Shown one piece after another: positions 1 through 64,000 of a stretch of DNA of 64,000 nucleotides. The DNA lies in the NCBI RefSeq assembly GCF_029144185.1, contig NZ_CP110232.1, forward strand, positions 1,942,164 to 2,006,163. Direction: 5' to 3'. A program made the position numbers and the translations under genes. Source of the DNA: Vagococcus intermedius. GTDB taxonomy: Bacteria > Bacillota > Bacilli > Lactobacillales > Vagococcaceae. Below the pieces are notes generated by a model. The model saw nothing but the letters and a program-made list of their open reading frames with translations, had not been told where the DNA came from and did not search any database. How positions within the stretch are numbered: position 1 is the first letter of the stretch; each line of letters opens with the position of its first letter.

Positions 1-594
1 TGCTGTCATACACTCAAGAGCCTTCTACTAGATATAAGCCTTGCCACTCAACTTCCGCTGATTCTCGTACTAACTCAAAGCAACTCAACTAGAGCAGTTA
101 CTCAAAAACTTTTAGAAACTCACTTTCATTTAAGTTCCAGTGTTAAGTCATAATTTCCCCCATTATTTCTTACTTTCACTCATCACTAACGATGTTAGAA
201 GAGGCTAATTATTCACGCTAAGTGCATTTCCTTAATTTATCCATTAATTTTTTCTTAGTTATTTAAATGGTATAAACCCATTGTCTAATAAAAAGGAAGT
301 AGTTACTAGTCATTTTTACTAATTTCCCACATTCACTATTAGTACCCAAGATAAGCGCTACATGGTCTTCTTTAATATCAGCAATAGTTAATTTTTTAGC
401 ATAACATCTAAAAATATTTTCCCTCAGCTTTATTTAAATTGTTTTCCCCCTACTGTAAGCGATATGAATAGAAGGAATTGGTTCTGGCTAGCACTAAAGG
501 GAGTATGGGTTAAAATCTTCTGACACCCAATCTCTCCTTGACGACTGTCCGTATCAATTGTCTCCCAACTGTCGTCATTTAGCGTGCTATTTTT
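1..594. other. Gene-poor left edge with possible decayed coding stretch
   Basis: No intact gene is visible. On the minus strand, about 268-428 reads as an open stretch ending in a stop (residues include LTIADIKEDHVALILGT), which looks like the tail of a lost gene, but I recognise no family. Around 505-590 there are short complementary segments (for example GACGAC at 540 and GTCGTC at 571) without a clear terminator. Nothing else is supported. Confidence 0.3.
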
Positions 595-948
595 TTAACC
601 ATACCATAATTGACTTTTAATTTTCTCAAATCGTTGCAAATTAAGCGATGTCACAAGTAGCGCTTGATTATTAATTGTATGATATTGAAAGAAAAATAAA
701 TACTTACCGTAACACTCAATCTCTTGCTCTTCTAAATATATTTTTCTATGCCAATTTGGACGAGGAACCACTCTTTGACTAGCTATAATCAAAATATCCT
801 CCTGCCAATACCAATCAAAAGGTACTTGAAAGGTTTTAAATATCCAGTGATCTTGCTTCACATGATTGATTCTTGTTAATTCTAAGGTATCACAATTTAA
901 GACACCGATTGATAACTCATTACTAAAGGCTAAGGTGGTTTCTTTCAT
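595..948 (-). CDS. Hypothetical protein, divergent from WYL regulator
   Basis: A 117-residue soluble protein that I do not recognise. It is rich in aromatic residues (FDWYWQED, YLFFFQYH) and has no signal peptide or membrane segment. I start it at the second ATG because AGGAGG lies 8 bases before it; the first ATG, 6 bases upstream, is too close to that site. It is divergent from the WYL-domain regulator that begins 80 bases away, and an imperfect palindrome lies between them, so it may be that regulator's target. The function is unknown. Confidence 0.6.
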   Translation of the reverse strand: MKETTLAFSNELSIGVLNCDTLELTRINHVKQDHWIFKTFQVPFDWYWQEDILIIASQRVVPRPNWHRKIYLEEQEIECYGKYLFFFQYHTINNQALLVTSLNLQRFEKIKSQLWYG

Positions 949-999
949 TAACATTTCCTCCTAACAATTAACTACATATGTTATACTACCACTATCAGA

Positions 1000-1014
1000 C
1001 GACAATATACGTCG
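1000..1014. promoter_or_regulatory. Imperfect palindrome in divergent promoter region
   Basis: CGACAATATACGTCG is a dyad (CGAC..TAT..GTCG) placed just before the ribosome binding site of the WYL regulator and 50 bases from the divergent gene. Its position fits an autoregulatory operator. This is inference from symmetry and position only. Confidence 0.3.
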
Positions 1015-1027
1015 CAAGGAGGACTCT

Positions 1028-2023
1028 ATGGAAAAAATAACAGGACGTGAACGACTTTTAAAAATTTTCTTCCACTTAACTAACGGAGGACAAATCAATC
1101 CTCAACAATTAGCCTTAGACTATCAATGCACGGAACGCTCAATTCAACGTGATCTAAAATTAATCAGAGAGCTCCTAACAGATGCCTCGCTGCTAATTGA
1201 TTCAGCCCCCACTCCTACACCCGAACTTGTTGCTGTCTCAGGAATCGATGAGATAGCTTACCGACTTGAGCAACACAACTTATACACTAGTGCTGAAGCA
1301 TTTGTCATTGCCAAATTACTTTTAACTAGTCGAGCTTTTACCAAAGATGAGCTGACACGCATGATGACTGTTCTATTCTCTCACCTTGATTCGGACACGC
1401 AAAACTGTTTACATGACTTAACTAAGAGTGAAGAATACCACTATCAACAAGTTTCTCATCAAAAACCGATCTTAACCTTACTGCAATCTTTTATTGAGCA
1501 CATCACTAAAAAGCAAACACTTATGACTACCTATTGTCTCCCAAAACATGACTCAATTGTAGAAATATATGGTGTCCCTCTTTCACTGATGTTCTCAGAA
1601 AATTATTTTTACGTTAAAATGTACAGCCATCATTCTGACAAATTGCTAACCTTACGCTTAGATCGCTTCCAAAAGATAAGTCTAGCAAAAAAAGCTTTGA
1701 CTGTACCTCAAGCTAAAAAAATAGAAGATGGTATTATACAGAAGAAAAGTTTGTATATGTTCTCCTCAGGTAGCGATTTTGGTTTCACCTTTCGCTACTG
1801 GGGAGCACCTGAAATCGTTCAAGATAAATTTCCAGAGGCAGAGATTACTTACCCAAAAGATCAAAACTATATTGAAGTCAAGGCTTGTTCTTATGAAGAT
1901 GGCGTCATTTTTTGGTTACTCAGTCAAGGCAATAACGCTCAAGTAACGCACCCCCTTTCACTAGTAACTAAAATGACAGAAAAAATAAAAGAAATGGCTA
2001 CACTCTATCAACTAGTACCCTAA
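1028..2023 (+). CDS. HTH/WYL-domain transcriptional regulator (YafY/DeoR-like)
   Basis: A 331-residue DNA-binding regulator. The N-terminus (about residues 5-60) reads as a DeoR/HTH_11-type winged helix (GRERLLKIFFHLTNGG, then QLALDYQCTERSIQRDLKLIRELL). The middle and C-terminal parts match WYL-family architecture, with a beta-rich sensor region around 165-230 and a WCX-like C-terminus. AGGAGG lies 7 bases before the ATG. It is divergently arranged with an unknown gene, which suggests local or self regulation. The effector is unknown; WYL domains are thought to bind nucleic acids or nucleotides. Confidence 0.85.
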   Translation: MEKITGRERLLKIFFHLTNGGQINPQQLALDYQCTERSIQRDLKLIRELLTDASLLIDSAPTPTPELVAVSGIDEIAYRLEQHNLYTSAEAFVIAKLLLTSRAFTKDELTRMMTVLFSHLDSDTQNCLHDLTKSEEYHYQQVSHQKPILTLLQSFIEHITKKQTLMTTYCLPKHDSIVEIYGVPLSLMFSENYFYVKMYSHHSDKLLTLRLDRFQKISLAKKALTVPQAKKIEDGIIQKKSLYMFSSGSDFGFTFRYWGAPEIVQDKFPEAEITYPKDQNYIEVKACSYEDGVIFWLLSQGNNAQVTHPLSLVTKMTEKIKEMATLYQLVP

Positions 2024-2040
2024 AAATCTCCTAAAAAAAT

Positions 2041-2082
2041 AAGCTAAAAAGCCATGTTCAAAGTAAGACATGGCTTTAGCTT
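2041..2082 (+). terminator. Hairpin after WYL regulator
   Basis: AAGCTAAAAAGCCATGT pairs with ACATGGCTTTAGCTT across a 10-base loop, 18 bases after the regulator stop. The stem is strong but the trailing T-run is weak. Confidence 0.6.
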
Positions 2083-2526
2083 GATACAAACAACCAATAA
2101 AAAATAGCAACCCCTGGATGATGTTGATAGATCACTCTCACTATCATGACAATTGAATAAATGATTGAAAACTCAACGACACTGCCGATCTCTTTTAATT
2201 GATGTACCAGTAAATTACCTCTCTTTCATCTGCAATAGGTTAAAGTAACTAGTCAAATAACTTTCAAGTAGAAATCATTTCAATAAGGAGACAGTAGTAG
2301 GCCTATTACCTGATTCAATCCGGTTTCCATATGATCAATATGGGGAAACCAGTTTTTGTATGCCCCAATAACTATACTAACCAATCTCCAGTAGACTAAA
2401 CATAGATTTTCTAGCTTAAGCAACTATCAATCAGTTATTATCCCATACGATGGTTCCTCCTAAACCAACTAGTAGTATTTGTGTTATACTTAGTTATATA
2501 TTAAAAAATAACAGGAGGAGATTTCC
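2083..2526. other. Intergenic stretch with one terminator-like hairpin
   Basis: About 440 bases without a convincing gene. GGTTTCC (2322) pairs with GGAAACC (2344) and is followed by AGTTTTTG, so a plus-strand transcript could end near 2357; what it would terminate is unclear. The right end contains the ribosome binding site (AGGAGG) of the next gene. Confidence 0.4.
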
Positions 2527-2790
2527 ATGAAAAAGACTAATTTTATCGTGATTTTTTGGTTAGTTCTAGCTCTAATTTTTACGATTGTACTCCTTTTTAA
2601 CTTATCAACTATTTTTGAAAGTATCTCTTACATGATTATTCCAACGACCTCTTCTGACTCTTATATGTCTAGTGACGATGTTAAACGCTCACTCATCTCA
2701 AGCGTACCCATGGCACTCATTGCCCTTATCGGTATGTTTACTAGTATTAGAGCTGGTTTGAAAGTCTACAAAAATTTAACTGTTGGATAA
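2527..2790 (+). CDS. Small membrane protein, two TM segments
   Basis: An 87-residue protein with two hydrophobic segments (about residues 6-30 and 56-76) separated by a short serine-rich loop (TTSSDSYMSSDDVKRS). ACAGGAGGAG lies 7 bases before the ATG and a strong terminator follows the stop, so it is probably a real monocistronic gene. I do not recognise the family; no catalytic motif is visible. Confidence 0.7.
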   Translation: MKKTNFIVIFWLVLALIFTIVLLFNLSTIFESISYMIIPTTSSDSYMSSDDVKRSLISSVPMALIALIGMFTSIRAGLKVYKNLTVG

Positions 2791-2794
2791 CAAT

Positions 2795-2838
2795 AAAAGA
2801 ACCATAATGTCGATAGTATGACATTATGGTTCTTTTTA
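2795..2838 (+). terminator. Rho-independent terminator
   Basis: AAAAGAACCATAATGTC pairs with GACATTATGGTTCTTTTT over an 8-base loop, directly after the small membrane protein gene. A perfect stem and a T-run make this a canonical terminator. Confidence 0.9.
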
Positions 2839-2994
2839 TTTAATTAGTTATAAGCCTATTCACTGTTATTAAAAATAGGACCTATTACAGATAATCAGTA
2901 TGATTAGTATAGAAAAAAACCTATTTATCAATTCAATGATAATAATGTGAGATACCTTTACAATTTAAACTAATACCAAGCAAGCCACTCTCTG

Positions 2995-4008
2995 CTATGT
3001 TTTATTATTTTTTGCAGCCTTTAACTTCCGTCTCATCACATAAAGAATAATAAGTAGCAATACTACTAAAAGAATTACAACTAGAATCATGATTTTCATC
3101 ATTTGACTCATCCGCTCAATACTCACAGATTCTTCATTAAGTTTTTTGGCAACGTCTGTTTTTATTTCAAACAATTCATTCCACTGCCAATCTCCATAAG
3201 GGGAATTAACTTTGATATGAGCGATATAACTTCCAGCTTTGTAAGTATCTTTCCCCATCTCAACATAATGATGAAACGTACTATTAGGAGCAAAACTGAT
3301 TCCTTTCAATTCATCTTTATACAATATTTCTTTTTCATTTTTTTTCGTGACGTCTACATGATACTTAGCTTCTGGCAATAAATTATTAACAGGATTATCC
3401 AGACTAATTTTTAATGCATTACGACCACCAGTTAATTCAGGGCTAACTTTATTAAATACCAAATCTGCATCAATATTTTCTTCTGATTCAACCACGACGA
3501 CTGGGATTGAGTATGAAAAAGCATTTTTAATCATGCTAGTTCCTTTTTTATCGGCTTCTTGTTCAATCAACAGTCCTCCTAATAAGATGCCAGAAAAGGG
3601 CTTTTTCGGTAAAGTGATTTTGATTTTAATTCCTTTTTTTTCATAGCCATTTAAGGTGAATTTCTCAGTGTAATCTGCTAATTTAGCTAAAGATAACTCT
3701 TTATTTATTACTTTTTGATCTGCTGTATAATTGACAATTCCTTGATTATTTGTAGCGGCATCTTTCATCCCTGTTTTTAATGAAATGGGTTGATCACTTT
3801 CATTTTTAATTTCTAATGCCAATTCTACAGTTTTTCCAGCTTCGCCTTTTAGTTTAAAATCAGTCTGAGAATCATCCATTTTTTGCTCTGTTTGCTTGAT
3901 TGTTGGTGTGAAATTCAGTTTATTTTCACTAGCTAAAGCTGAATTTCCTAGACCTAAACTAATTAAAATGAGTGTCATCATAACTAGCCTTTTTAATTTT
4001 TTTAACAT
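2995..4008 (-). CDS. DUF916/DUF3324 WxL-interacting membrane protein
   Basis: A 337-residue surface protein with an N-terminal signal peptide (LVMMTLILISLGLGNSALAS), an extracellular DUF916-type domain (about 30-160, peptidoglycan-binding in described WxLIP proteins), a DUF3324-type domain (about 170-290), one transmembrane helix (about 303-325) and a short basic tail. This is the standard architecture of proteins that partner WxL-domain proteins on the wall of enterococci, listeriae and lactobacilli. The second ATG is chosen because AGGAG is 9 bases before it. It is last in the surface cluster, behind an internal terminator. Confidence 0.9.
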   Translation of the reverse strand: MLKKLKRLVMMTLILISLGLGNSALASENKLNFTPTIKQTEQKMDDSQTDFKLKGEAGKTVELALEIKNESDQPISLKTGMKDAATNNQGIVNYTADQKVINKELSLAKLADYTEKFTLNGYEKKGIKIKITLPKKPFSGILLGGLLIEQEADKKGTSMIKNAFSYSIPVVVVESEENIDADLVFNKVSPELTGGRNALKISLDNPVNNLLPEAKYHVDVTKKNEKEILYKDELKGISFAPNSTFHHYVEMGKDTYKAGSYIAHIKVNSPYGDWQWNELFEIKTDVAKKLNEESVSIERMSQMMKIMILVVILLVVLLLIILYVMRRKLKAAKNNKT

Positions 4009-4044
4009 AGACATGTTCTCCTTTTATTACACTAAATAATTAAT

Positions 4045-4076
4045 AAAAAACGAGACCAGTGAGCCTCGTTTTTTTA
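4045..4076 (-). terminator. Terminator between WxL gene and DUF916 gene
   Basis: AAAAAACGAG and CTCGTTTTTT form a hairpin with T-runs on both strands. Lying inside the surface cluster, it probably lowers read-through from the WxL gene into the DUF916 gene. Confidence 0.75.
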
Positions 4077-4083
4077 TTAAAGA

Positions 4084-4899
4084 TTATTTTGTTGTTGGTG
4101 CCATAAATCCTGTTTTAGTAGCAGCAAGTTCACCACTTAGATTCCAGTTTAAATCAGCTTTATAACTACCTTTACGAATTTTACCTACTTCTGATTGAGG
4201 AATTACCAAATTAATATCAGAATCGCTTTCAAGTACTTCCCCATCAACCTTACTTGTCATCCCCATTGACCATGTTCCACGAGCACCATCACCTGATGCA
4301 GTGATTAATGTTTGCCCATCTGCATCATCTAAATTAATACTTTGTGCTTGCCATTCAGGTTTTTCAGCTGGTACTTCTTGGTTAGTAGATCCTGTTGCAA
4401 AAATTGGAGCTGATGTAAAATCAATGTGTGCTCCTGTGATTTTAGCACTATCAGTTCTAGTTCCCTCTTCTTTAGCAACTTTGTTTAAAGAACTTGCTTT
4501 AACTGACAAGGTCCAATTTGGAGAATCTTCCCCACGTAAGTCAGACACTTGGACGAAGTGAGCTAACTTCTGATCACCTTTTCTTAATACTGGTAATTTT
4601 AAATCTTGACCACTATTTTTAATTTCACTTGAACCAAAATCAAAGTTTGAAGCCCAGTCAATTCTTAAAGCTCCAGCTCCACCATGCTCACCGCCATCTT
4701 CTGGAGGTTCAACTTCTTCTCCTGGTTTACCTGGATCTGTTGGTGGTGTTTCTCCTGAATCGTTAGTCGTAAATTCTACTTTAGCTGTTGTCGTCACATT
4801 AGTTGCTGATTTTTCTTCCTCAGCATTCACTAGCATTGCTCCTGATGTTCCTAAAATTGTTGTTGCCATAACTAAACCAACTACCTTTGTCGTTTTCAT
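4084..4899 (-). CDS. WxL domain surface protein
   Basis: A 271-residue secreted protein with a signal peptide (about 1-26, ending VNA-EE), a proline/glutamate-rich linker (about 48-75) and a C-terminal WxL domain. The two diagnostic motifs are W129-T-L131 and W252-N-L254. WxL domains bind non-covalently to peptidoglycan in low-GC Gram-positives. There is no LPXTG signal. Neighbours encode the usual WxL partners: a DUF916 protein downstream, and a small anchored protein and a large WxL/lectin protein upstream. Likely role: cell-surface complex or adhesion; ligand unknown. Confidence 0.92.
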   Translation of the reverse strand: MKTTKVVGLVMATTILGTSGAMLVNAEEEKSATNVTTTAKVEFTTNDSGETPPTDPGKPGEEVEPPEDGGEHGGAGALRIDWASNFDFGSSEIKNSGQDLKLPVLRKGDQKLAHFVQVSDLRGEDSPNWTLSVKASSLNKVAKEEGTRTDSAKITGAHIDFTSAPIFATGSTNQEVPAEKPEWQAQSINLDDADGQTLITASGDGARGTWSMGMTSKVDGEVLESDSDINLVIPQSEVGKIRKGSYKADLNWNLSGELAATKTGFMAPTTK

Positions 4900-4901
4900 A
4901 A

Positions 4902-5357
4902 TTAATCATTCTCCTTTTGTTTATTTTTTTTATATAATAATCCGACCATCACTAATATAATTAAGCCGAAAATTAGTATCTTATTATTTTTTAGTTCGCC
5001 TGTTTGCGGAAAATTTTTTGAAGTTTTGCCTTCATTATCTAATTTTTTAGTCTTTTCCGGTTTTTTTAAACTATCACCTTTTTTACTTAACTCTATTGCC
5101 TTTTTTGGAGTAGTTTTATCCTTCGTTGGTTTTTTAAAGATCTTACCTGAAGGATCTTTTTGCTCTTTATCATCTTGTTTATCTGGTACTGCAATTGTTG
5201 GCGGTAGTGGGGGTTGAAGTGGCGGTGCATCATTTAAAAATTCAATTTCAGCATGCGTCACTACTTCATCAACTTGATCCGCATAAGTCATCAGCGTCCC
5301 TAGACTACCTAAAACTACACTTAGTAAAGTCGCGAGCACTATTTTTTTTAATGTCAT
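4902..5357 (-). CDS. Small LPXTG-type sortase-anchored protein
   Basis: A 151-residue protein with a signal peptide (about 1-26), a short proline-rich stretch (PPLQPPLPP at 46-54), a long lysine-rich linker, and a C-terminal sorting signal: FPQTG at 116-120, a hydrophobic helix at about 126-142 and a basic tail. The F in the motif is a known variant of LPXTG. The ATG at 5357 is used because GGGAG lies 8 bases upstream; it overlaps the end of the preceding gene. Small LPXTG proteins of this kind are regular members of WxL clusters. Function unknown. Confidence 0.85.
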   Translation of the reverse strand: MTLKKIVLATLLSVVLGSLGTLMTYADQVDEVVTHAEIEFLNDAPPLQPPLPPTIAVPDKQDDKEQKDPSGKIFKKPTKDKTTPKKAIELSKKGDSLKKPEKTKKLDNEGKTSKNFPQTGELKNNKILIFGLIILVMVGLLYKKNKQKEND

Positions 5358-5362
5358 ACTTC

Positions 5363-8300
5363 TCACTCCCTCACTTTAGGTATCCCAAAGGATAACGTTT
5401 TAAATTCTTCTCCGGTTGCCGTCAACTGCCACATCAATTCTGTTTCATATTGGTCGCTCTTTTTAGCCCAATTAGTGCCTTCAGTCGTTTGTAATTGAAT
5501 TGATAACTTAGACTGATCATTGGCTAAGTTGTTTTTTTCTAATGATTTAAGAGTATTATCTGAGAAACTAAACCCATTTTCCCTTTGGATACTACTTATT
5601 TTTTTACCTGATTTTCCTAACAATTCTAACTGCTCTAAAGAAATCAATTGTTTGTCTTTTGTAAACCGTTTAGCTGAAACATCTAACTGCCAACCATCTT
5701 TGGCATAACGTTGATCTTTCACCGATAAAATAACTTCATTATCAGCTGAATATCTTTGATTAAAAAGGGAAGTAATCGTCGGCTGATACGTTAACTCCCC
5801 CTCAACTGCCAGCCCGATTTGACCATCTGTAACTGTGATTTTAAAAGGTTGTTCAGTTGCCTCTACATTTCCCTTAGTTAACAATGCTTTTATTGGATAC
5901 GTACCGGGTTGATAACTGACTTTATCTAACTCTTGTAAGTTAATTTCATCCGTAACATCTTCAATTTCTTGGGTCTCTAGATTAAGATAGTTCCCTCGCA
6001 ACCCCTTTTCTCTTAGCATATTTTTAAGAGTATCAGCTGTGATTCGTTCTCTTTGTGCTATTAGAGCAGGTTGCTTGGGTGCATCTTTCACTAACTCTTT
6101 AGCTGTTAGCGTAGTATCTTGAACCTCTAGCCATAAAGTAGAATCTAAAACAATCATGACCTTTTTATTTAGATCCACATAATTACCAGCATCGTCTGTT
6201 AAAGTCAACTGGCTCTGTTTTTTGATAAAATTACCAGTCTCATCAATTGGTGATGTATTAGCTACTGCTTCTTTCATAGCCTCACTGCTTGTATAAGTAA
6301 CCTTAACTTCTTGATTTTGATCATTACTGTCTTGTTTATTTAGAATAAAAATATTAGGATCTTCAGGCAATTTATTTTTAATGACATATATTGGATCTCT
6401 TAAATCTCCTGTCGGTGGTGTGGCATCTTCAACAATTTGTGACTTTTCAATCAACACTTTGCCAGATTTATCAACCAATTGGTAATTTATCTTTTTAGAC
6501 GCTATCAATTGGTTATCTTCCAGTTCAATCTTAAAGATGTCATTTTTTTTCAACTTATCAGTTTCTAACGTAACTGGTTTATTTTGTTTAGTTACCAGTC
6601 CACCTTCATTACTGGAAATTCTTAAGGTAGTGCCTGTCAAATCAAAATTATCTGCTGTTTTCAACTCCCCACTCACATGATAGAGGGGTTCTTTAGTTGA
6701 ACTTTCATTTTGATTTAATTCTCTTTGAAGATCATTGATTTTATCTAGCTTTAAGTCTACTTTTACTGGATTGATGGTATATTCTACACTACTTTTTTTT
6801 AACCCATCATTCGTTTGTTTCGTCATATCTGGATAGTTTTGTTCCCTAATCGTAAAGTTATCTCTAACAAGTTTTGGTTCTTGTAAGGTATACTTTTTAT
6901 CAACAATAATCGGTACGCGAACAACCATACTTTGATAATATTCAGCCTCTCCATCCTCTGGTCCAAGGGGACCTAAATGATCAAATTCTAAACCATTTTC
7001 AGACATTTTCACTTGATAATTTCCTGACTGATTCCCTTGAGGCGCAAGCAGCTCACCACCGCCATATTTATCGTATTTTTGATACCTGACTTCAATCTTT
7101 TTCAATGACTCATCCGTAACCTGTGCGAGATCATTTAATGAGGCATTAAGATGCATTTGTTTAGTCACTTGCTTCCCTTCACCATAAGCAATTTTATATT
7201 CATAAAATAATTCATCTCCTGACTGCACACTATCACTTGTGTTATCAACAGACTCTTCTTGATTATTGATTACTTTTTTGACATCTTGCTTATTGGAAGT
7301 ATTTCCTAAATCAGGTAATTCTTCAAAAACAACCGCTTGAGTTGTTGAATCACCTCCTGTTGCTCCAGTAAATCCCCAATACATCATTGAATTATTTTCT
7401 GCGCTTGAAAGATCTAACAACTCACTCTTTAAAGAAACTGTTTGAGATTGTCCATCGTATATATAGGTTAATTTTTGGGTCTCTACTTTATAATCGATTT
7501 CAAAATCATGCCACTTCCCATCAGATTGGTGCCGACTTGGTGCAAATTTAATCAAGCCATCATGAGTTAAGGTATGTCCACTATTGTTAGCATAATAATT
7601 TTGTTCTGCTGGATAATAACTAGCTATATGAAAATTTTTGTTTGGAATTCCCTTATCTAACCCACTACCATTGACATGACTATCAAATTCTATCGCAAAG
7701 GCATTTTGTACTGCCATTTCCCATGGTTTATCGTTCTTATTATTTGCTCTGCCCATCACACCTAACGATCCACCAGCATTCCCCATCACAATTGCGTCAC
7801 CATTCTCATCATAACTGCCTTGATCTTTTCCCGGATTATGAAGGGTAAATGTCATACCATCAGCTGCCTTAGTCCCTTTGTTGCCAAAATACATCTTAGC
7901 CCGTATCTTAAAATCTTTTTTTATATTTAATTTATAGGTCTTCTTAGACCAGATAACCCCAATTTGCTCACCTGCATCTGGCGTAATCACAACAATATCC
8001 GTATTAGTCGCTTTATTTGTCATCACACTTGCTTTATTTTCTATCCCATCATGCTTTGATTTTGGCATATTGAATAAGTCCGTGGTCCTTAATCCTGGTG
8101 GCGCAGTGGCTACTATATCTTCAATGGTCTCTTTTTTTGCTTCATAGGTTTCAACATCACTTAATCTAGACGTTTCTTGGGAGTTGTCAGTAGCGTCGTC
8201 AGAACTTTCTTGACTATTTTTTTCTTCAACACTAGATACCTCAGTCTCAGCCTCAATCTCGTCACTTATTTGTTCCAGAGTCTCCTCTGATTCTTTAGTG

Positions 8301-8929
8301 TTCTCTTCTGACTCTTCTTCTGAAACTATTTGAGGCTCTTCAGAGTTAGATTTAGATTCCTTAGAATCTTCTATTACGTCTACTTCTGTTGGTAGCTCTT
8401 GAGATTTTGCATCTAAATCTTGAATCGTTTCCTTTAAATCTTCAGATTCCATTACCGCTGTATCTTTTTGAGTATCAACTTTAGTCTCTGGATCTATTTC
8501 TTCTTCAGAGCTCACTGTCGTTTCCTCAGTCTCATTTTTTACATCATCGTCAGAAAAATTACTCTGTAGGTCTTTTTTTAGTAACTCGATTGCTTCAGGC
8601 TGTGTCTTGGAAACTGAGTGAATGATACTTAAAAATTCTTTTTCCACTTGTCCCTTTGAACTAGCCGGGTTGTCTAAAGCCTTTTGAAATAAAGTTTGAA
8701 ATTTTTCTAGTCTGATTAACTCATCATCTTTTGCATCTTTTTTTAATTTTTCAATAAACTTATCAACAGGCTCACTCTGCTCCCAAAATTTTTCTTGAGT
8801 TGTACTCAGTTCTTTTTGAAAACTTAAACTTTCTCTTGTCACAACTTCAGGCGAATATGCCATTACCTGAACTGGAATATTACTTACTAATATTAACGAA
8901 AACAAGGCACTTAATGCTGTTCTTTTCAT
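5363..8929 (-). CDS. Large L-type lectin / WxL-like surface protein
   Basis: About 1188 residues. Signal peptide at 1-25; an acidic Ser/Glu-rich stalk at about 130-260; then an L-type (legume-like) lectin domain at about 275-545, with motifs DGMTFTLHN, AIEFDSHVNG and WHDFEIDYK; then several beta-rich repeats; then a C-terminal region with WxL-type motifs (GWQLDVSA, LMWQLTATGE). No LPXTG is seen, so attachment is probably WxL-type. The second M codon (ATG) is chosen over the TTG before it because AGGGGTGG is spaced correctly. It is first in the surface cluster. Likely an adhesin that binds a glycan; the ligand is unknown. Confidence 0.88.
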   Translation of the reverse strand: MKRTALSALFSLILVSNIPVQVMAYSPEVVTRESLSFQKELSTTQEKFWEQSEPVDKFIEKLKKDAKDDELIRLEKFQTLFQKALDNPASSKGQVEKEFLSIIHSVSKTQPEAIELLKKDLQSNFSDDDVKNETEETTVSSEEEIDPETKVDTQKDTAVMESEDLKETIQDLDAKSQELPTEVDVIEDSKESKSNSEEPQIVSEEESEENTKESEETLEQISDEIEAETEVSSVEEKNSQESSDDATDNSQETSRLSDVETYEAKKETIEDIVATAPPGLRTTDLFNMPKSKHDGIENKASVMTNKATNTDIVVITPDAGEQIGVIWSKKTYKLNIKKDFKIRAKMYFGNKGTKAADGMTFTLHNPGKDQGSYDENGDAIVMGNAGGSLGVMGRANNKNDKPWEMAVQNAFAIEFDSHVNGSGLDKGIPNKNFHIASYYPAEQNYYANNSGHTLTHDGLIKFAPSRHQSDGKWHDFEIDYKVETQKLTYIYDGQSQTVSLKSELLDLSSAENNSMMYWGFTGATGGDSTTQAVVFEELPDLGNTSNKQDVKKVINNQEESVDNTSDSVQSGDELFYEYKIAYGEGKQVTKQMHLNASLNDLAQVTDESLKKIEVRYQKYDKYGGGELLAPQGNQSGNYQVKMSENGLEFDHLGPLGPEDGEAEYYQSMVVRVPIIVDKKYTLQEPKLVRDNFTIREQNYPDMTKQTNDGLKKSSVEYTINPVKVDLKLDKINDLQRELNQNESSTKEPLYHVSGELKTADNFDLTGTTLRISSNEGGLVTKQNKPVTLETDKLKKNDIFKIELEDNQLIASKKINYQLVDKSGKVLIEKSQIVEDATPPTGDLRDPIYVIKNKLPEDPNIFILNKQDSNDQNQEVKVTYTSSEAMKEAVANTSPIDETGNFIKKQSQLTLTDDAGNYVDLNKKVMIVLDSTLWLEVQDTTLTAKELVKDAPKQPALIAQRERITADTLKNMLREKGLRGNYLNLETQEIEDVTDEINLQELDKVSYQPGTYPIKALLTKGNVEATEQPFKITVTDGQIGLAVEGELTYQPTITSLFNQRYSADNEVILSVKDQRYAKDGWQLDVSAKRFTKDKQLISLEQLELLGKSGKKISSIQRENGFSFSDNTLKSLEKNNLANDQSKLSIQLQTTEGTNWAKKSDQYETELMWQLTATGEEFKTLSFGIPKVRE

Positions 8930-9005
8930 CAAAAACCACCCCTTTCTATTCTTAAATAGTCTGCCTACACCCCACTAAAATCCAATTAAACGTTCCTTAT
9001 ATAAT

Positions 9006-9224
9006 CTAAGATTTGATATATTCTGATTTTATCTTCAATACATATCTTGATTCAAAAACATGAAGGACATTAACATTATAGGGATTATTCTTTAATGTAT
9101 TCTTCACTTGTTTTTCGGAATAGTCTATTGGAAAAAGATAATAAGAAATTCCTTCCGCGCCTGACTGTGTTAGATATATTACATCAAATAAAATACCATC
9201 ATCAAAATATCTCTCTACATTCAT
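9006..9224 (-). CDS. Hypothetical small protein
   Basis: A 72-residue protein starting MNVERYFDDG; AAGGTAGG lies 6 bases before this ATG, whereas the longer reading frame has no ribosome binding site. No signal peptide, membrane segment or motif is recognised. It lies upstream of the WxL cluster on the same strand, about 75 bases from it, with no terminator between, so it may be co-transcribed. Confidence 0.5.
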   Translation of the reverse strand: MNVERYFDDGILFDVIYLTQSGAEGISYYLFPIDYSEKQVKNTLKNNPYNVNVLHVFESRYVLKIKSEYIKS

Positions 9225-9275
9225 ATTTAACCTACCTTTCATGAACATTGAATAAAAAATCAGTGTGTCACTCAA

Positions 9276-10058
9276 TCAAATGATGGCTCCACGTTTTAAG
9301 TAAGCCTTATCACGACTATTTTTTGGACGATGACGCCTCTAACCACTAGCCCTATTCTGGAAAGAGGATTTTGTTTTATTTGTCTTCAATCACTTGTCTC
9401 TCTTACACTTCCCATAATAAATTATCACAAATTGTTATAGCGAGCAACATTTTTGTACAATAAATACCCCTTAACAAACAGTAATTAGACTAAAAATAAC
9501 ACTTAGATTATAATAGTACTTGATCATTATGATTCATATATAACTATTATTAATATTAAAAATAAGTATCAGATAAAAACAGATGTTATTAATTATTTGA
9601 TATAATCGTTATTTAATACACCTAAATGAGTAAATGATTTTCAGCTTACCGTGCCTCAACCACTCAGACATAAAATAAACAGATTCCTTAAGAATAAGTT
9701 CTTATTAACTTATAAATAACTAATTAATTACAATGCTGACGCTTACAACATTTTATTAAAGTTAGTTTTTTTAAAGTGATTTTAAACTAGTCTTGTAGGA
9801 TAGTGCCTAGGTATTTTTTTTACGCACAAAATAGATGTGTTATTAAATAAAAGATTGCTATTTTTTTTATTTATAATAAAAAAACATAAAAAATAATAAT
9901 TTTTCGAAAATAAAAAAACATGTATTTTTTATTACACTATAATGGTATTTGTAACGAAAATGACAATATCTACTTATGATTTTGATTGAATCCAAAAATG
10001 TCTCAACCAATGCCCTATCATCCATTTATTACATTGATATTCCTAACATAGGTAAACT
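9276..10058. other. Long AT-rich intergenic region
   Basis: About 780 bases with no credible ORF on either strand. The stretch 9840-9960 is nearly pure A/T with several T- and A-runs. I see no tRNA, CRISPR or convincing remnant. It separates the surface cluster from the sugar operon. Confidence 0.5.
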
Positions 10059-10099
10059 AAAAAAGGTTAAAAACAACTAACATGTTTTTAACCTTTTTT
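10059..10099. terminator. Bidirectional terminator after aldolase remnant
   Basis: AAAAAAGGTTAAAAAC and GTTTTTAACCTTTTTT form a perfect 16-bp stem with a 9-base loop. It lies 34 bases after the stop of the minus-strand aldolase remnant. Confidence 0.92.
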
Positions 10100-10132
10100 C
10101 GTAACTGAACTTTTGCATCTATCAGTTGGAAC

Positions 10133-10756
10133 TTACAACGTCTGATGCCATATTTTACTATACTCTTGGGCTGTTTTTGATACCAACTCATAATTACCCT
10201 CTGAAACACCTTGAAATAAATTACCACCAATGCCTACCATAAGCGCTCCAGCTTGTTTCCATTCTAATAAGTTAGCCAAATTAATACCACCAGTTGGCAT
10301 AATAGCGACCTGAGGTAACGGTGCTTGAACCGTCTTAATAAAATTTGAGTGAAAATGATTGGCTGGAAATAGTTTTACCACCTCTGACCCAGCTTGCATG
10401 GCTTGTTTTATTTCATTAATTGTCATACAACCTGGTAGATAAGGAACTTGATATAAGTGACAAAGATCGGCAGTCCCTTGATCAAAACATGGACTCACGA
10501 TAAACTCGGCCCCAGCTGCAATAGCTGTACTCGCCATCTGGGGATCTAAAATAGTCCCAGCACCAATGATAACCCGTGGATCATCCTGACAATCTGCTTT
10601 CAACGTTGCAATAACCTGCTCTGCTTGTGGAACTGAAAAAGTAATCTCAATGGCTTGAATGCCACCTGTGATGACTGCTTTGGTAGCTTGCAGCGCTTGT
10701 TCACTTGTATTTGTTCTGACAACTGCTAGCGGTGTTTTTATAGTTGTCTCAACCTA
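10133..10756 (-). pseudogene. eda: KDPG/KHG aldolase (Eda-like), start lost
   Basis: The reading frame is open from about 10756 (VETTIKTPLAVVRTNTSEQA) to 10133 and reads as a class I 2-keto-3-deoxy-6-phosphogluconate aldolase. The conserved IEITF (likely catalytic Glu), IGAGT, SPC, EVVKLFPA (Schiff-base Lys) and PTGGI are all present. However, an in-frame TAG precedes codon 1 and no ATG, GTG or TTG lies before the PLAVVR strand. The first standard start is a TTG at 10603, which would drop about 50 residues including the catalytic Glu. I therefore call it 5'-broken. It follows the GH1 gene on the same strand. Confidence 0.7.
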
Positions 10757-10764
10757 TGTGGAGA

Positions 10765-10798
10765 GTTTCCAAGTTAAGCTGCTAACTTGAAAACCTTC
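10765..10798. repeat. Inverted repeat between GH1 gene and aldolase remnant
   Basis: GTTTCCAAGTTAA and TTAGCAGC...GAAAAC arms (GTTTTCAAGTTAG / TTAACTTGGAAAC on the minus strand) form a 12-13 bp stem over a 5-base loop. There is no T-run on the minus strand, so it may be an RNA-processing or weak terminator hairpin, or a scar related to the loss of the aldolase start. Confidence 0.5.
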
Positions 10799-10809
10799 CC
10801 TATTATTTT

Positions 10810-12252
<1,443 letters not shown>

Positions 12253-12298
12253 TTAATCCCCTTTCAGTCTAATACGGTGACAACAGGTGACAGAAAAC

Positions 12299-12625
12299 TT
12301 ACGATTGGTGCGACATTTTTTCAAATAACTCAACAAAAATTGCCATCAATTTAACTTCACTGGCAATCGTCATCAGTGTATCTTGAGCGTGGGCAAATAA
12401 CAGACTGTGTGCGTGTTTCTCACCACTCATCTCCCCTTGAATTATATTAGTTTGTGAGTGATGAGCGATAACAATCTCATCGTGAGCTTCTTTTAAGGAT
12501 ACTCTGGCTTGGTCAAAGTGACCATTACGAGCAAATTCAATGGCTTCGTAGCCTTTCACTCGCCCATCTCCGGCATGGATAATAATAGTCATAGCAACTT
12601 CAATTAATTCTTCTTCACTTTTCAT
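12299..12625 (-). CDS. PTS lactose/cellobiose family IIA component
   Basis: A 108-residue cytoplasmic phosphocarrier of the Lac/chitobiose IIA family, all helical. The phospho-accepting histidine lies in the IVIAHHSQTN segment and the conserved SLLFAHAQDTLM helix is present. Its start overlaps the stop of the IIC gene (TAATG), which indicates translational coupling. It passes phosphate from HPr to the IIB protein encoded two genes upstream. Confidence 0.92.
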   Translation of the reverse strand: MKSEEELIEVAMTIIIHAGDGRVKGYEAIEFARNGHFDQARVSLKEAHDEIVIAHHSQTNIIQGEMSGEKHAHSLLFAHAQDTLMTIASEVKLMAIFVELFEKMSHQS

Positions 12626-13869
12626 TAGGCTACTCCTTCTGTTAAGGCGACTTCTTCAGCGAGAACTTGCTTTTCATACACTCTAAAAAATGGTAGACAG
12701 ATTAACCAATAGAGGATAAATAAGACGATATAGAAAATAACAGCCCGCCAATCTTCGGTAATCATGACACTTGAAAATGGAGCAGGGATTTGACCAACTT
12801 GAATCATTTTACTGGGAATATTTAACAACCCCCAGCGCATGCCGAACCAAATTATGAGTAGTCCTACAATAGTATTAACCCAGGTGGGTACCATCAATAA
12901 TGGGTTCATTACGACTGGTCCACTGAACATGATCGGTTCGTTAATATTAAAGATAGAGGGGCCAATACAAATCTTGCCAATTGTTCGCAGTTTAACTGAT
13001 TTAGAGCGCATCATCAAAATGTTTAAGACTAAGGTTGAACCCATGCCTCCCATGGTGATCAGTGCGGCAGTAAAGACTGTTTCACTGGTGACAATATTAG
13101 TTGCGGCATGTCCTGCTTGAACCGCTGCAATATTGGCATTGATACCTGCCATGTAAATCGGTGTTGAGACTGGCCCAAATAACCAACTGGAAATGCCGAG
13201 TGTATAAAGGAAGGTGGGAATAAAACATAATAGGATAAAGCCTGGTAACGTCTGTCCAAAATTTTGTAAGGGGGAAAAGAGTTTAATGATTAAATCAAAG
13301 ATGTCCATGTTGAAACGGAAAATGAGGATAGCAGAGAAGCCGATTGAAATCGCAATGGGAATGATGTTGTGAATCCACTCCACTAAAAAATCAGGAATGT
13401 CAGACTCTTTGAGGAAATTGAGGTTGCCATAGTGATGAAAAATAAGTGCGACGAAGAGGCCGGCAATCATCCCGACCAAAATGCCAGTGGGGCCTAAACG
13501 CTCGAACTGAACGGTCATGATACCATCGGTGACGTCTGGGTTGCAATACATGAGAAAAACAGAAACGGACACGAGACTGGCAGAAACGGTGTAACCTGGG
13601 TGTTTTAACTTCTCCATAGCTTGATTAGTTACCATGAAGGCAGTAATCAACCCAATCATGCCGAAGGTGTAATCGGCAAGCTTGCCAAAATCAGGGAGAA
13701 AATCTAAATAAGAGCGAAATACGTTATAAAAAAAGACCATCGAACCTGTTAGGATAAAAGGAATTAATTTTTGCATGGAACTGGAAACAGCGGAAATCCA
13801 AGGTCGTTTGGTTAGCTCTTGCATAGCTGGTGCAAAGGAACCTTCTAGCCAAGTCATAAATAGTTTCAT
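12625..13869 (-). CDS. PTS cellobiose/beta-glucoside IIC permease
   Basis: A 414-residue membrane permease of the Lac/Cel IIC family, with about ten hydrophobic segments and the family motifs GMGSTLVLNI and FNINEPIMFSGPVVMNP. It overlaps the genes on both sides by TAATG junctions, so IIB, IIC and IIA are translated as one unit. With the downstream GH1 gene this forms a complete uptake and cleavage operon for a beta-glucoside, exact sugar unknown. Confidence 0.93.
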   Translation of the reverse strand: MKLFMTWLEGSFAPAMQELTKRPWISAVSSSMQKLIPFILTGSMVFFYNVFRSYLDFLPDFGKLADYTFGMIGLITAFMVTNQAMEKLKHPGYTVSASLVSVSVFLMYCNPDVTDGIMTVQFERLGPTGILVGMIAGLFVALIFHHYGNLNFLKESDIPDFLVEWIHNIIPIAISIGFSAILIFRFNMDIFDLIIKLFSPLQNFGQTLPGFILLCFIPTFLYTLGISSWLFGPVSTPIYMAGINANIAAVQAGHAATNIVTSETVFTAALITMGGMGSTLVLNILMMRSKSVKLRTIGKICIGPSIFNINEPIMFSGPVVMNPLLMVPTWVNTIVGLLIIWFGMRWGLLNIPSKMIQVGQIPAPFSSVMITEDWRAVIFYIVLFILYWLICLPFFRVYEKQVLAEEVALTEGVA

Positions 13870-14192
13870 TATTCAGTCCCCGTCTTTTCCAACTCGTCTA
13901 GGGCAAATTTTAGGACACCTGCTCCGTCTAATAAACCGTACATTTCTTTGGGAATGACTAGAACTGGTAGATGATACGGTGCGGCCATCTCAGACATCTC
14001 ATCACGTAAGTTAGCATAGTGTGGCCCTAATAATAAAATATCAATGCTATCAAAATACTGAGGAACCTCACTTTCTCCACGGGCTTCTATGATAACATCT
14101 AACCCTTGTTTCTTAGCAGATTTACGAGCTTTTTGCGCAAGTAACCCACTGGACATCCCGGCTCCACAACAGAGCATTACTTTTTTTGTCAT
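13869..14192 (-). CDS. PTS cellobiose-family IIB component
   Basis: A 107-residue IIB phosphotransferase with the N-terminal active-site loop VMLCCGAGMSSGLLA; the phosphorylated residue is a Cys in this family. It is the first gene of the operon, preceded by GGAG 8-10 bases upstream. Transcription probably begins near 14459, leaving a leader of about 270 nt that contains the 15-bp inverted repeat and a cre-like site. Confidence 0.92.
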   Translation of the reverse strand: MTKKVMLCCGAGMSSGLLAQKARKSAKKQGLDVIIEARGESEVPQYFDSIDILLLGPHYANLRDEMSEMAAPYHLPVLVIPKEMYGLLDGAGVLKFALDELEKTGTE

Positions 14193-14280
14193 CTTCTCTC
14201 GACTCCTTTTTATTAATTAGAGAGACAGTCAGTTGATTTTATTCCGAGCAATTGGCGGTTAAGTAACTTTTCAATAAAAG

Positions 14281-14458
14281 TAAGAAATAAATCGCCGTTA
14301 GAACTAAAAATACGCCTCAAACCGTTTACATTTTATCCAGTTGGTGTTAGCATTAACTATGGCAAGCTTGATTGGGTCAGTGTTTTGTGTTGTGACCTGA
14401 GCAAGTCCTCGCGACTGGTAATCGTGAGGTGCCATTTTTTTATGCGATTTATTTCTTA
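14281..14458. repeat. 178-bp element bounded by perfect 15-bp inverted repeats
   Basis: TAAGAAATAAATCGC at 14281-14295 is the exact reverse complement of 14444-14458. Inside are further stems: CCTCGCGA/TCGTGAGG (14407 and 14421), GGTCA/TGACC (14375 and 14393), CTTG/CAAG and GGCA/TGCC, which together could fold as a branched structure closed by the outer arms. If the outer TA is a target-site duplication, the element resembles an IS630/mariner-type MITE with 13-bp ends. Alternatively it is a structured leader RNA of the PTS operon, since the predicted transcription start lies at its right edge. A cre-like TCAAACCGTTTACA is at 14317-14330. Confidence 0.6.
14317..14330 (-). promoter_or_regulatory. 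cre-like site in PTS leader
   Basis: On the minus strand TGTAAACGGTTTGA matches the CcpA consensus (TGNAANCGNTNNCA) at all but one conserved position. It lies downstream of the predicted promoter, where CcpA could act as a roadblock. Carbon catabolite control of a beta-glucoside operon is expected. Confidence 0.5.
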
Positions 14459-14465
14459 TGGGGTA

Positions 14466-14495
14466 ATTGTAGTGCTAAGTGATACGAAAAGTCAA
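14466..14495 (-). promoter_or_regulatory. Sigma-A promoter of beta-glucoside PTS operon
   Basis: On the minus strand TTGACT (14495-14490) and TACAAT (14471-14466) are separated by 18 bases. Transcription should start near 14459, exactly beside the inverted-repeat arm, and read toward the IIB gene. Confidence 0.65.
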
Positions 14496-14702
14496 GGAAA
14501 AAAATCCTTTAATTTAAATATAAAAGTGACTACTCACAAATATTTTTATTAATTATTAAATTCAATATAATTTACAAAACTATAACTAAAAGTGCATCTG
14601 ATAACAGATTACTTCCTCTTTTCTGAATTATTTTGGTACTAATTTAACCTGAAACTTTATTACATTAATGATTAAAATTTAAGAAATTAACTTTTTGATA
14701 AA

Positions 14703-15160
14703 TCAGTTAATTTCTTTCCCATATAGTCTAATCTGCTCATTTGTTTCATCTTCTTCGACTAACGTTACAAAAGACCAACCATACTTTTCATATAACCCTT
14801 CATGATCCGTAATCAAATAAACCTTACTAATGCCTTGAGAACTCAGGTATATTTCAATCTCATTAAATAACTTCTCTGAAACCCTTTGACCTCGATGAGT
14901 TTCCTCAACATATAGGAATATAGGACACAGATATTTGGTGTTAAATCTGGTCTATTGTGAAAATCATTTTCAATCACACTTGCTCCGGCGATGATTTTAT
15001 CACCCTCAACAGCTAGAAACCAATTTGGAATGACACCTTCTTCCGTGATACTTTCTAAATAAATCGCTTCATCAATTTCCCGCTTACTAGACAACCACTT
15101 AGCCGCTTCTTTTTGTAGTGAGTGATGATTTGCTAAATTAACTATCTCAACTGACAACAT
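14703..15160 (-). pseudogene. GNAT N-acetyltransferase, frameshifted
   Basis: The first frame (from 15160, ATG preceded by GGAGAAAT) reads LSVEIVNLANHHSLQKEAAK..., with a GNAT-like EGDKIIAGASV. The C-terminal half continues in another frame as FLYVEETHRGQRVSEKL, then LITDHEGLYEKYGW, ending at a stop at 14703. The two are joined if two bases are removed from CTGTGTCC around 14924-14929, so an extra TG dinucleotide broke the gene. The acetyl-CoA loop (RGQRVS) lies after the break. It would be a small GNAT enzyme of about 152 residues. Confidence 0.8.
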
Positions 15161-15282
15161 ATTTCTCCTTTATGTTTATGTAATGAGATTCTTCAAATTA
15201 GTTATACCTATTAATGACTTAATAGTAAAAAATGAGTACAACTATTTTCCAATGGCATTTTCTCACACTTTCAAGCCAAAAT

Positions 15283-15328
15283 AAAAAGACTATAAACGCT
15301 GTATTATCAGCATTTATAGTCTTTTTTT
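15283..15328. terminator. Bidirectional terminator
   Basis: AAAAAGACTATAAA pairs with TTTATAGTCTTTTTTTT over a 16-base loop. It lies between the broken acetyltransferase and the conjugation remnant. Confidence 0.85.
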
Positions 15329-15559
15329 TATTACCCTACTGACCCTTTCATTAATCATTTGGACAATCAGTAGTATTATATTTGTATCAAACTCAATGAA
15401 AACAATGAATCTTCACTTTTAATGAATCAATAAGAATCATTCAGTTTCACTCAAATGGCATTCAGTTTTTGAGGAGCTATTTCAGAAATTAATATTTAGT
15501 AATTTATCTAATCAGCAATAAAAACATATAACTGATTTAAATCATAATTTTAACCTCAG

Positions 15560-16387
15560 CCCGCTATTTCTACACCTAACATGTCCGCTGAAACTTCAAT
15601 ATGGGCAGAAGATGTTTCACAGACATAACTATCCTCTGGGTTAGCTCCCAAAAGTCAGCAATAATATCACTAAAATCTATCTTATTTAATTTAGTAGAAT
15701 TAAAATTAACCCTAATTAATTTAGATGGTTCAAACTATGCTTTAACTGGTTTATATTCTAAAAAGAAAGCAGCAGTTAATCGTAAATCTGTTCCTCAAAA
15801 TCACAACAGACAAAATAATATTGCTTTACTTAGTAAACTGAAGCAACCATTATTATAACGACTTGGGAAAATAATAGGCAATATGTTAGATATGAAACAA
15901 CGAGCAAGTGATAAAACTAAACTACTAAAAGAGCAAACAAAGGCTTTATCGACACAAGCGAAATATGCAGTTTATAAAAAGAAAGTCAATTTAAAAAAAG
16001 GTTTTTAAAACTTTTCTGATACAACTAAAAATACACCACAAACAAATCAATCCGAGCGACTGAAAAAAATAACACCAGCATAGACAAACAATTGCACAAA
16101 AAAGATTGGAAATGGAACAAACAAAAACAAATCGTAAAACTAGTTCACCTAAAACCCAAAATAAAACAAATTCAAAAACTTCAGATCCTCAACGCCCGCT
16201 TACAAAAGGTACTATCAAGCCTTATCCAAAATCTGAAAAAATGAATGTGTCAGCTACACCAATCATCCGTGAAAATAAACCAGTTAAAAATAAGAATACT
16301 CACCCTAAACAATCACAAGAAAATCAACCGCCAAGGAACACGACACAGAAAAGAAATCAACAAAACAAACGAGGTTCTAAAAAATGA
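15560..16387 (+). pseudogene. Remnant of Tn916-type conjugation membrane protein (orf15/VirB6-like), C-terminal end
   Basis: A chain of short frames separated by stops reads like the hydrophilic tail of a Tn916 orf15-type (VirB6/TrbL-like) protein: KKKAAVNRKSVPQNHNRQN, then MKQRASDKTKLLKEQTKALSTQ, then a Lys/Asn/Pro-rich tail ending NKRGSKK. The last frame (16106-16387) overlaps the next gene as ATGA, as adjacent genes do in such elements. The membrane part of the protein is absent. The family call rests on tail composition and the two identifiable genes that follow, so it is less certain than theirs. Confidence 0.55.
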
Positions 16388-17057
16388 AACTCTTAAAACT
16401 AAAGTTTATTCTACTACTTGATAGTTTATTTATGATCCTATTTGGATTAATTTTCTGCATTACCCTTTTTTTCTCTCAGATGATGACAGTAGTGCTCAAG
16501 ACTCTTCTGATACAAGTGGGTTATCTGTTTCAAAAGAAGTTCTTTCTCAAAAGAAAAATCAGGTGGAGCTAAGGTTAGCTATCCCAATCCAATTGCCATC
16601 TCTATTATTAATGGTGGATCGCGATACAACTATGGAAATCAATTTTATGTAAAATTAGTTTCTCAATATCTAACAGTGACTGAATTTGATAATAAAAATG
16701 TCCAAGCAATCATGGATGAAGCTTTAAAGTATCAGGGCTGTCCTTATGTCTTTGGAGGGCGAGTCCTGAGACAATTTTTGACTGTAGTCGGTTAATGGAA
16801 AAGCAGGTATAAACCTTCCTAGAATCGCTCAAGCACAGTATGAAGCTACACAACACATTCCATTAACTAAAGCAAAAGCTGGAGACTTAGTTTTTTTCCA
16901 CTCAACTTACGATACATCAGACTATGTTACACATGTTGATATCGTCGTATCTTCAACTCAAATATATCACGCAAGAGACCCAATTGGTTATGGTGATCTT
17001 ACCTCATCCTATTGGCAACAGCACTTGTTTGGTGCAGGAAGAATCATTACTAAATAA
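16384..17057 (+). pseudogene. NlpC/P60 cell-wall hydrolase of a Tn916-type element, broken
   Basis: The N-terminal signal/TM frame starts at 16384 (LLKLKFILLLDSLF). After frame changes, the catalytic domain is readable in pieces: MDEALKYQGCPYVFGG, then ASPETIFDCSRLM (catalytic Cys in FDCS) in a shifted frame, then GKAGINLPRIAQAQYEATQ, GDLVFFHSTYD, YVTHVDIVV (catalytic His), ending GAGRIITK. At least three frameshifts or stops make it non-functional. Its relatives (Tn916 orf14) open peptidoglycan for the mating channel. Confidence 0.85.
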
Positions 17058-17075
17058 GAGAAAGGAATCACATTC

Positions 17076-17539
17076 ATGAAAATAAAACTAGAAAGAAAAG
17101 ATAAAAGAAAAAAACTACTCACTCAGTCTATACTCTTACTATCCATGTGGACGATAAAGAAAATATGGTTATTATAAAAAATCCAACGATTAGTAGCATC
17201 CCTACTAAATCAAAGTACAAGCCCAAAGTTAGTGATAGTGATGACACTGTGGATGCCAAAACTACAGAGGAAATTGATTCATTCTTAAAAAGATTTTTTA
17301 AACTCTATCCCAAAACAAATGAAAAAAAACTATCCTACTACGTTACTAATCGAGCTTTAAAACCTATTAATAAAGAGTATCAATTTTTGGAATTAACTTC
17401 TTCTAATTATTCGATAAAGAATAACCAAATCATTACACAAATATCAGTAAAATATCTTGATCCATTAACTAAGACTATTCAAATTTCTGAATTTAATCTA
17501 GTGTTACAAAAGTTTAAAAATTGGATTATTGTGAAATAA
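17076..17539 (+). pseudogene. TcpC-like conjugal transfer protein (Tn916 orf13), internally deleted
   Basis: The first frame (17076-17177) gives a basic N-terminus and hydrophobic start (KLERKDKRKKLLTQSILLLS). It then shifts into a frame open to 17539 that reads as the C-terminal NTF2-like domain of TcpC (DDKENMVIIKNPTISSIP, then EEIDSFLKRFFKLYP, ALKPINKEY). The membrane helix is short and the first NTF2-like domain is missing, so a deletion has joined the two ends. It follows the NlpC/P60 remnant by 19 bases, which matches Tn916-type order. Confidence 0.8.
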
Positions 17540-17551
17540 CTAAATAAATTA

Positions 17552-17594
17552 AATATGAGGGTTGCTAATTTTCACTAGCAACCCTCATATTTTA
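17552..17594. terminator. Bidirectional terminator
   Basis: AATATGAGGGTTGCTA and TAGCAACCCTCATATT form a perfect 16-bp stem with an 8-base loop. It lies between the conjugation remnant and the Thoeris genes. Confidence 0.9.
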
Positions 17595-17683
17595 ACTATT
17601 GTCTTTTTGGAGAAAGGCATATCTTGTTGCAACTTACTTGAACGATATCTACACCTGCTATCAAAAGAAAATTACAGAACCTA

Positions 17684-19129
17684 TCAAATTTCTCGTAAAA
17701 TTTTTTCAATGGTAGAGACTAATTCCCTTTCATCTGTACTATCTTTCAAAATTGGTAAATAGGCTCGAAGAAAAGAATAATCTTCAATGTTCTTTTCTAT
17801 TTCTTCAAAGATTTCTTTCGTAGCCTCTCCGGTTGATCCAATTGGGATAATTATTTTTTCTTGCTCTTTTGCAATTTTAAATTCTTCAAACAATCCTTCT
17901 GATAGTTCTTTTTTCTCATTATCAGCTTTTCTATTACCAAATAAAAATATCGCTACACCAACATCATTTATCATTTCAGTACGATACTTCTGCTTAATAC
18001 TCTCCGTTTCGGCTTCAAATCGTCTATCTTGAGGGAACGGTCTTAAAATAAGATGTTCATCTACATGTTTGTACTTTGTAGAATAAATTTCTTCTAGTGC
18101 TCCATTTATGATACTTGAACCTACCCCATACCCAAATCCAGAACAAATTTGATAGTCATTTTTCACTAAAGTCTTTGCTAATGTATGGCAAAAAGAATTT
18201 ACTTTCTCTTTCGTCCAAATGTCATTATAAAAGCTAATGCTACCTGAAATAAATATTTTTCTTTTTAAATTGATAAATTCCAACTCTTTTAGAATATCTG
18301 TAATCTCATCGTAGGAGTCAATGAAAACTGTTTGAATACCATATCTTTGCAACTCGTTAACTTTTAGATTTTGCTTTATTGTGTCAATTTCAAAACGTTT
18401 TGTTAGTTCATTTACTTCTTCTCCACTTTTTCCAATGCGAGATGATTCCGTTACTTTTTTCTCTAACCAATAGCTAACTCCAACATTCTCTCCTAATATA
18501 TTTCTTGTATTAGAGAGAACATTGGTTAAGTTGGGATCCTCAAAGCTAAACCCAATAAAAAGAAAAGTTTTTGAAATTAAGTCACCTTGAAGAAGTCTCG
18601 CAAATAAAGGACTTTTTTGAGTATAAACTTCATAATCCTCTTTAGTCAAAACTGCATTTGCTGCATCGTCCACATCACCATGCATTTTATATAAAATTGC
18701 ATCTCTATCGTATTTATGCGTTATTAGTTGAGTTTCAGTTATCTTTACATCTACTCTTCGGTCATTGTTCTCTAGCCCTTTTTCTAATAATTTATCGTAG
18801 TTAGTTGTCCAATAAGTATAAATAGGTAAACGCGTTAAAATTTCAATGTTTATATTTGGCGCATTGTCTGCTGAAAATTTATCAACAATTTCCTGATTTA
18901 TCTGTCCCCTATTTCTAAATTCATTTCTGTAGTATTGGGCAACTCTTGTTAAATCATACTCTTCATCAATATTTAAGCCTAATTCTTTTGCAAAAGGAGT
19001 TACTAGAGTTTTCCAGTCAACATAACCAGAAGATATTGACAATCCTGCCCCAGCAAAAACTGCTGCATAGCCTTCATTAATAGCCTTGCTATACTTTTCA
19101 ATGAATCTTTCTCTGCTAATTGCTCCCAT
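17684..19129 (-). CDS. thsA: Thoeris NAD-hydrolysing effector ThsA (SIR2-SLOG)
   Basis: 481 residues, close to characterised ThsA (about 476). The N-terminal SIR2-like NADase domain (1-285) has GAG at 27-29, the catalytic-type N110 (TTNYDKLL) and H150 (KMHGD), plus FIGFSFEDPN. The C-terminal SLOG-like domain (290-480) begins IFISGSISF and contains GFGYGVGSSI and RPFPQDRR, the region where the ThsB-made cyclic ADP-ribose signal binds in known members. On infection it should deplete NAD and abort the cell. AGGAG precedes the ATG. It lies 24 bases downstream of thsB in the same operon. All key residues look intact. Confidence 0.93.
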   Translation of the reverse strand: MGAISRERFIEKYSKAINEGYAAVFAGAGLSISSGYVDWKTLVTPFAKELGLNIDEEYDLTRVAQYYRNEFRNRGQINQEIVDKFSADNAPNINIEILTRLPIYTYWTTNYDKLLEKGLENNDRRVDVKITETQLITHKYDRDAILYKMHGDVDDAANAVLTKEDYEVYTQKSPLFARLLQGDLISKTFLFIGFSFEDPNLTNVLSNTRNILGENVGVSYWLEKKVTESSRIGKSGEEVNELTKRFEIDTIKQNLKVNELQRYGIQTVFIDSYDEITDILKELEFINLKRKIFISGSISFYNDIWTKEKVNSFCHTLAKTLVKNDYQICSGFGYGVGSSIINGALEEIYSTKYKHVDEHLILRPFPQDRRFEAETESIKQKYRTEMINDVGVAIFLFGNRKADNEKKELSEGLFEEFKIAKEQEKIIIPIGSTGEATKEIFEEIEKNIEDYSFLRAYLPILKDSTDERELVSTIEKILREI

Positions 19130-19153
19130 AGTTTTCTCCTTTTTAAATAACTA

Positions 19154-19762
19154 TTACTTTTTCTTACTCAAAATGTAGCCATTGTTATTTTTACTTTTCT
19201 CATAAGCATTTTCAATGTACTTATTTGGATCTTTCAAAAAATCTTCTTCATTTACTAAAGAGATATATGAGCCGTTCAAAGAATCTATACTTTTGCATGT
19301 CTCACAAGAGTATACTTTGGGATCTTGATTAAATCGATTATTATTAATAATATTATAAATGAATCTTTCATTTGTTCCTATGGTCGAACACCCATCAGAT
19401 TTAATATTTGTTGGTCTAAGCCATGAGTAATCTCCATTATACTTTTGTACAACACCAACTAAGCCATTCGTTCCAGAAGTTACGTCCCCGCGTTTCACTC
19501 GTTTTAAAGAATACTCAATTTCCCAATCAATCCAATCACTCTCAATTATATTAGGTGAAATAACAACGATAGTAACAGAGGTTGAATAAATCATATTTTT
19601 TAGTTGTTCTTTTATATACTCAGTAGTTCTATCTGTCATGTCAGGCGAACTAGTCGTTTCACCTGTGTAATATGTTGCGTCCTCCCCCAAAGATTCAATA
19701 ATAGAATCTCGTAATTTTTTAGCCTCTGAGTATTTGTACGATATAAAAGTTTTTCTTGCCAT
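19154..19762 (-). CDS. thsB: Thoeris TIR-domain sensor ThsB
   Basis: A 202-residue protein with a ThsB-type TIR-like domain (DUF1863/TIR_2): ARKTFISYKYSEA at the N-terminus, SVTIVVISPN, then SDWIDWEIEYSLK, whose Glu residues are the likely catalytic site. In Thoeris, ThsB senses phage and makes a cyclic ADP-ribose isomer that activates ThsA. I use the ATG at 19762, with GGAGGG 6 bases upstream; the GTG of the longer frame overlaps that site. A Cys pair (YSCETC) near the C-terminus may be a structural feature. Confidence 0.92.
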   Translation of the reverse strand: MARKTFISYKYSEAKKLRDSIIESLGEDATYYTGETTSSPDMTDRTTEYIKEQLKNMIYSTSVTIVVISPNIIESDWIDWEIEYSLKRVKRGDVTSGTNGLVGVVQKYNGDYSWLRPTNIKSDGCSTIGTNERFIYNIINNNRFNQDPKVYSCETCKSIDSLNGSYISLVNEEDFLKDPNKYIENAYEKSKNNNGYILSKKK

Positions 19763-20094
19763 TCTCTTCCCTCCTAAATTCACTGCTTTAATTCAAATAA
19801 CTAACTTCCAGTCATCTGAGATTTTTATTTGAAGTGATGACTTGCTACAACTATTTATGAAGATATTTTCTTTCAATATTTTTTTATCAACCTTATTGTA
19901 CCAACAACAATTGTTCTTAACAAGGACCAAACACAACATACAGTATTATCCTCATCCCCAAAATCGATATATTGATATAATTATCAAAAGAAGCAATTTC
20001 AACTAGAATAAAATAGCAATACTTCTAGGAATGATTCTTATTTTAAAACTTAGTAGAATTTGTAATCTCAGTATCTAATAAGCTAATAATGTTA

Positions 20095-20178
20095 CTATTC
20101 TTCCTCAACGTTGGAAGTAATCACAATAATTATGAACAGAATTTGTGATGCTATTCCAATTAAACCTATCAATGCCAT
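20095..20178 (-). CDS. 27-residue hydrophobic peptide, possible type I toxin
   Basis: A short ORF, MALIGLIGIASQILFIIIV followed by ITSNVEEE. It has a strong ribosome binding site (GGGAGGT, 6-8 bases before the ATG), one membrane-spanning segment and a short charged tail. This shape fits small membrane toxins of type I systems (Fst/Ldr, holin-like peptides), but the tail is acidic rather than basic and I see no definite antisense RNA. It lies alone between Thoeris and a recombinase. It could also be a regulatory peptide. Confidence 0.45.
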   Translation of the reverse strand: MALIGLIGIASQILFIIIVITSNVEEE

Positions 20179-20233
20179 CTATTTACCTCCCTTAAAAAAA
20201 GGATAATGTTATTTATACTCTTGCCTACATAAC

Positions 20234-20777
20234 TTATTCTGTAGGTCTACTGTATTTGCATGATGTACCTAAAGAAACCTGACATTCAGCTGCAATTTCT
20301 CTTAGGCTCATTTTGTGGCTGTTGTAGAGAAGTCGAATATCTAAAATAGTTTCATCCTTAATCCTTGATCTTCCATGAACTATTCCTTTATGTTTTGATT
20401 CAGTAATACTTTGTCTAACTTGTTTACTTTGACAAGTAGCTATTGTTTCTGCCAGTATTTCTACTATAAAATAAAAAGATACCGATGTATTTGATTCAAT
20501 ATATTCCAATATACTAATCAATTTAACCCCTTTTCGACTCAATACGGCCATTAATTCTCCCATCCCTTTAATCCCCTTCCCAAAAATTCCTAAATTTTGA
20601 ATTATAAGGACATTGTCTTTCACTAGTACCGCGAGTAAATCTCTTAAAACTTTATCTTGATTAAGTGGAGCTTCTTCGATATGTAGGTCATCAAAATTAT
20701 GTACCATAATTTCTTCTATTTGTTGACAAGCTTCATTTGGAAACTCTCTTCTTATATATGTATGCGTATGTAGTCAT
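20234..20777 (-). pseudogene. Serine recombinase/resolvase, frameshifted near N-terminus
   Basis: From ATG 20777 (AGGAG upstream) the frame reads MTTYAYI and then runs into a stop. The rest of the protein lies in another frame: RREFPNEACQQIEE, then the open frame from 20707 to 20234. The break is in the (AT)n run CATATATAAG near 20760. The remaining domain matches resolvases (LSRKGVKLISILEYIES, ILAETIATCQSKQVRQS) and ends with a helix-turn-helix (MSLREIAAECQVSLGTSCKYSRP). The usual GRS-type catalytic-domain motifs look altered (FGKGIKGMGEL), and the nucleophile Ser region differs. Probably inactive. Confidence 0.7.
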
Positions 20778-21134
20778 GTGCATTTTCTCCTAAGCACGTT
20801 TCGTCTTTCATTTAACTTCTTCTTAGTAACTGGTTATCATCGAATCTATGTAAGTATATTTTGTAGTAGATTTATGTGAAAAGCCGGTTATTCCATTTAT
20901 ATCCACTAAATAAATGGTGTAATACATATTAAAAATTTAGTAGACTACCCTAAAAAAGAATATTTGGCACTTAAATATTTTTGTGAAATATTCTAATAAA
21001 ACTAATCAAAATTACTAAAACCTTGTTAGTAATCTGAATTGTTTAAATCAGATTAGCGACTTCTACTAAATTCATTTCATCGCTATTTACTTCCAGAATA
21101 ATAACTGTGTTTGCTCCTTAAATTTTCAAACTAC
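20778..21134. other. Intergenic region upstream of recombinase remnant
   Basis: No gene. It contains short dyads, for example ATTACTAA/TTAGTAAT near 21022-21043 and AATCTGA/TCAGATT near 21043-21058. A resolution site for the recombinase could lie here, but I cannot define one. Confidence 0.3.
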
Positions 21135-21587
21135 TCAAATTAGATACTTTAACGTATTTAGCCCTTTCAATAACCTATCAGATATTTCTCTATAGGTTTC
21201 TGTTTTCACTGTGCTTTCTTGTGCAATAGTATCCGCCAACACATCCAAATGAGAATTAAGATACGAAAAACTGGTATCCTGCATCTTTGTTTCCAAAAGT
21301 TTAGTTAACGCGTTAATTTTTGATCCTTCTAAATCCCGAAAGTTCCATTCTCTAAACTGTTCATAGTCAGAAATGTAGTGGAGCTTTTTGTTAGTATTTT
21401 CAATTAGCTTAGCCGTTTTTACAGTTCTTAAACTATCGCTTGAGTATATATTTTGCATGCTAGTTTCTTCTAAAGCTTTAGCAACAACTACATATTTTTC
21501 TCCATATTTTGTTAATGGACTATCAATAACTCCTTGTATTCTGTTTAATTTGTTCAATACCGTTTCACCATGTCGCATGATGTACAT
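21135..21587 (-). pseudogene. Histidine phosphatase (phosphoglycerate-mutase-like), C-terminally truncated
   Basis: 150 residues with the N-terminal catalytic motif MRHGETVLNKLNRIQG and IYSSDSLRTVKTAKLI and REWNFRDLEG, typical of the family. Members are about 200 residues and end with a second catalytic His in a V(S/T)HG motif; here the frame stops at GLNTLKYLI before it. No continuation with a VSHG motif is readable downstream, so the 3' part appears lost. There is no convincing ribosome binding site at the ATG used. Very likely inactive. Confidence 0.65.
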
Positions 21588-22025
21588 TTTTCTAATTTCT
21601 TTATGCTCCTTAACTTTTTTAGATGAATTTTGAAAATTAAATTCAGATACATACTAAATTGTCTAAACAGGAAATGAAAATAGCCTTAATATTTTTTATA
21701 AACTGCCTCAAGCAATTTAGGTGCATCTCTCCTACTTTATTTAAACATATCTAGTGGATGAAATTTATTACTTTCCAGCGGGCAAGTGAACATATATTGA
21801 TAAAGCAAAAATATTTTTCGTTATTTACTTAAATTCAGTAATGAAATTGAAATAAAAAAACACTTTCTATATTTTAGAAAGTGTTCAAATCAATCTAGAA
21901 TCGTCCATAATCAAAATTTGTCGATTTCAATCATACCGATTAGAAACATGTACAAAATTTTATTAGTTATCACTGGTTTAAACATATGAGCTAACATTTT
22001 TTAAAGAACCATATTGCAAATGCTT
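21588..22025. other. Intergenic region with terminator-like hairpin
   Basis: About 440 bases without a supported gene. At 21852-21885 AACACTTTCT and AGAAAGTGTT form a perfect stem with a minus-strand T-run, a second terminator-like element beyond the one following the PIN-protein gene. Confidence 0.45.
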
Positions 22026-22053
22026 AAAAAATAGAGTGGAAAATCCACTCTAT
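22026..22053 (-). terminator. Terminator after PIN-like gene
   Basis: ATAGAGTGGA and TCCACTCTAT form a perfect 10-bp stem with a 3-base loop, followed on the minus strand by a run of T. It lies 58 bases after the stop of the PIN-like gene. Confidence 0.85.
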
Positions 22054-22111
22054 AGAAAGTATAATTTTTTGGGGCCACTACAATACATTAAATTCCTTCT
22101 TTTTTGCCTTA

Positions 22112-23713
22112 TTAATGATTCGTAGCACAAGCATCACAAAAGGCTCCTATTGATCCAGATGGGAAAAATAATCCACAATCTGGACAAGGTGACATTTTCT
22201 CTGAACAAGGCGAACAGAGTGGTTCATATCCAAAGGTTCTGTATTCACCTTGTCTAACTTTACATTTTACACATAGTTCGTCATACTCATCGTCAGCATC
22301 AAATGGTGACGATGTAGTAATAACTTGGTAAATTCCACCATATTCGTAGTCAATTTCGACATTGTCTAAATCAAGCATATTCTCTTCATTAAATACTAGA
22401 TACGGACTTCCATCAGTATCTGTATCTATATCCTCATTTTCATTAATGGGTATGGTAATGTCCATCATGTAATTTATATATACATCATACCCGTAATCTA
22501 TTTCGTTATCCCCATAAATCGTACATTTTGTCTCAACATCACAAATAGAGGTTAACTCAATACTCATTTTTAAGCAGTCTTCCTCATTTGAGACATTTAC
22601 TTCTGTTATATCCGTATCAGTCAACTCATTAACATCTAATTCGGTGAAAGGTTCTTCCACGTAATTTGTAAAATCTCCATTACTAAATTCAAATGCCAAA
22701 TCAAGTTTTTCATTTAATTCGTCTTCAATGTCACTAACCGTGATAAACTGTTTCACTTTATCTAATGCATTTAATGAATAATCTGTCACAATCAATTCAA
22801 TAGTTTTATCATAACTTTGATTAATAAAATCTTCTGTACCCAGCATTAAATTGAAAAAGGTTCCTGTAAATAACATTTCAAAGTTAGCTTTGGGTAATCC
22901 AGTTACCTTTTCAAACTCTTCATTTAGCATTGTGTGTTTGTCTATTATCTTTTTATCCTCGTCTAATTCCCACCAATCACATTTTACATCACTCGTTATA
23001 AATAAAAGAGATTGTCTATCTGAATTAATCTTATCAAGAATCTCTTTCCAAATGATTAAATCTCCAAATTTTCTAATATCTGTTTCACCTTGCTTATCTT
23101 TTTTATTTTTCTTACCTTTTTCATCTTTTTTTTCTTTAGGTTTAGCATCCTTAAATCCAGGTGGTATATTTAACTCGTATCTTATATTTCCTTCAGTATA
23201 AATAGCTAACTTATCAAAAATATCGTAACCCTCCCCGACCTTTCCAGAACTTTTAAGTTCCTCTATAAATTCTGAAACAATCCCTGGTTGTCTATCCTCT
23301 ACAATTGAACAAACTTGATTTTTATAAACAGAAACTATCTTTTCTAGTTCATCTATTTTAGATTCTAATTGACTACTTAAAGTTGGTACAGAAGGATAAC
23401 TAAATTTCTCAGGATTTTTCAGTAAAGCTGAAATGTTTTGCTTGAATTTTCTTATAGATTCATTAATATTTTTTGGAAGTCTATCAATTTCTGTTTTCCG
23501 CGATGCCTCAACACTATGTTGGTTACGTTCTACTTCTACACTAACATGATTAGGTACCCATACCTTATCCAAGTTTATTTGGTAAGACTTTAATAAATTA
23601 TGGGAATAAGCTCGATCGTGTTTGTATATGTCTAAGATAGCAGAACTATCCAAAACAATTAGAACCTCTTCTTGATTTAAAAAATTTATCAACTCTTCAG
23701 AATTTTTCAACAT
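22112..23713 (-). CDS. PIN-like domain ribonuclease with C-terminal zinc ribbons
   Basis: 533 residues from the ATG with GGAGG 8 bases upstream. The N-terminal half is a PIN_8-type domain (DUF4935-like): D22 in LIVLDSSAILDIY, E60/E62 in SVEVERN, D218 in FGDLIIWKEIL and D242 in FITSDVKCDWW form a full acidic nuclease set. A highly charged Lys-rich loop (about 187-208) interrupts the domain. The middle (about 300-470) is acidic and unassigned. The last 50 residues carry paired CxxC motifs (CVKC, CSPC, CPDC, CDAC), likely two zinc ribbons. It is intact, monocistronic and between defence remnants; an antiphage or RNA-cleaving role is inferred. Confidence 0.75.
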   Translation of the reverse strand: MLKNSEELINFLNQEEVLIVLDSSAILDIYKHDRAYSHNLLKSYQINLDKVWVPNHVSVEVERNQHSVEASRKTEIDRLPKNINESIRKFKQNISALLKNPEKFSYPSVPTLSSQLESKIDELEKIVSVYKNQVCSIVEDRQPGIVSEFIEELKSSGKVGEGYDIFDKLAIYTEGNIRYELNIPPGFKDAKPKEKKDEKGKKNKKDKQGETDIRKFGDLIIWKEILDKINSDRQSLLFITSDVKCDWWELDEDKKIIDKHTMLNEEFEKVTGLPKANFEMLFTGTFFNLMLGTEDFINQSYDKTIELIVTDYSLNALDKVKQFITVSDIEDELNEKLDLAFEFSNGDFTNYVEEPFTELDVNELTDTDITEVNVSNEEDCLKMSIELTSICDVETKCTIYGDNEIDYGYDVYINYMMDITIPINENEDIDTDTDGSPYLVFNEENMLDLDNVEIDYEYGGIYQVITTSSPFDADDEYDELCVKCKVRQGEYRTFGYEPLCSPCSEKMSPCPDCGLFFPSGSIGAFCDACATNH

Positions 23714-23842
23714 ATTTTTTTCCTCCAACCTTATTTACTTTATTATCCATTTATATTATGAAAAAGACAACTCTTCTCTAGTATTTTTATCTTAGCCTCA
23801 ATACTAATATTCCCTCTTAGAATGGGAATTTAGTCCCAAGTT

Positions 23843-24567
23843 TTATTCTTTAAACACATTCAAAACTTGCTCACTCAATTGCCAATGTTTTTTAGAAAGT
23901 TTATATAAAATCTCTTCAATATCCCATTCAGAGTCAATAAATGTTAATTTATTAACTGTTCAAACATACAGGCTTTTTTTATAATGACATGTTCTTCTTG
24001 TGGAGCAATTCCCGCAACTACGTGTGCATAATCAAAAGAGAAAACGCCTTTCATACGCCATTCTCTTTGCCATTAAAAATCATTTTCTACACTGACATGA
24101 TTAACTAAACAACCAACAGTAGGAAAAGTAATATTTTCATCGGGTTTCTCTTTCCATTTATTAAATTGGTTACAAAATGATTTAATCAGATTTCTATTTT
24201 GAGCTCTAACGTAAATAACTGGATTAATCCCAAAACCATTTTCTATGCACTGTGTCTCTTTTAAAAAAATCAATCCATATGGTTCAAATCTCCTATTGTT
24301 GTGTACTAATGTCTTAACAACTACTTTTAAATATTCTAAAGGTGTTTCTGTAAAGCAAGTTATACTGAATTCCTTCTGCTGATTTTTCGATAATTTGGCT
24401 AATCCTTTATTAAAAATACAACAATAATTAGAAGCATTTATCTTGTGACCGTTTAGAATAGAGTTTAAATTATCCAACGCAGCTGACTCTATTGTACTTC
24501 TAGTTAAATGTGTTAAAAATCTAGATATATCCGTACGATCAGCTAAAGTGACTGCACTTTCCGCCAT
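23843..24567 (-). pseudogene. AbiGi-like abortive-infection gene, nonsense and frameshift
   Basis: Starting at ATG 24567 (GGAG 8 bases upstream), the frame reads MAESAVTLADRTDISRFLTH, then ITCFTETPLEYL and YGLIFLKE and NPVIYV, like AbiGi/DUF2971-type proteins. It stops at TAA (24073-24075), but the same frame continues WQREWRMKGVFSFDYAHVVAGIAP, typical of the family's end, so the stop replaced a codon, probably Tyr. A one-base deletion near 23953 then separates the last part (TFIDSEWDIEEIL). In described pairs AbiGi acts with AbiGii; no partner is seen here. Inactive as it stands. Confidence 0.6.
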
Positions 24568-24707
24568 GTTTTCAACTCCTTTAAAAAATAAGATTCCCAA
24601 AAATATCCTTTTATTTTTCTACATAGATTTAATAATTAGACTTCCTCTTGCCAACAAACACTACACTGATAAGCAAGAATTATTAGCCAAACAAATTTAA
24701 TCAAAAA

Positions 24708-25212
24708 TTATTTGTAATATCTTTCTTCAAATGTAATCCAGAAATTACTAAATTTATGATTAGAAAACAAAGTCTTCAATCCTCCCGTTTGTTTTAACCG
24801 TAAAACCTCTTCTCTCTCCATTCCCAAATATTGCCCTATTTCTTCCTCTGTCCATCCCTGTAACAACAATGCTCATAGATTCAACATCATGTGTTACTCT
24901 TGCTCGATTGTGACGAATGGTTGATGCAATACGGTTACTTAAATCTTTTTCAATAATAGTTACCGGAATATCCGTCAAATTTAATCATTCTTTTGCAACG
25001 AGATATCGATAAAAACCGTCAACAATGATATAAACATCTTTTTCTTTACTGTATTAACAAACAATTGGTTGAGTGAACTTATCTTCTCTAATTGTGTGTT
25101 CTAACAATTCAAGCTCAGGTTTCGCAACACGGTTAGGGGTATAAAAAAATTTCTGAATTTTTTCGATTGAAATTAACTTTATATTTATAACAGGAAAATA
25201 TATTTCACTCAT
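24708..25212 (-). pseudogene. ibrB: IbrB-like ParB-domain protein, two stops and a frameshift
   Basis: From ATG 25212 (GGAGG 6 bases upstream) the frame reads a ParB-type partner of PAPS-reductase-like IbrA: PNRVAKPELELLEHTIRED, VDGFYRYLVAKE, then VTIIEKDLSNRIASTIRHNRAR. It is interrupted in frame by TAA (25054-25056) and TGA (24985-24987). A frameshift near 24861 moves the last part (GWTEEEIGQYLGMEREEVLRL, KQTGGLKTLF) to another frame. It overlaps the end of the preceding gene by a few bases, as in an operon with the GNAT-like and ibrA-like genes. Non-functional. Confidence 0.75.
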
Positions 25213-25215
25213 GTT

Positions 25216-25566
25216 CTACCTCCTTCGTAAAAAATAGTAATTTTTAGTTTGTTTATATTGGATAAATTCGAACTCTTCCAATAATATCTTTTGTCGATCG
25301 TCTTCAACTGCCGTCTCAATTGGATGAGAGGAATTGCTGTTGATGGCTTTTATCAATTTTTTTAAAATTGGTTTTTCATATTTAAATTCATCCCTAACAT
25401 TTTCAAAATACATTTCACCGAGGATTGTTTTCTTCTTCTGACAATCAAAAGACATGAACCCATTAACCATTTGATCTTTGAAAAGTAGATACCAAGTTGT
25501 CATCGATGTATTAACTAAATAAGGAAACTTATTCTGATAGATATCTTCAGCAAAATATTTTCCCAT
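25216..25566 (-). CDS. GNAT-like protein in ibrAB-type operon (possibly 5'-broken)
   Basis: About 116 residues from ATG 25566. It ends EFEFIQYKQTKNYYFLRR, a GNAT-like last strand, and has ETAVEDDRQKILLEEF before it. No ribosome binding site precedes the ATG. The in-frame sequence upstream (SALQKDIFYRL) also looks coding but runs into a TAG. A better start, ATGGAGTTAATG overlapping the end of ibrA, is in a frame one base off. So a one-base frameshift may have cut off the first 15-20 residues. Neighbours are broken ibrA and ibrB. Confidence 0.5.
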   Translation of the reverse strand: MGKYFAEDIYQNKFPYLVNTSMTTWYLLFKDQMVNGFMSFDCQKKKTILGEMYFENVRDEFKYEKPILKKLIKAINSNSSHPIETAVEDDRQKILLEEFEFIQYKQTKNYYFLRRR

Positions 25567-25609
25567 CAATCTATAAAAAATATCTTTTTGTAAGGCAGAC
25601 TAAATATCA

Positions 25610-26420
25610 TTAACTCCATATCTTCCTCCTAAATTTTTTCTTAAATTCTCTAACTGCTCGATTGGGTGAATCGTAAAAATTCAAACTGCCTTTGTAGTCG
25701 TCATAAATGGCATACAAATCTTTTGCATCCGCTTGAGTGAAACTATATTGTCGCGTTGATAAAGAAAAGTCATTTTTTTCTATTGCTCTAGCAATCCCTT
25801 TCCAGTTATGCCAAAACTTTTCATCATATTTCCGATCAGCAGCCTTTGCTTCATCAACAATATCAGCTATACTCATTCCAAAGTTTGTTTCGTAGTAATC
25901 CATTAATATTTTGATTTTTCTGTAGTAATGATCTCTAAGTGTTGGTGACACTAAACCAATTGATTCTAAAAGAAATACAACATACTCTTTCCATGTCATA
26001 TGAGCTGGTTTTGATGTTTTAAAGTGCCTAAGTACAGAGGTTTGCGCGTATAACATTCCAAAATTTACACCACTCACTCTTTTAACAATTTTCTCCCACG
26101 TTGCAGGCTCGATTGCTGCATACATTGTTAGGCTCCTTCTTTGATGTAGGCCAAATGGTTGGCATATCCTCATCAAAGAAAGTGGGATACCTAATTTGCA
26201 ACACTTCTCATAAAACTGATTCATTGGCCAATCATAATAAGCGTACACAGCAATTATATCTTCTACTGACCAATCATAAATAGGATACGCTTTAATCTAG
26301 TTTTCTAATGAAAGATTCAGCCAACTTCTATTGGCCCATTTATGCTTACCTTTGGTGATTGCAAAATATCTATTTAGACTTTCTTTCGTTCTAATTCCAA
26401 TACAATACCACAAACAACTT
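25610..26420 (-). pseudogene. ibrA: IbrA-like PAPS-reductase-family protein, 5'-truncated with nonsense codon
   Basis: The frame from 26420 reads WYCIGIRTKESLNRYFAITKG, then SWLNLSLEN, an in-frame TAG (26297-26299), IKAYPIYDWSVEDI, and on to ICQPFGLHQR, VSGVNFG and the DUF3440-type C-terminus. This matches the second half of IbrA-like phosphoadenosine phosphosulfate reductase-family proteins. The N-terminal half with the PP-loop is missing because the sequence joins a 5'-truncated azoreductase at about 26410. It is non-functional. With ibrB and the gene between, it marks a decayed ibrAB-type cassette. Confidence 0.78.
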
Positions 26421-26757
26421 TAATGTAACCTCTCGAATGAAAGACTATATCGATAATATTTTAATAGCTCGTGAAACTTTTAAATACACAGATAGTGGAT
26501 CTGTAGGTCTTATGACGGATGATTACAATGTACTAGTATTGCAATCTAGCGGATCAATTTACACAATGAATGATAGATACACACCTTTAGAATTTTCACA
26601 TTACTATTTAAAAGCGATGTTTCAAGAGATTATGGGATTTAATCAGTTTGATATTATTCGTGCACAAGGAACAGCTCTTTTAGACTCTGATACTATTTTA
26701 AAAACTGCAGCATCAGATATTAAAAATTTATTTAATGATTTTTATAACTCTAAATAA
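26407..26757 (+). pseudogene. FMN-dependent NADH-azoreductase, 3' part only
   Basis: The readable frame begins NNFNVTSRMKDYIDNILIARETFKYTD and ends NLFNDFYNSK. It matches the C-terminal half of AzoR-type azoreductases (VLVLQSSGSIY..ND, LEFSHYYLKAMFQEIMGF, RAQGTALLD). These proteins are about 200 residues; only about 115 remain. There is no ribosome binding site at the first ATG (26437). The 5' half was lost exactly where the ibrA-like gene also loses its 5' half, so this is a rearrangement boundary. Confidence 0.8.
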
Positions 26758-26765
26758 AACCCAAT

Positions 26766-26800
26766 AAAAAAGTACCTACACAGTTGAGTAGGTACTTTTT
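26766..26800. terminator. Bidirectional terminator between azoR remnant and suf operon
   Basis: AAAAAAGTACCTAC and GTAGGTACTTTTT form a stem with an 8-base loop. It serves the convergent azoreductase remnant and the suf operon. Confidence 0.92.
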
Positions 26801-26808
26801 CTTATATA

Positions 26809-28221
26809 TTAACCTACTGACCCTTCCATTTCATACTGGATCAGGCGGTTTAATTCGACGGCGTATTCCATCGGTAATTCTTTTGTGAAGGGTTCAACGA
26901 ATCCCATGACGATCATCTCTGTGGCTTCTGCTTCTGATAGACCACGGCTCATTAGATAGTATAGCTGTTCTTCTGAGATTTTTGAGACTTTGGCTTCGTG
27001 TTCAAGTGCTACTTGGCTATTGTGAATCTCATTAAATGGAATCGTATCACTCTTAGACTGGTCATCCATGATGATCGTATCGCATTCGATATGTGAAATT
27101 GAACCGGCACTCTTCTTACCGAAGGTAACTTGACCACGATAGTTCACTTCGCCACCATCTTTAGCGATTGATTTAGAGACAATCGATGATGAGGTGTTTG
27201 GTGCGTTATGAATCATTTTAGCCCCAGTATCTTGGATTTGACCGGCTCCTGCAAAGGCGATTGACAACATTGTCCCACGAGCGCCCGGTCCATCTAGGTA
27301 GACACTTGGGTATTTCATCGTTGTTTTGGCACCTAAGTTCCCATCAATCCATTCAACTGTTGCCCCTTCATAAGCTTTGGCACGTTTGGTTACAAGATTG
27401 TAGACGTTATCTGACCAGTTTTGGATCGTTGTATAACGGCAGTACGCATCTTTACGCGTAAAGATTTCAACAATAGCTGCGTGTAAACTGTTAGTTGAAT
27501 AAGTTGGAGCAGTACAGCCCTCAACGTAATGAACGCTGGCACCTTCATCAACAATAATCAATGTCCGTTCAAATTGTCCCATGTTTTCACCATTGATACG
27601 GAAGTAGGTTTGTAATGGCACATCGCATTTGACCCCTTTTGGTACGTAAATGAACGTTCCACCTGACCAAACAGCTGAGTTTAGCGCCGCTAATTTGTTG
27701 TCAGTCGGTGGCACTAATTTTGCAAAGTATTCTTTAAATAAATCTGGGTATTCTTTTAAAGCCGAGTCAGTATCTGTAAAGACAATCCCTAATTTAGCAA
27801 ATTCGTCTTTCATATTGTGGTACACCACTTCTGATTCGTACTGAGCTGAGGCACCTGCTAAGTATTTACGTTCGGCTTCTGGAATCCCAATTCTTTCAAA
27901 GGTTTCTTTGATTTTATCTGGTACATCGTTCCAATCACGAGCTGGCTCGTCACTGGCTTTTTTATAGTAAGTTAGGGCTTCAAAATCAATGTCTGATAAA
28001 TCTGGTCCCCACTCTTGCATATGCATTTTATTAAAGGCTGCTAAAGATTTTAAGCGGAAGTCTAACATCCACTCAGGTTCTTGTTTCATTTCTGAAATTT
28101 CACGAACGATTTCTTCTGATAACCCTTTACCCGTTTCAAAGACTGACTCCACGTCATCATGGAAGCCATATTTGTATTCCTCTAGTTCGGGTACTTCAAT
28201 TGCTTCTACTTCTTCACTCAT
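26809..28221 (-). CDS. sufB: Fe-S cluster assembly protein SufB
   Basis: 470 residues, normal for SufB. It forms the SufBCD scaffold with SufC and SufD for Fe-S cluster assembly. Conserved stretches include [33 protein letters not shown], and [20 protein letters not shown] at the end. It is the last gene of sufC-sufD-sufS-sufU-sufB. A terminator follows immediately. Confidence 0.97.
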
Positions 28222-28241
28222 AGTCGGGGCTCCTTTACTGT

Positions 28242-31229
<2,988 letters not shown>

Positions 31230-31253
31230 TTTATCTTGTCTCCTCTTCTTTTC

Positions 31254-32021
31254 TTAATCTTCTGATAGTTCAATTCCTAATTCTTGACTAATTCCAACGT
31301 AACCTTCCGCCTCTAAGCGTTTAGCTAAGTCAGCGCCACCAGTTTTAACGACACGACCATCCATCATCACGTGAACCACGTCTGGTGTGATGTAGTTAAG
31401 TAAACGTTGGTAGTGAGTGATGATTAGGGCACCAAAGTTCTCACCGCGCATTTCATTGACCCCTTTTGAAACCACTTTAAGGGCATCAATATCAAGACCT
31501 GAATCAATCTCATCAAGAATCGCAAAAGTTGGTTCTAACATTAATAATTGTAAGATTTCATTACGTTTTTTCTCACCACCAGAGAAGCCTTCGTTTAAGT
31601 AACGTTCAGCCATTTCTTCTGGCATATCTAATAGCGCCATTTTTTCATCTAGTTTTTTGATGAATGACATGACTGACATTTTATCGTCTTCATCACGTTT
31701 AGCATTGATTGAGGCACGCATAAATTCAGCATTAGTAATGCCCGCGATTTCACTTGGGTATTGCATCGCTAAAAATAGGCCAGCACGGGCACGTTCATCG
31801 ACTTCTAAGTCTAAGATGTTTTCGCCATCTAACAAAATTTCACCTTCGGTTACCTCATAATTAGGGTTCCCCATGATCGCTGCTGACAAGGTTGATTTCC
31901 CAGTACCGTTTGGCCCCATGATGGCGTGAATTTCGTTTGTGTTCATTGTTAAATTAACACCTTTTAAAATTTCTTTATCTTCAATTGACACGTGTAAATT
32001 TTTGATTTCTAAAATAGACAT
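31254..32021 (-). CDS. sufC: Fe-S assembly ATPase SufC
   Basis: 255 residues from the ATG with GGAGG 9 bases upstream; the longer frame adds seven residues without a binding site. ABC-type ATPase with Walker A GPNGTGKST, signature SGGEKKRNEILQLL, Walker B FAILDEIDSGLD. It powers the SufBCD scaffold and is the first gene of the suf operon. Confidence 0.97.
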   Translation of the reverse strand: MSILEIKNLHVSIEDKEILKGVNLTMNTNEIHAIMGPNGTGKSTLSAAIMGNPNYEVTEGEILLDGENILDLEVDERARAGLFLAMQYPSEIAGITNAEFMRASINAKRDEDDKMSVMSFIKKLDEKMALLDMPEEMAERYLNEGFSGGEKKRNEILQLLMLEPTFAILDEIDSGLDIDALKVVSKGVNEMRGENFGALIITHYQRLLNYITPDVVHVMMDGRVVKTGGADLAKRLEAEGYVGISQELGIELSED

Positions 32022-32175
32022 TAATAATGACCTCCATATCAAATTTAATAGGTTACATAATCTCTTCTAGTTTAGCGTAATTGAGAATGAATTTCAATCT
32101 ATCTGACCTAGAATGAATGATTTAGATGTTTTTTTTATTTTAAGTCCGATTCCAATTAGAATCGTTATAATTAAT

Positions 32176-32206
32176 CAGCTCCCCTTAGCGACTAAGGAGA
32201 GCTGGC
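32176..32206. terminator. Hairpin after ElaA-type acetyltransferase gene
   Basis: CAGCTCCCCTTAG and CTAAGGAGAGCTG pair over a 3-base loop just after the acetyltransferase stop. The stem is strong and GC-rich, but there is no clear T-run on either strand, so termination is only possible. Confidence 0.45.
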
Positions 32207-32209
32207 ATA

Positions 32210-32644
32210 TTAACTTAATTTTAATAGCATATCATTGTGGGGAATGTCATCTTCAAGATATGTCTCTGAGATTAATTCAAAACCAAAACGTTGATAAAAT
32301 TCAAGCAGATAGGTTTGTCCTGAGATTTCAATATCACGACCCGGGTAGCGTTTTTTGATCTCATCAATCGTTGCTTTGACAATTTCTTTCCCGAGACCTT
32401 TACCACGTCCTGCTTCTGTCACCAAAACACGTCCAAAACTAATGCGTTCGCCTTTTTCTAAGATCCGTGTATAAACCACTAACTGGTTCTCTTCATAAGC
32501 ACAGACATGTAACGTGTCATAATCTACCTCATCAACTTCTTGATAGGGACAGTTTTGTTCAACAATAAAAACCGCCACTCTCTCTTTAAAAATTGTCACT
32601 AGCTCTTGAGGTGTTAACTCGTTAGTATGTTTAATCGTAATCAT
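32210..32644 (-). CDS. ElaA-type GNAT N-acetyltransferase
   Basis: 144 residues, one GNAT domain. The acetyl-CoA loop is VTEAGRGKGLGKEIV, and the C-terminal QTYLLEFYQRFGFELIS fits ElaA/YjcF-type acetyltransferases. It starts with an ATG preceded by GGAGGG. It lies between sufC and the cardiolipin synthase gene, divergent from the latter. The substrate is unknown. Confidence 0.88.
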   Translation of the reverse strand: MITIKHTNELTPQELVTIFKERVAVFIVEQNCPYQEVDEVDYDTLHVCAYEENQLVVYTRILEKGERISFGRVLVTEAGRGKGLGKEIVKATIDEIKKRYPGRDIEISGQTYLLEFYQRFGFELISETYLEDDIPHNDMLLKLS

Positions 32645-32776
32645 CTTGTTTCCCTCCTATAGTATAGCTATAATAATGTTGGTCATTTGATTATACTACA
32701 AAGGGCTTTTAAGGTATAATCAAAAGTAACATTTTAGCCCTATTATTTTAATTAGAGAAAGTGAGTTTATGCTTAT

Positions 32777-34306
32777 ATGAAAATCTTGAAACTGCTAACG
32801 CATCGTGTGACTTTAGTAGTCTTACTTTTAGCACTACAACTTGTGCTATTATTTGGGTCTGTTTGGTATTTTAAAGATGACTTTGTTTATTTCTACATCG
32901 TCTATATTATTGTGTCCATCATGGCTGCCCTACATATCATCAATGGTCGGAGCAATCCTGCCTACAAAATCGCCTGGTTGATTCCGGTCATGGTCTTGCC
33001 CATCTTTGGTACGATTATTTATTTGATTTTTGGCCGCTTACGTATTCGTAAGAAATATCAAGAAAAAGCAAAATTAGTCTTACAAAAAGAACGAAATGCC
33101 ATTGCTCAAACCATGCCTAACTTATTACCTGAGGATCAAAATCCTGACGCTATTTTTCAATCCACTTATATTAAAAATAACGGCGGCATGCCCATGTTTC
33201 AAAATACTGAAAGCAAGTATCTTCCTTTAGGAGAAGATGTCTTTGCCTCAATGTTAGAAGAACTTGAGAAAGCCGAAAAATATATCTTTATGGAATACTT
33301 CATTATTGAAGAAGGTAAAATGTGGGATACCTTACTTGAAGTTTTAGCTCGTAAAGCTAAAGAAGGCATTGATGTTAGGTTGATGTACGATGATTTTGGG
33401 TGTCTGTTTACTTTACCAGATGGGTATTACAAAAAAATTGAAAAGATGGGGATCAAATGTAGCGTCTTTAATCCTTTTGTTCCTGTCTTGTCCTCAATCT
33501 TTAACAACCGTGATCACCGCAAGATCACCTCAATCGATGGGAAAGTTGCTTTTACTGGTGGGATTAATCTTGCCGATGAGTACATCAATGAAGTTGAACG
33601 TTTTGGTCATTGGAAAGACACTGGGATCGTCATGCGTGGTGATGCTGCCTGGGGCTTTACCTTGATGTTTTTAACACTTTGGGATTTCCAACGAACAGAA
33701 GAACGAGACTATGCTGATTATTATCCAAGCTTTAAAGCAGACGAAAAAATAGAGTCAGTCGGTTACTACCAACCTTACACTGATATGCCTTTTGACAATG
33801 AAGCTTTAGGTGAAAATATTTACTTAAATCTAATCAACAGAGCGAAAGACTATGTTTACATTACGACGCCCTACTTGATTATTGACAACTTGTTGATGGA
33901 AGCTTTGTGTACTGCTGCTAAAGGTGGGATTGACGTACGCTTGCAGACCCCAAAAATCGGGGACAAGTGGTATGCCCATGCGTTAACTCGTTCAAATTAT
34001 GAGCAACTCCTAGAAGCAGGCGTTCGGATTTTTGAATACACACCTGGCTTTATTCATTCCAAAACCTTTGTCGTCGATGACCAATATGCAACTGTTGGCA
34101 CGGTCAATATGGACTATCGCAGTCTCTTCTTACACGTTGAATGTGGAGTCTGGATGTACCAAACGACTGCCGTAGCAGAAGTTTATCAAGACTTTGTGGA
34201 AGTTGAAAAAATTTGTGATGAAATCACGCTTGAAAAAGCGCGAGATATTAATTGGCTGACTCACTTAGGTCGCGCCGTCTTAAATGTCTTTGCTCCGTTA
34301 ATGTAG
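32777..34306 (+). CDS. cls: Cardiolipin synthase
   Basis: 509 residues, phospholipase D superfamily. Two N-terminal membrane helices (about 10-60) are followed by two catalytic HxKxxxxD motifs (HRKITSIDG and HSKTFVVDD). It makes cardiolipin from phosphatidylglycerol at the membrane. A sigma-A-like promoter precedes it, with TATAAT near 32716. The ATG has no perfect ribosome binding site; GAGAAAGTGAG lies about 18 bases upstream, and an ATG 9 bases earlier is out of frame. Confidence 0.93.
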   Translation: MKILKLLTHRVTLVVLLLALQLVLLFGSVWYFKDDFVYFYIVYIIVSIMAALHIINGRSNPAYKIAWLIPVMVLPIFGTIIYLIFGRLRIRKKYQEKAKLVLQKERNAIAQTMPNLLPEDQNPDAIFQSTYIKNNGGMPMFQNTESKYLPLGEDVFASMLEELEKAEKYIFMEYFIIEEGKMWDTLLEVLARKAKEGIDVRLMYDDFGCLFTLPDGYYKKIEKMGIKCSVFNPFVPVLSSIFNNRDHRKITSIDGKVAFTGGINLADEYINEVERFGHWKDTGIVMRGDAAWGFTLMFLTLWDFQRTEERDYADYYPSFKADEKIESVGYYQPYTDMPFDNEALGENIYLNLINRAKDYVYITTPYLIIDNLLMEALCTAAKGGIDVRLQTPKIGDKWYAHALTRSNYEQLLEAGVRIFEYTPGFIHSKTFVVDDQYATVGTVNMDYRSLFLHVECGVWMYQTTAVAEVYQDFVEVEKICDEITLEKARDINWLTHLGRAVLNVFAPLM

Positions 34307-34328
34307 TAACTTGTCGTTGTATTCAATT

Positions 34329-34383
34329 AAAAAGCCTATCTACTCACCAGCAAGTTGCTCGGATAAGTAGGGAGGCTTTTTTA
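34329..34383 (+). terminator. Terminator after cardiolipin synthase
   Basis: AAAAAGCCTATCTACT pairs with AGTAGGGAGGCTTTTTT across a loop of about 20 bases, 23 bases after the stop. Confidence 0.8.
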
Positions 34384-34637
34384 ATTGTTAGTTTAAACAA
34401 ACACGATGTATAAAAAATTAATTTGCCACAAAGTATGAGACTATCAGCAGTCCTATAAAACCAAGTCCACCATCCTCTAACATATTATAAAAATTAAGCG
34501 TTAAACTAACCCTTCATAGTGGTTACCAAAAGTTTAGTAGTTGAGGTTATTTGTTATCGTCAAAAGTTTCTCTCATTTTTGATGGCTCGTTGAGTCGTTT
34601 GAAAATAATCCTTTTATCAAACAAAGTCCTTGATAAA

Positions 34638-34651
34638 TGCAAGCGCTTCCT
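34638..34651 (+). promoter_or_regulatory. cre-like site before methyltransferase
   Basis: TGCAAGCGCTTCCT matches the CcpA consensus core (TGNAANCGNTTNC) closely. It lies about 50 bases before the methyltransferase start and overlaps the left arm of the hairpin there. Confidence 0.5.
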
Positions 34652-34689
34652 ATATTCTTTTAATTAAGTATTAAAAAGAATATAGGAAG
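34646..34689 (+). promoter_or_regulatory. 16-bp perfect hairpin enclosing the ribosome binding site
   Basis: CTTCCTATATTCTTTT (34646-34661) is the exact complement of AAAAGAATATAGGAAG (34674-34689). The right arm contains GGAAGG, the ribosome binding site, 7-9 bases before the ATG at 34698. If transcribed in full, the hairpin hides that site; as DNA, the palindrome could be an operator. Confidence 0.6.
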
Positions 34690-34697
34690 GTGACACC

Positions 34698-35294
34698 ATG
34701 CAAAAAAGCGTCTTTGATACGCTAGCTAATCGTTATGATACACCAGAACGTCAAACTTTAGCTGGAATCATCAGCTCACACTTAAAACCCCATTTAGTTG
34801 GAACACCTGTTGGAAAATTGCTCGATTATGGAGCTGGGACAGGTCTTGTCAGCTTGCCTTTAGCCAATTTAACCAACTTTTTGCTCTTAGTTGATGCCTC
34901 TCAAGAAATGTTAACCCTAGCTGATCATAAAATTAAACAACTTGGATTAGGACAAACCCAAACCCTAGTGGCTGATTTTACCAAAACGTCACCAAATGTC
35001 CATGCTGACGTCATCTTAGTTTCACTTGTACTGTTACATATTCCAGAAACCGAAAATATACTACAAGCTTTTTACGACTGTTTAAACCCAGGCGGTCGCT
35101 TGATGATTGTTGATTTTGATAACAATCCCAACGTTAGCCATCCCTTGATTCATAGTGGTTTTAATCAAGAAGTCTTGCAACAACAATTAAAAAACGTTGG
35201 CTTTCAACAGATTAACAGTGCCACTTTCCATCAAGGAACTGCCCTTTTTATGAAGCAAGATGCTTCTTTATTTTTAGCGACTGCTTACAAATAA
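34698..35294 (+). CDS. Class I SAM-dependent methyltransferase
   Basis: 198 residues with a standard SAM-binding fold: motif I LLDYGAGTGLVSLPL, motif II-like LLVDASQEML, post-motif LVSLVLLHIPE and LNPGGRLMIVDFD. It resembles small cyclopropane/ubiquinone-type methyltransferases; the substrate is unknown. It stands alone, with a hairpin covering its ribosome binding site and a cre-like site upstream. Confidence 0.9.
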   Translation: MQKSVFDTLANRYDTPERQTLAGIISSHLKPHLVGTPVGKLLDYGAGTGLVSLPLANLTNFLLLVDASQEMLTLADHKIKQLGLGQTQTLVADFTKTSPNVHADVILVSLVLLHIPETENILQAFYDCLNPGGRLMIVDFDNNPNVSHPLIHSGFNQEVLQQQLKNVGFQQINSATFHQGTALFMKQDASLFLATAYK

Positions 35295-35334
35295 AAAAAG
35301 AACGCTAACCATGGCTTGGTTAACGTTCTTTTTT
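35294..35334. terminator. Bidirectional terminator
   Basis: AAAAAAGAACGCTAACC pairs with GGTTAACGTTCTTTTTT. It lies between convergent methyltransferase and mnmA genes. Confidence 0.9.
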
Positions 35335-35336
35335 AT

Positions 35337-36467
<1,131 letters not shown>

Positions 36468-36624
36468 TTAATACACCATCATTTTCTTGAGATTCTGAAA
36501 TTATCTACGATTTGAAGGTCGGATTTCAGTATGGTCTATTATAAGCTCTTTTTAATTTTTTTTCATCTCTTTTGACCATTTTTGTTATATTATACTAAAT
36601 CTTATTACTTTTAAAGCTCTCAAA

Positions 36625-37503
36625 TTAGAAACTTAAAGAAAACTGGCGTGCCTCACAGGCAGTTCCCTTAATAGCAACTTGGATCGCTACGCCTTGATAC
36701 CATGCACTCACCTCGACCTTACCAAACCGATCTAGCGCATGCCCTTGACCAATCGTAAACCTTTCCTTAAAACTACGGGTGGAGCAATAATGTAAATCAT
36801 AGGCACCTATCACTCCTGAGGCTGTTCCGGTCACCGCATCTTCTAAAACGCCTGCTTTTACTCCAGAAAAATGGCGAGCTTCATAACGTAAGTCTGATTT
36901 GTGACTAGGCGCAAAGGGATGAATCGAGGCTTCGGGATAAGCGGGTAAGAGTTTAGGAAATTGCTGATTGTCTGCTACCATCTGAGCCAATATTTTTGGT
37001 TCTTTGACTGGGACTAACAAGGTCCAGACACCTGTATAACCATAAACAATCGGTTTACCTGGCAAAAGATCTGCCACCTCTATACCTAGCTGCTGGCACA
37101 AACGCTCGCTCTCGCCGTCATAAGGAATAAACTTTGCTTCTTGCTGACGCATTGAGACCGTACCACTAGCACTTTCATACGTCACCTCTAAGATGCCAGC
37201 CTTTGTTTCGATTGTCAAGAGTTGATCAACTGGGCGCGATTCTAAATAATACCAAATAGCCCCAATAGTGCCATGACCACAGAGTGGGGTCTCTTTTTCA
37301 GGCATAAAGTAGCGTAATGTCACATCTGCTACCTGGCTTTTTTGGACAAAGACCGTTTCACTAAAACCTGCTTTAAAGGCAATAGCCTGCATCTCTTGTG
37401 ATGTCAGCTTGTCTGCCTCTAAAACGACACCTGCACTATTCCCTTTTCCTGGGGTTTTAGTGAAGACATCAATCTGAGCAACCCAACAATAATTTTTATT
37501 CAT
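36625..37503 (-). CDS. PhzF family isomerase
   Basis: 292 residues from the ATG with GGAGG 10 bases upstream. PhzF/diaminopimelate-epimerase-like fold: an N-terminal WVAQIDVFTKTPGKGNSAGV, the catalytic-Glu-like SETVF, GHGTIGA, and a C-terminal AVTGTASG. The substrate is unknown; many PhzF proteins in Firmicutes have no assigned reaction. It lies between mnmA and the DUF1831 gene, separated from the latter by a terminator. Confidence 0.9.
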   Translation of the reverse strand: MNKNYCWVAQIDVFTKTPGKGNSAGVVLEADKLTSQEMQAIAFKAGFSETVFVQKSQVADVTLRYFMPEKETPLCGHGTIGAIWYYLESRPVDQLLTIETKAGILEVTYESASGTVSMRQQEAKFIPYDGESERLCQQLGIEVADLLPGKPIVYGYTGVWTLLVPVKEPKILAQMVADNQQFPKLLPAYPEASIHPFAPSHKSDLRYEARHFSGVKAGVLEDAVTGTASGVIGAYDLHYCSTRSFKERFTIGQGHALDRFGKVEVSAWYQGVAIQVAIKGTACEARQFSLSF

Positions 37504-37541
37504 CCGCGCTCTGCCTCCTCTCATTTCAATTGTTAGGGATC

Positions 37542-37582
37542 AAAAAAACTGCTGAACTCCTTACCTTAGAAGCTCAGCAGTC
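37542..37582 (-). terminator. Terminator after DUF1831 gene
   Basis: On the minus strand ACTGCTGAGCT pairs with AGTTCAGCAGT and is followed by TTTTTTT, just downstream of the nifS-DUF1831 pair. Confidence 0.85.
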
Positions 37583-37596
37583 TCATATTTTTTTAC

Positions 37597-37944
37597 TTAA
37601 GCCTCAACTTTTTCAAAGCAACCACGGTCAATCATACCATCCATTAAGAAATAAAATTTCTCTTGGTTCATTTTATGATTGTCACTTTTAAAAATATTCA
37701 TGGCTTTCATCCCATTTGCCGTTGTAACAGACATTTTTAATTGTGAAACATCTTGAGATACCGTAATTTTCAACTTGAAACCTTGTTTACTCTGGGGTGT
37801 TGCATCCAGCGGACGGATTAATTGGAAATTTCCTGAATTAGTTTCCATAAACCCATTGTCGCGTAAGGTATATTTTTTAGTGTTTTCACCTAATTTATAA
37901 GTAACTGGACACCCTTCAACTGTTGCTTGCTCTGCAAATGCCAT
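37597..37944 (-). CDS. DUF1831 family protein
   Basis: 115 residues, starting MAFAEQATVEG, with GAGGTGAGG upstream; the longer frame uses a GTG inside that site. It matches the Lactobacillales DUF1831 family (conserved TYKLGENTKKYTLRDNGF and a C-terminal DRGCFEKVEA). It usually accompanies a NifS-type desulfurase and mnmA, as here. Its function is unknown; a link to tRNA thiolation is inferred from neighbours only. Confidence 0.82.
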   Translation of the reverse strand: MAFAEQATVEGCPVTYKLGENTKKYTLRDNGFMETNSGNFQLIRPLDATPQSKQGFKLKITVSQDVSQLKMSVTTANGMKAMNIFKSDNHKMNQEKFYFLMDGMIDRGCFEKVEA

Positions 37945-38048
37945 TTTCCTCACCTCTACTTGATTAATATAGTCATTATACCGATAAATCGATACTTCGT
38001 CTATCCTGAGTCCTGATTGCGCTTTTTAAACGACTGGCTTAACAGTCT

Positions 38049-39188
38049 TTATTTTTTTAAACGGTTGATAATCGGGACTAAGTGATCTAACATATAATCG
38101 ATTTCTCTCGAGGTATTTCCCAACCCAAAGCTAAACCGCACTGATTCCGCCACCCGTTGGGCGTCCTTACCAAACATGGTTTCTAAGACATGTGAAGGAT
38201 GCACATTACCTGCCGTACAAGCTGAACCAATTGAAAGGGCGATCCCTTTTAAATCCAGATGCATTAATAATAAATTGTTAGGTACTCCGCTAAACCACAG
38301 GTTGAGCACGTGAGCTGAATGTTGCTCTTGATCTCCATTCACTTCAAACTCAATACCTTCCGCACATAAACGAGTCAAAATTTGGTCATGAAACTCGCGA
38401 TAAGTTAGTTGACGATGTCGTTTTTCAGTTTCTGTCAAAAGTTCGCTGGCTTTAGCTAAACCAGTAATAGCCGGTACATTTTCAGTCCCTGCTCGGCGAT
38501 GTTCCTCTTGCTCACCCCCACGCATAAAAGGCGGTAAGCTGATGCCTGAACGGCAATATAAAAAGCCAGTTCCTTTAGGGCCATTAATTTTATGCCCCGT
38601 AGCACTCAATAAATCCAGATGACAAGCTTCAACATCAATTGTTTCTAACCCGTAAGCTTGAACGGCATCCGTATGAAAATAAGTTTGATGCTCTTGCAAC
38701 GCCAATCCAATTTCTTTGATTGGGAAGCGAACACCGGTTTCATTGTTGGTCCACATCAAAGAGACTAAAATCGTATCCGGTCTTAGGGCAGCTAAAACAT
38801 CATCAACGCTTAATAGTCCTTGCTCGTCTACCGGTAAAAAAGTTACCTCAAAGCCTTCTTCAACTAAGGCTTCCATGGGTCTTAAAACGGCTGGATGTTC
38901 AACTTTTGAGGTAATGATGTGCTTACCTAAATGTTGGCGACTATGAGCCGTTTGTATGATTGCCGTATTGTCACTCTCAGTGCCCCCACTCGTAAACATA
39001 ATGTCATCTTCCTCAGCATGAATGCTCTGAGCAATTTTTTGGCGAGAAGTTGTTACGAGATGCTGGGCTTGGCGGCCTAATTGGTGGATGCTTGACGGAT
39101 TGCCAAAAACAGTCGTCATAACATCGGTCATCGTCTCTATTACTTGTGGATGCATCGGAGTCGTTGCTCCGTGATCAAGGTAAATCAT
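38049..39188 (-). CDS. NifS/IscS-type cysteine desulfurase
   Basis: 379 residues from the ATG followed by IYLDHGATTPMHP; the ATG two codons earlier is closer to the weak GAGAAG site. Type I desulfurase: the PLP lysine is in TGHKINGPKG and the active-site Cys in SIGSACTAG. It is distinct from SufS of the suf operon. With DUF1831 and mnmA nearby it likely supplies sulfur for tRNA 2-thiouridine, not Fe-S clusters. Confidence 0.93.
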   Translation of the reverse strand: MIYLDHGATTPMHPQVIETMTDVMTTVFGNPSSIHQLGRQAQHLVTTSRQKIAQSIHAEEDDIMFTSGGTESDNTAIIQTAHSRQHLGKHIITSKVEHPAVLRPMEALVEEGFEVTFLPVDEQGLLSVDDVLAALRPDTILVSLMWTNNETGVRFPIKEIGLALQEHQTYFHTDAVQAYGLETIDVEACHLDLLSATGHKINGPKGTGFLYCRSGISLPPFMRGGEQEEHRRAGTENVPAITGLAKASELLTETEKRHRQLTYREFHDQILTRLCAEGIEFEVNGDQEQHSAHVLNLWFSGVPNNLLLMHLDLKGIALSIGSACTAGNVHPSHVLETMFGKDAQRVAESVRFSFGLGNTSREIDYMLDHLVPIINRLKK

Positions 39189-39418
39189 TGTCATCTTCTC
39201 TTCGCTTCTTCCCTATTTAATGTGATTTTATATTGGTTAGTATACCGCAACTAGTCCCTAGTTTCAAAAGAAATGACAGCCCTAACTTTTTGAAAGCTAA
39301 CGTGACTATTTTTGAACTAAGTCCTAGTAAAAAATTATGTTAGTTGCTTTTTTAATATGCCTTTGGTAAGTTATTTATATGTTATAATGATGGAGATATT
39401 GAAAGGGAGGATTGACTG

Positions 39419-39979
39419 ATGCAAGAATCATTAATTACAAAAAAAGTGATTGCTTATTCACTCAAAAAAATTATGCAACACACACCCTTTCAAAAAGTTT
39501 CAATCAGTCAGATTATGGAAGTTGCCGAAATCAGACGACAAACTTTCTATAATCATTTCCAAGATAAATATGAACTCCTTGCTTGGACTTACCAGCAGGA
39601 CATTAGTGAAAATATTAGTGACTTCCTAGATTACGAAGAATGGGACAAGGTCATTTTCCGTATTCTGGATTATTTCTATCGCAATCAAGAATTTTATCGC
39701 AATGCCTTACAAGTCTCAGAACAAAATTCCTTTGACCATTATTTTTTCCAACATACGCAAGAATTATTGGAAACGATCATTAACGATTTGGCGACTCGAC
39801 AACAGATTGAAAAGTCACACGATAGCTTACATTTTGGTGCTGAATTTTTTAGCCATGCCTTTGTCGGTATTACCAAGGAATGGTTACTAGGTGGCTGCAA
39901 ATCCGAACCCCTTGTCTTAGCTGCTAAAACGTCCAATTTATTAGAACAATCCATTGATGGTCTTTTGAGTAGCCCTTAA
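39419..39979 (+). CDS. dhaS: TetR-family activator DhaS
   Basis: 186 residues. N-terminal TetR HTH (ITKKVIAYSLKKIMQHTPFQKVSISQIM, then ETFYNHF-like RRQTFYNHFQDKYELL). C-terminal domain is TetR_C_8-like. In Lactococcus, DhaS activates dhaKLM when DhaQ binds dihydroxyacetone. Here dhaQ lies convergently downstream and a matching operator lies before dhaK. GGGAGG lies 9-10 bases before the ATG, and an extended -10 (TGTTATAAT) is near 39380. Confidence 0.9.
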   Translation: MQESLITKKVIAYSLKKIMQHTPFQKVSISQIMEVAEIRRQTFYNHFQDKYELLAWTYQQDISENISDFLDYEEWDKVIFRILDYFYRNQEFYRNALQVSEQNSFDHYFFQHTQELLETIINDLATRQQIEKSHDSLHFGAEFFSHAFVGITKEWLLGGCKSEPLVLAAKTSNLLEQSIDGLLSSP

Positions 39980-40000
39980 CTATATTCTTTTACTTATGAT

Positions 40001-40036
40001 AAAAGCTTACGACTATAACTCATCGTAAGCTTTTTT
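40001..40036. terminator. Bidirectional terminator between dhaS and dhaQ
   Basis: AAAAGCTTACGA and TCGTAAGCTTTTTT form a 12-bp stem over a 10-base loop between the convergent genes. Confidence 0.9.
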
Positions 40037-40038
40037 AT

Positions 40039-41028
40039 TTACCAAGCGTAAGTTAGCACCGGCTCTTTCAAGTAAGCCAACCAGCTTGGTTCTTTTAATT
40101 CTAAGAAAGTTAAAGAAACACCTGACATATTAGTTGAGGTCATAAAATTACCGACTTTTTTAAAACTAACCTCAATCTCTTCCAAAGCTAATAAGCGACG
40201 AACGTCATTAGCAAAAACATACAACTCCAATAGAGGGGTACTCCCTAACCCATTGACCATAATCGCCATCTTCATACCTGGATAACAACGATAATGGATT
40301 TTTAATTTATTAACCAATTCATTGGCCAATTTTTCTGAAGATTCAAGAGGCTCTGTCCGATAACCTGCTTCGCCATGAATCCCGATTCCAAAAGAAATAT
40401 CTGAAACATCTAAAGAAAACTGAGGCACAGACGACCCCGGAACAGTCCCTGGTGCTAAAGCTACACCTAACGTATTCATGCTGGCAACAACCTCGGTTGC
40501 TAAGCTTGTTAAGCTAGCTAAATCAAGTCCATTAGCCGCTGCTGCTCCCACGATTTTATGGACAAAAACGGTGCCTGCTACACCACGACGACGTTTCTTA
40601 AAATTACTCTTTTCAATCGAGCAGTCATCATTGACAATCACATGAGCTACTTGATGACCATTTGCCTTAGCTAAAGCGCTTGCTGCTAAAAAATTAGCCA
40701 CGTCGGCCTCAAAATTTTTGACAATCATAAAGACCCCGTTCCCTTGATCGGCCTGTTTAATTGCTTCAAAAATTTCAGTTGCTTCTGGAGGCGTAAAAAT
40801 AGGGCCATTAATACTAGCTGCTAACATATTTTTTCCTACATAACCTGAATGAGCAGGTTCATGACCTGTCCCACCCCCACTAATGACTGCCACTTTGTTT
40901 GGCTCTATATGCTGACTAAGCATGATACCCGTCTGAGGAATCCGTTTTAAACAGTCATCATGAGCAAACGCAATCCCATTTAATAATTGTGTCACACTAT
41001 CTTGAGGTTTATTCATTATCTTCTTCAT
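40039..41028 (-). CDS. dhaQ: DhaQ, DhaK-like co-activator
   Basis: 329 residues, a paralogue of the DhaK on this window: GGGTGHEPAHSGYVG, IVKNFEADVANF, and the dihydroxyacetone-binding His in IGIHGEAGYR. It differs from DhaK in loops (KSNFKKRRRGVAGT). It lies beside dhaS rather than in the kinase operon, which fits the co-activator DhaQ. GGAG precedes the ATG by 8 bases. Confidence 0.88.
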   Translation of the reverse strand: MKKIMNKPQDSVTQLLNGIAFAHDDCLKRIPQTGIMLSQHIEPNKVAVISGGGTGHEPAHSGYVGKNMLAASINGPIFTPPEATEIFEAIKQADQGNGVFMIVKNFEADVANFLAASALAKANGHQVAHVIVNDDCSIEKSNFKKRRRGVAGTVFVHKIVGAAAANGLDLASLTSLATEVVASMNTLGVALAPGTVPGSSVPQFSLDVSDISFGIGIHGEAGYRTEPLESSEKLANELVNKLKIHYRCYPGMKMAIMVNGLGSTPLLELYVFANDVRRLLALEEIEVSFKKVGNFMTSTNMSGVSLTFLELKEPSWLAYLKEPVLTYAW

Positions 41029-41168
41029 TCTCTACACTCCAACTTCTTCTTAAAATAGGTCAGTTGTGTCCATCATCACGAGACACCCTCACAACCCATT
41101 ACACATTATCTTCCCTCTATCTTAACATAAATAGGTGTGACTTCGTGGTAAATATTCATGGCTCTCAC

Positions 41169-41222
41169 TAAAAAAACAGACGGTCACTTTGTAATGAAGG
41201 GAAAGTGGTCGTCTGTTTTTTT
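41169..41222 (-). terminator. Terminator after gldA
   Basis: AAAAAACAGACGGTCACTTT pairs with AAAGTGGTCGTCTGTTTTTTT. It ends the dhaKLM-gldA operon and separates it from dhaQ. Confidence 0.9.
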
Positions 41223-41259
41223 ATATCTATCTTAACTTAAGTCTCAAGGGGGTTGATTC

Positions 41260-42396
41260 TTAAGCTAATTGTGCTTTTTTGTAGTCGCTACCGATCTTGT
41301 CAGCTGCCATAATAGCCGCTGCAACAGCCTCAACTTCGATTGGGAATGGCATTGAGTGGATTGATTCTTCAGGGATACATGCTTTTTCAGCAACTTCTAG
41401 CGCTTCAGCAAAGGTAATTGAGTCTACCCCAATGTCAGCTAGACAAACTGGTAAGCCAACTGATAAACAGAAATCTAATACTTCATACAATTCGTCAGTT
41501 TCAGCATTTTCTAAGACTAATTGACAAATTGTACTGAAGGCTACTTTTTCACCGTGGAAGAAGTGATGTGTGCCTTCTAAAGCAGTTAGACCATCATGGA
41601 TGGCATGAATCGCAGCAAGACCACTACTTTCAAATCCTAAACCTGATAATAAAATATTAGTTTCTACGATATTTTCTAAGGCTGGTGTTACTAAATTATT
41701 GTCACAAGCAATTTTAGCATTATAACCATTTTCTAGTAATGTTTCATAACAAACTTTTGCCATTGTGTAAGCAGCAATTGTATTTTTAGCTGGTTTTGCT
41801 TCTCCTGTTAAGACACCACATGGTAAGCCAGCATTGACGTTTGAGTATGAATTAGCCGTTGCACGTGCTTCGAACATTGTTGACAAAGCATCACCCATCC
41901 CAGCAACTAAGAAACGAGTTGGCGCATTAGCAATAATAGTTGTATCAACCATTACCACACTTGGGCTTTGTTTGAAGTAAGCATAATCATCAAACTCACC
42001 TTCTGGTGTGTACATAACAGCAGAATGACTTGTTGGCGCATCTGTTGCTGCAATCGTTGGTACGATGATTAGGTGTTCGCCTTCAGCCACACATTTTGAC
42101 GTATCAATGGCTTTACCACCACCTAGACCGATAATACAGTCTGTTTGATTTTCTTTAGCCACTTCTTGTAGACGAGCGATCTCTTGACGTGAACATTCCC
42201 CATTAAAGTCACTTGTTACAAATTTAACCCCAAATTTTTCAGCTGTTTCATCTAATTGCGTTTGAACACGCGCAATATCATCTTTATGAGCAATCAATAG
42301 AGCTGATTCCCCGAATGTTTTAACAAAATAACCTAAGTTTAATAATTCATTTTCACCTTGAACATATTTTGTTGGACAAATAAACGCTTTTCTCAT
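41260..42396 (-). CDS. gldA: Glycerol dehydrogenase
   Basis: 378 residues, iron/zinc-type alcohol dehydrogenase family. NAD-binding GLGGGKAIDTSKCVA; metal-ligand histidines in AIHAIHDGLTALEGTHHFFHGEKV; Asp in VAGMGDALSTMFEA. It oxidises glycerol to dihydroxyacetone, the substrate of DhaKLM encoded just upstream on the same strand. GGAGG precedes the ATG by about 9 bases. Confidence 0.95.
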   Translation of the reverse strand: MRKAFICPTKYVQGENELLNLGYFVKTFGESALLIAHKDDIARVQTQLDETAEKFGVKFVTSDFNGECSRQEIARLQEVAKENQTDCIIGLGGGKAIDTSKCVAEGEHLIIVPTIAATDAPTSHSAVMYTPEGEFDDYAYFKQSPSVVMVDTTIIANAPTRFLVAGMGDALSTMFEARATANSYSNVNAGLPCGVLTGEAKPAKNTIAAYTMAKVCYETLLENGYNAKIACDNNLVTPALENIVETNILLSGLGFESSGLAAIHAIHDGLTALEGTHHFFHGEKVAFSTICQLVLENAETDELYEVLDFCLSVGLPVCLADIGVDSITFAEALEVAEKACIPEESIHSMPFPIEVEAVAAAIMAADKIGSDYKKAQLA

Positions 42397-42465
42397 TTGA
42401 AATTCCTCCTAGTTATGTATGGTAAATCTTTTATAGTTATCTGGTAAATCGTTTGAAAACACTTG

Positions 42466-42837
42466 TTATTTAACTTTTAGCGGTTGTAGCTGTTCATCAA
42501 TCGCTTCAAAACTAGCACCAGCCTGTAATAAAGCTGCCGCTGTATAGCTACTTTCAACAAAAGCTGTGTCATATAAGACTACTTCTTTGTCTGACATTTC
42601 CATTGCCATTTCAAGGTTCATCTTAGCACTACCCAAATCATAGAAAGCTAGTAATTTATCCCCATCATTGGCTTCAAAGGCTTCAAGAATCTTTTCAAAA
42701 CTTGTTCCGACACCTTCTTCTTCAGTCCCACCAGCAAAAGTAATTGACACATCTGGGGCAACTTCTTGTAATAAACGATTAATCCCAAAGACTAATTCTG
42801 GAACGTGTGAGACCATTACGACACCTAATTTACTCAT
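42466..42837 (-). CDS. dhaM: PTS-dependent dihydroxyacetone kinase, DhaM subunit
   Basis: 123 residues, single-domain DhaM (EIIA-Man-like). The phosphorylated His is H11 in VMVSHVPEL, and YDLGSAKMNLEMA is conserved. It transfers phosphate from HPr to DhaL-bound ADP. It begins one base after the dhaL stop. Confidence 0.95.
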   Translation of the reverse strand: MSKLGVVMVSHVPELVFGINRLLQEVAPDVSITFAGGTEEEGVGTSFEKILEAFEANDGDKLLAFYDLGSAKMNLEMAMEMSDKEVVLYDTAFVESSYTAAALLQAGASFEAIDEQLQPLKVK

Positions 42838-42838
42838 C

Positions 42839-43420
42839 TTATACCACCTCTGCTTCTAATAATGTTGCAAATAAGTAACCACTTGAGACAGCACCGGGAT
42901 CTAAATGACCAATTGAACGATCACCTAAATATGAAGCACGGCCTTTTGTCGCTTTAATATCTTTTGTCGCATTGACAATTTCTGTGATTTTATCAGCTGT
43001 CAATTCATCATTTTTCAAGGCTTCAATACTTGGCGCCCAAGTATCGACCATTGTTTTTTCGCCGACTTCAGCTTTCCCACGTTTTTGAATGCCTTCTAAA
43101 CCAGCAGCTAAAATCTCTGCCATATCTTCTGAAGAAGTTGCGGCCTTAGCCATGCTGATGAATGCTGAACCGTATAAGGGACCTGAGGCACCGCCTACTT
43201 TACTGACTAATGTCATACCAGCTACTTTGAAAATATCAGCGGCTGTTTCAGGATTTTTTTCTAATAGAGCTTCTTGCATCGCTGTCGTGCCACGAGCCAT
43301 ATTCATGCCATGGTCGCCATCACCAATTGCCCCATCTAAGTCGCTTAAGTAAGCTTTTTCTGCATTAACTTTCACAGTAAATAATTCTAACCATTGTTTG
43401 ATTTTTGTAACATCCATCAT
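42839..43420 (-). CDS. dhaL: Dihydroxyacetone kinase, DhaL subunit
   Basis: 193 residues, all-helical ADP-binding subunit. The Mg-binding Asp cluster is in DLDGAIGDGDHGMNM; GGASGPLYGSAF and DPGAVSSGYLF are conserved. It works with DhaK and DhaM. It lies 28 bases after dhaK. Confidence 0.95.
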   Translation of the reverse strand: MMDVTKIKQWLELFTVKVNAEKAYLSDLDGAIGDGDHGMNMARGTTAMQEALLEKNPETAADIFKVAGMTLVSKVGGASGPLYGSAFISMAKAATSSEDMAEILAAGLEGIQKRGKAEVGEKTMVDTWAPSIEALKNDELTADKITEIVNATKDIKATKGRASYLGDRSIGHLDPGAVSSGYLFATLLEAEVV

Positions 43421-43448
43421 TTTTCTTCCTCTCTATCTGAATTGCTAT

Positions 43449-44438
43449 CTACCAAGCAATTGTATTTACTTCTTGATTTAAGTTTGTTAACCACGCGTCG
43501 TCTTCTAAATGAATCATCGTTAATGACAAACCAGCCATATCGATCGCTGTCATATAGTCGCCCACTTTTTTGAAGGTAATAGTTAAGCCCTCTTTTTCTA
43601 ATAACTGACGCACGTCATTAGCGAAAACAAATTGTTCCATTAATGGTGTTGCCCCTAAGCCATTAACTAGTAAGCCGTAGTTATCACCTTTTGACCAGTT
43701 AAATTGTTCTTTTAACTTCCCAACGATTTCTTCAGCTAAGACATGACTTTCCGCCACTTTTGTTTTACGATAACCAGGTTCACCATGGATCCCTACACCA
43801 AATTCTAATTCGTCTTCAGCTAAAGTAAAACCAGCATGACCCACTTCTGGAACAGTTGCGCCTGTCAAAGCAACGCCTAATGTTTTGATGTTCGGTACAA
43901 TTTTATCAGCTAATTCTTTAACCTCAGCTAAGGTTGCACCATTATCAGCCGCTGCACCTAAGATTTTATGTACTAAGACTGTCCCGGCAACACCGCGTTT
44001 ACCCGCTGTATATGTACTATCTTCAACTGCAATATCATCATCGACAATAATTGTTTCAACTTGAATATCTTCCATCTCTGCTAAATCTTTTGCCATTTCA
44101 AAGTTCATGACGTCACCTGAGTAATTTTTAATTACTAAGAGCACGCCAGCCCCTTGATCAGCTTCTTGAATCGCTGTTAAGATTTGATCTGGAGTTGGAG
44201 AAGTAAAGACTGGACCACAAACCGCTGCTGCCAACATCCCTTTTCCAACAAAACCCGCATGAGCTGGTTCATGACCACTTCCACCACCACTAACAAGTGA
44301 TACTTTACCGGCTTCTAAGTTCTTACTAATAACGATACCGCTTTCATCAATTCTTGTAACTAAGTCTCCATAAGCATAAACTAGACCGTCAATCATTTCT
44401 GTTACGACATTTTCTGGTTGATTAATAATTTTTTTCAT
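43449..44438 (-). CDS. dhaK: Dihydroxyacetone kinase, DhaK subunit
   Basis: 329 residues from the ATG preceded by GAGGG; the longer frame uses a TTG inside that site. The substrate-binding His is in GIHGEPGYRK, and SGGGSGHEPAHAGFVGKGML is conserved. It phosphorylates dihydroxyacetone with phosphate passed from PEP via DhaM and DhaL. It is first in dhaKLM-gldA and is probably controlled by DhaS. Confidence 0.96.
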   Translation of the reverse strand: MKKIINQPENVVTEMIDGLVYAYGDLVTRIDESGIVISKNLEAGKVSLVSGGGSGHEPAHAGFVGKGMLAAAVCGPVFTSPTPDQILTAIQEADQGAGVLLVIKNYSGDVMNFEMAKDLAEMEDIQVETIIVDDDIAVEDSTYTAGKRGVAGTVLVHKILGAAADNGATLAEVKELADKIVPNIKTLGVALTGATVPEVGHAGFTLAEDELEFGVGIHGEPGYRKTKVAESHVLAEEIVGKLKEQFNWSKGDNYGLLVNGLGATPLMEQFVFANDVRQLLEKEGLTITFKKVGDYMTAIDMAGLSLTMIHLEDDAWLTNLNQEVNTIAW

Positions 44439-44506
44439 TTCCCTCAACGCCTTTCTCTTATCTTTATCTTGATTACATCATAACGTGAAAAGGCTTTCTA
44501 AGGAAC

Positions 44507-44528
44507 GGACAGATTTAAAAATGTGTCC
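44507..44528 (-). promoter_or_regulatory. DhaS operator before dhaK
   Basis: GGACAGAT TTAAAA ATGTGTCC is a dyad that matches, at nearly every position, the Lactococcus DhaS site described as GGACACAT-N6-ATTTGTCC. It lies 69 bases before dhaK. A DhaS homologue is encoded on this window. Confidence 0.8.
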
Positions 44529-44960
44529 GCTTACTTTTGTGAAATAAAAAAATACTCATAGAAAATGCTTTAAAAACAAGCTAACTTAGCAGGCTAACTG
44601 AGGTTAACTACGTGCTTTTAAACTAAATTTTTTATGACTACTGTCTTAGTTCTGTTAATTACCGACTCTACTCGTGCGAAAAAATCAGCCAACCAAGCTA
44701 AGATTTTTTCCTTGTTTAGCAGACTTAGGCAGGCTTTTACTGTCAAATAGAATTGTCATTCGGTTAGCTAACTTAGTCACGCTCCCCTTTTTTAGTTGTT
44801 AAAGTCAACTAAAAAGGGCGTATTACTACTTTATTTTTAATCATAAACAATGCTGATTTCTTTTGCCATAGAGAGGTTAGCTGTTTTTTTACCAAGCAGA
44901 AAAAAGCACCAACTAGTGCACTGTTCTAGTCATTTAATCATTTTTTTTTGGCAGTTAGCT
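44529..44960. other. Intergenic region rich in inverted repeats
   Basis: About 430 bases with no supported gene. It holds several copies of GTTAGC/GCTAAC-type words (near 44578, 44590, 44764, 44876, 44953), an AAAAATC/GATTTTT dyad near 44685-44713, and a strong dyad CCCTTTTTTAGTTG / CAACTAAAAAGGG near 44785-44818. The function is unknown; a regulatory RNA or a decayed repeat is possible. Confidence 0.4.
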
Positions 44961-45013
44961 AAAAAAAAAGACACACAAAAAGCTTGGTTATTCCCAAAAG
45001 GAACCGCCAAGCT
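44961..45013 (-). terminator. Terminator after queT
   Basis: On the minus strand AGCTTGGCGGTTCC pairs with GGGAATAACCAAGCT and is followed by TTTTTG and further T-runs, starting 26 bases past the queT stop. Confidence 0.8.
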
Positions 45014-45038
45014 CTTCGTATGTCTTCTAACTATAACT

Positions 45039-45590
45039 CTATTGTAACATTTTTTTGATGCGAGTCATATCGGTCATACGTGACATTAACCAAATTATTA
45101 CTAACCCGATCGTTAACGATATAAACTCACCTACGCCGATTGTCACCCAAGATAACCAAAATGGGGCAGCTAGCAGTAAGTGTAACTCTCCTGCAACAGT
45201 AAACATTGATAAACTACAAATAATCGGCACGCAAAGTAGTTTTTGACGGTCAGTTGTTAACTTCTGACTAACAAAATAAATAATTGTTAGGACGATAAAG
45301 GTTGAAACACTCCCAACAATAACGTCCACCATACCTAGTGGTGAGCTTAAATTAGCTAAGGCTACTCCTAAGGTCACCGCCCCAATATAGCGACGGTGAT
45401 AGATTGCTAGAAAGTTAAACATTTCGGCAAGACGAATCTGGATCATGCCATAGCTTAGCGGGCTAATCAATAAGGTTAGGACCACATATAAGGCAATAAT
45501 CATCGCCATCTTGCTTAAATTACGTGTCGTCAGAAGTGACTCCTGACCTAGTTCTTTACTAATTGCTGAGGTTTCTTGTTTATTTATCAT
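45039..45590 (-). CDS. queT: QueT-family queuosine precursor transporter
   Basis: 183 residues, five or six hydrophobic segments, ECF-type substrate-binding component (DUF988/COG4708): SYGMIQIRLAEMFNFLAIYH, VTLGVALANLSSPLGMVDVIVGS. It should import preQ1 or a related base with a shared ECF energising module, not encoded here. A preQ1-II riboswitch lies directly upstream and ends in the ribosome binding site. Confidence 0.93.
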   Translation of the reverse strand: MINKQETSAISKELGQESLLTTRNLSKMAMIIALYVVLTLLISPLSYGMIQIRLAEMFNFLAIYHRRYIGAVTLGVALANLSSPLGMVDVIVGSVSTFIVLTIIYFVSQKLTTDRQKLLCVPIICSLSMFTVAGELHLLLAAPFWLSWVTIGVGEFISLTIGLVIIWLMSRMTDMTRIKKMLQ

Positions 45591-45598
45591 TTTTATTT

Positions 45599-45690
45599 CT
45601 CCTTTGTAAAATAACTAGTCTCCTAATTATTTTAGTAATACATACGACCAAAGGATTGACCAGCTTACGCTAGACAGAAGTGTCGTATGG
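45599..45690 (-). promoter_or_regulatory. preQ1-II riboswitch
   Basis: On the minus strand a hairpin CATACGAC...GTCGTATG is followed by UAUUAC, a stem AAAAUAA/UUAUUUU, and then ACAAAGGAG, which is the queT ribosome binding site. The order hairpin - UAUUAC - stem - CAAAGGAG is that of the preQ1-II (COG4708) class found in Lactobacillales. Ligand binding should hide the ribosome binding site and stop queT translation. Confidence 0.85.
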
Positions 45691-45732
45691 TTTTACTTTT
45701 CCGTTTTTTATTTTTATTACCTTAATTTCTTG

Positions 45733-46488
45733 TTACTTTTCAAGCCAGCCACCATCAATTGGAATCACCGTCCCATGAATATAATCTGCTAGATCACTTG
45801 CTAAGTATAACGTCAAATTGGCTACTTCCTCAGGTTCTGCCCACCGTCCAGCTGGGGTCTCACTTGCGACCCATTTGGCCATTTCAGCTTCTCCTTCAAA
45901 ATCAGCCTTGTTCATAGGGGTTCGAATCGCCCCAGGTGCAATCGCATTAGCACGAATCCCTTGCTTAGCATAATCTAAATCAAGTTGTTTCGTGTACCCT
46001 ACAATGGCATGTTTGGAAGCAGTATACGCTGCTCCACCGCCTCCTGCCACTAAGCCTGCAATGGAGGACATATTGACAACCGTGCCTTTTTTTTGAGCGA
46101 GCATATGTGGCAATACTTCATTAGTAAAAAGATATGTCCCCTTAAGATTGGTTCCCATCACTAAGTCCCACTGAGCCTCTGATGTTTCAAGAGTTGGGGA
46201 AAATCCGTCTAGAATCCCAGCTGTATTCACTAAAATATCAATTCGACCGTATTTTTCTAACGTAAGTCTCGTCGCATTTTTGGCTGTCAGACTTTGACTC
46301 ACATCACCTTGCATAAAGTGAAATTTAGGATGGTCTTTAAAGGGACAAGCTGGGTCTAATTTCTGTAAATCAACTCCCACTACCCTAGCACCTGCTGAAA
46401 GAAAAGCTTCGCACTGAGCCTGACCAATCCCCGATGCCACACCAGTTAACAGGACAACTTGTTCTTCTAACGTTGTTGGTATCATCAT
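45733..46488 (-). CDS. SDR family oxidoreductase
   Basis: 251 residues, classical short-chain dehydrogenase. NAD(P)-binding TGVASGIGQAQ, NTAGI, catalytic Ser in VNMSSIAGL, YTASKHA, and a C-terminal GTVIPIDGGW. The Asp in GVDLQK suggests NAD preference. Substrate unknown. It lies 9 bases after the DUF2829 gene. Confidence 0.92.
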   Translation of the reverse strand: MMIPTTLEEQVVLLTGVASGIGQAQCEAFLSAGARVVGVDLQKLDPACPFKDHPKFHFMQGDVSQSLTAKNATRLTLEKYGRIDILVNTAGILDGFSPTLETSEAQWDLVMGTNLKGTYLFTNEVLPHMLAQKKGTVVNMSSIAGLVAGGGGAAYTASKHAIVGYTKQLDLDYAKQGIRANAIAPGAIRTPMNKADFEGEAEMAKWVASETPAGRWAEPEEVANLTLYLASDLADYIHGTVIPIDGGWLEK

Positions 46489-46497
46489 TTGACCCTC

Positions 46498-46719
46498 TTA
46501 CTCTACGATTTCCCAATCAGTCGCGAGAATGTCGCAGACTGTTGGGGAAAACATTGAATAACCTTCATCACTTGTCTTAATTAAAAAATGAGGGGTAACA
46601 ACCTTTGACTCATAGATGCCTTCATTAACTAAAATAACGTATTCCTCCACACCACTCCAACCTTTGCGGATGATTTTTCCCCCTTTTTTTAAACGAGGTA
46701 AAATTTCTTCAAAACTCAT
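46498..46719 (-). CDS. DUF2829 (Tad2-like) protein
   Basis: 73 residues: FEEILPRLKKGGKIIRKGW...EYVILVN, IKTSDEGYSMFSPTVCDILATDWEIVE. This is the DUF2829 fold (named Thoeris anti-defence 2-like after phage Tad2, which traps the Thoeris signal). AGGAGG precedes the ATG by 8 bases. It heads a two-gene unit with an SDR gene. DUF2829 proteins also occur widely on chromosomes with no known role, so a link to the Thoeris locus 27 kb away is speculative. Confidence 0.82.
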   Translation of the reverse strand: MSFEEILPRLKKGGKIIRKGWSGVEEYVILVNEGIYESKVVTPHFLIKTSDEGYSMFSPTVCDILATDWEIVE

Positions 46720-46820
46720 TTTGCGTGCCTCCTAATTTCTTTTTTTTGATACTGTATTATCATAACACTTGGTTTTAAAACTTCCCAATTTTTTTCTATT
46801 CTCTTCCTTGAAATTGAGAG

Positions 46821-46861
46821 AAAAAACTAGAAGACTATTTTTCTCTAGTCTTCTAGTTTTT
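46821..46861 (-). terminator. Terminator of the PTS IIC / small membrane gene unit
   Basis: AAAAACTAGAAGACTA and TAGTCTTCTAGTTTTT form a perfect 16-bp stem over an 8-base loop, right after the 84-residue membrane protein gene. Confidence 0.9.
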
Positions 46862-47114
46862 AAAAACGATTTATTTTTTTCATCCAACTACGAGTTAATT
46901 TTAAACAGTAGGAGGTAATAAAAGTCAACCATACAATAAATAAATAGGGCGTATAAAATACTTTTATACTTAAATAAACTACTATCACTAAGCTAATAGC
47001 ACTTATTACTACTTTTGAAATCAAGCTTAATTTTATAGAACTACGTTCTAGTATCATCTGAGAACCTACAAAAGAAATAATTAAGATAAAAAAAGCTGTC
47101 ACTTCATTTTCCAT
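46860..47114 (-). CDS. Small membrane protein downstream of PTS IIC
   Basis: 84 residues with two or three hydrophobic segments (about 4-22, 27-50 and 51-70) and a basic C-terminus (KLTRSWMKKINRF). It starts 2 bases after the IIC stop, so it is translated with it. I do not recognise the family; a role with the PTS permease is inferred only from the coupling. Confidence 0.6.
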   Translation of the reverse strand: MENEVTAFFILIISFVGSQMILERSSIKLSLISKVVISAISLVIVVYLSIKVFYTPYLFIVWLTFITSYCLKLTRSWMKKINRF

Positions 47115-47116
47115 AA

Positions 47117-48403
47117 TTACACCTCTTGTTGACTCTTGTATTGTTCACGCTCAAATAATTTAAAGAATGGGTAGTAAATTAAAATAGCCAATCCAAAGTT
47201 TATAATTGCTAAAACCATCGCCCCTACACTCCAATTTGTACTCATTAACGCCCCGATGGGACCAACCATTGTAAATGGTAATTTAGCCATCATCATTGGA
47301 ACAAAACCACTAATTGTGGCAATATATGAAATAATAGTTAGAATCACAGGACAAAAAATAAATGGAATCACTAAAATCGGATTCATAACAATGGGCGTTC
47401 CAAAAACAATCGGTTCATTAATATTAAAAATACCTGGAACAATTGTTAATTTCCCCATCTGTTTGATAGATGGAATTTTAGATGTTAAAAATAATATGGC
47501 TAGAGCTAAAGTTGTACCTGAGCCTCCGATTTGAACAAACCATTGTAGAAACTGTTCAGAAAATAAATTTGGTAAATCATGAGCATTACCACTAGCTTGA
47601 AAAGCCTCAATATTTTCTAAAATAGCAGCATCCCACATCGGGCGAATAATTGGTCCTAAAACAGCTTCTCCATGAATTCCAAAAGACCAAAATAATTGAA
47701 TTAATAAGACTGTTAAAATACCACCAAATAAGTTATTTCCTACCAGTAGATTTTTCAGCGGACTAACTAAAGTTGTCACAACGCCATTAATATCAAAGTT
47801 TAATCCATACTTAATTCCCCAAAATAATAATACAATAACTAATGTGGGAATCAAAGCAGCAAATGATTTAGACACTGCCGGTGGTACACTACTTGGCATT
47901 TTAATCGTTATATTTTTTTGGACAAGAATTCGATAAATTTCAACGGTTATAATAGTTGTGATAATAGCACCAAACAAAGAAGTCGAACTTAAGTCCCCTA
48001 CTGCTAAATACCTCCCTGTCGAGATAATTTGTTGCCCTTCATCTATAATTTGAATTGGTACAATTGTACTGATTAAAAACCCAAGAACGGATAACAAACC
48101 CGAAGTTAACGGATCTACCTTATAACTTTCACCTAAAAAGTGACCGATACTAAATGCTGCATATAATGCCATCACGCCGACTGTAAATCTAAAAGGAACA
48201 TCTAAAATCGGCCGAAATCCACTAATTAATTCCTCATACCCATCTATCGGTATGTTTAAAAAAATAACAAAAACAGAACCAATAATTGTTAATGGTAACG
48301 TTGCAATTAAGCCATTTCGTATAGCCATCAAGTGCCTTTGCTTACCAATCCTATTTGCTACTGGTAAAAAATATCTTTCTAGTATAGTCATTAATCTATT
48401 CAT
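47117..48403 (-). CDS. PTS cellobiose-family IIC permease
   Basis: 428 residues, Lac/Cel IIC family with about ten membrane segments and the motifs GSGTTLALAILFL and FNINEPIVFGTPIVMNP. GGAGG lies about 8 bases upstream. No IIA or IIB gene is present in this locus, so it may borrow those from another PTS, such as the one at 12-14 kb. A cre-like site lies just before it, and it is divergent from a GH4 gene. Confidence 0.92.
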   Translation of the reverse strand: MNRLMTILERYFLPVANRIGKQRHLMAIRNGLIATLPLTIIGSVFVIFLNIPIDGYEELISGFRPILDVPFRFTVGVMALYAAFSIGHFLGESYKVDPLTSGLLSVLGFLISTIVPIQIIDEGQQIISTGRYLAVGDLSSTSLFGAIITTIITVEIYRILVQKNITIKMPSSVPPAVSKSFAALIPTLVIVLLFWGIKYGLNFDINGVVTTLVSPLKNLLVGNNLFGGILTVLLIQLFWSFGIHGEAVLGPIIRPMWDAAILENIEAFQASGNAHDLPNLFSEQFLQWFVQIGGSGTTLALAILFLTSKIPSIKQMGKLTIVPGIFNINEPIVFGTPIVMNPILVIPFIFCPVILTIISYIATISGFVPMMMAKLPFTMVGPIGALMSTNWSVGAMVLAIINFGLAILIYYPFFKLFEREQYKSQQEV

Positions 48404-48423
48404 TTCTAATGCCTCCTATTTTT

Positions 48424-48437
48424 TGTAAACGCTTTTC
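48424..48437 (-). promoter_or_regulatory. cre-like site before PTS IIC
   Basis: TGTAAACGCTTTTC on the plus strand matches the CcpA consensus core. It lies 20-34 bases upstream of the IIC start, where CcpA could block transcription. Confidence 0.6.
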
Positions 48438-48601
48438 TTTATCTGTTATTACTGATAATAGCACCCTAACTAGACCTCGTAAACATTATGATTTTTAAAA
48501 ATAAATGAATTTAATAGCTGATTAACTTAAGTTGTCACAAGTTTTTTGTAATTAAAAGTCATTTAGAAAATTTCTCTTCACTTATACGGGTTTTAGCTAT
48601 C

Positions 48602-48635
48602 ATTTGTAACACCCTGTTAGAATTTAGTTACAAAT
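48602..48635. promoter_or_regulatory. Dyad ATTTGTAAC-N16-GTTACAAAT
   Basis: A perfect 9-bp inverted repeat with a 16-base gap in the region between the divergent IIC and GH4 genes. It is a candidate operator for the nearby RpiR-family regulator. This is inference from symmetry and position. Confidence 0.5.
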
Positions 48636-48733
48636 AACTAAGTAAGAGACACGTATCAAAACCACATAAAAAGGATTTATTTTAAATCGCCCCACGTTAT
48701 ACTTGACTCAAGCATTCTGAAAGGAGTATTACC

Positions 48734-50056
48734 ATGAGTAAAAAATTAAAAATTGTGACAATTGGTGGTGGCTCTAGCTACACACCAGAACTAATCGAGG
48801 GATTTATTAATCGACATAAAGAATTGCCAATTTCAGAAATTTGGCTAGTGGATATCTTAGAAGGCAAAGAAAAATTAGAAATCGTAGGCGCTATGGCAAA
48901 GCGTATGGTCAAAGCTGCTGGAATTAATTGTAGTATACACCTAACATTGGATAGAAAAGAGGCACTAAAAGGAGCAGATTTTGTTACAACACAACTACGT
49001 GTTGGTTTATTAGATGCTAGAATTTTAGATGAAAGAATCCCTCTAAGTCATGGCATGATTGGACAAGAAACAAATGGCGCTGGCGGTATTTTCAAAGCCC
49101 TGAGAACAATCCCTGTTATCTTAGATATTGTGGCAGATATGAAGGCGCTTTGTCCGGAGGCTTGGTTAATTAATTTTACTAATCCTGCTGGGATGGTGAC
49201 AGAAGCCGTACTACAATATGGCGATTGGGACAAAGTAATTGGGCTATGCAACATCCCTGTCAACGCAGTTTTTGAAGAAGCTGACATGTTAGGGCGCAAA
49301 CCTCAAGAACTTTTCTTTAAATTTGCTGGTATCAATCATCTACATTGGCATACTGTTGTTGATCAGAAAGGAAATGATTTAACAAAAGAACTAATTGATG
49401 TCCAATTTGGTAAAGAATCTGATGGTCGTAGCATTGTTGCTAACATTTCAAATAACTCTTACTTATATAAACAAGTCGAAAACCTACAAATGGTACCTTG
49501 TCCATATCATCGTTACTATTACATGACTGATGCTATGCTTGATGAGGAGCTGGCTGGTTTTAATAAAAATGGGACACGAGCTGAAAAGGTCAAACAAATC
49601 GAAACAGAATTATTTGAGCTTTATAAAGATCCTACATTAGATTATAAACCACAACAATTAGCAGAACGAGGTGGTGCTCGTTATAGTGATGCAGCTTGTG
49701 AAATTATCAATGCTATTTATAATGACAAACGAACTATCATGACTGTTAGTACCCGTAACAATGGTACAATTACAGATTTACCACCTGAATCAGCTGTTGA
49801 AGTTACTTGCCTAATAACAGGGGATGGTCCTCTCCCTTTTAACTTTGGCTCATTTCAACCACAAATCCGCGGCCTTCTACAACTAATGAAAGCTATGGAA
49901 GAATTAACCATTAAAGCTGCTATCACTGGTGATCGTGGAACACTACTACAGGCATTTACCGCTAATCCTCTTATTACTAGTGGCAACAGCGCTGAACTCG
50001 TAATGGAAGAATTATTAGCTGCCCACAAACCATATTTGCCTAAATTTGATGCTTAA
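48734..50056 (+). CDS. GH4 family 6-phospho-beta-glucosidase
   Basis: 440 residues, glycoside hydrolase family 4, which needs NAD and a divalent metal. N-terminal KIVTIGGGSSYTPELIEG; metal-site Cys in CNIPVN and His in GINHLHW; GGARYSDAACEIINAI near the end. It cleaves phosphorylated beta-glucosides brought in by a PTS, probably the divergent IIC. AAAGGAG lies 8 bases before the ATG. A terminator separates it from the convergent RpiR regulator. Confidence 0.94.
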   Translation: MSKKLKIVTIGGGSSYTPELIEGFINRHKELPISEIWLVDILEGKEKLEIVGAMAKRMVKAAGINCSIHLTLDRKEALKGADFVTTQLRVGLLDARILDERIPLSHGMIGQETNGAGGIFKALRTIPVILDIVADMKALCPEAWLINFTNPAGMVTEAVLQYGDWDKVIGLCNIPVNAVFEEADMLGRKPQELFFKFAGINHLHWHTVVDQKGNDLTKELIDVQFGKESDGRSIVANISNNSYLYKQVENLQMVPCPYHRYYYMTDAMLDEELAGFNKNGTRAEKVKQIETELFELYKDPTLDYKPQQLAERGGARYSDAACEIINAIYNDKRTIMTVSTRNNGTITDLPPESAVEVTCLITGDGPLPFNFGSFQPQIRGLLQLMKAMEELTIKAAITGDRGTLLQAFTANPLITSGNSAELVMEELLAAHKPYLPKFDA

Positions 50057-50091
50057 AAAAAACGCCAAGTTAAAATAACTTGGCGTTTTTT
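50055..50091. terminator. Bidirectional terminator
   Basis: AAAAACGCCAAGTTA pairs with TAACTTGGCGTTTTT over a short loop. It serves the convergent GH4 and RpiR genes. Confidence 0.9.
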
Positions 50092-50851
50092 ATATATTTT
50101 TTCTACGACGATATTCTTTTGCAAGGTACTCTAAAATATAAATAACTGGAATTTGCGATGTTACATCACTATCCCCAATTTTTTCAGTTTTAATATAATA
50201 AGGAATATTCACATCAGATAGTTTAGCAATCGTTGAATCCGGACTGTTAGTTATAGAAATAACTTGAGATTTTGCTTCCAAAAATTGATTCAATTGTTGG
50301 ATAATATTTTTAGTTTCACCACCTACAGATAAAACAATAACACATGTATTTTTACCAATACCTTGACCTAAGTGATTTAATGGTTGATTTAATGTATCTG
50401 AAATATTCACCGACATATTCACAAGTGATGAAAAATACATTGCACCATACTCAGCAACTATATTTGATGAACCATACCCTAAAAACCAGACTAACTCTTT
50501 TTCATCCAATATTTTTAAACAATGTTCTATTTTTTCTTTATAAAAATCATCTGGAAAGCGCGTTATAAAATGAGTTAATGACATCGTATCAACACTATAC
50601 TGACCCGCTTTAGCATATTTTTCTAGATTTTCATCTAAATATAAACGTAATTTTATCTTGAATTCTGAAAAACCTTCACAATCAAACTTACGACAAAAGC
50701 GCAAAATAGTAGCAGTACTACAGTGGGTTACTTCTGCTAACTCACGAATACGCATTAATACAACTTTTTCAATATTAGTTGCTACATATTTATATATACC
50801 CATTTCTAAATCGTTAAAGTCTGGTGTATAGTTTAAAAATAACATACTCAC
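50090..50851 (-). CDS. RpiR-family transcriptional regulator
   Basis: 253 residues. N-terminal RpiR HTH (about 1-75): VLMRIRELAEVTHCSTATILRFCRKFDCEGFSEFK. C-terminal SIS domain (about 105-240): VWFLGYGSSNIVAEYGAMYF, VIVLSVGGETKNII, which should sense a phosphorylated sugar. Next to a GH4 enzyme and a PTS permease, it is the likely local regulator of both, perhaps through the dyad at 48602. Confidence 0.9.
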   Translation of the reverse strand: MSMLFLNYTPDFNDLEMGIYKYVATNIEKVVLMRIRELAEVTHCSTATILRFCRKFDCEGFSEFKIKLRLYLDENLEKYAKAGQYSVDTMSLTHFITRFPDDFYKEKIEHCLKILDEKELVWFLGYGSSNIVAEYGAMYFSSLVNMSVNISDTLNQPLNHLGQGIGKNTCVIVLSVGGETKNIIQQLNQFLEAKSQVISITNSPDSTIAKLSDVNIPYYIKTEKIGDSDVTSQIPVIYILEYLAKEYRRRKNI

Positions 50852-50869
50852 TCCACTCCTTTAATCAAG

Positions 50870-51418
50870 CTATCCAATAATTTTCGCACCTATCGCAGTT
50901 TGAAAATGGCGTAGTGCCCATTCATGCCCGATTTGATCAAAACTGGCAACTGCTTTTCGATGAATCACTAATTGATAGCCTAAATTGTAAGCATCAACGG
51001 CTGTATGTAAGACACAAATATCAGTACAAACACCTGTGAGGTGAACTTCTTTAATCCCTCGTTCACGTAAACGTATATCTAAATCCGTCCCACTAAAGGC
51101 AGAATAGTGACGCTTATCTAACCAGTAGACGGTTGCTAAGTTTTTATTTTCTTCATACAACTCAGCTAGACGACCATATAACTGACGACCAGCAGTCCCC
51201 ATCAAATTGTGTGGTGGAAATAAGCTTGTTTCAGGATGATAATGATCTTTTGGATCGTGACCGTCAATTCCAAACACTACATAGTCTCCTTGGGCAATAA
51301 ACTCTTGCGTAATTGCCACCAAGTCTGCCTCGATGGCTTGACCTGGCTGACCTGTTGTTAAAGCTCCTTCTGTTGCTACAAAATCATTCGTATAATCAAT
51401 TGAGATTAATGCTTTCAT
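50870..51418 (-). CDS. pncA: Nicotinamidase (isochorismatase family)
   Basis: 182 residues. Catalytic triad Asp in ISIDYTNDF, Lys in WLDKRHYSAF and Cys in TGVCTDICVLHT. It turns nicotinamide into nicotinate for NAD salvage. The ATG is preceded by GAAGGTTGAAGAAGG. It heads nothing obvious; upstream on the same strand are mtnN and nudF, which also deal with nucleosides and ADP-ribose. Confidence 0.93.
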   Translation of the reverse strand: MKALISIDYTNDFVATEGALTTGQPGQAIEADLVAITQEFIAQGDYVVFGIDGHDPKDHYHPETSLFPPHNLMGTAGRQLYGRLAELYEENKNLATVYWLDKRHYSAFSGTDLDIRLRERGIKEVHLTGVCTDICVLHTAVDAYNLGYQLVIHRKAVASFDQIGHEWALRHFQTAIGAKIIG

Positions 51419-51456
51419 CCTTCTTCAACCTTCTTTCCTTTTATTATTACCTAGGT

Positions 51457-52149
51457 TTAAGCCATTTCACTCACTAAAGCCACAACCATTTCAGCTGATT
51501 TTCGGCCTGCCTCTAAGATAAAATCATCAAAATTAACACTAGCTTCTTCATCACCAACATCACTCATCGCACGTACCACAACAAAAGGTACCTTGTATTG
51601 ATGAGCCACATGCGCAATGGCTGCTCCTTCCATCTCATTGGCTAGAACATCTGGAAAGTAGCTCTTAATCCTCTCAATCTTATCTTGGCTGTTAACAAAT
51701 GTATCGCCTGATACGATTAGACCCGTTTTAACACTCAACTTCTTAGCTTCAGCTGCAGCTTTTGCTTGCCAAACTAATTTAGAATCTGCTTCATAATAAA
51801 GAGGCATTCCTGCCATTTGTCCCATCTCATAGCCAAAAGCTGTCACATCAGCGTCAAAATATGCCAAACGAGTTGACACAACGACATCACCAATCGCTAA
51901 GCCCTCACCAATTCCGCCGGCAGAACCTGTGTTAATCACCGCATCCACCTTGTAGTGACTTATTAATAATGTGGTTGTTAAAGCGGCTAATACTTTCCCA
52001 ATTCCTGATTGAACAGCTACTACTTCTTTACCTGCTAACTTACCAGAAACAAAAGTTGCTCCTGCCTCTGTCCATTCTGTCATTTCTGTCATCTCTTGAC
52101 GTAACAAACGTAATTCCTCTGCCATTGCTCCAATAATTCCAATTTTCAT
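51457..52149 (-). CDS. mtnN: 5'-methylthioadenosine/S-adenosylhomocysteine nucleosidase
   Basis: 230 residues, MTAN family: KIGIIGAMAEELRLL at the start, GSAGGIGEGLAIGDVVVS, VSGDTFV, and NEMEGAAIAHV with the catalytic Glu; the last Asp is in RAMSDVGDEEA. It cleaves MTA and SAH and so feeds the activated methyl cycle and autoinducer-2 precursor supply. It follows the small basic membrane protein by 22 bases. Confidence 0.95.
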   Translation of the reverse strand: MKIGIIGAMAEELRLLRQEMTEMTEWTEAGATFVSGKLAGKEVVAVQSGIGKVLAALTTTLLISHYKVDAVINTGSAGGIGEGLAIGDVVVSTRLAYFDADVTAFGYEMGQMAGMPLYYEADSKLVWQAKAAAEAKKLSVKTGLIVSGDTFVNSQDKIERIKSYFPDVLANEMEGAAIAHVAHQYKVPFVVVRAMSDVGDEEASVNFDDFILEAGRKSAEMVVALVSEMA

Positions 52150-52171
52150 ACTGATGAACTCCTTATTCTTT

Positions 52172-52459
52172 TTATAGGTAAATAATTGCTAAAAAAACGA
52201 GTACTAATAACAATGCCACAATAATAATAGCACGATTTAACAACTGACTACGCTCTTTAACTTTTTTATTTTCTTTAGCACGACTACCTTTGATTTTTTT
52301 TTGTTTCTGACGTTTCTTCTTAAAGGTTTTTTTTATTTTTTTCTCTTTTTGTTGATACTCTTTCTGCAATGCAGCCGTCTTATTTTCCAATTTAGCTTTA
52401 GGTCCTTTTGGGACTTGATGTCTTTTACTACGGGTAGTTGCTGGCTGTTCTTTTGCCAT
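52172..52459 (-). CDS. Small basic protein with C-terminal membrane anchor
   Basis: 95 residues: a very lysine-rich coiled N-terminal part (about 1-70) and one hydrophobic segment at the C-terminus (about 73-95). The ATG is chosen because AGGAGGGG lies 6-8 bases upstream. Similar small proteins occur between nudF and mtnN in related genomes, as I recall, with no known role. It is in the nudF - this gene - mtnN unit. Confidence 0.7.
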   Translation of the reverse strand: MAKEQPATTRSKRHQVPKGPKAKLENKTAALQKEYQQKEKKIKKTFKKKRQKQKKIKGSRAKENKKVKERSQLLNRAIIIVALLLVLVFLAIIYL

Positions 52460-52473
52460 CACTTGACCCCTCC

Positions 52474-53040
52474 TTACTTACTAGTGGCTCTTAATCGAGT
52501 TAATTCCCAATGTTGCACCGCGATAATAGTTTTCGCATCATAAATTTCACCTGCTTTAATGGCTGCTTTGGCCTCTTCTAGAGTTAGATAGACCAATTCA
52601 ATTAACTCATCTTCATCTTGGGGTAGCGGGTTATTAACCTTGGTTAGATTAGTTGCTTCATATAAATATAAAATCTCATTAGCAAAACCTGGCGATGAGG
52701 CAAACTCAGTCAATTCACGCCAATTAGTGGCTTGAAATCCTGTTTCTTCCTCCAATTCACGCTGAGCAGTTGCGAGATGGGAACTGTCTGTTGTCTCAAG
52801 TTTCCCAGCTGGAATTTCCAACATTACTTTTTCTAAAGGCTTACGAAACTGACGAACTAACACTAAGCGCTCATCTTCTGTCAGCGGAACAATTCCTACT
52901 GCTCCTTGATGAAAGACTAACTCACGTGTCCCCATCTCACCTGAAGGTAAACGAACCTCATCCAAAACTACGTCAATGATTTTCCCTTTAAATATAGACT
53001 GACGTGTTAGCGTCACCTCTTCAAAATCAGTGTCTTTCAT
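52474..53040 (-). CDS. nudF: ADP-ribose pyrophosphatase (NUDIX)
   Basis: 188 residues, NUDIX fold. The box reads GKLETTDSSHLATAQRELEEETGF, one residue longer than the usual G-x5-E-x7-REUxEExGU spacing, but the REL-EEE metal ligands are intact. LVLVRQFRKPLEKVMLEIPAG is typical of ADP-ribose hydrolases. Its neighbours (mtnN, pncA) point to nucleotide salvage. Confidence 0.93.
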   Translation of the reverse strand: MKDTDFEEVTLTRQSIFKGKIIDVVLDEVRLPSGEMGTRELVFHQGAVGIVPLTEDERLVLVRQFRKPLEKVMLEIPAGKLETTDSSHLATAQRELEEETGFQATNWRELTEFASSPGFANEILYLYEATNLTKVNNPLPQDEDELIELVYLTLEEAKAAIKAGEIYDAKTIIAVQHWELTRLRATSK

Positions 53041-53242
53041 TGCAGCTCCACTTCTTTCTATTTATAATTGTTTTAATCATACCGTTAACCGAGCCTTATT
53101 TCAATTCTTAATCTAAAGTTTCGTCTTACAGTTTTGTTATAAGTCTTAAAGAATTATAAATCAAACTTCAGACTGATACTATCCCCCTAAAAACTATGAT
53201 AAAATGAACTCAAACAGTCAGACAATGAATGGAGTGAATCAG

Positions 53243-53938
53243 ATGTATTACTTAAAAAAAATCTTAAAAATAATGTTAATCATTTTTGTCACTATCGGAT
53301 TATTAGGCATTCTCTTTGATACGACAATCAGTGGCTTCCCTAAATTCTTACTTATCTTATTGTTCTTACTATTCTTAACACGCCGTCGTCGACGTCAAGC
53401 TATACAAAAGAACAAACATCAGCTACTACCTTCATTGACCGCTGAAAAAATTCATCACTACGAAGAGACAGGCATGAGTGAGCAACAAATTGCCTTTTTC
53501 CGTGAAACCATGGCGCAAACCAAAGATCAAATTGTCCAATTAGAAAAAAATATGCACAGTGCTTCAAAACTAAAAGCCATTGATTTGCGAAATGACACAG
53601 TCAAGGCCGCTAAAGCCATGTTCAAAGAGTTGGTAAAAGAACCTAATAAACTTCACTTAGCTGATCAATTCTTATATACACACTTACCAAATTTGGTAGA
53701 GTTGACTGATAAATATTTGGAAATTGACGCCCACGAGTTAAAAAATAAAAACACCTATGATGCACTCAATAAAAGTGCTCAGGTTATCAACGATATTTCA
53801 GAATTATTAGCTGCTGATTATCAAAAACTTGTGGCTGATGATCTTGATGAATTGGAAGTCGAAATGACGTTAGCACAACGCGCGATTCGTCGACAAAAAG
53901 AGAGCGATACACCTATACCGAATGAAGAGGAGAAATAA
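53243..53938 (+). CDS. XpaC-family membrane-associated protein
   Basis: 231 residues from the ATG with GGAG 8 bases upstream; the longer frame adds 13 residues without a binding site. N-terminal two hydrophobic segments (about 6-40), then a helical, charged domain (about 60-215) matching the XpaC family (5-bromo-4-chloroindolyl phosphate hydrolysis protein). It overlaps nothing but is 3 bases before telA, the usual pair. The biochemical role is not established. Confidence 0.82.
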   Translation: MYYLKKILKIMLIIFVTIGLLGILFDTTISGFPKFLLILLFLLFLTRRRRRQAIQKNKHQLLPSLTAEKIHHYEETGMSEQQIAFFRETMAQTKDQIVQLEKNMHSASKLKAIDLRNDTVKAAKAMFKELVKEPNKLHLADQFLYTHLPNLVELTDKYLEIDAHELKNKNTYDALNKSAQVINDISELLAADYQKLVADDLDELEVEMTLAQRAIRRQKESDTPIPNEEEK

Positions 53939-53941
53939 GTT

Positions 53942-55138
53942 ATGAATGAGTCATTAAACACACAACCACAGACAACTGATGTAACTAATACATTGGATGA
54001 TTTATTAAGTAATCCCTTTGGGGATGCTACAAGTGCACCTGTTTCTGTCGAACAAACGACACTACACTCTACGGAAGAAGCCCAACCAGCCAAATTAATT
54101 GATCGTTTACCCGCTGAACGTCAAAAGCAAGCTCGAGAACTTGCTTCACAAATTAATGTCAATGATTCGCAAGCTGTCCTAAGTTACGGAGCTGCTGCTC
54201 AACAAAAATTAGGTGAGTTTTCTCATTCAATGTTAGCCCATGTTCAAAACCAAGATGTCGGGCCTGTTGGGGATTCTTTAAATGAACTGATGTATCGCCT
54301 CAATGAAGCAAGTCCTTCTGAACTACAAGCTGAAGAAAAAAGTGTCTTCAAACGCATGTTTGGTAAAGTGAAGGAGTCCATCTATGAAGTCACTGCTAAG
54401 TATCAAAAAATTGGTGCACAAATTGATAAGATTGCTGTTAAACTTGATAAAGAAAAAAATGGTCTCTTAAGTGATAATGTGATGTTGGAACAACTTTACC
54501 ATAAGAATAAAGATTATTTTGATGCCCTAAATATTTATATTGCTGCTGGTGAAGTCAAAATGGAGGAGTTGCGCAACGAGCTTATTCCTCAAGCAGTTCA
54601 ACATGCAGAACAGACCGGTGATCAGATGGATGTCCAAATTGTCAATGACTTAAATCAATTTTTAGACCGTTTAGACAAACGAACTTATGATTTAAATCTA
54701 GCACGTCAAATTACAATTCAACAGGCACCACAAATTCGCTTGATTCAAAATACAAATCAAGCACTCGCAGAAAAAATTCAAGCATCTATCAATACCTCTA
54801 TTCCATTATGGAAAAATCAAGTGGCAATTGCTTTAACCTTATTGCGCCAAAAAGATGCTGTCACAGCTCAACGTCAAGTTTCAGAAACAACTAACGATTT
54901 ACTTAAAAAGAATTCAGAAATGTTAAAAATTTCAGCTATTGAGACGGCTGAAGAAAATGAACGTGGCTTTGTTGACATTGAAACTTTACAACAGACTCAA
55001 AATGACTTAGTCGAAACAATCCAAGAAACCTTACGTATTCAAAAAGAAGGTAAAGAAAAACGTCGGGCTGCTGAAATTGAGTTGGCATCAATGGAAAATG
55101 AATTAAAACATAAATTACTTGATCTATCTAACCAATAA
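53942..55138 (+). CDS. TelA/KlaA toxic-anion-resistance family protein
   Basis: 398 residues, TelA family: [77 protein letters not shown]. It is helical and cytoplasmic. Members are linked with tellurite, bacteriocin and antibiotic tolerance in Firmicutes, but the mechanism is unknown. It forms a unit with the XpaC-like gene. Confidence 0.93.
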
Positions 55139-55176
55139 AATAAAACAGTGCCAATAAATGGCACTGTTTTATTTTT
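55138..55176. terminator. Bidirectional terminator
   Basis: AAAACAGTGCCA and TGGCACTGTTTT pair over a 5-base loop between convergent telA and the AraC gene. Confidence 0.92.
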
Positions 55177-56383
55177 TATAACGGTAATCACTAGGCAACA
55201 CACCATATACTTTTTTAAAATGACAACGAAATTGTTTAGGATCTTGATAACCAACTGACTCCCCGATATCAGAAATAGAACGTTCTGTCCCTAACAGTAA
55301 CCCTCTTCCCACACTGACTCGGATCCTAATCAATAACTCTTGTGGAGATAACTGAAAGCCCTTTTGAATATGTTGGTTGAATTGACGTGGTGTTAAGTTT
55401 AATCCTTTTGTCACCTCACTCATTAATAAGGGGTGTTGATAATTAGTATAGAGTACCATAAAAGCATCATAAGCATCGTCGCTTAATGTCAGCTCTTGTG
55501 ACGGGAAATTTTCTTTACGATAACACGCAGGGGTCATCCCATGCTCTTTTTTAAAAGAATCATAGAAATAAGCAGCCGAACCAAATCCAACAATTCTACC
55601 AATTTGATTGATAGAAAGCCCGCCAAATTCTAATAAAGCAGTGGCGTTAATCAACCTTACATTACGCAGATTTTCACCAAAATTTTTGCCAGTTAATTGT
55701 TTTAAGTGAGATACAACCTCAGTGGGAGTTAAGTCAAATGTCTTAGCTATTTTTTTAGGTGTGAGATTTTGCTGGTGATGCTGATGAAGATATTCCAATA
55801 AAATGCCCCCTAAATCGGTGGACGTCTGTCTCGTGGACTCCTGTTTATTTCCCGTTAAAAATAGATAAATTAATGTTGAGATCGAAGCCACTAAAAATAA
55901 TTCATCTGCCCATTGTAAATAAGACTCTCTCGCTACTGTCAATTTTTTCATCACATAAGCGGCTTCAACTTGTTCACTTTCATGAAGCTTAACACAAGGT
56001 ATCTGATATTCTAATTCATCCATCGCTCGTTGATAGGCTTTTTTACTAGTATTGCTTAATAGCAACAAACCAATGGAAAGACGACACTCATAAATAAAAC
56101 AAGGGGCTTCTAAGGCTTGCCACTGATGAATATGATACGACATCAATAATAATAACTGTCCTTCTGATACTTCCTGATAACGTCCATTAATCCACAGACC
56201 TGCTGTGCCTTTCAAAATATAAACAATGGTGACATTATTAAACGTCTGAGCACCTGTCGTTTTCACTTCTCTATAAACTGTTTTGACTTCATCTACCTTA
56301 AGATTATCTCGAACATAATCAACTGCTGTATAGGGATAAGATTTTACTTGTTTTTTGATCTCCTTCACACCACCTTTTATCAT
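55169..56383 (-). CDS. AraC-family regulator with two HTH modules
   Basis: 404 residues. An N-terminal cupin-type sensor region (about 1-110) is followed by an AraC HTH_18 domain (about 200-295: SINQIGRIVGFGSAAYFYDSFKKEHGMTPACYR). A second AraC-like HTH (about 310-403: SISDIGESVGYQDPKQFRCHFKKVYGVLPSDYR) makes the C-terminus. Most AraC proteins have just one such domain. It is divergent from an NAD-dependent epimerase-like gene, which it may control. Effector unknown. Confidence 0.88.
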   Translation of the reverse strand: MIKGGVKEIKKQVKSYPYTAVDYVRDNLKVDEVKTVYREVKTTGAQTFNNVTIVYILKGTAGLWINGRYQEVSEGQLLLLMSYHIHQWQALEAPCFIYECRLSIGLLLLSNTSKKAYQRAMDELEYQIPCVKLHESEQVEAAYVMKKLTVARESYLQWADELFLVASISTLIYLFLTGNKQESTRQTSTDLGGILLEYLHQHHQQNLTPKKIAKTFDLTPTEVVSHLKQLTGKNFGENLRNVRLINATALLEFGGLSINQIGRIVGFGSAAYFYDSFKKEHGMTPACYRKENFPSQELTLSDDAYDAFMVLYTNYQHPLLMSEVTKGLNLTPRQFNQHIQKGFQLSPQELLIRIRVSVGRGLLLGTERSISDIGESVGYQDPKQFRCHFKKVYGVLPSDYRYKK

Positions 56384-56494
56384 AAGTATACCTTATCTAA
56401 AAATAAAAACTGAGTGCTTTTGTCTAAAAACCCCCTTTGTTTTTTAAGGTTAACCCGTTATCATGTGAATATAATCACAAAAGGAGTGTTTCTC

Positions 56495-57463
56495 ATGAAA
56501 AAAATTTTTATCTTAGGCGGTACGGGGTTCTTAGGTTACTATACGTTACAAGAGTGTTTGGCCACTGGCTACAGTGTTAAAACAATGGCTCTACCACCTA
56601 TGCCAAAAGACGATTTATTACCAGATGAGGTCGAATGTACCCTAGGCAATTTCTTTGAACTATCTGACTCTGATATAATCGACCATCTCTCTGATTGTTA
56701 TGGGGTGATTTATGCAGCCGGAGCAGATGAACGAACTATTCCTCAAAAGCCAGCCTTTAAATTCTTTTATGAGGCCAATGTCTTACCTACACAACGTTTA
56801 GCTCGTTTAGCAAAACAGGCCGGTGTTGAAAAATTTATTATTTTCGGATCTTATTTTGCTGAGTTTGCTGAACGTTTGCCTGATTATCACCTAGAGCAAC
56901 AGGCCTATCCCGGAACGCGTCTTTTGCAAGAGCAGGTAGCTTTTTGTGAAGGTGAAGGCAGTATGGCTGTCATGAGTTTGCGCCTGCCTTATATTTTTGG
57001 TACAATGCCAGGTCGAACGCCCCTGTGGAAAATGTTTACTGACCAAATCAAAGACCAACCGGTTTTTCCAGCGTTAAAAGGTGGAACTGCCATGGTCACA
57101 GCTCATCAAGTCGCCCAGGCTGCTGTTGGTGCCCTAGAAAAGGGCAGTCATCGGGAAACCTATGCTATTTGTGGACATAATATGTCTTATAAAGAATTTT
57201 ATGAGATGATGGTCGACGCATTAGGTCAAACTGACTACACGACAATTCCAGTGGTAGCTTATGAGTCAATGGTCGACACTTATCGCGCCATAGATGAGGA
57301 AGCAGAAAAAAACAACTTGGAACATGGTATTAAGATTGAAGTGAGCACCAAGCTTCAAACTGAAAATTTATACCTTGATCCTGATGATACCATGACTTTA
57401 TTAGGCTATCAAAAAGAAGACCTGATTACTTCTATTAAAGAAACCTTAACTGCTTGTCTTTAA
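56495..57463 (+). CDS. NAD-dependent epimerase/dehydratase family protein
   Basis: 322 residues from the ATG with AAAGGAG 8 bases upstream; the longer frame is not supported. Extended SDR fold with the NAD-binding IFILGGTGFLGYYT. The usual YxxxK is not obvious, so it may be an atypical member of the extended SDR group. It is divergent from the two-HTH AraC regulator. Substrate unknown. Confidence 0.85.
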   Translation: MKKIFILGGTGFLGYYTLQECLATGYSVKTMALPPMPKDDLLPDEVECTLGNFFELSDSDIIDHLSDCYGVIYAAGADERTIPQKPAFKFFYEANVLPTQRLARLAKQAGVEKFIIFGSYFAEFAERLPDYHLEQQAYPGTRLLQEQVAFCEGEGSMAVMSLRLPYIFGTMPGRTPLWKMFTDQIKDQPVFPALKGGTAMVTAHQVAQAAVGALEKGSHRETYAICGHNMSYKEFYEMMVDALGQTDYTTIPVVAYESMVDTYRAIDEEAEKNNLEHGIKIEVSTKLQTENLYLDPDDTMTLLGYQKEDLITSIKETLTACL

Positions 57464-57497
57464 CAAAAAAAGTGCCGTAAAACGGCACTTTTTTTAT
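57464..57497. terminator. Bidirectional terminator
   Basis: AAAAAAAGTGCCGT and ACGGCACTTTTTTT form a near-perfect stem between the convergent epimerase and gshF genes. Confidence 0.92.
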
Positions 57498-57503
57498 TTC
57501 TAT

Positions 57504-59795
57504 TTAATTATTAAATAGAATCTCAGGGTATAATAATTTCAGAACATCTTGGGTTAAACGACGTCCTTTTCCAGCAAAAGGATAGACATGCATATGCATT
57601 GCTGGGTTAAAATTAGCTTCAATAATACCATAATCCTGACTCCCGCTTGTTGCTACTTTTTTGTAATCTGGAATAATCAAATCAATTCCACTAATCTTAG
57701 CTCCCATTGCCTCAACTGCTTGAATGGCAATCTCTTTGTAGCATTCTGGCATCTCATCAGTCATATCAATTGAGTCACCGCCAGTACTAACATTAGAATT
57801 TTCTCTCAAATAAACAATCTGATCTTTTTCCAAAATCGTTTCTGCTGAAACGCCTTGTTCTTGAAGCATTAATTTTTCGATGTCCCCTAATTCAATCAAT
57901 TGTAAAGGGGCACGATGATTAGTGCCGCGTAATGGATCTTGATTTTTCTTTGCTACCAACTCAGCAACGGAGTGTTCGCCATCCCCACAGACATTGGCTG
58001 GAACTCGTAACATGATTGCTCTAACTTTGCCATCAATCACAAAGAAACGATATTCAGTCCCTGAAACGAATTCTTCAACTAAAATAGCACTATCTTCTGA
58101 AAATGCAATTCGAATTGCTTCTTCATAAGCTGCTTGTGAAGCCCCCTCTTTAAAGATTGAAATACCTAGACCATAGTTAGTTGATTTTGGTTTTACAACA
58201 ATACCTTTTCCCATAAAATAACCATAGTTAGCAAGTGCCTCTTTTTTTGAATCAAATTCCTTTCCTTGTGGTACATTAAAACCGGCTTGGGCTAACACTT
58301 TTTTAGTCACCGTTTTATTTTCCATCATCAAAGGAACAACGTAACTATCGCGACTAGTCATATTTGCTTTTTTCACATATTCAACTTGACCACGATACGT
58401 CAATTTTAAAAATTGATCTTGACGATCTAAAACCTCAACTGCTACCCCTTTTTGAATCGCATCAAACATTAATAATTGAGTTGACAGTTCCATATCTGTA
58501 AACCCTGCTAACTGATAGGGACGAGTATAAGCTTGCTCATGATAGCTTTTCCCTAAAGAAACTGCTAAATCATGCTGAGAAATCCCTTCATTAACTTCCG
58601 TTATAATTCGACCTGCTAACGTTTTTTCAGGTGAATCAAATAGTGTTTGACAACAGGCAACTAAACTTACTAACTTATCTGGTGCACCAATTTGATTGAC
58701 CATTTCTGCCATACCAGATAGGAGTTGTTCTCCTTCAACTGCTAGACTGGTTTGTGTTAAAGGATGCTCTAACGCGACCAAATCATTTAATTTTTCGCCC
58801 ATTTTTAGCATATCATCAGCATCTTCAGCAGGTTCATCCATCCATAACATATACATCAAGAATAGATGAAGGACATCAATCTGCTCTTCCGTAATTCCGT
58901 AAGGCGCATAGGGATTATTATCAATATTACGAACCTCAATATAATTCACACCCTTAGCAGCCAAGTCTGCTGCATTTTTCCCACCACGTAAGCGGACCGC
59001 TGAATAAAATTCTTTCTCTTCCGAGATTTTACCGCTGTTCACTAATTCCTCAATACTTGTAACATAGTCTTCAATCGAGCGGTACGATACAAAGACCGAC
59101 TCATCATTTGTATAACCATAATGGCTATTGCGGATACTTCTAACTGGTACGTTTGGCATTCCTTTTTTACACCCAGTAAAATAACCTTCCTCGGGTAAAG
59201 GAGCCGCACCAATTAAATAAGTCACCATCCAACGATAACGTAAATAATTTCGTGCTACTTTTAAATAAGCAGCTGTTTTAAACTCTTTAAACAGTTCATA
59301 TTCGTCTTGTTCAGCAAATAATTTTTCTAAAAATTCAACTGAAAATTCAAAATTGTAGTGAATCCCACTAACCATCTGCTTACGTTTACCATAAGTTGCT
59401 GCTAGTTGTTCACGATAAGCCACATCTTTCGGATTTGCTAGTTTTGCAATTTTAATATCACGATCATCTTCCGGTAATTTAGGAGGCATACTCATTGGCC
59501 ATAACATTTCATCTTCTGGCATTGAGCGTAACACAACCTCATGGATCGCTGCCAGCTCTTCTAGTACTTCTTTACCTGAATTAGCAACAGCTGTGATAAT
59601 TTCAACTTGCGTTTCACTAAAATCTGTTTGAATTGAAGGGTGAAAATTACGACAACCAAATATCTTAGGATGATCGGTTGTCGCCAGAGTACCATCTAAT
59701 GTTACCCGTTGACTTTCTTTTTCTAACCCTATTTTTACTTCTTTAAATAAAGAATGATAACTAATCTTACTAATAATATTTTGTAACGACTTCAT
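57504..59795 (-). CDS. gshF: Bifunctional glutathione synthetase GshF
   Basis: 763 residues, the usual length for GshAB/GshF. The N-terminal part (about 1-470) is gamma-glutamate-cysteine ligase (FKEVKIGLEKESQRV, SETQVEIITA, NFEFSVEFL). The C-terminal part (about 480-763) is an ATP-grasp glutathione synthetase-like domain (GIVVKPKSTNYGLGI, EEFVSGTEYRFFVIDGKV, IIEANFNPAMHMHVYP). The ATG at 59795 is used because GAGGTG is 9 bases before it, rather than the GTG in that site. It makes glutathione from Glu, Cys and Gly in one protein. Confidence 0.95.
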   Translation of the reverse strand: MKSLQNIISKISYHSLFKEVKIGLEKESQRVTLDGTLATTDHPKIFGCRNFHPSIQTDFSETQVEIITAVANSGKEVLEELAAIHEVVLRSMPEDEMLWPMSMPPKLPEDDRDIKIAKLANPKDVAYREQLAATYGKRKQMVSGIHYNFEFSVEFLEKLFAEQDEYELFKEFKTAAYLKVARNYLRYRWMVTYLIGAAPLPEEGYFTGCKKGMPNVPVRSIRNSHYGYTNDESVFVSYRSIEDYVTSIEELVNSGKISEEKEFYSAVRLRGGKNAADLAAKGVNYIEVRNIDNNPYAPYGITEEQIDVLHLFLMYMLWMDEPAEDADDMLKMGEKLNDLVALEHPLTQTSLAVEGEQLLSGMAEMVNQIGAPDKLVSLVACCQTLFDSPEKTLAGRIITEVNEGISQHDLAVSLGKSYHEQAYTRPYQLAGFTDMELSTQLLMFDAIQKGVAVEVLDRQDQFLKLTYRGQVEYVKKANMTSRDSYVVPLMMENKTVTKKVLAQAGFNVPQGKEFDSKKEALANYGYFMGKGIVVKPKSTNYGLGISIFKEGASQAAYEEAIRIAFSEDSAILVEEFVSGTEYRFFVIDGKVRAIMLRVPANVCGDGEHSVAELVAKKNQDPLRGTNHRAPLQLIELGDIEKLMLQEQGVSAETILEKDQIVYLRENSNVSTGGDSIDMTDEMPECYKEIAIQAVEAMGAKISGIDLIIPDYKKVATSGSQDYGIIEANFNPAMHMHVYPFAGKGRRLTQDVLKLLYPEILFNN

Positions 59796-59880
59796 TTGGG
59801 AGGTCACCTCATCTTTGATTGTTCTTATTAAAAGTAAATTATATCACTCTATTTCATAAAATGCTTTAATTTGAACCAGA

Positions 59881-59926
59881 CTAAAAAACAAGGTCGTGAG
59901 TCTTAAGACTCGCGACCTTGTTTTTT
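59881..59926 (-). terminator. Terminator after ftsY
   Basis: AAAACAAGGTCG, GAGTC, TTAA, GACTC, CGACCTTGTTTT form a long stem with a 4-base loop, ending at the ftsY stop. Confidence 0.92.
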
Positions 59927-61393
59927 TTACATATCATCTAACAGATTTGAGAAAAGACCTGTCACATATTCTTGTGGTTTAAAGGCTTGTAGATCATTGA
60001 TCCCCTCACCTAACCCAACTAATTTCACTGGAATGTGTAACTCATTACGTATTGCTAGAACAATCCCACCTTTAGCTGTCCCATCTAGTTTAGTTAAAAC
60101 TAAACCAGTCACATCTGTCACTTCTTTAAATTGTTTAGCTTGAACCATCGCATTTTGCCCTGTTGTCGCATCCAATACTAATAATACTTCATGAGGTGCA
60201 TCGGGAATTTCTCGTTGAATCACTCGTTTGATTTTTTCTAATTCTTTCATTAAATTAACTTTATTTTGCAAACGACCTGCCGTATCAACAAATAAAATAT
60301 CAGCTTCTTGTTCTTTTGCTTTTTCTATTGCATCAAAAACAACGGCAGCAGGATCTCCCCCAGCATTACCACGAACAACTTCAACCTGCGCACGCTCTCC
60401 CCAGACAACTAACTGATCAATCGCGCCCGCTCTAAAAGTATCTGCTGCCGCCATTAAAACTTTTTTACCTTCTAGGCGGTATTGATTAGCCAATTTACCA
60501 ATACTTGTTGTTTTCCCAACACCATTGACTCCTACAAATAAAATAACTGTTAGATCATTCTTTTTAATATTTAATTCATTATTTTCAATCTCTTCTTGTT
60601 CCTCATAAGATGCCACTAATTTTTCAACAATCACTCGTTGCACATCTGATGATTTTTTAGCATTCTGTAATTTAACTTCTTGGCGTAACTCATCGGTAAT
60701 TTTCATGGCTGTTTCAAACCCAACATCGGCAGTAATTAAAGTTTCTTCTAACTCTTCAAAAAAGTCTTCATCCACACGACGGAAGTTTGCCATTAACTCA
60801 TTAAAAACTTGAGAGAATGAACGACGAGTCTTTTTCAACCCTTTAGTCATTTTTTCAGCAGAATCTTCTTCTAGTTCAACCTCTTCTGTCTTTTCCACAG
60901 TTTCAGTTACTTCTTCTTCTAGTTCAACCTCTTCTGCTTTTTCCACAGTTTCAGTTATGTCTTCTTCTAGTTCAACCTCTTCTGCCTTTTCCACAGTTTC
61001 AGTTATGTCTTCTTCTAGTTCAACCTCTTCTGCTTTTTCCACAGCTTTAGTTATGCCTTCTTCTAGTTCAACCTCTTCTGCCTTTTCCACAGTTTCAGTT
61101 ACTTCTTCTTCTAGTTCAACCTCTTCTGCTTTTTCCACAGTTTCAGTTATGTCTTCTTCTAGTTCAACCTCTTCTGCCTTTTCCACAGTTTCAGTTATGT
61201 CTTCTTCTAGTTCAACCTCTTCTGCCTTTTCCACAGTTTCAGTTATGTCTTCTTCTAGTTCAACCTCTTCTGCTTTTTCCACAGTTTCAGTTATGTCTTC
61301 TTCAGATGTTTCAACATTTTCTGGTAAGTTCTTAATATCTTCTTTTTCTTCTTCACCAGTAAATACTTTTTTTAATTTATTAAAAAAACCCAT
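59927..61393 (-). CDS. ftsY: Signal recognition particle receptor FtsY
   Basis: 488 residues. The NG domain (about 185-488) is complete: [15 protein letters not shown] (Walker A), [30 protein letters not shown] and GLGEGINDL. It docks SRP-ribosome complexes at the membrane. The N-terminal A region (about 1-184) is expanded by nine tandem 16-residue acidic repeats (residues 32-175). The neighbours smc and a Cof-type phosphatase are on the same strand, matching the usual smc-ftsY order. Confidence 0.96.
60869..61300 (-). repeat. Nine 48-bp tandem repeats in ftsY
   Basis: 432 bases made of nine 48-bp units, each coding a variant of [16 protein letters not shown]. Six units are this exact peptide (units 1-4, 7, 8); the others have [20 protein letters not shown] and [10 protein letters not shown]. 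All units are in frame, so copy number can change without breaking FtsY. On the plus strand the same region gives a long Ser-rich reading frame, which is a shadow. Confidence 0.95.
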
Positions 61394-61405
61394 TCTTTTT
61401 CCTCC

Positions 61406-62218
61406 TTACGCTAGTACAAATTTTTCTACTGCATGCGCCACGCCATCTTCCTCATTTGTTAAGGTAACATATTGGGCGGCTTCTTTAATTTGTTGACTAC
61501 CATTGGCCATAGCGACACCTAATCCAACATACTCAATCATTGCCAGATCATTTTCCTCATCACCTAAAGCCATCATTTCTTCTGGTTTAATGTTTAATAA
61601 CTCACCTAACAATTTTAAACCATAAGCTTTTGAAACTTTTTTAGGTAAAAATTCAAAGATATACTCGCCCGAACGAACAATATTGTAATGTTCGTGATAA
61701 CTAGCCGGAATTAATGGCATTTTTTCTTCAATAATAGCCGGTTCCAAGGTACATACCATTTTATTAAAATCTGATTTTTCTTTTAATTCAGCTAAATTGG
61801 TATCTACATAATTTAATAATGGGTTTAGCGTATAATATAGCGACTGATTTTCTTCGGGTTCTGGTTGTACAGTCATCACAGTACTTCCCTGAACCACATC
61901 TAAAGGTAAGCCTAAAGGATAGGTTAACTCGTATAACGTTTTAGCATCCTCATAGCTCATTACTTCTTTTGCCACTATTTCCCCAGTATCATTTCGCTGA
62001 ATGAGACCGCCATTAAACGTTACTGCATAATCGCCCTCATCATTAAGTCCTAAGGTTTCTAAGTGCCCAACTACTGAATTTAAGGGACGACCCGTACATA
62101 GTACTACTTTAACCCCTTGCTCTTTGGCCTTTTTTAAAATAACTTGGTTACGTTCTGAAATAGTTTTATCATTCGTCAATAAAGTTCCATCTAAATCAAT
62201 GGCAATCAATTTAATCAT
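61406..62218 (-). CDS. Cof-type HAD-superfamily phosphatase
   Basis: 270 residues from the ATG followed by IKLIAIDLDGTLL, with AAAGGTG 8 bases upstream; the longer frame overlaps smc and has no binding site. HAD type IIB: DLDGTLLTND, CTGRP, and MMALGDEENDLAMIEY. It hydrolyses a sugar or cofactor phosphate, exact substrate unknown. It lies between smc and ftsY on the same strand, as in related genomes. Confidence 0.93.
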   Translation of the reverse strand: MIKLIAIDLDGTLLTNDKTISERNQVILKKAKEQGVKVVLCTGRPLNSVVGHLETLGLNDEGDYAVTFNGGLIQRNDTGEIVAKEVMSYEDAKTLYELTYPLGLPLDVVQGSTVMTVQPEPEENQSLYYTLNPLLNYVDTNLAELKEKSDFNKMVCTLEPAIIEEKMPLIPASYHEHYNIVRSGEYIFEFLPKKVSKAYGLKLLGELLNIKPEEMMALGDEENDLAMIEYVGLGVAMANGSQQIKEAAQYVTLTNEEDGVAHAVEKFVLA

Positions 62219-62273
62219 GTTCATGACACCTTTCTCTTTCTTATAAATAATTGTGCCTAGTCTTTTCAATGCT

Positions 62274-64000
62274 CTATTTCGGAGCTTGATCAATGTCACC
62301 ATTAGCACTAATTTCTTCAACCCTAACTGATACTATTTTTGAAACACCTGATTCTTGCATTGTCACACCATATAAGACATCGGCTGCTTCCATCGTTCCT
62401 TTACGATGCGTAATCACAATAAATTGGGTATCATCTTCAAAGTGGCTTAAATAATGACCAAAACGAGCCACATTGGCTTCATCTAAAGCCGCTTCCACCT
62501 CGTCTAAAATACAGAAGGGAACTGGCCGAACCTGAATAATTGAAAATAATAAAGCAATCGCTGTCAAGGCTCGTTCTCCTCCAGACAACAAACTCAAGCT
62601 TTGTAATTTTTTACCGGGTGGTTGTGCAACAATTTCAATTCCGGTATTCAATAGATCACTTGGATCCGTTAGGCGCAAGTCAGCATACCCACCGCCAAAC
62701 ATACTTGGAAATGTTTCTTGGAATTTCTCCCTAATAGCCGTAAAGATCTCTTCAAACTTGACTTTTACGACTTCATCCATCTCATTCATTGTATCATACA
62801 AACTATCTTTGGCTTCTAACAAATCAGAACGTTGCGTTGTCAAGAAGGTATAACGTTCATTGACTTCTTCAAACTGTTCAATAGCACTCACATTAATTGC
62901 TCCAAGACCATTAATTTCTTTTTTCAACTCTTTGACTTTTTGACGTGCCTCTTCCACCTCTAATTCTAAAGAGTAACTGGCTTTAGCGGCTTCAAAAGTT
63001 AAGGAATACTCTTCCTGTAAATGTTTCAAGGTATTGTCCATACCCAACTCTGAACGACTCTTTAAAACTTCTGCCTGTGATTTTTGACTCAACAAGGCTT
63101 GGCGTTCCTTGTTTGCTGCGGTTAACCGTTCATCACTCTCAGCTATTTCTTGATTTACTTGATCACGAGTTAGTTTGTAAGTTTTTAGACGTTCTTGCCA
63201 GTCACTTTTTTGTGTTTGCAACTCGCTCATTTTTTCAATCAATGCTTCTTGGGACAGGTGATGGGTCGAATGATGAGTTGTTAACGTTTCTAACTGCTCT
63301 TTTAACTGATTCATTTCAGTTTTGATTTCTTGACGATGACGGTCACAATCTGAAATCAAACGACCGGCATGATTGATCTGTTCCGTAATAACAGCTAATT
63401 TCCCTTGATTTTTTTGCAAGCTTTCTTGCGCTTCTTCTCGTTTTTTAGTATTAATCACTTCAAGAGCATCCGTGTCTGCCATTTCTTGATCTAACTGATC
63501 TTTTTTAGCTTGTAACGCGGCTAATTTTTGTTCAAGTATTACTTTTTCAGCTTCATAATCTGTTAAAAATTGAGTTAATCCTTTTGTTTCATGAGCAAAG
63601 ACTTGTTGTTCCCGATCTAACTGCTGACGTTCATTTTTTAATAATTCAACAGTATTACCTAGCTCCTGTTCTTTAAAGCGAGCTGTCTCATTTTGTTGAC
63701 GCAAACTTTCATAACTCTCGTTTAAATGAGCTAACTCCGTTTTTAAGCGTGTTACTAATGTTTCCCGTTGGCTAAGTTGACTCTCCATTTGTGCGACGTG
63801 TTCATTTAGGACTTTTAACTCTCCAGCTTGGGCAAATAAATTGCCTTGTCCCCCTTTTCTAGTGGCACCACCTGTCATTGACCCACCAGGGTTCATCACG
63901 TCTCCTTCTAATGAAACAACCCGATATTGATAATTAACCTGAGTTGCTAAGCGGTTAGCACTTGCTAAATCACGTGCTAACAGTGTCACCCCTAATAAAT
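62274..64000 (-). CDS. smc: Chromosome partition protein SMC, C-terminal part
   Basis: The last 570 or so residues of SMC; the gene runs off the right edge, so the N-terminal Walker A and first coiled coil are not seen. The visible part starts at the end of the hinge (GDVMNPGGSMTGGATRKGG), continues with a long coiled coil, and ends with the C-terminal ATPase half: LSGGERALTAIALLFSI (signature) and FCILDEVEAALDEANVARF (Walker B). SMC organises and segregates the chromosome with ScpAB. An acidic tail (SANGDIDQAPK) follows. Confidence 0.96.
   Translation of the reverse strand, partial: LLGVTLLARDLASANRLATQVNYQYRVVSLEGDVMNPGGSMTGGATRKGGQGNLFAQAGELKVLNEHVAQMESQLSQRETLVTRLKTELAHLNESYESLRQQNETARFKEQELGNTVELLKNERQQLDREQQVFAHETKGLTQFLTDYEAEKVILEQKLAALQAKKDQLDQEMADTDALEVINTKKREEAQESLQKNQGKLAVITEQINHAGRLISDCDRHRQEIKTEMNQLKEQLETLTTHHSTHHLSQEALIEKMSELQTQKSDWQERLKTYKLTRDQVNQEIAESDERLTAANKERQALLSQKSQAEVLKSRSELGMDNTLKHLQEEYSLTFEAAKASYSLELEVEEARQKVKELKKEINGLGAINVSAIEQFEEVNERYTFLTTQRSDLLEAKDSLYDTMNEMDEVVKVKFEEIFTAIREKFQETFPSMFGGGYADLRLTDPSDLLNTGIEIVAQPPGKKLQSLSLLSGGERALTAIALLFSIIQVRPVPFCILDEVEAALDEANVARFGHYLSHFEDDTQFIVITHRKGTMEAADVLYGVTMQESGVSKIVSVRVEEISANGDIDQAPK

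Follow-up and report, generated by a model that had tools for sequence, protein, structure and literature searches.

The window analysed here, 64,000 nucleotides of Vagococcus intermedius DNA, contains on its minus strand a DUF2829/Tad2-like gene (46498 to 46719, ATG start) whose 73-residue product is of the host type, without the long insertion. The protein matched the Tad2-like family PF11195 of Pfam over its full length (77.7 bits; cut-off 25), and this was the single PF11195 match found in the whole V. intermedius genome. Nine bases downstream starts its direct partner, an SDR gene of the NCBIfam PRK06550 type (45733 to 46488, minus strand; Pfam and NCBIfam matches). The spacer after the SDR gene holds a structured RNA, the leader of queT (45598 to 45711, minus strand), which is preQ1-II-like and contains an anti-Shine-Dalgarno pseudoknot, and the unit continues on the same strand into a gene for a QueT paralogue, here called QueT2 (45039 to 45590; PF06177, 123.9 bits; cut-off 33.7). 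There are no phage genes around the DUF2829 gene. The sequence-only reading of this DNA had pointed to a 73-residue DUF2829 gene beside an SDR and to an intact thsAB about 27 kb away, and both are real. The type I Thoeris pair consists of thsA (17684 to 19129, minus strand; SIR2 and STALD domains, PADLOC ThsA E 5.6e-176) adjoining thsB (19154 to 19783, minus strand; ThsB_TIR domain, PADLOC ThsB E 3.8e-83), Pfam and PADLOC agree on both genes, and 26,715 bases separate thsB and the DUF2829 gene. We judged both genes to lie outside the module and treat them as context.

The association of DUF2829 with the SDR was constant. An SDR gene lay within 500 bases downstream, on the same strand, in 109 of 109 DUF2829 loci with at least 900 bases downstream, and a QueT gene followed the pair in 58 of 74 loci with at least 2600 bases downstream, being missing nearby in the remaining 16; both counts include loci up to L133, with some genomes represented twice and two collections overlapping. 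The next commonest neighbour family was present at 16 of the best 80 named loci. Those 80, out of 295 relatives confirmed in the scan of named genomes, were mostly from Enterococcus, with Lysinibacillus, Sporosarcina, Companilactobacillus and others. The order DUF2829-SDR-QueT-DhaK-DhaL was kept in V. fessus and V. proximus, with proteins 64 to 83% identical, and the three-gene order in Bacillaceae, Caryophanaceae, Enterococcaceae and Lactobacillaceae. The pair occurred without QueT at four loci of family f4 (probably Streptococcaceae) and without a nearby QueT in genome G028. Within the window's own family (29 genomes), PF11195 was found in 12, and an SDR match above 240 bits in 12 of these 12 versus 0 of the 17 others (Fisher 1.9e-8), the next best paralogue scoring 150. 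Across the order, at least two QueT copies were present in 79 of 193 genomes with PF11195 versus 29 of 202 without it, QueT as such being common (362 of 395 genomes). When 299 genomes of the phylum, few of them Bacilli, were sampled, the host profile (A1) had just two matches, in the window genome and in a genome of f4. No DUF2829-SDR fusion was found among the matches listed in the order scan, in which the longest open frame had 219 aa. In the sequences themselves, 119 DUF2829 proteins were read by a sequence pattern; a further 15 loci escaped it (a broken copy, copies of phage type, two 10-base loci and others that the pattern failed to match). Substitution rates were compared in 13 close pairs; dN was 0.006 to 0.16, dS was 0.20 to 1.7 in the 10 of 13 for which it was computable, and dN was well below dS in all 10. 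The DUF2829 gene is thus chromosomal, conserved in Bacilli and subject to purifying selection, and it sits immediately ahead of one particular SDR. In two genomes the module looks to be in decay: DUF2829 is in two pieces in G008 (L013/L015), while G025 (L012) has a DUF2829 without its end and a QueT interrupted by an internal stop.

The best NCBIfam model for the SDR was PRK06550, '3-oxoacyl-ACP reductase' (349.9 bits; cut-off 270), a name that does not point to queuosine. Residues D40, S142, Y155 and K159, which we take to be the residues of NAD preference and catalysis, were conserved in 97% or more of the 119 sequences, a pattern consistent with an active, NAD-preferring enzyme.

An element similar to the queT leader of the window was seen in each of the 33 SDR-queT spacers printed, and the view that there is no riboswitch near the module was rejected as wrong with regard to structure, the leader scoring under the Rfam thresholds. 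A strict pattern found the RNA in 81 of 119 sequences, and 42 of these were aligned. In this alignment 97.5% of the cells of helices P2, P3 and P4 were paired, as measured with a structure drawn up from the same sequences, and 13 of 22 pairs (in P2 and P4) had changes on both sides; none of 500 shuffles reached this number or the paired share, and when the partners were slid by 1 to 3 columns at most 49.9% were paired. One of the five measures, the number of further pair types (25 versus 22.6 in shuffles), was not distinct (63/500). In helix P3, UCCUUUG pairs with the Shine-Dalgarno sequence; this helix is almost invariant and for that reason offers no support by covariation. A covariance model built for the element, run on 375 genomes of the order, matched in 102. 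Within the family its matches were exactly the 11 genomes with an operon QueT, and stand-alone QueT loci gave one match, at 18 bits and E 0.95. Among the 102 matches, 73 lay within 2.5 kb of a DUF2829 place, 9 lay elsewhere and 20 were in genomes without a DUF2829 place among the matches listed; in 5 of those 29 (G117, G171, G195, G246 and G366) a QueT place begins within 60 bases.

The known RNA that this leader most resembles is the preQ1-II riboswitch (RF01054). The window RNA scored a non-significant 14.8 bits (E 6.4) with that model, unrelated families such as glmS scoring better by chance; elsewhere the score rose to 32.2 bits in L064 (E 0.11) and 45.3 bits in L312, and 8 of the 15 sources of the L312 set had matches, but wherever we looked, the window included, scores stayed below the gathering threshold of 47. 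Three elements in other genomes of the order (L312 266 to 371, L313 325 to 440 and L311 591 to 700) match both the new model and, just below its cut-off, RF01054 (36 to 45 bits of 47). The two RNAs align end to end, and they share helices P2 and P4, the pseudoknot P3 between anti-Shine-Dalgarno and Shine-Dalgarno sequences, and the place before queT. They differ in that the loop of P2 carries an additional hairpin-like insert in many members of the new group, P4 is often longer, and the range of the element extends to Enterococcaceae, Vagococcus, Lysinibacillus and Sporosarcina; preQ1 class II is described, in the accessible part of the review PMC11625349, as limited to Bacillota and primarily to Streptococcaceae and Lactococcus. 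From its sequence and predicted pairing, we read the leader as a divergent relative of preQ1-II, and preQ1-II seems to be wider than the Rfam threshold shows.

QueT2 resembles QueT, the S component of queuosine-precursor ECF transporters, in belonging to PF06177. It is 27% identical (tblastn) to the second, stand-alone QueT of this genome (L177) and belongs to a clade of its own: operon QueT and stand-alone copies fell on the two sides of a branch with support 97/92 in a tree of 44 rows, the bootstrap being not quite settled and seven loci without a tblastn match having been dropped (L165, L175, L176, L271, L272, L275 and L278). Two QueT proteins were reported in E. faecalis OG1RF (PMC6467988, accessible part), and the two QrtT proteins of C. 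difficile differ in substrate (PMC11130926, accessible part); by analogy with these cases, the specificity of a second QueT may well be different. The DUF2829-SDR pair, then, often precedes a QueT paralogue of its own, and the ribosome-binding site of that paralogue is inside a preQ1-II-like pseudoknot RNA.

The AlphaFold model of the DUF2829 protein had a mean pLDDT of 95.1, and all 24 PDB chains that Foldseek matched to it at E of 0.001 or less were of the Tad2 family. By sequence, too, its closest solved relatives were phage or prophage Tad2 proteins (8V3E, 9EIB and 8SME). The best structural agreement was with 8V3E (Foldseek E 1.3e-6, VIA Z 12.2). Outside Tad2 the best match was the phage 812 neck protein (8QKH chain S; VIA Z 6.2 over 66 residues, 14% identity); this match is too weak for kinship to be claimed, and all rows below Tad2 are weak. 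Compared with the Tad2 structures, namely SPO1 Gp34.65 (8SMF), Myroides prophage ModTad2 (8V3E/9EIB) and HgmTad2/AcrIIA7 (8KBJ), the host protein likewise belongs to PF11195, has the same fold (VIA Z 10.2 to 12.2) and has in common the scaffold residues R18, W21, G23, D63, D68 and W69. In contrast to the phage proteins, it is chromosomal, linked to an SDR and part of a separate clade, and it is shorter: 119 host proteins had 72 to 78 aa, without the long b2-b5 insertion, whereas 61 of 81 viral proteins had 85 to 97 aa. That insertion serves cyclic dinucleotides in some Tad2 proteins, and the gcADPR pocket of Tad2 is formed by loops b1-b2, b3-b4 and b4-a3 together with strand b4 and helix a3 (PMC12043709, accessible part). 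What we say of a pocket in the host protein is drawn from these structural elements, as given in that part of the paper, and not from residue contacts.

Four positions invariant in phage Tad2, N22, K24, W57 and S60, are replaced in the window protein by S22, V24, F57 and T60. Across the host family the phage-invariant or nearly invariant residues give way to S, G or E at position 22, to F, A or T at 24, to F at 57 (W being kept in 13%) and to T at 60, while the family has invariant residues of its own at E4, P8, E25, E52, P59 and C62. This comparison included 97 distinct host rows and 68 viral or PDB rows, the latter from 81 viral proteins after exclusion of those identical or outside 70 to 140 aa. 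As one of the two patterns used to scan for viral proteins was GWNG[KR][GE][MQ]F, the viral set is biased at positions 22 to 27 and the invariance of N22 and K24 in phages is partly built in; W57 and S60 lie outside the pattern, and five PDB chains of Tad2 have N, K, W and S at the four positions. The shared and the replaced residues together suggest that the host protein has retained a ligand site but for another ligand.

We tentatively propose, with somewhat less than even confidence, that DUF2829 is a host ligand-binding partner of Tad2 fold for the NAD-type SDR, in a module tied to the uptake of queuosine precursors. The DUF2829 protein would form a Tad2-type assembly, and its altered pocket, with E25, E52 and C62 invariant and the four phage residues replaced, would hold a small molecule connected with the reaction of the SDR: its substrate or product, or else a nucleotide cofactor. 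DUF2829 might thus serve the SDR as a subunit that binds or regulates, most plausibly in the processing of a queuosine precursor, or of a heterocycle like it, that QueT2 imports. Against this proposal count the name of the SDR, 3-oxoacyl-ACP reductase, the position of the RNA, which sits before queT only, the RF01054 scores below the cut-off, and the loci in which the pair stands without a nearby QueT (16 of 74, the four f4 loci and G028). The SDR name, the place of the RNA and those loci favour the alternative that DUF2829 and the SDR are partners elsewhere in metabolism (acyl-ACP or sugar/alcohol chemistry, for instance); QueT2 and the riboswitch-like RNA, which affects queT only, would then be a frequent neighbour of unrelated function. 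We regard this as a serious possibility, although it is countered by the co-occurrence of the QueT2 clade and RNA with the pair in the family (11 of 12 genomes versus 0 of 17) and by the retention of the three-gene order in four families.

The relationship of the host protein to phage Tad2 was examined with a tree of 78 rows and 88 columns (few for so many rows), in which the 33 host proteins fell on one side of a branch with 100/100 support, apart from phage Tad2. Nearest to the host clade were gp59 of Bacillus phage G and two similar proteins. The tree is unrooted and so gives no direction between host and phage. One scenario, which we consider rather unlikely, is that phage Tad2 and the host protein share a metabolic ligand-binding ancestor; the host protein would bind a heterocycle of the queuosine pathway or an SDR product derived from NAD, and phages would have re-tuned the fold into a sponge for an immune signal.

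A further reading has the host Tad2 soak up stray gcADPR and thereby buffer the Thoeris system of the strain itself. The Tad2 fold, the retained scaffold residues and the presence of DUF2829 and Thoeris in one genome speak for it. The sequence-only reading had asked for conserved pocket residues and for co-occurrence above chance as support, and neither was found: the phage-invariant positions N22, K24, W57 and S60 are replaced in the host protein, and across the 395 genomes of the order PF11195 was present in 193 and STALD in 15, with both in 9 where 7.3 were expected (Fisher p=0.44; 9 of 15 STALD genomes also carried PF11195, against 193 of 395 overall), the PF11195 counts taking in phage-type copies too. 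Six of these nine genomes belong to f4, a family with 67 genomes in the PF11195 list and two (G247 and G335) absent from it. Within the 29 genomes of the window's family, STALD was found in two, and together with PF11195 once, in the window genome; among six congeneric genomes STALD was in one, again the window's own. The same reading took a gene at the same site in Thoeris-free relatives as evidence against a buffer, and DUF2829 is indeed at that site in V. fessus and V. proximus, in whose genomes no ThsA-type (STALD) gene was found. Since the conserved module occurs with or without Thoeris, its closeness to the pair is most likely due to chance, the Thoeris genes being most likely a chance neighbour. 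The DUF2829 protein is probably not a Thoeris buffer, and we rate that role as very improbable. Beside the Thoeris pair lie a fragment of a TcpC-like conjugative-element protein and a PIN_8 protein (17147 to 17539 and 22112 to 23728), and the setting suggests that the pair sits in a mobile island.

Just as improbable, or a shade more so, is the idea that DUF2829 is a regulator of the operon; phrog_643, labelled transcriptional regulator, does match (E 4.8e-6), but four better or similar phage families in the same search have no function assigned, the fold is that of Tad2, and no DNA-binding family was matched.

Phage databases gave little trace of the host form. Matches were found in 5 of 50,697 phage records, two of them Bacillus phage G, 34% identical. 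The other three are contigs of unverified status, deposited under the names of Listeria or Enterococcus phages (L144, L145 and L147; OR848486, OR847015 and OR846666), that carry the chromosomal module; all three have the SDR as well and two of the three also QueT, and because the module is aboard they are at least partly host DNA. Viral contigs gave 11 matches, ten of the f4 form and one phage-type. An integrase-like ORF of 381 to 387 aa, named by its appearance, ends about 100 bases upstream of the f4-form DUF2829 in 4 of 4 loci read (L178, L180, L181 and L188; about 1742 to 2903), and the DUF2829 frame of L188 is broken. It is as if elements insert just upstream of the f4-form DUF2829 gene, and the ORF implies that in these viral contigs flanking DNA of the host adjoins an inserted element. 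That the DUF2829 gene is a prophage leftover, a view favoured by the commonness of the domain in viral contigs (at least 556 relatives confirmed for a phage-type query), is refuted as far as these data go by the near absence from phage records, by the host DNA in three of the five that match, by the separate host clade, purifying selection and tie to the SDR, and by the lack of phage genes around it, and we give it next to no credence. Among the three roles that had been offered for the gene, buffering of Thoeris and prophage leftover were thus abandoned, and an unrelated ligand-binding role was kept and sharpened into the SDR partnership proposed above.

We found no description of a host DUF2829-SDR module in the accessible parts of the open-licence PMC literature (including PMC10533825, PMC8125046, PMC12043709, PMC13299392, PMC11722364, PMC6467988, PMC11130926, PMC11727503, PMC7843925 and PMC11625349). 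Members of the family do appear in data sets: as far as the accessible parts of the two papers go, detection of a DUF2829 protein of E. faecalis, Q833Z9, was confined to gliotoxin treatment at 180 min (PMC10533825, Table 9), and another is listed in the S. suis ModS data (PMC8125046). Because Pfam names PF11195 'Thoeris anti-defense 2-like domain', host DUF2829 genes are open to misreading as anti-defence genes. The SDR and second QueT tied to a preQ1-II-like RNA constitute a testable addition to queuosine salvage, and the natural ligand of this fold and the origin of the viral immune sponge can be sought in this conserved host branch, whose enzyme partner is fixed.
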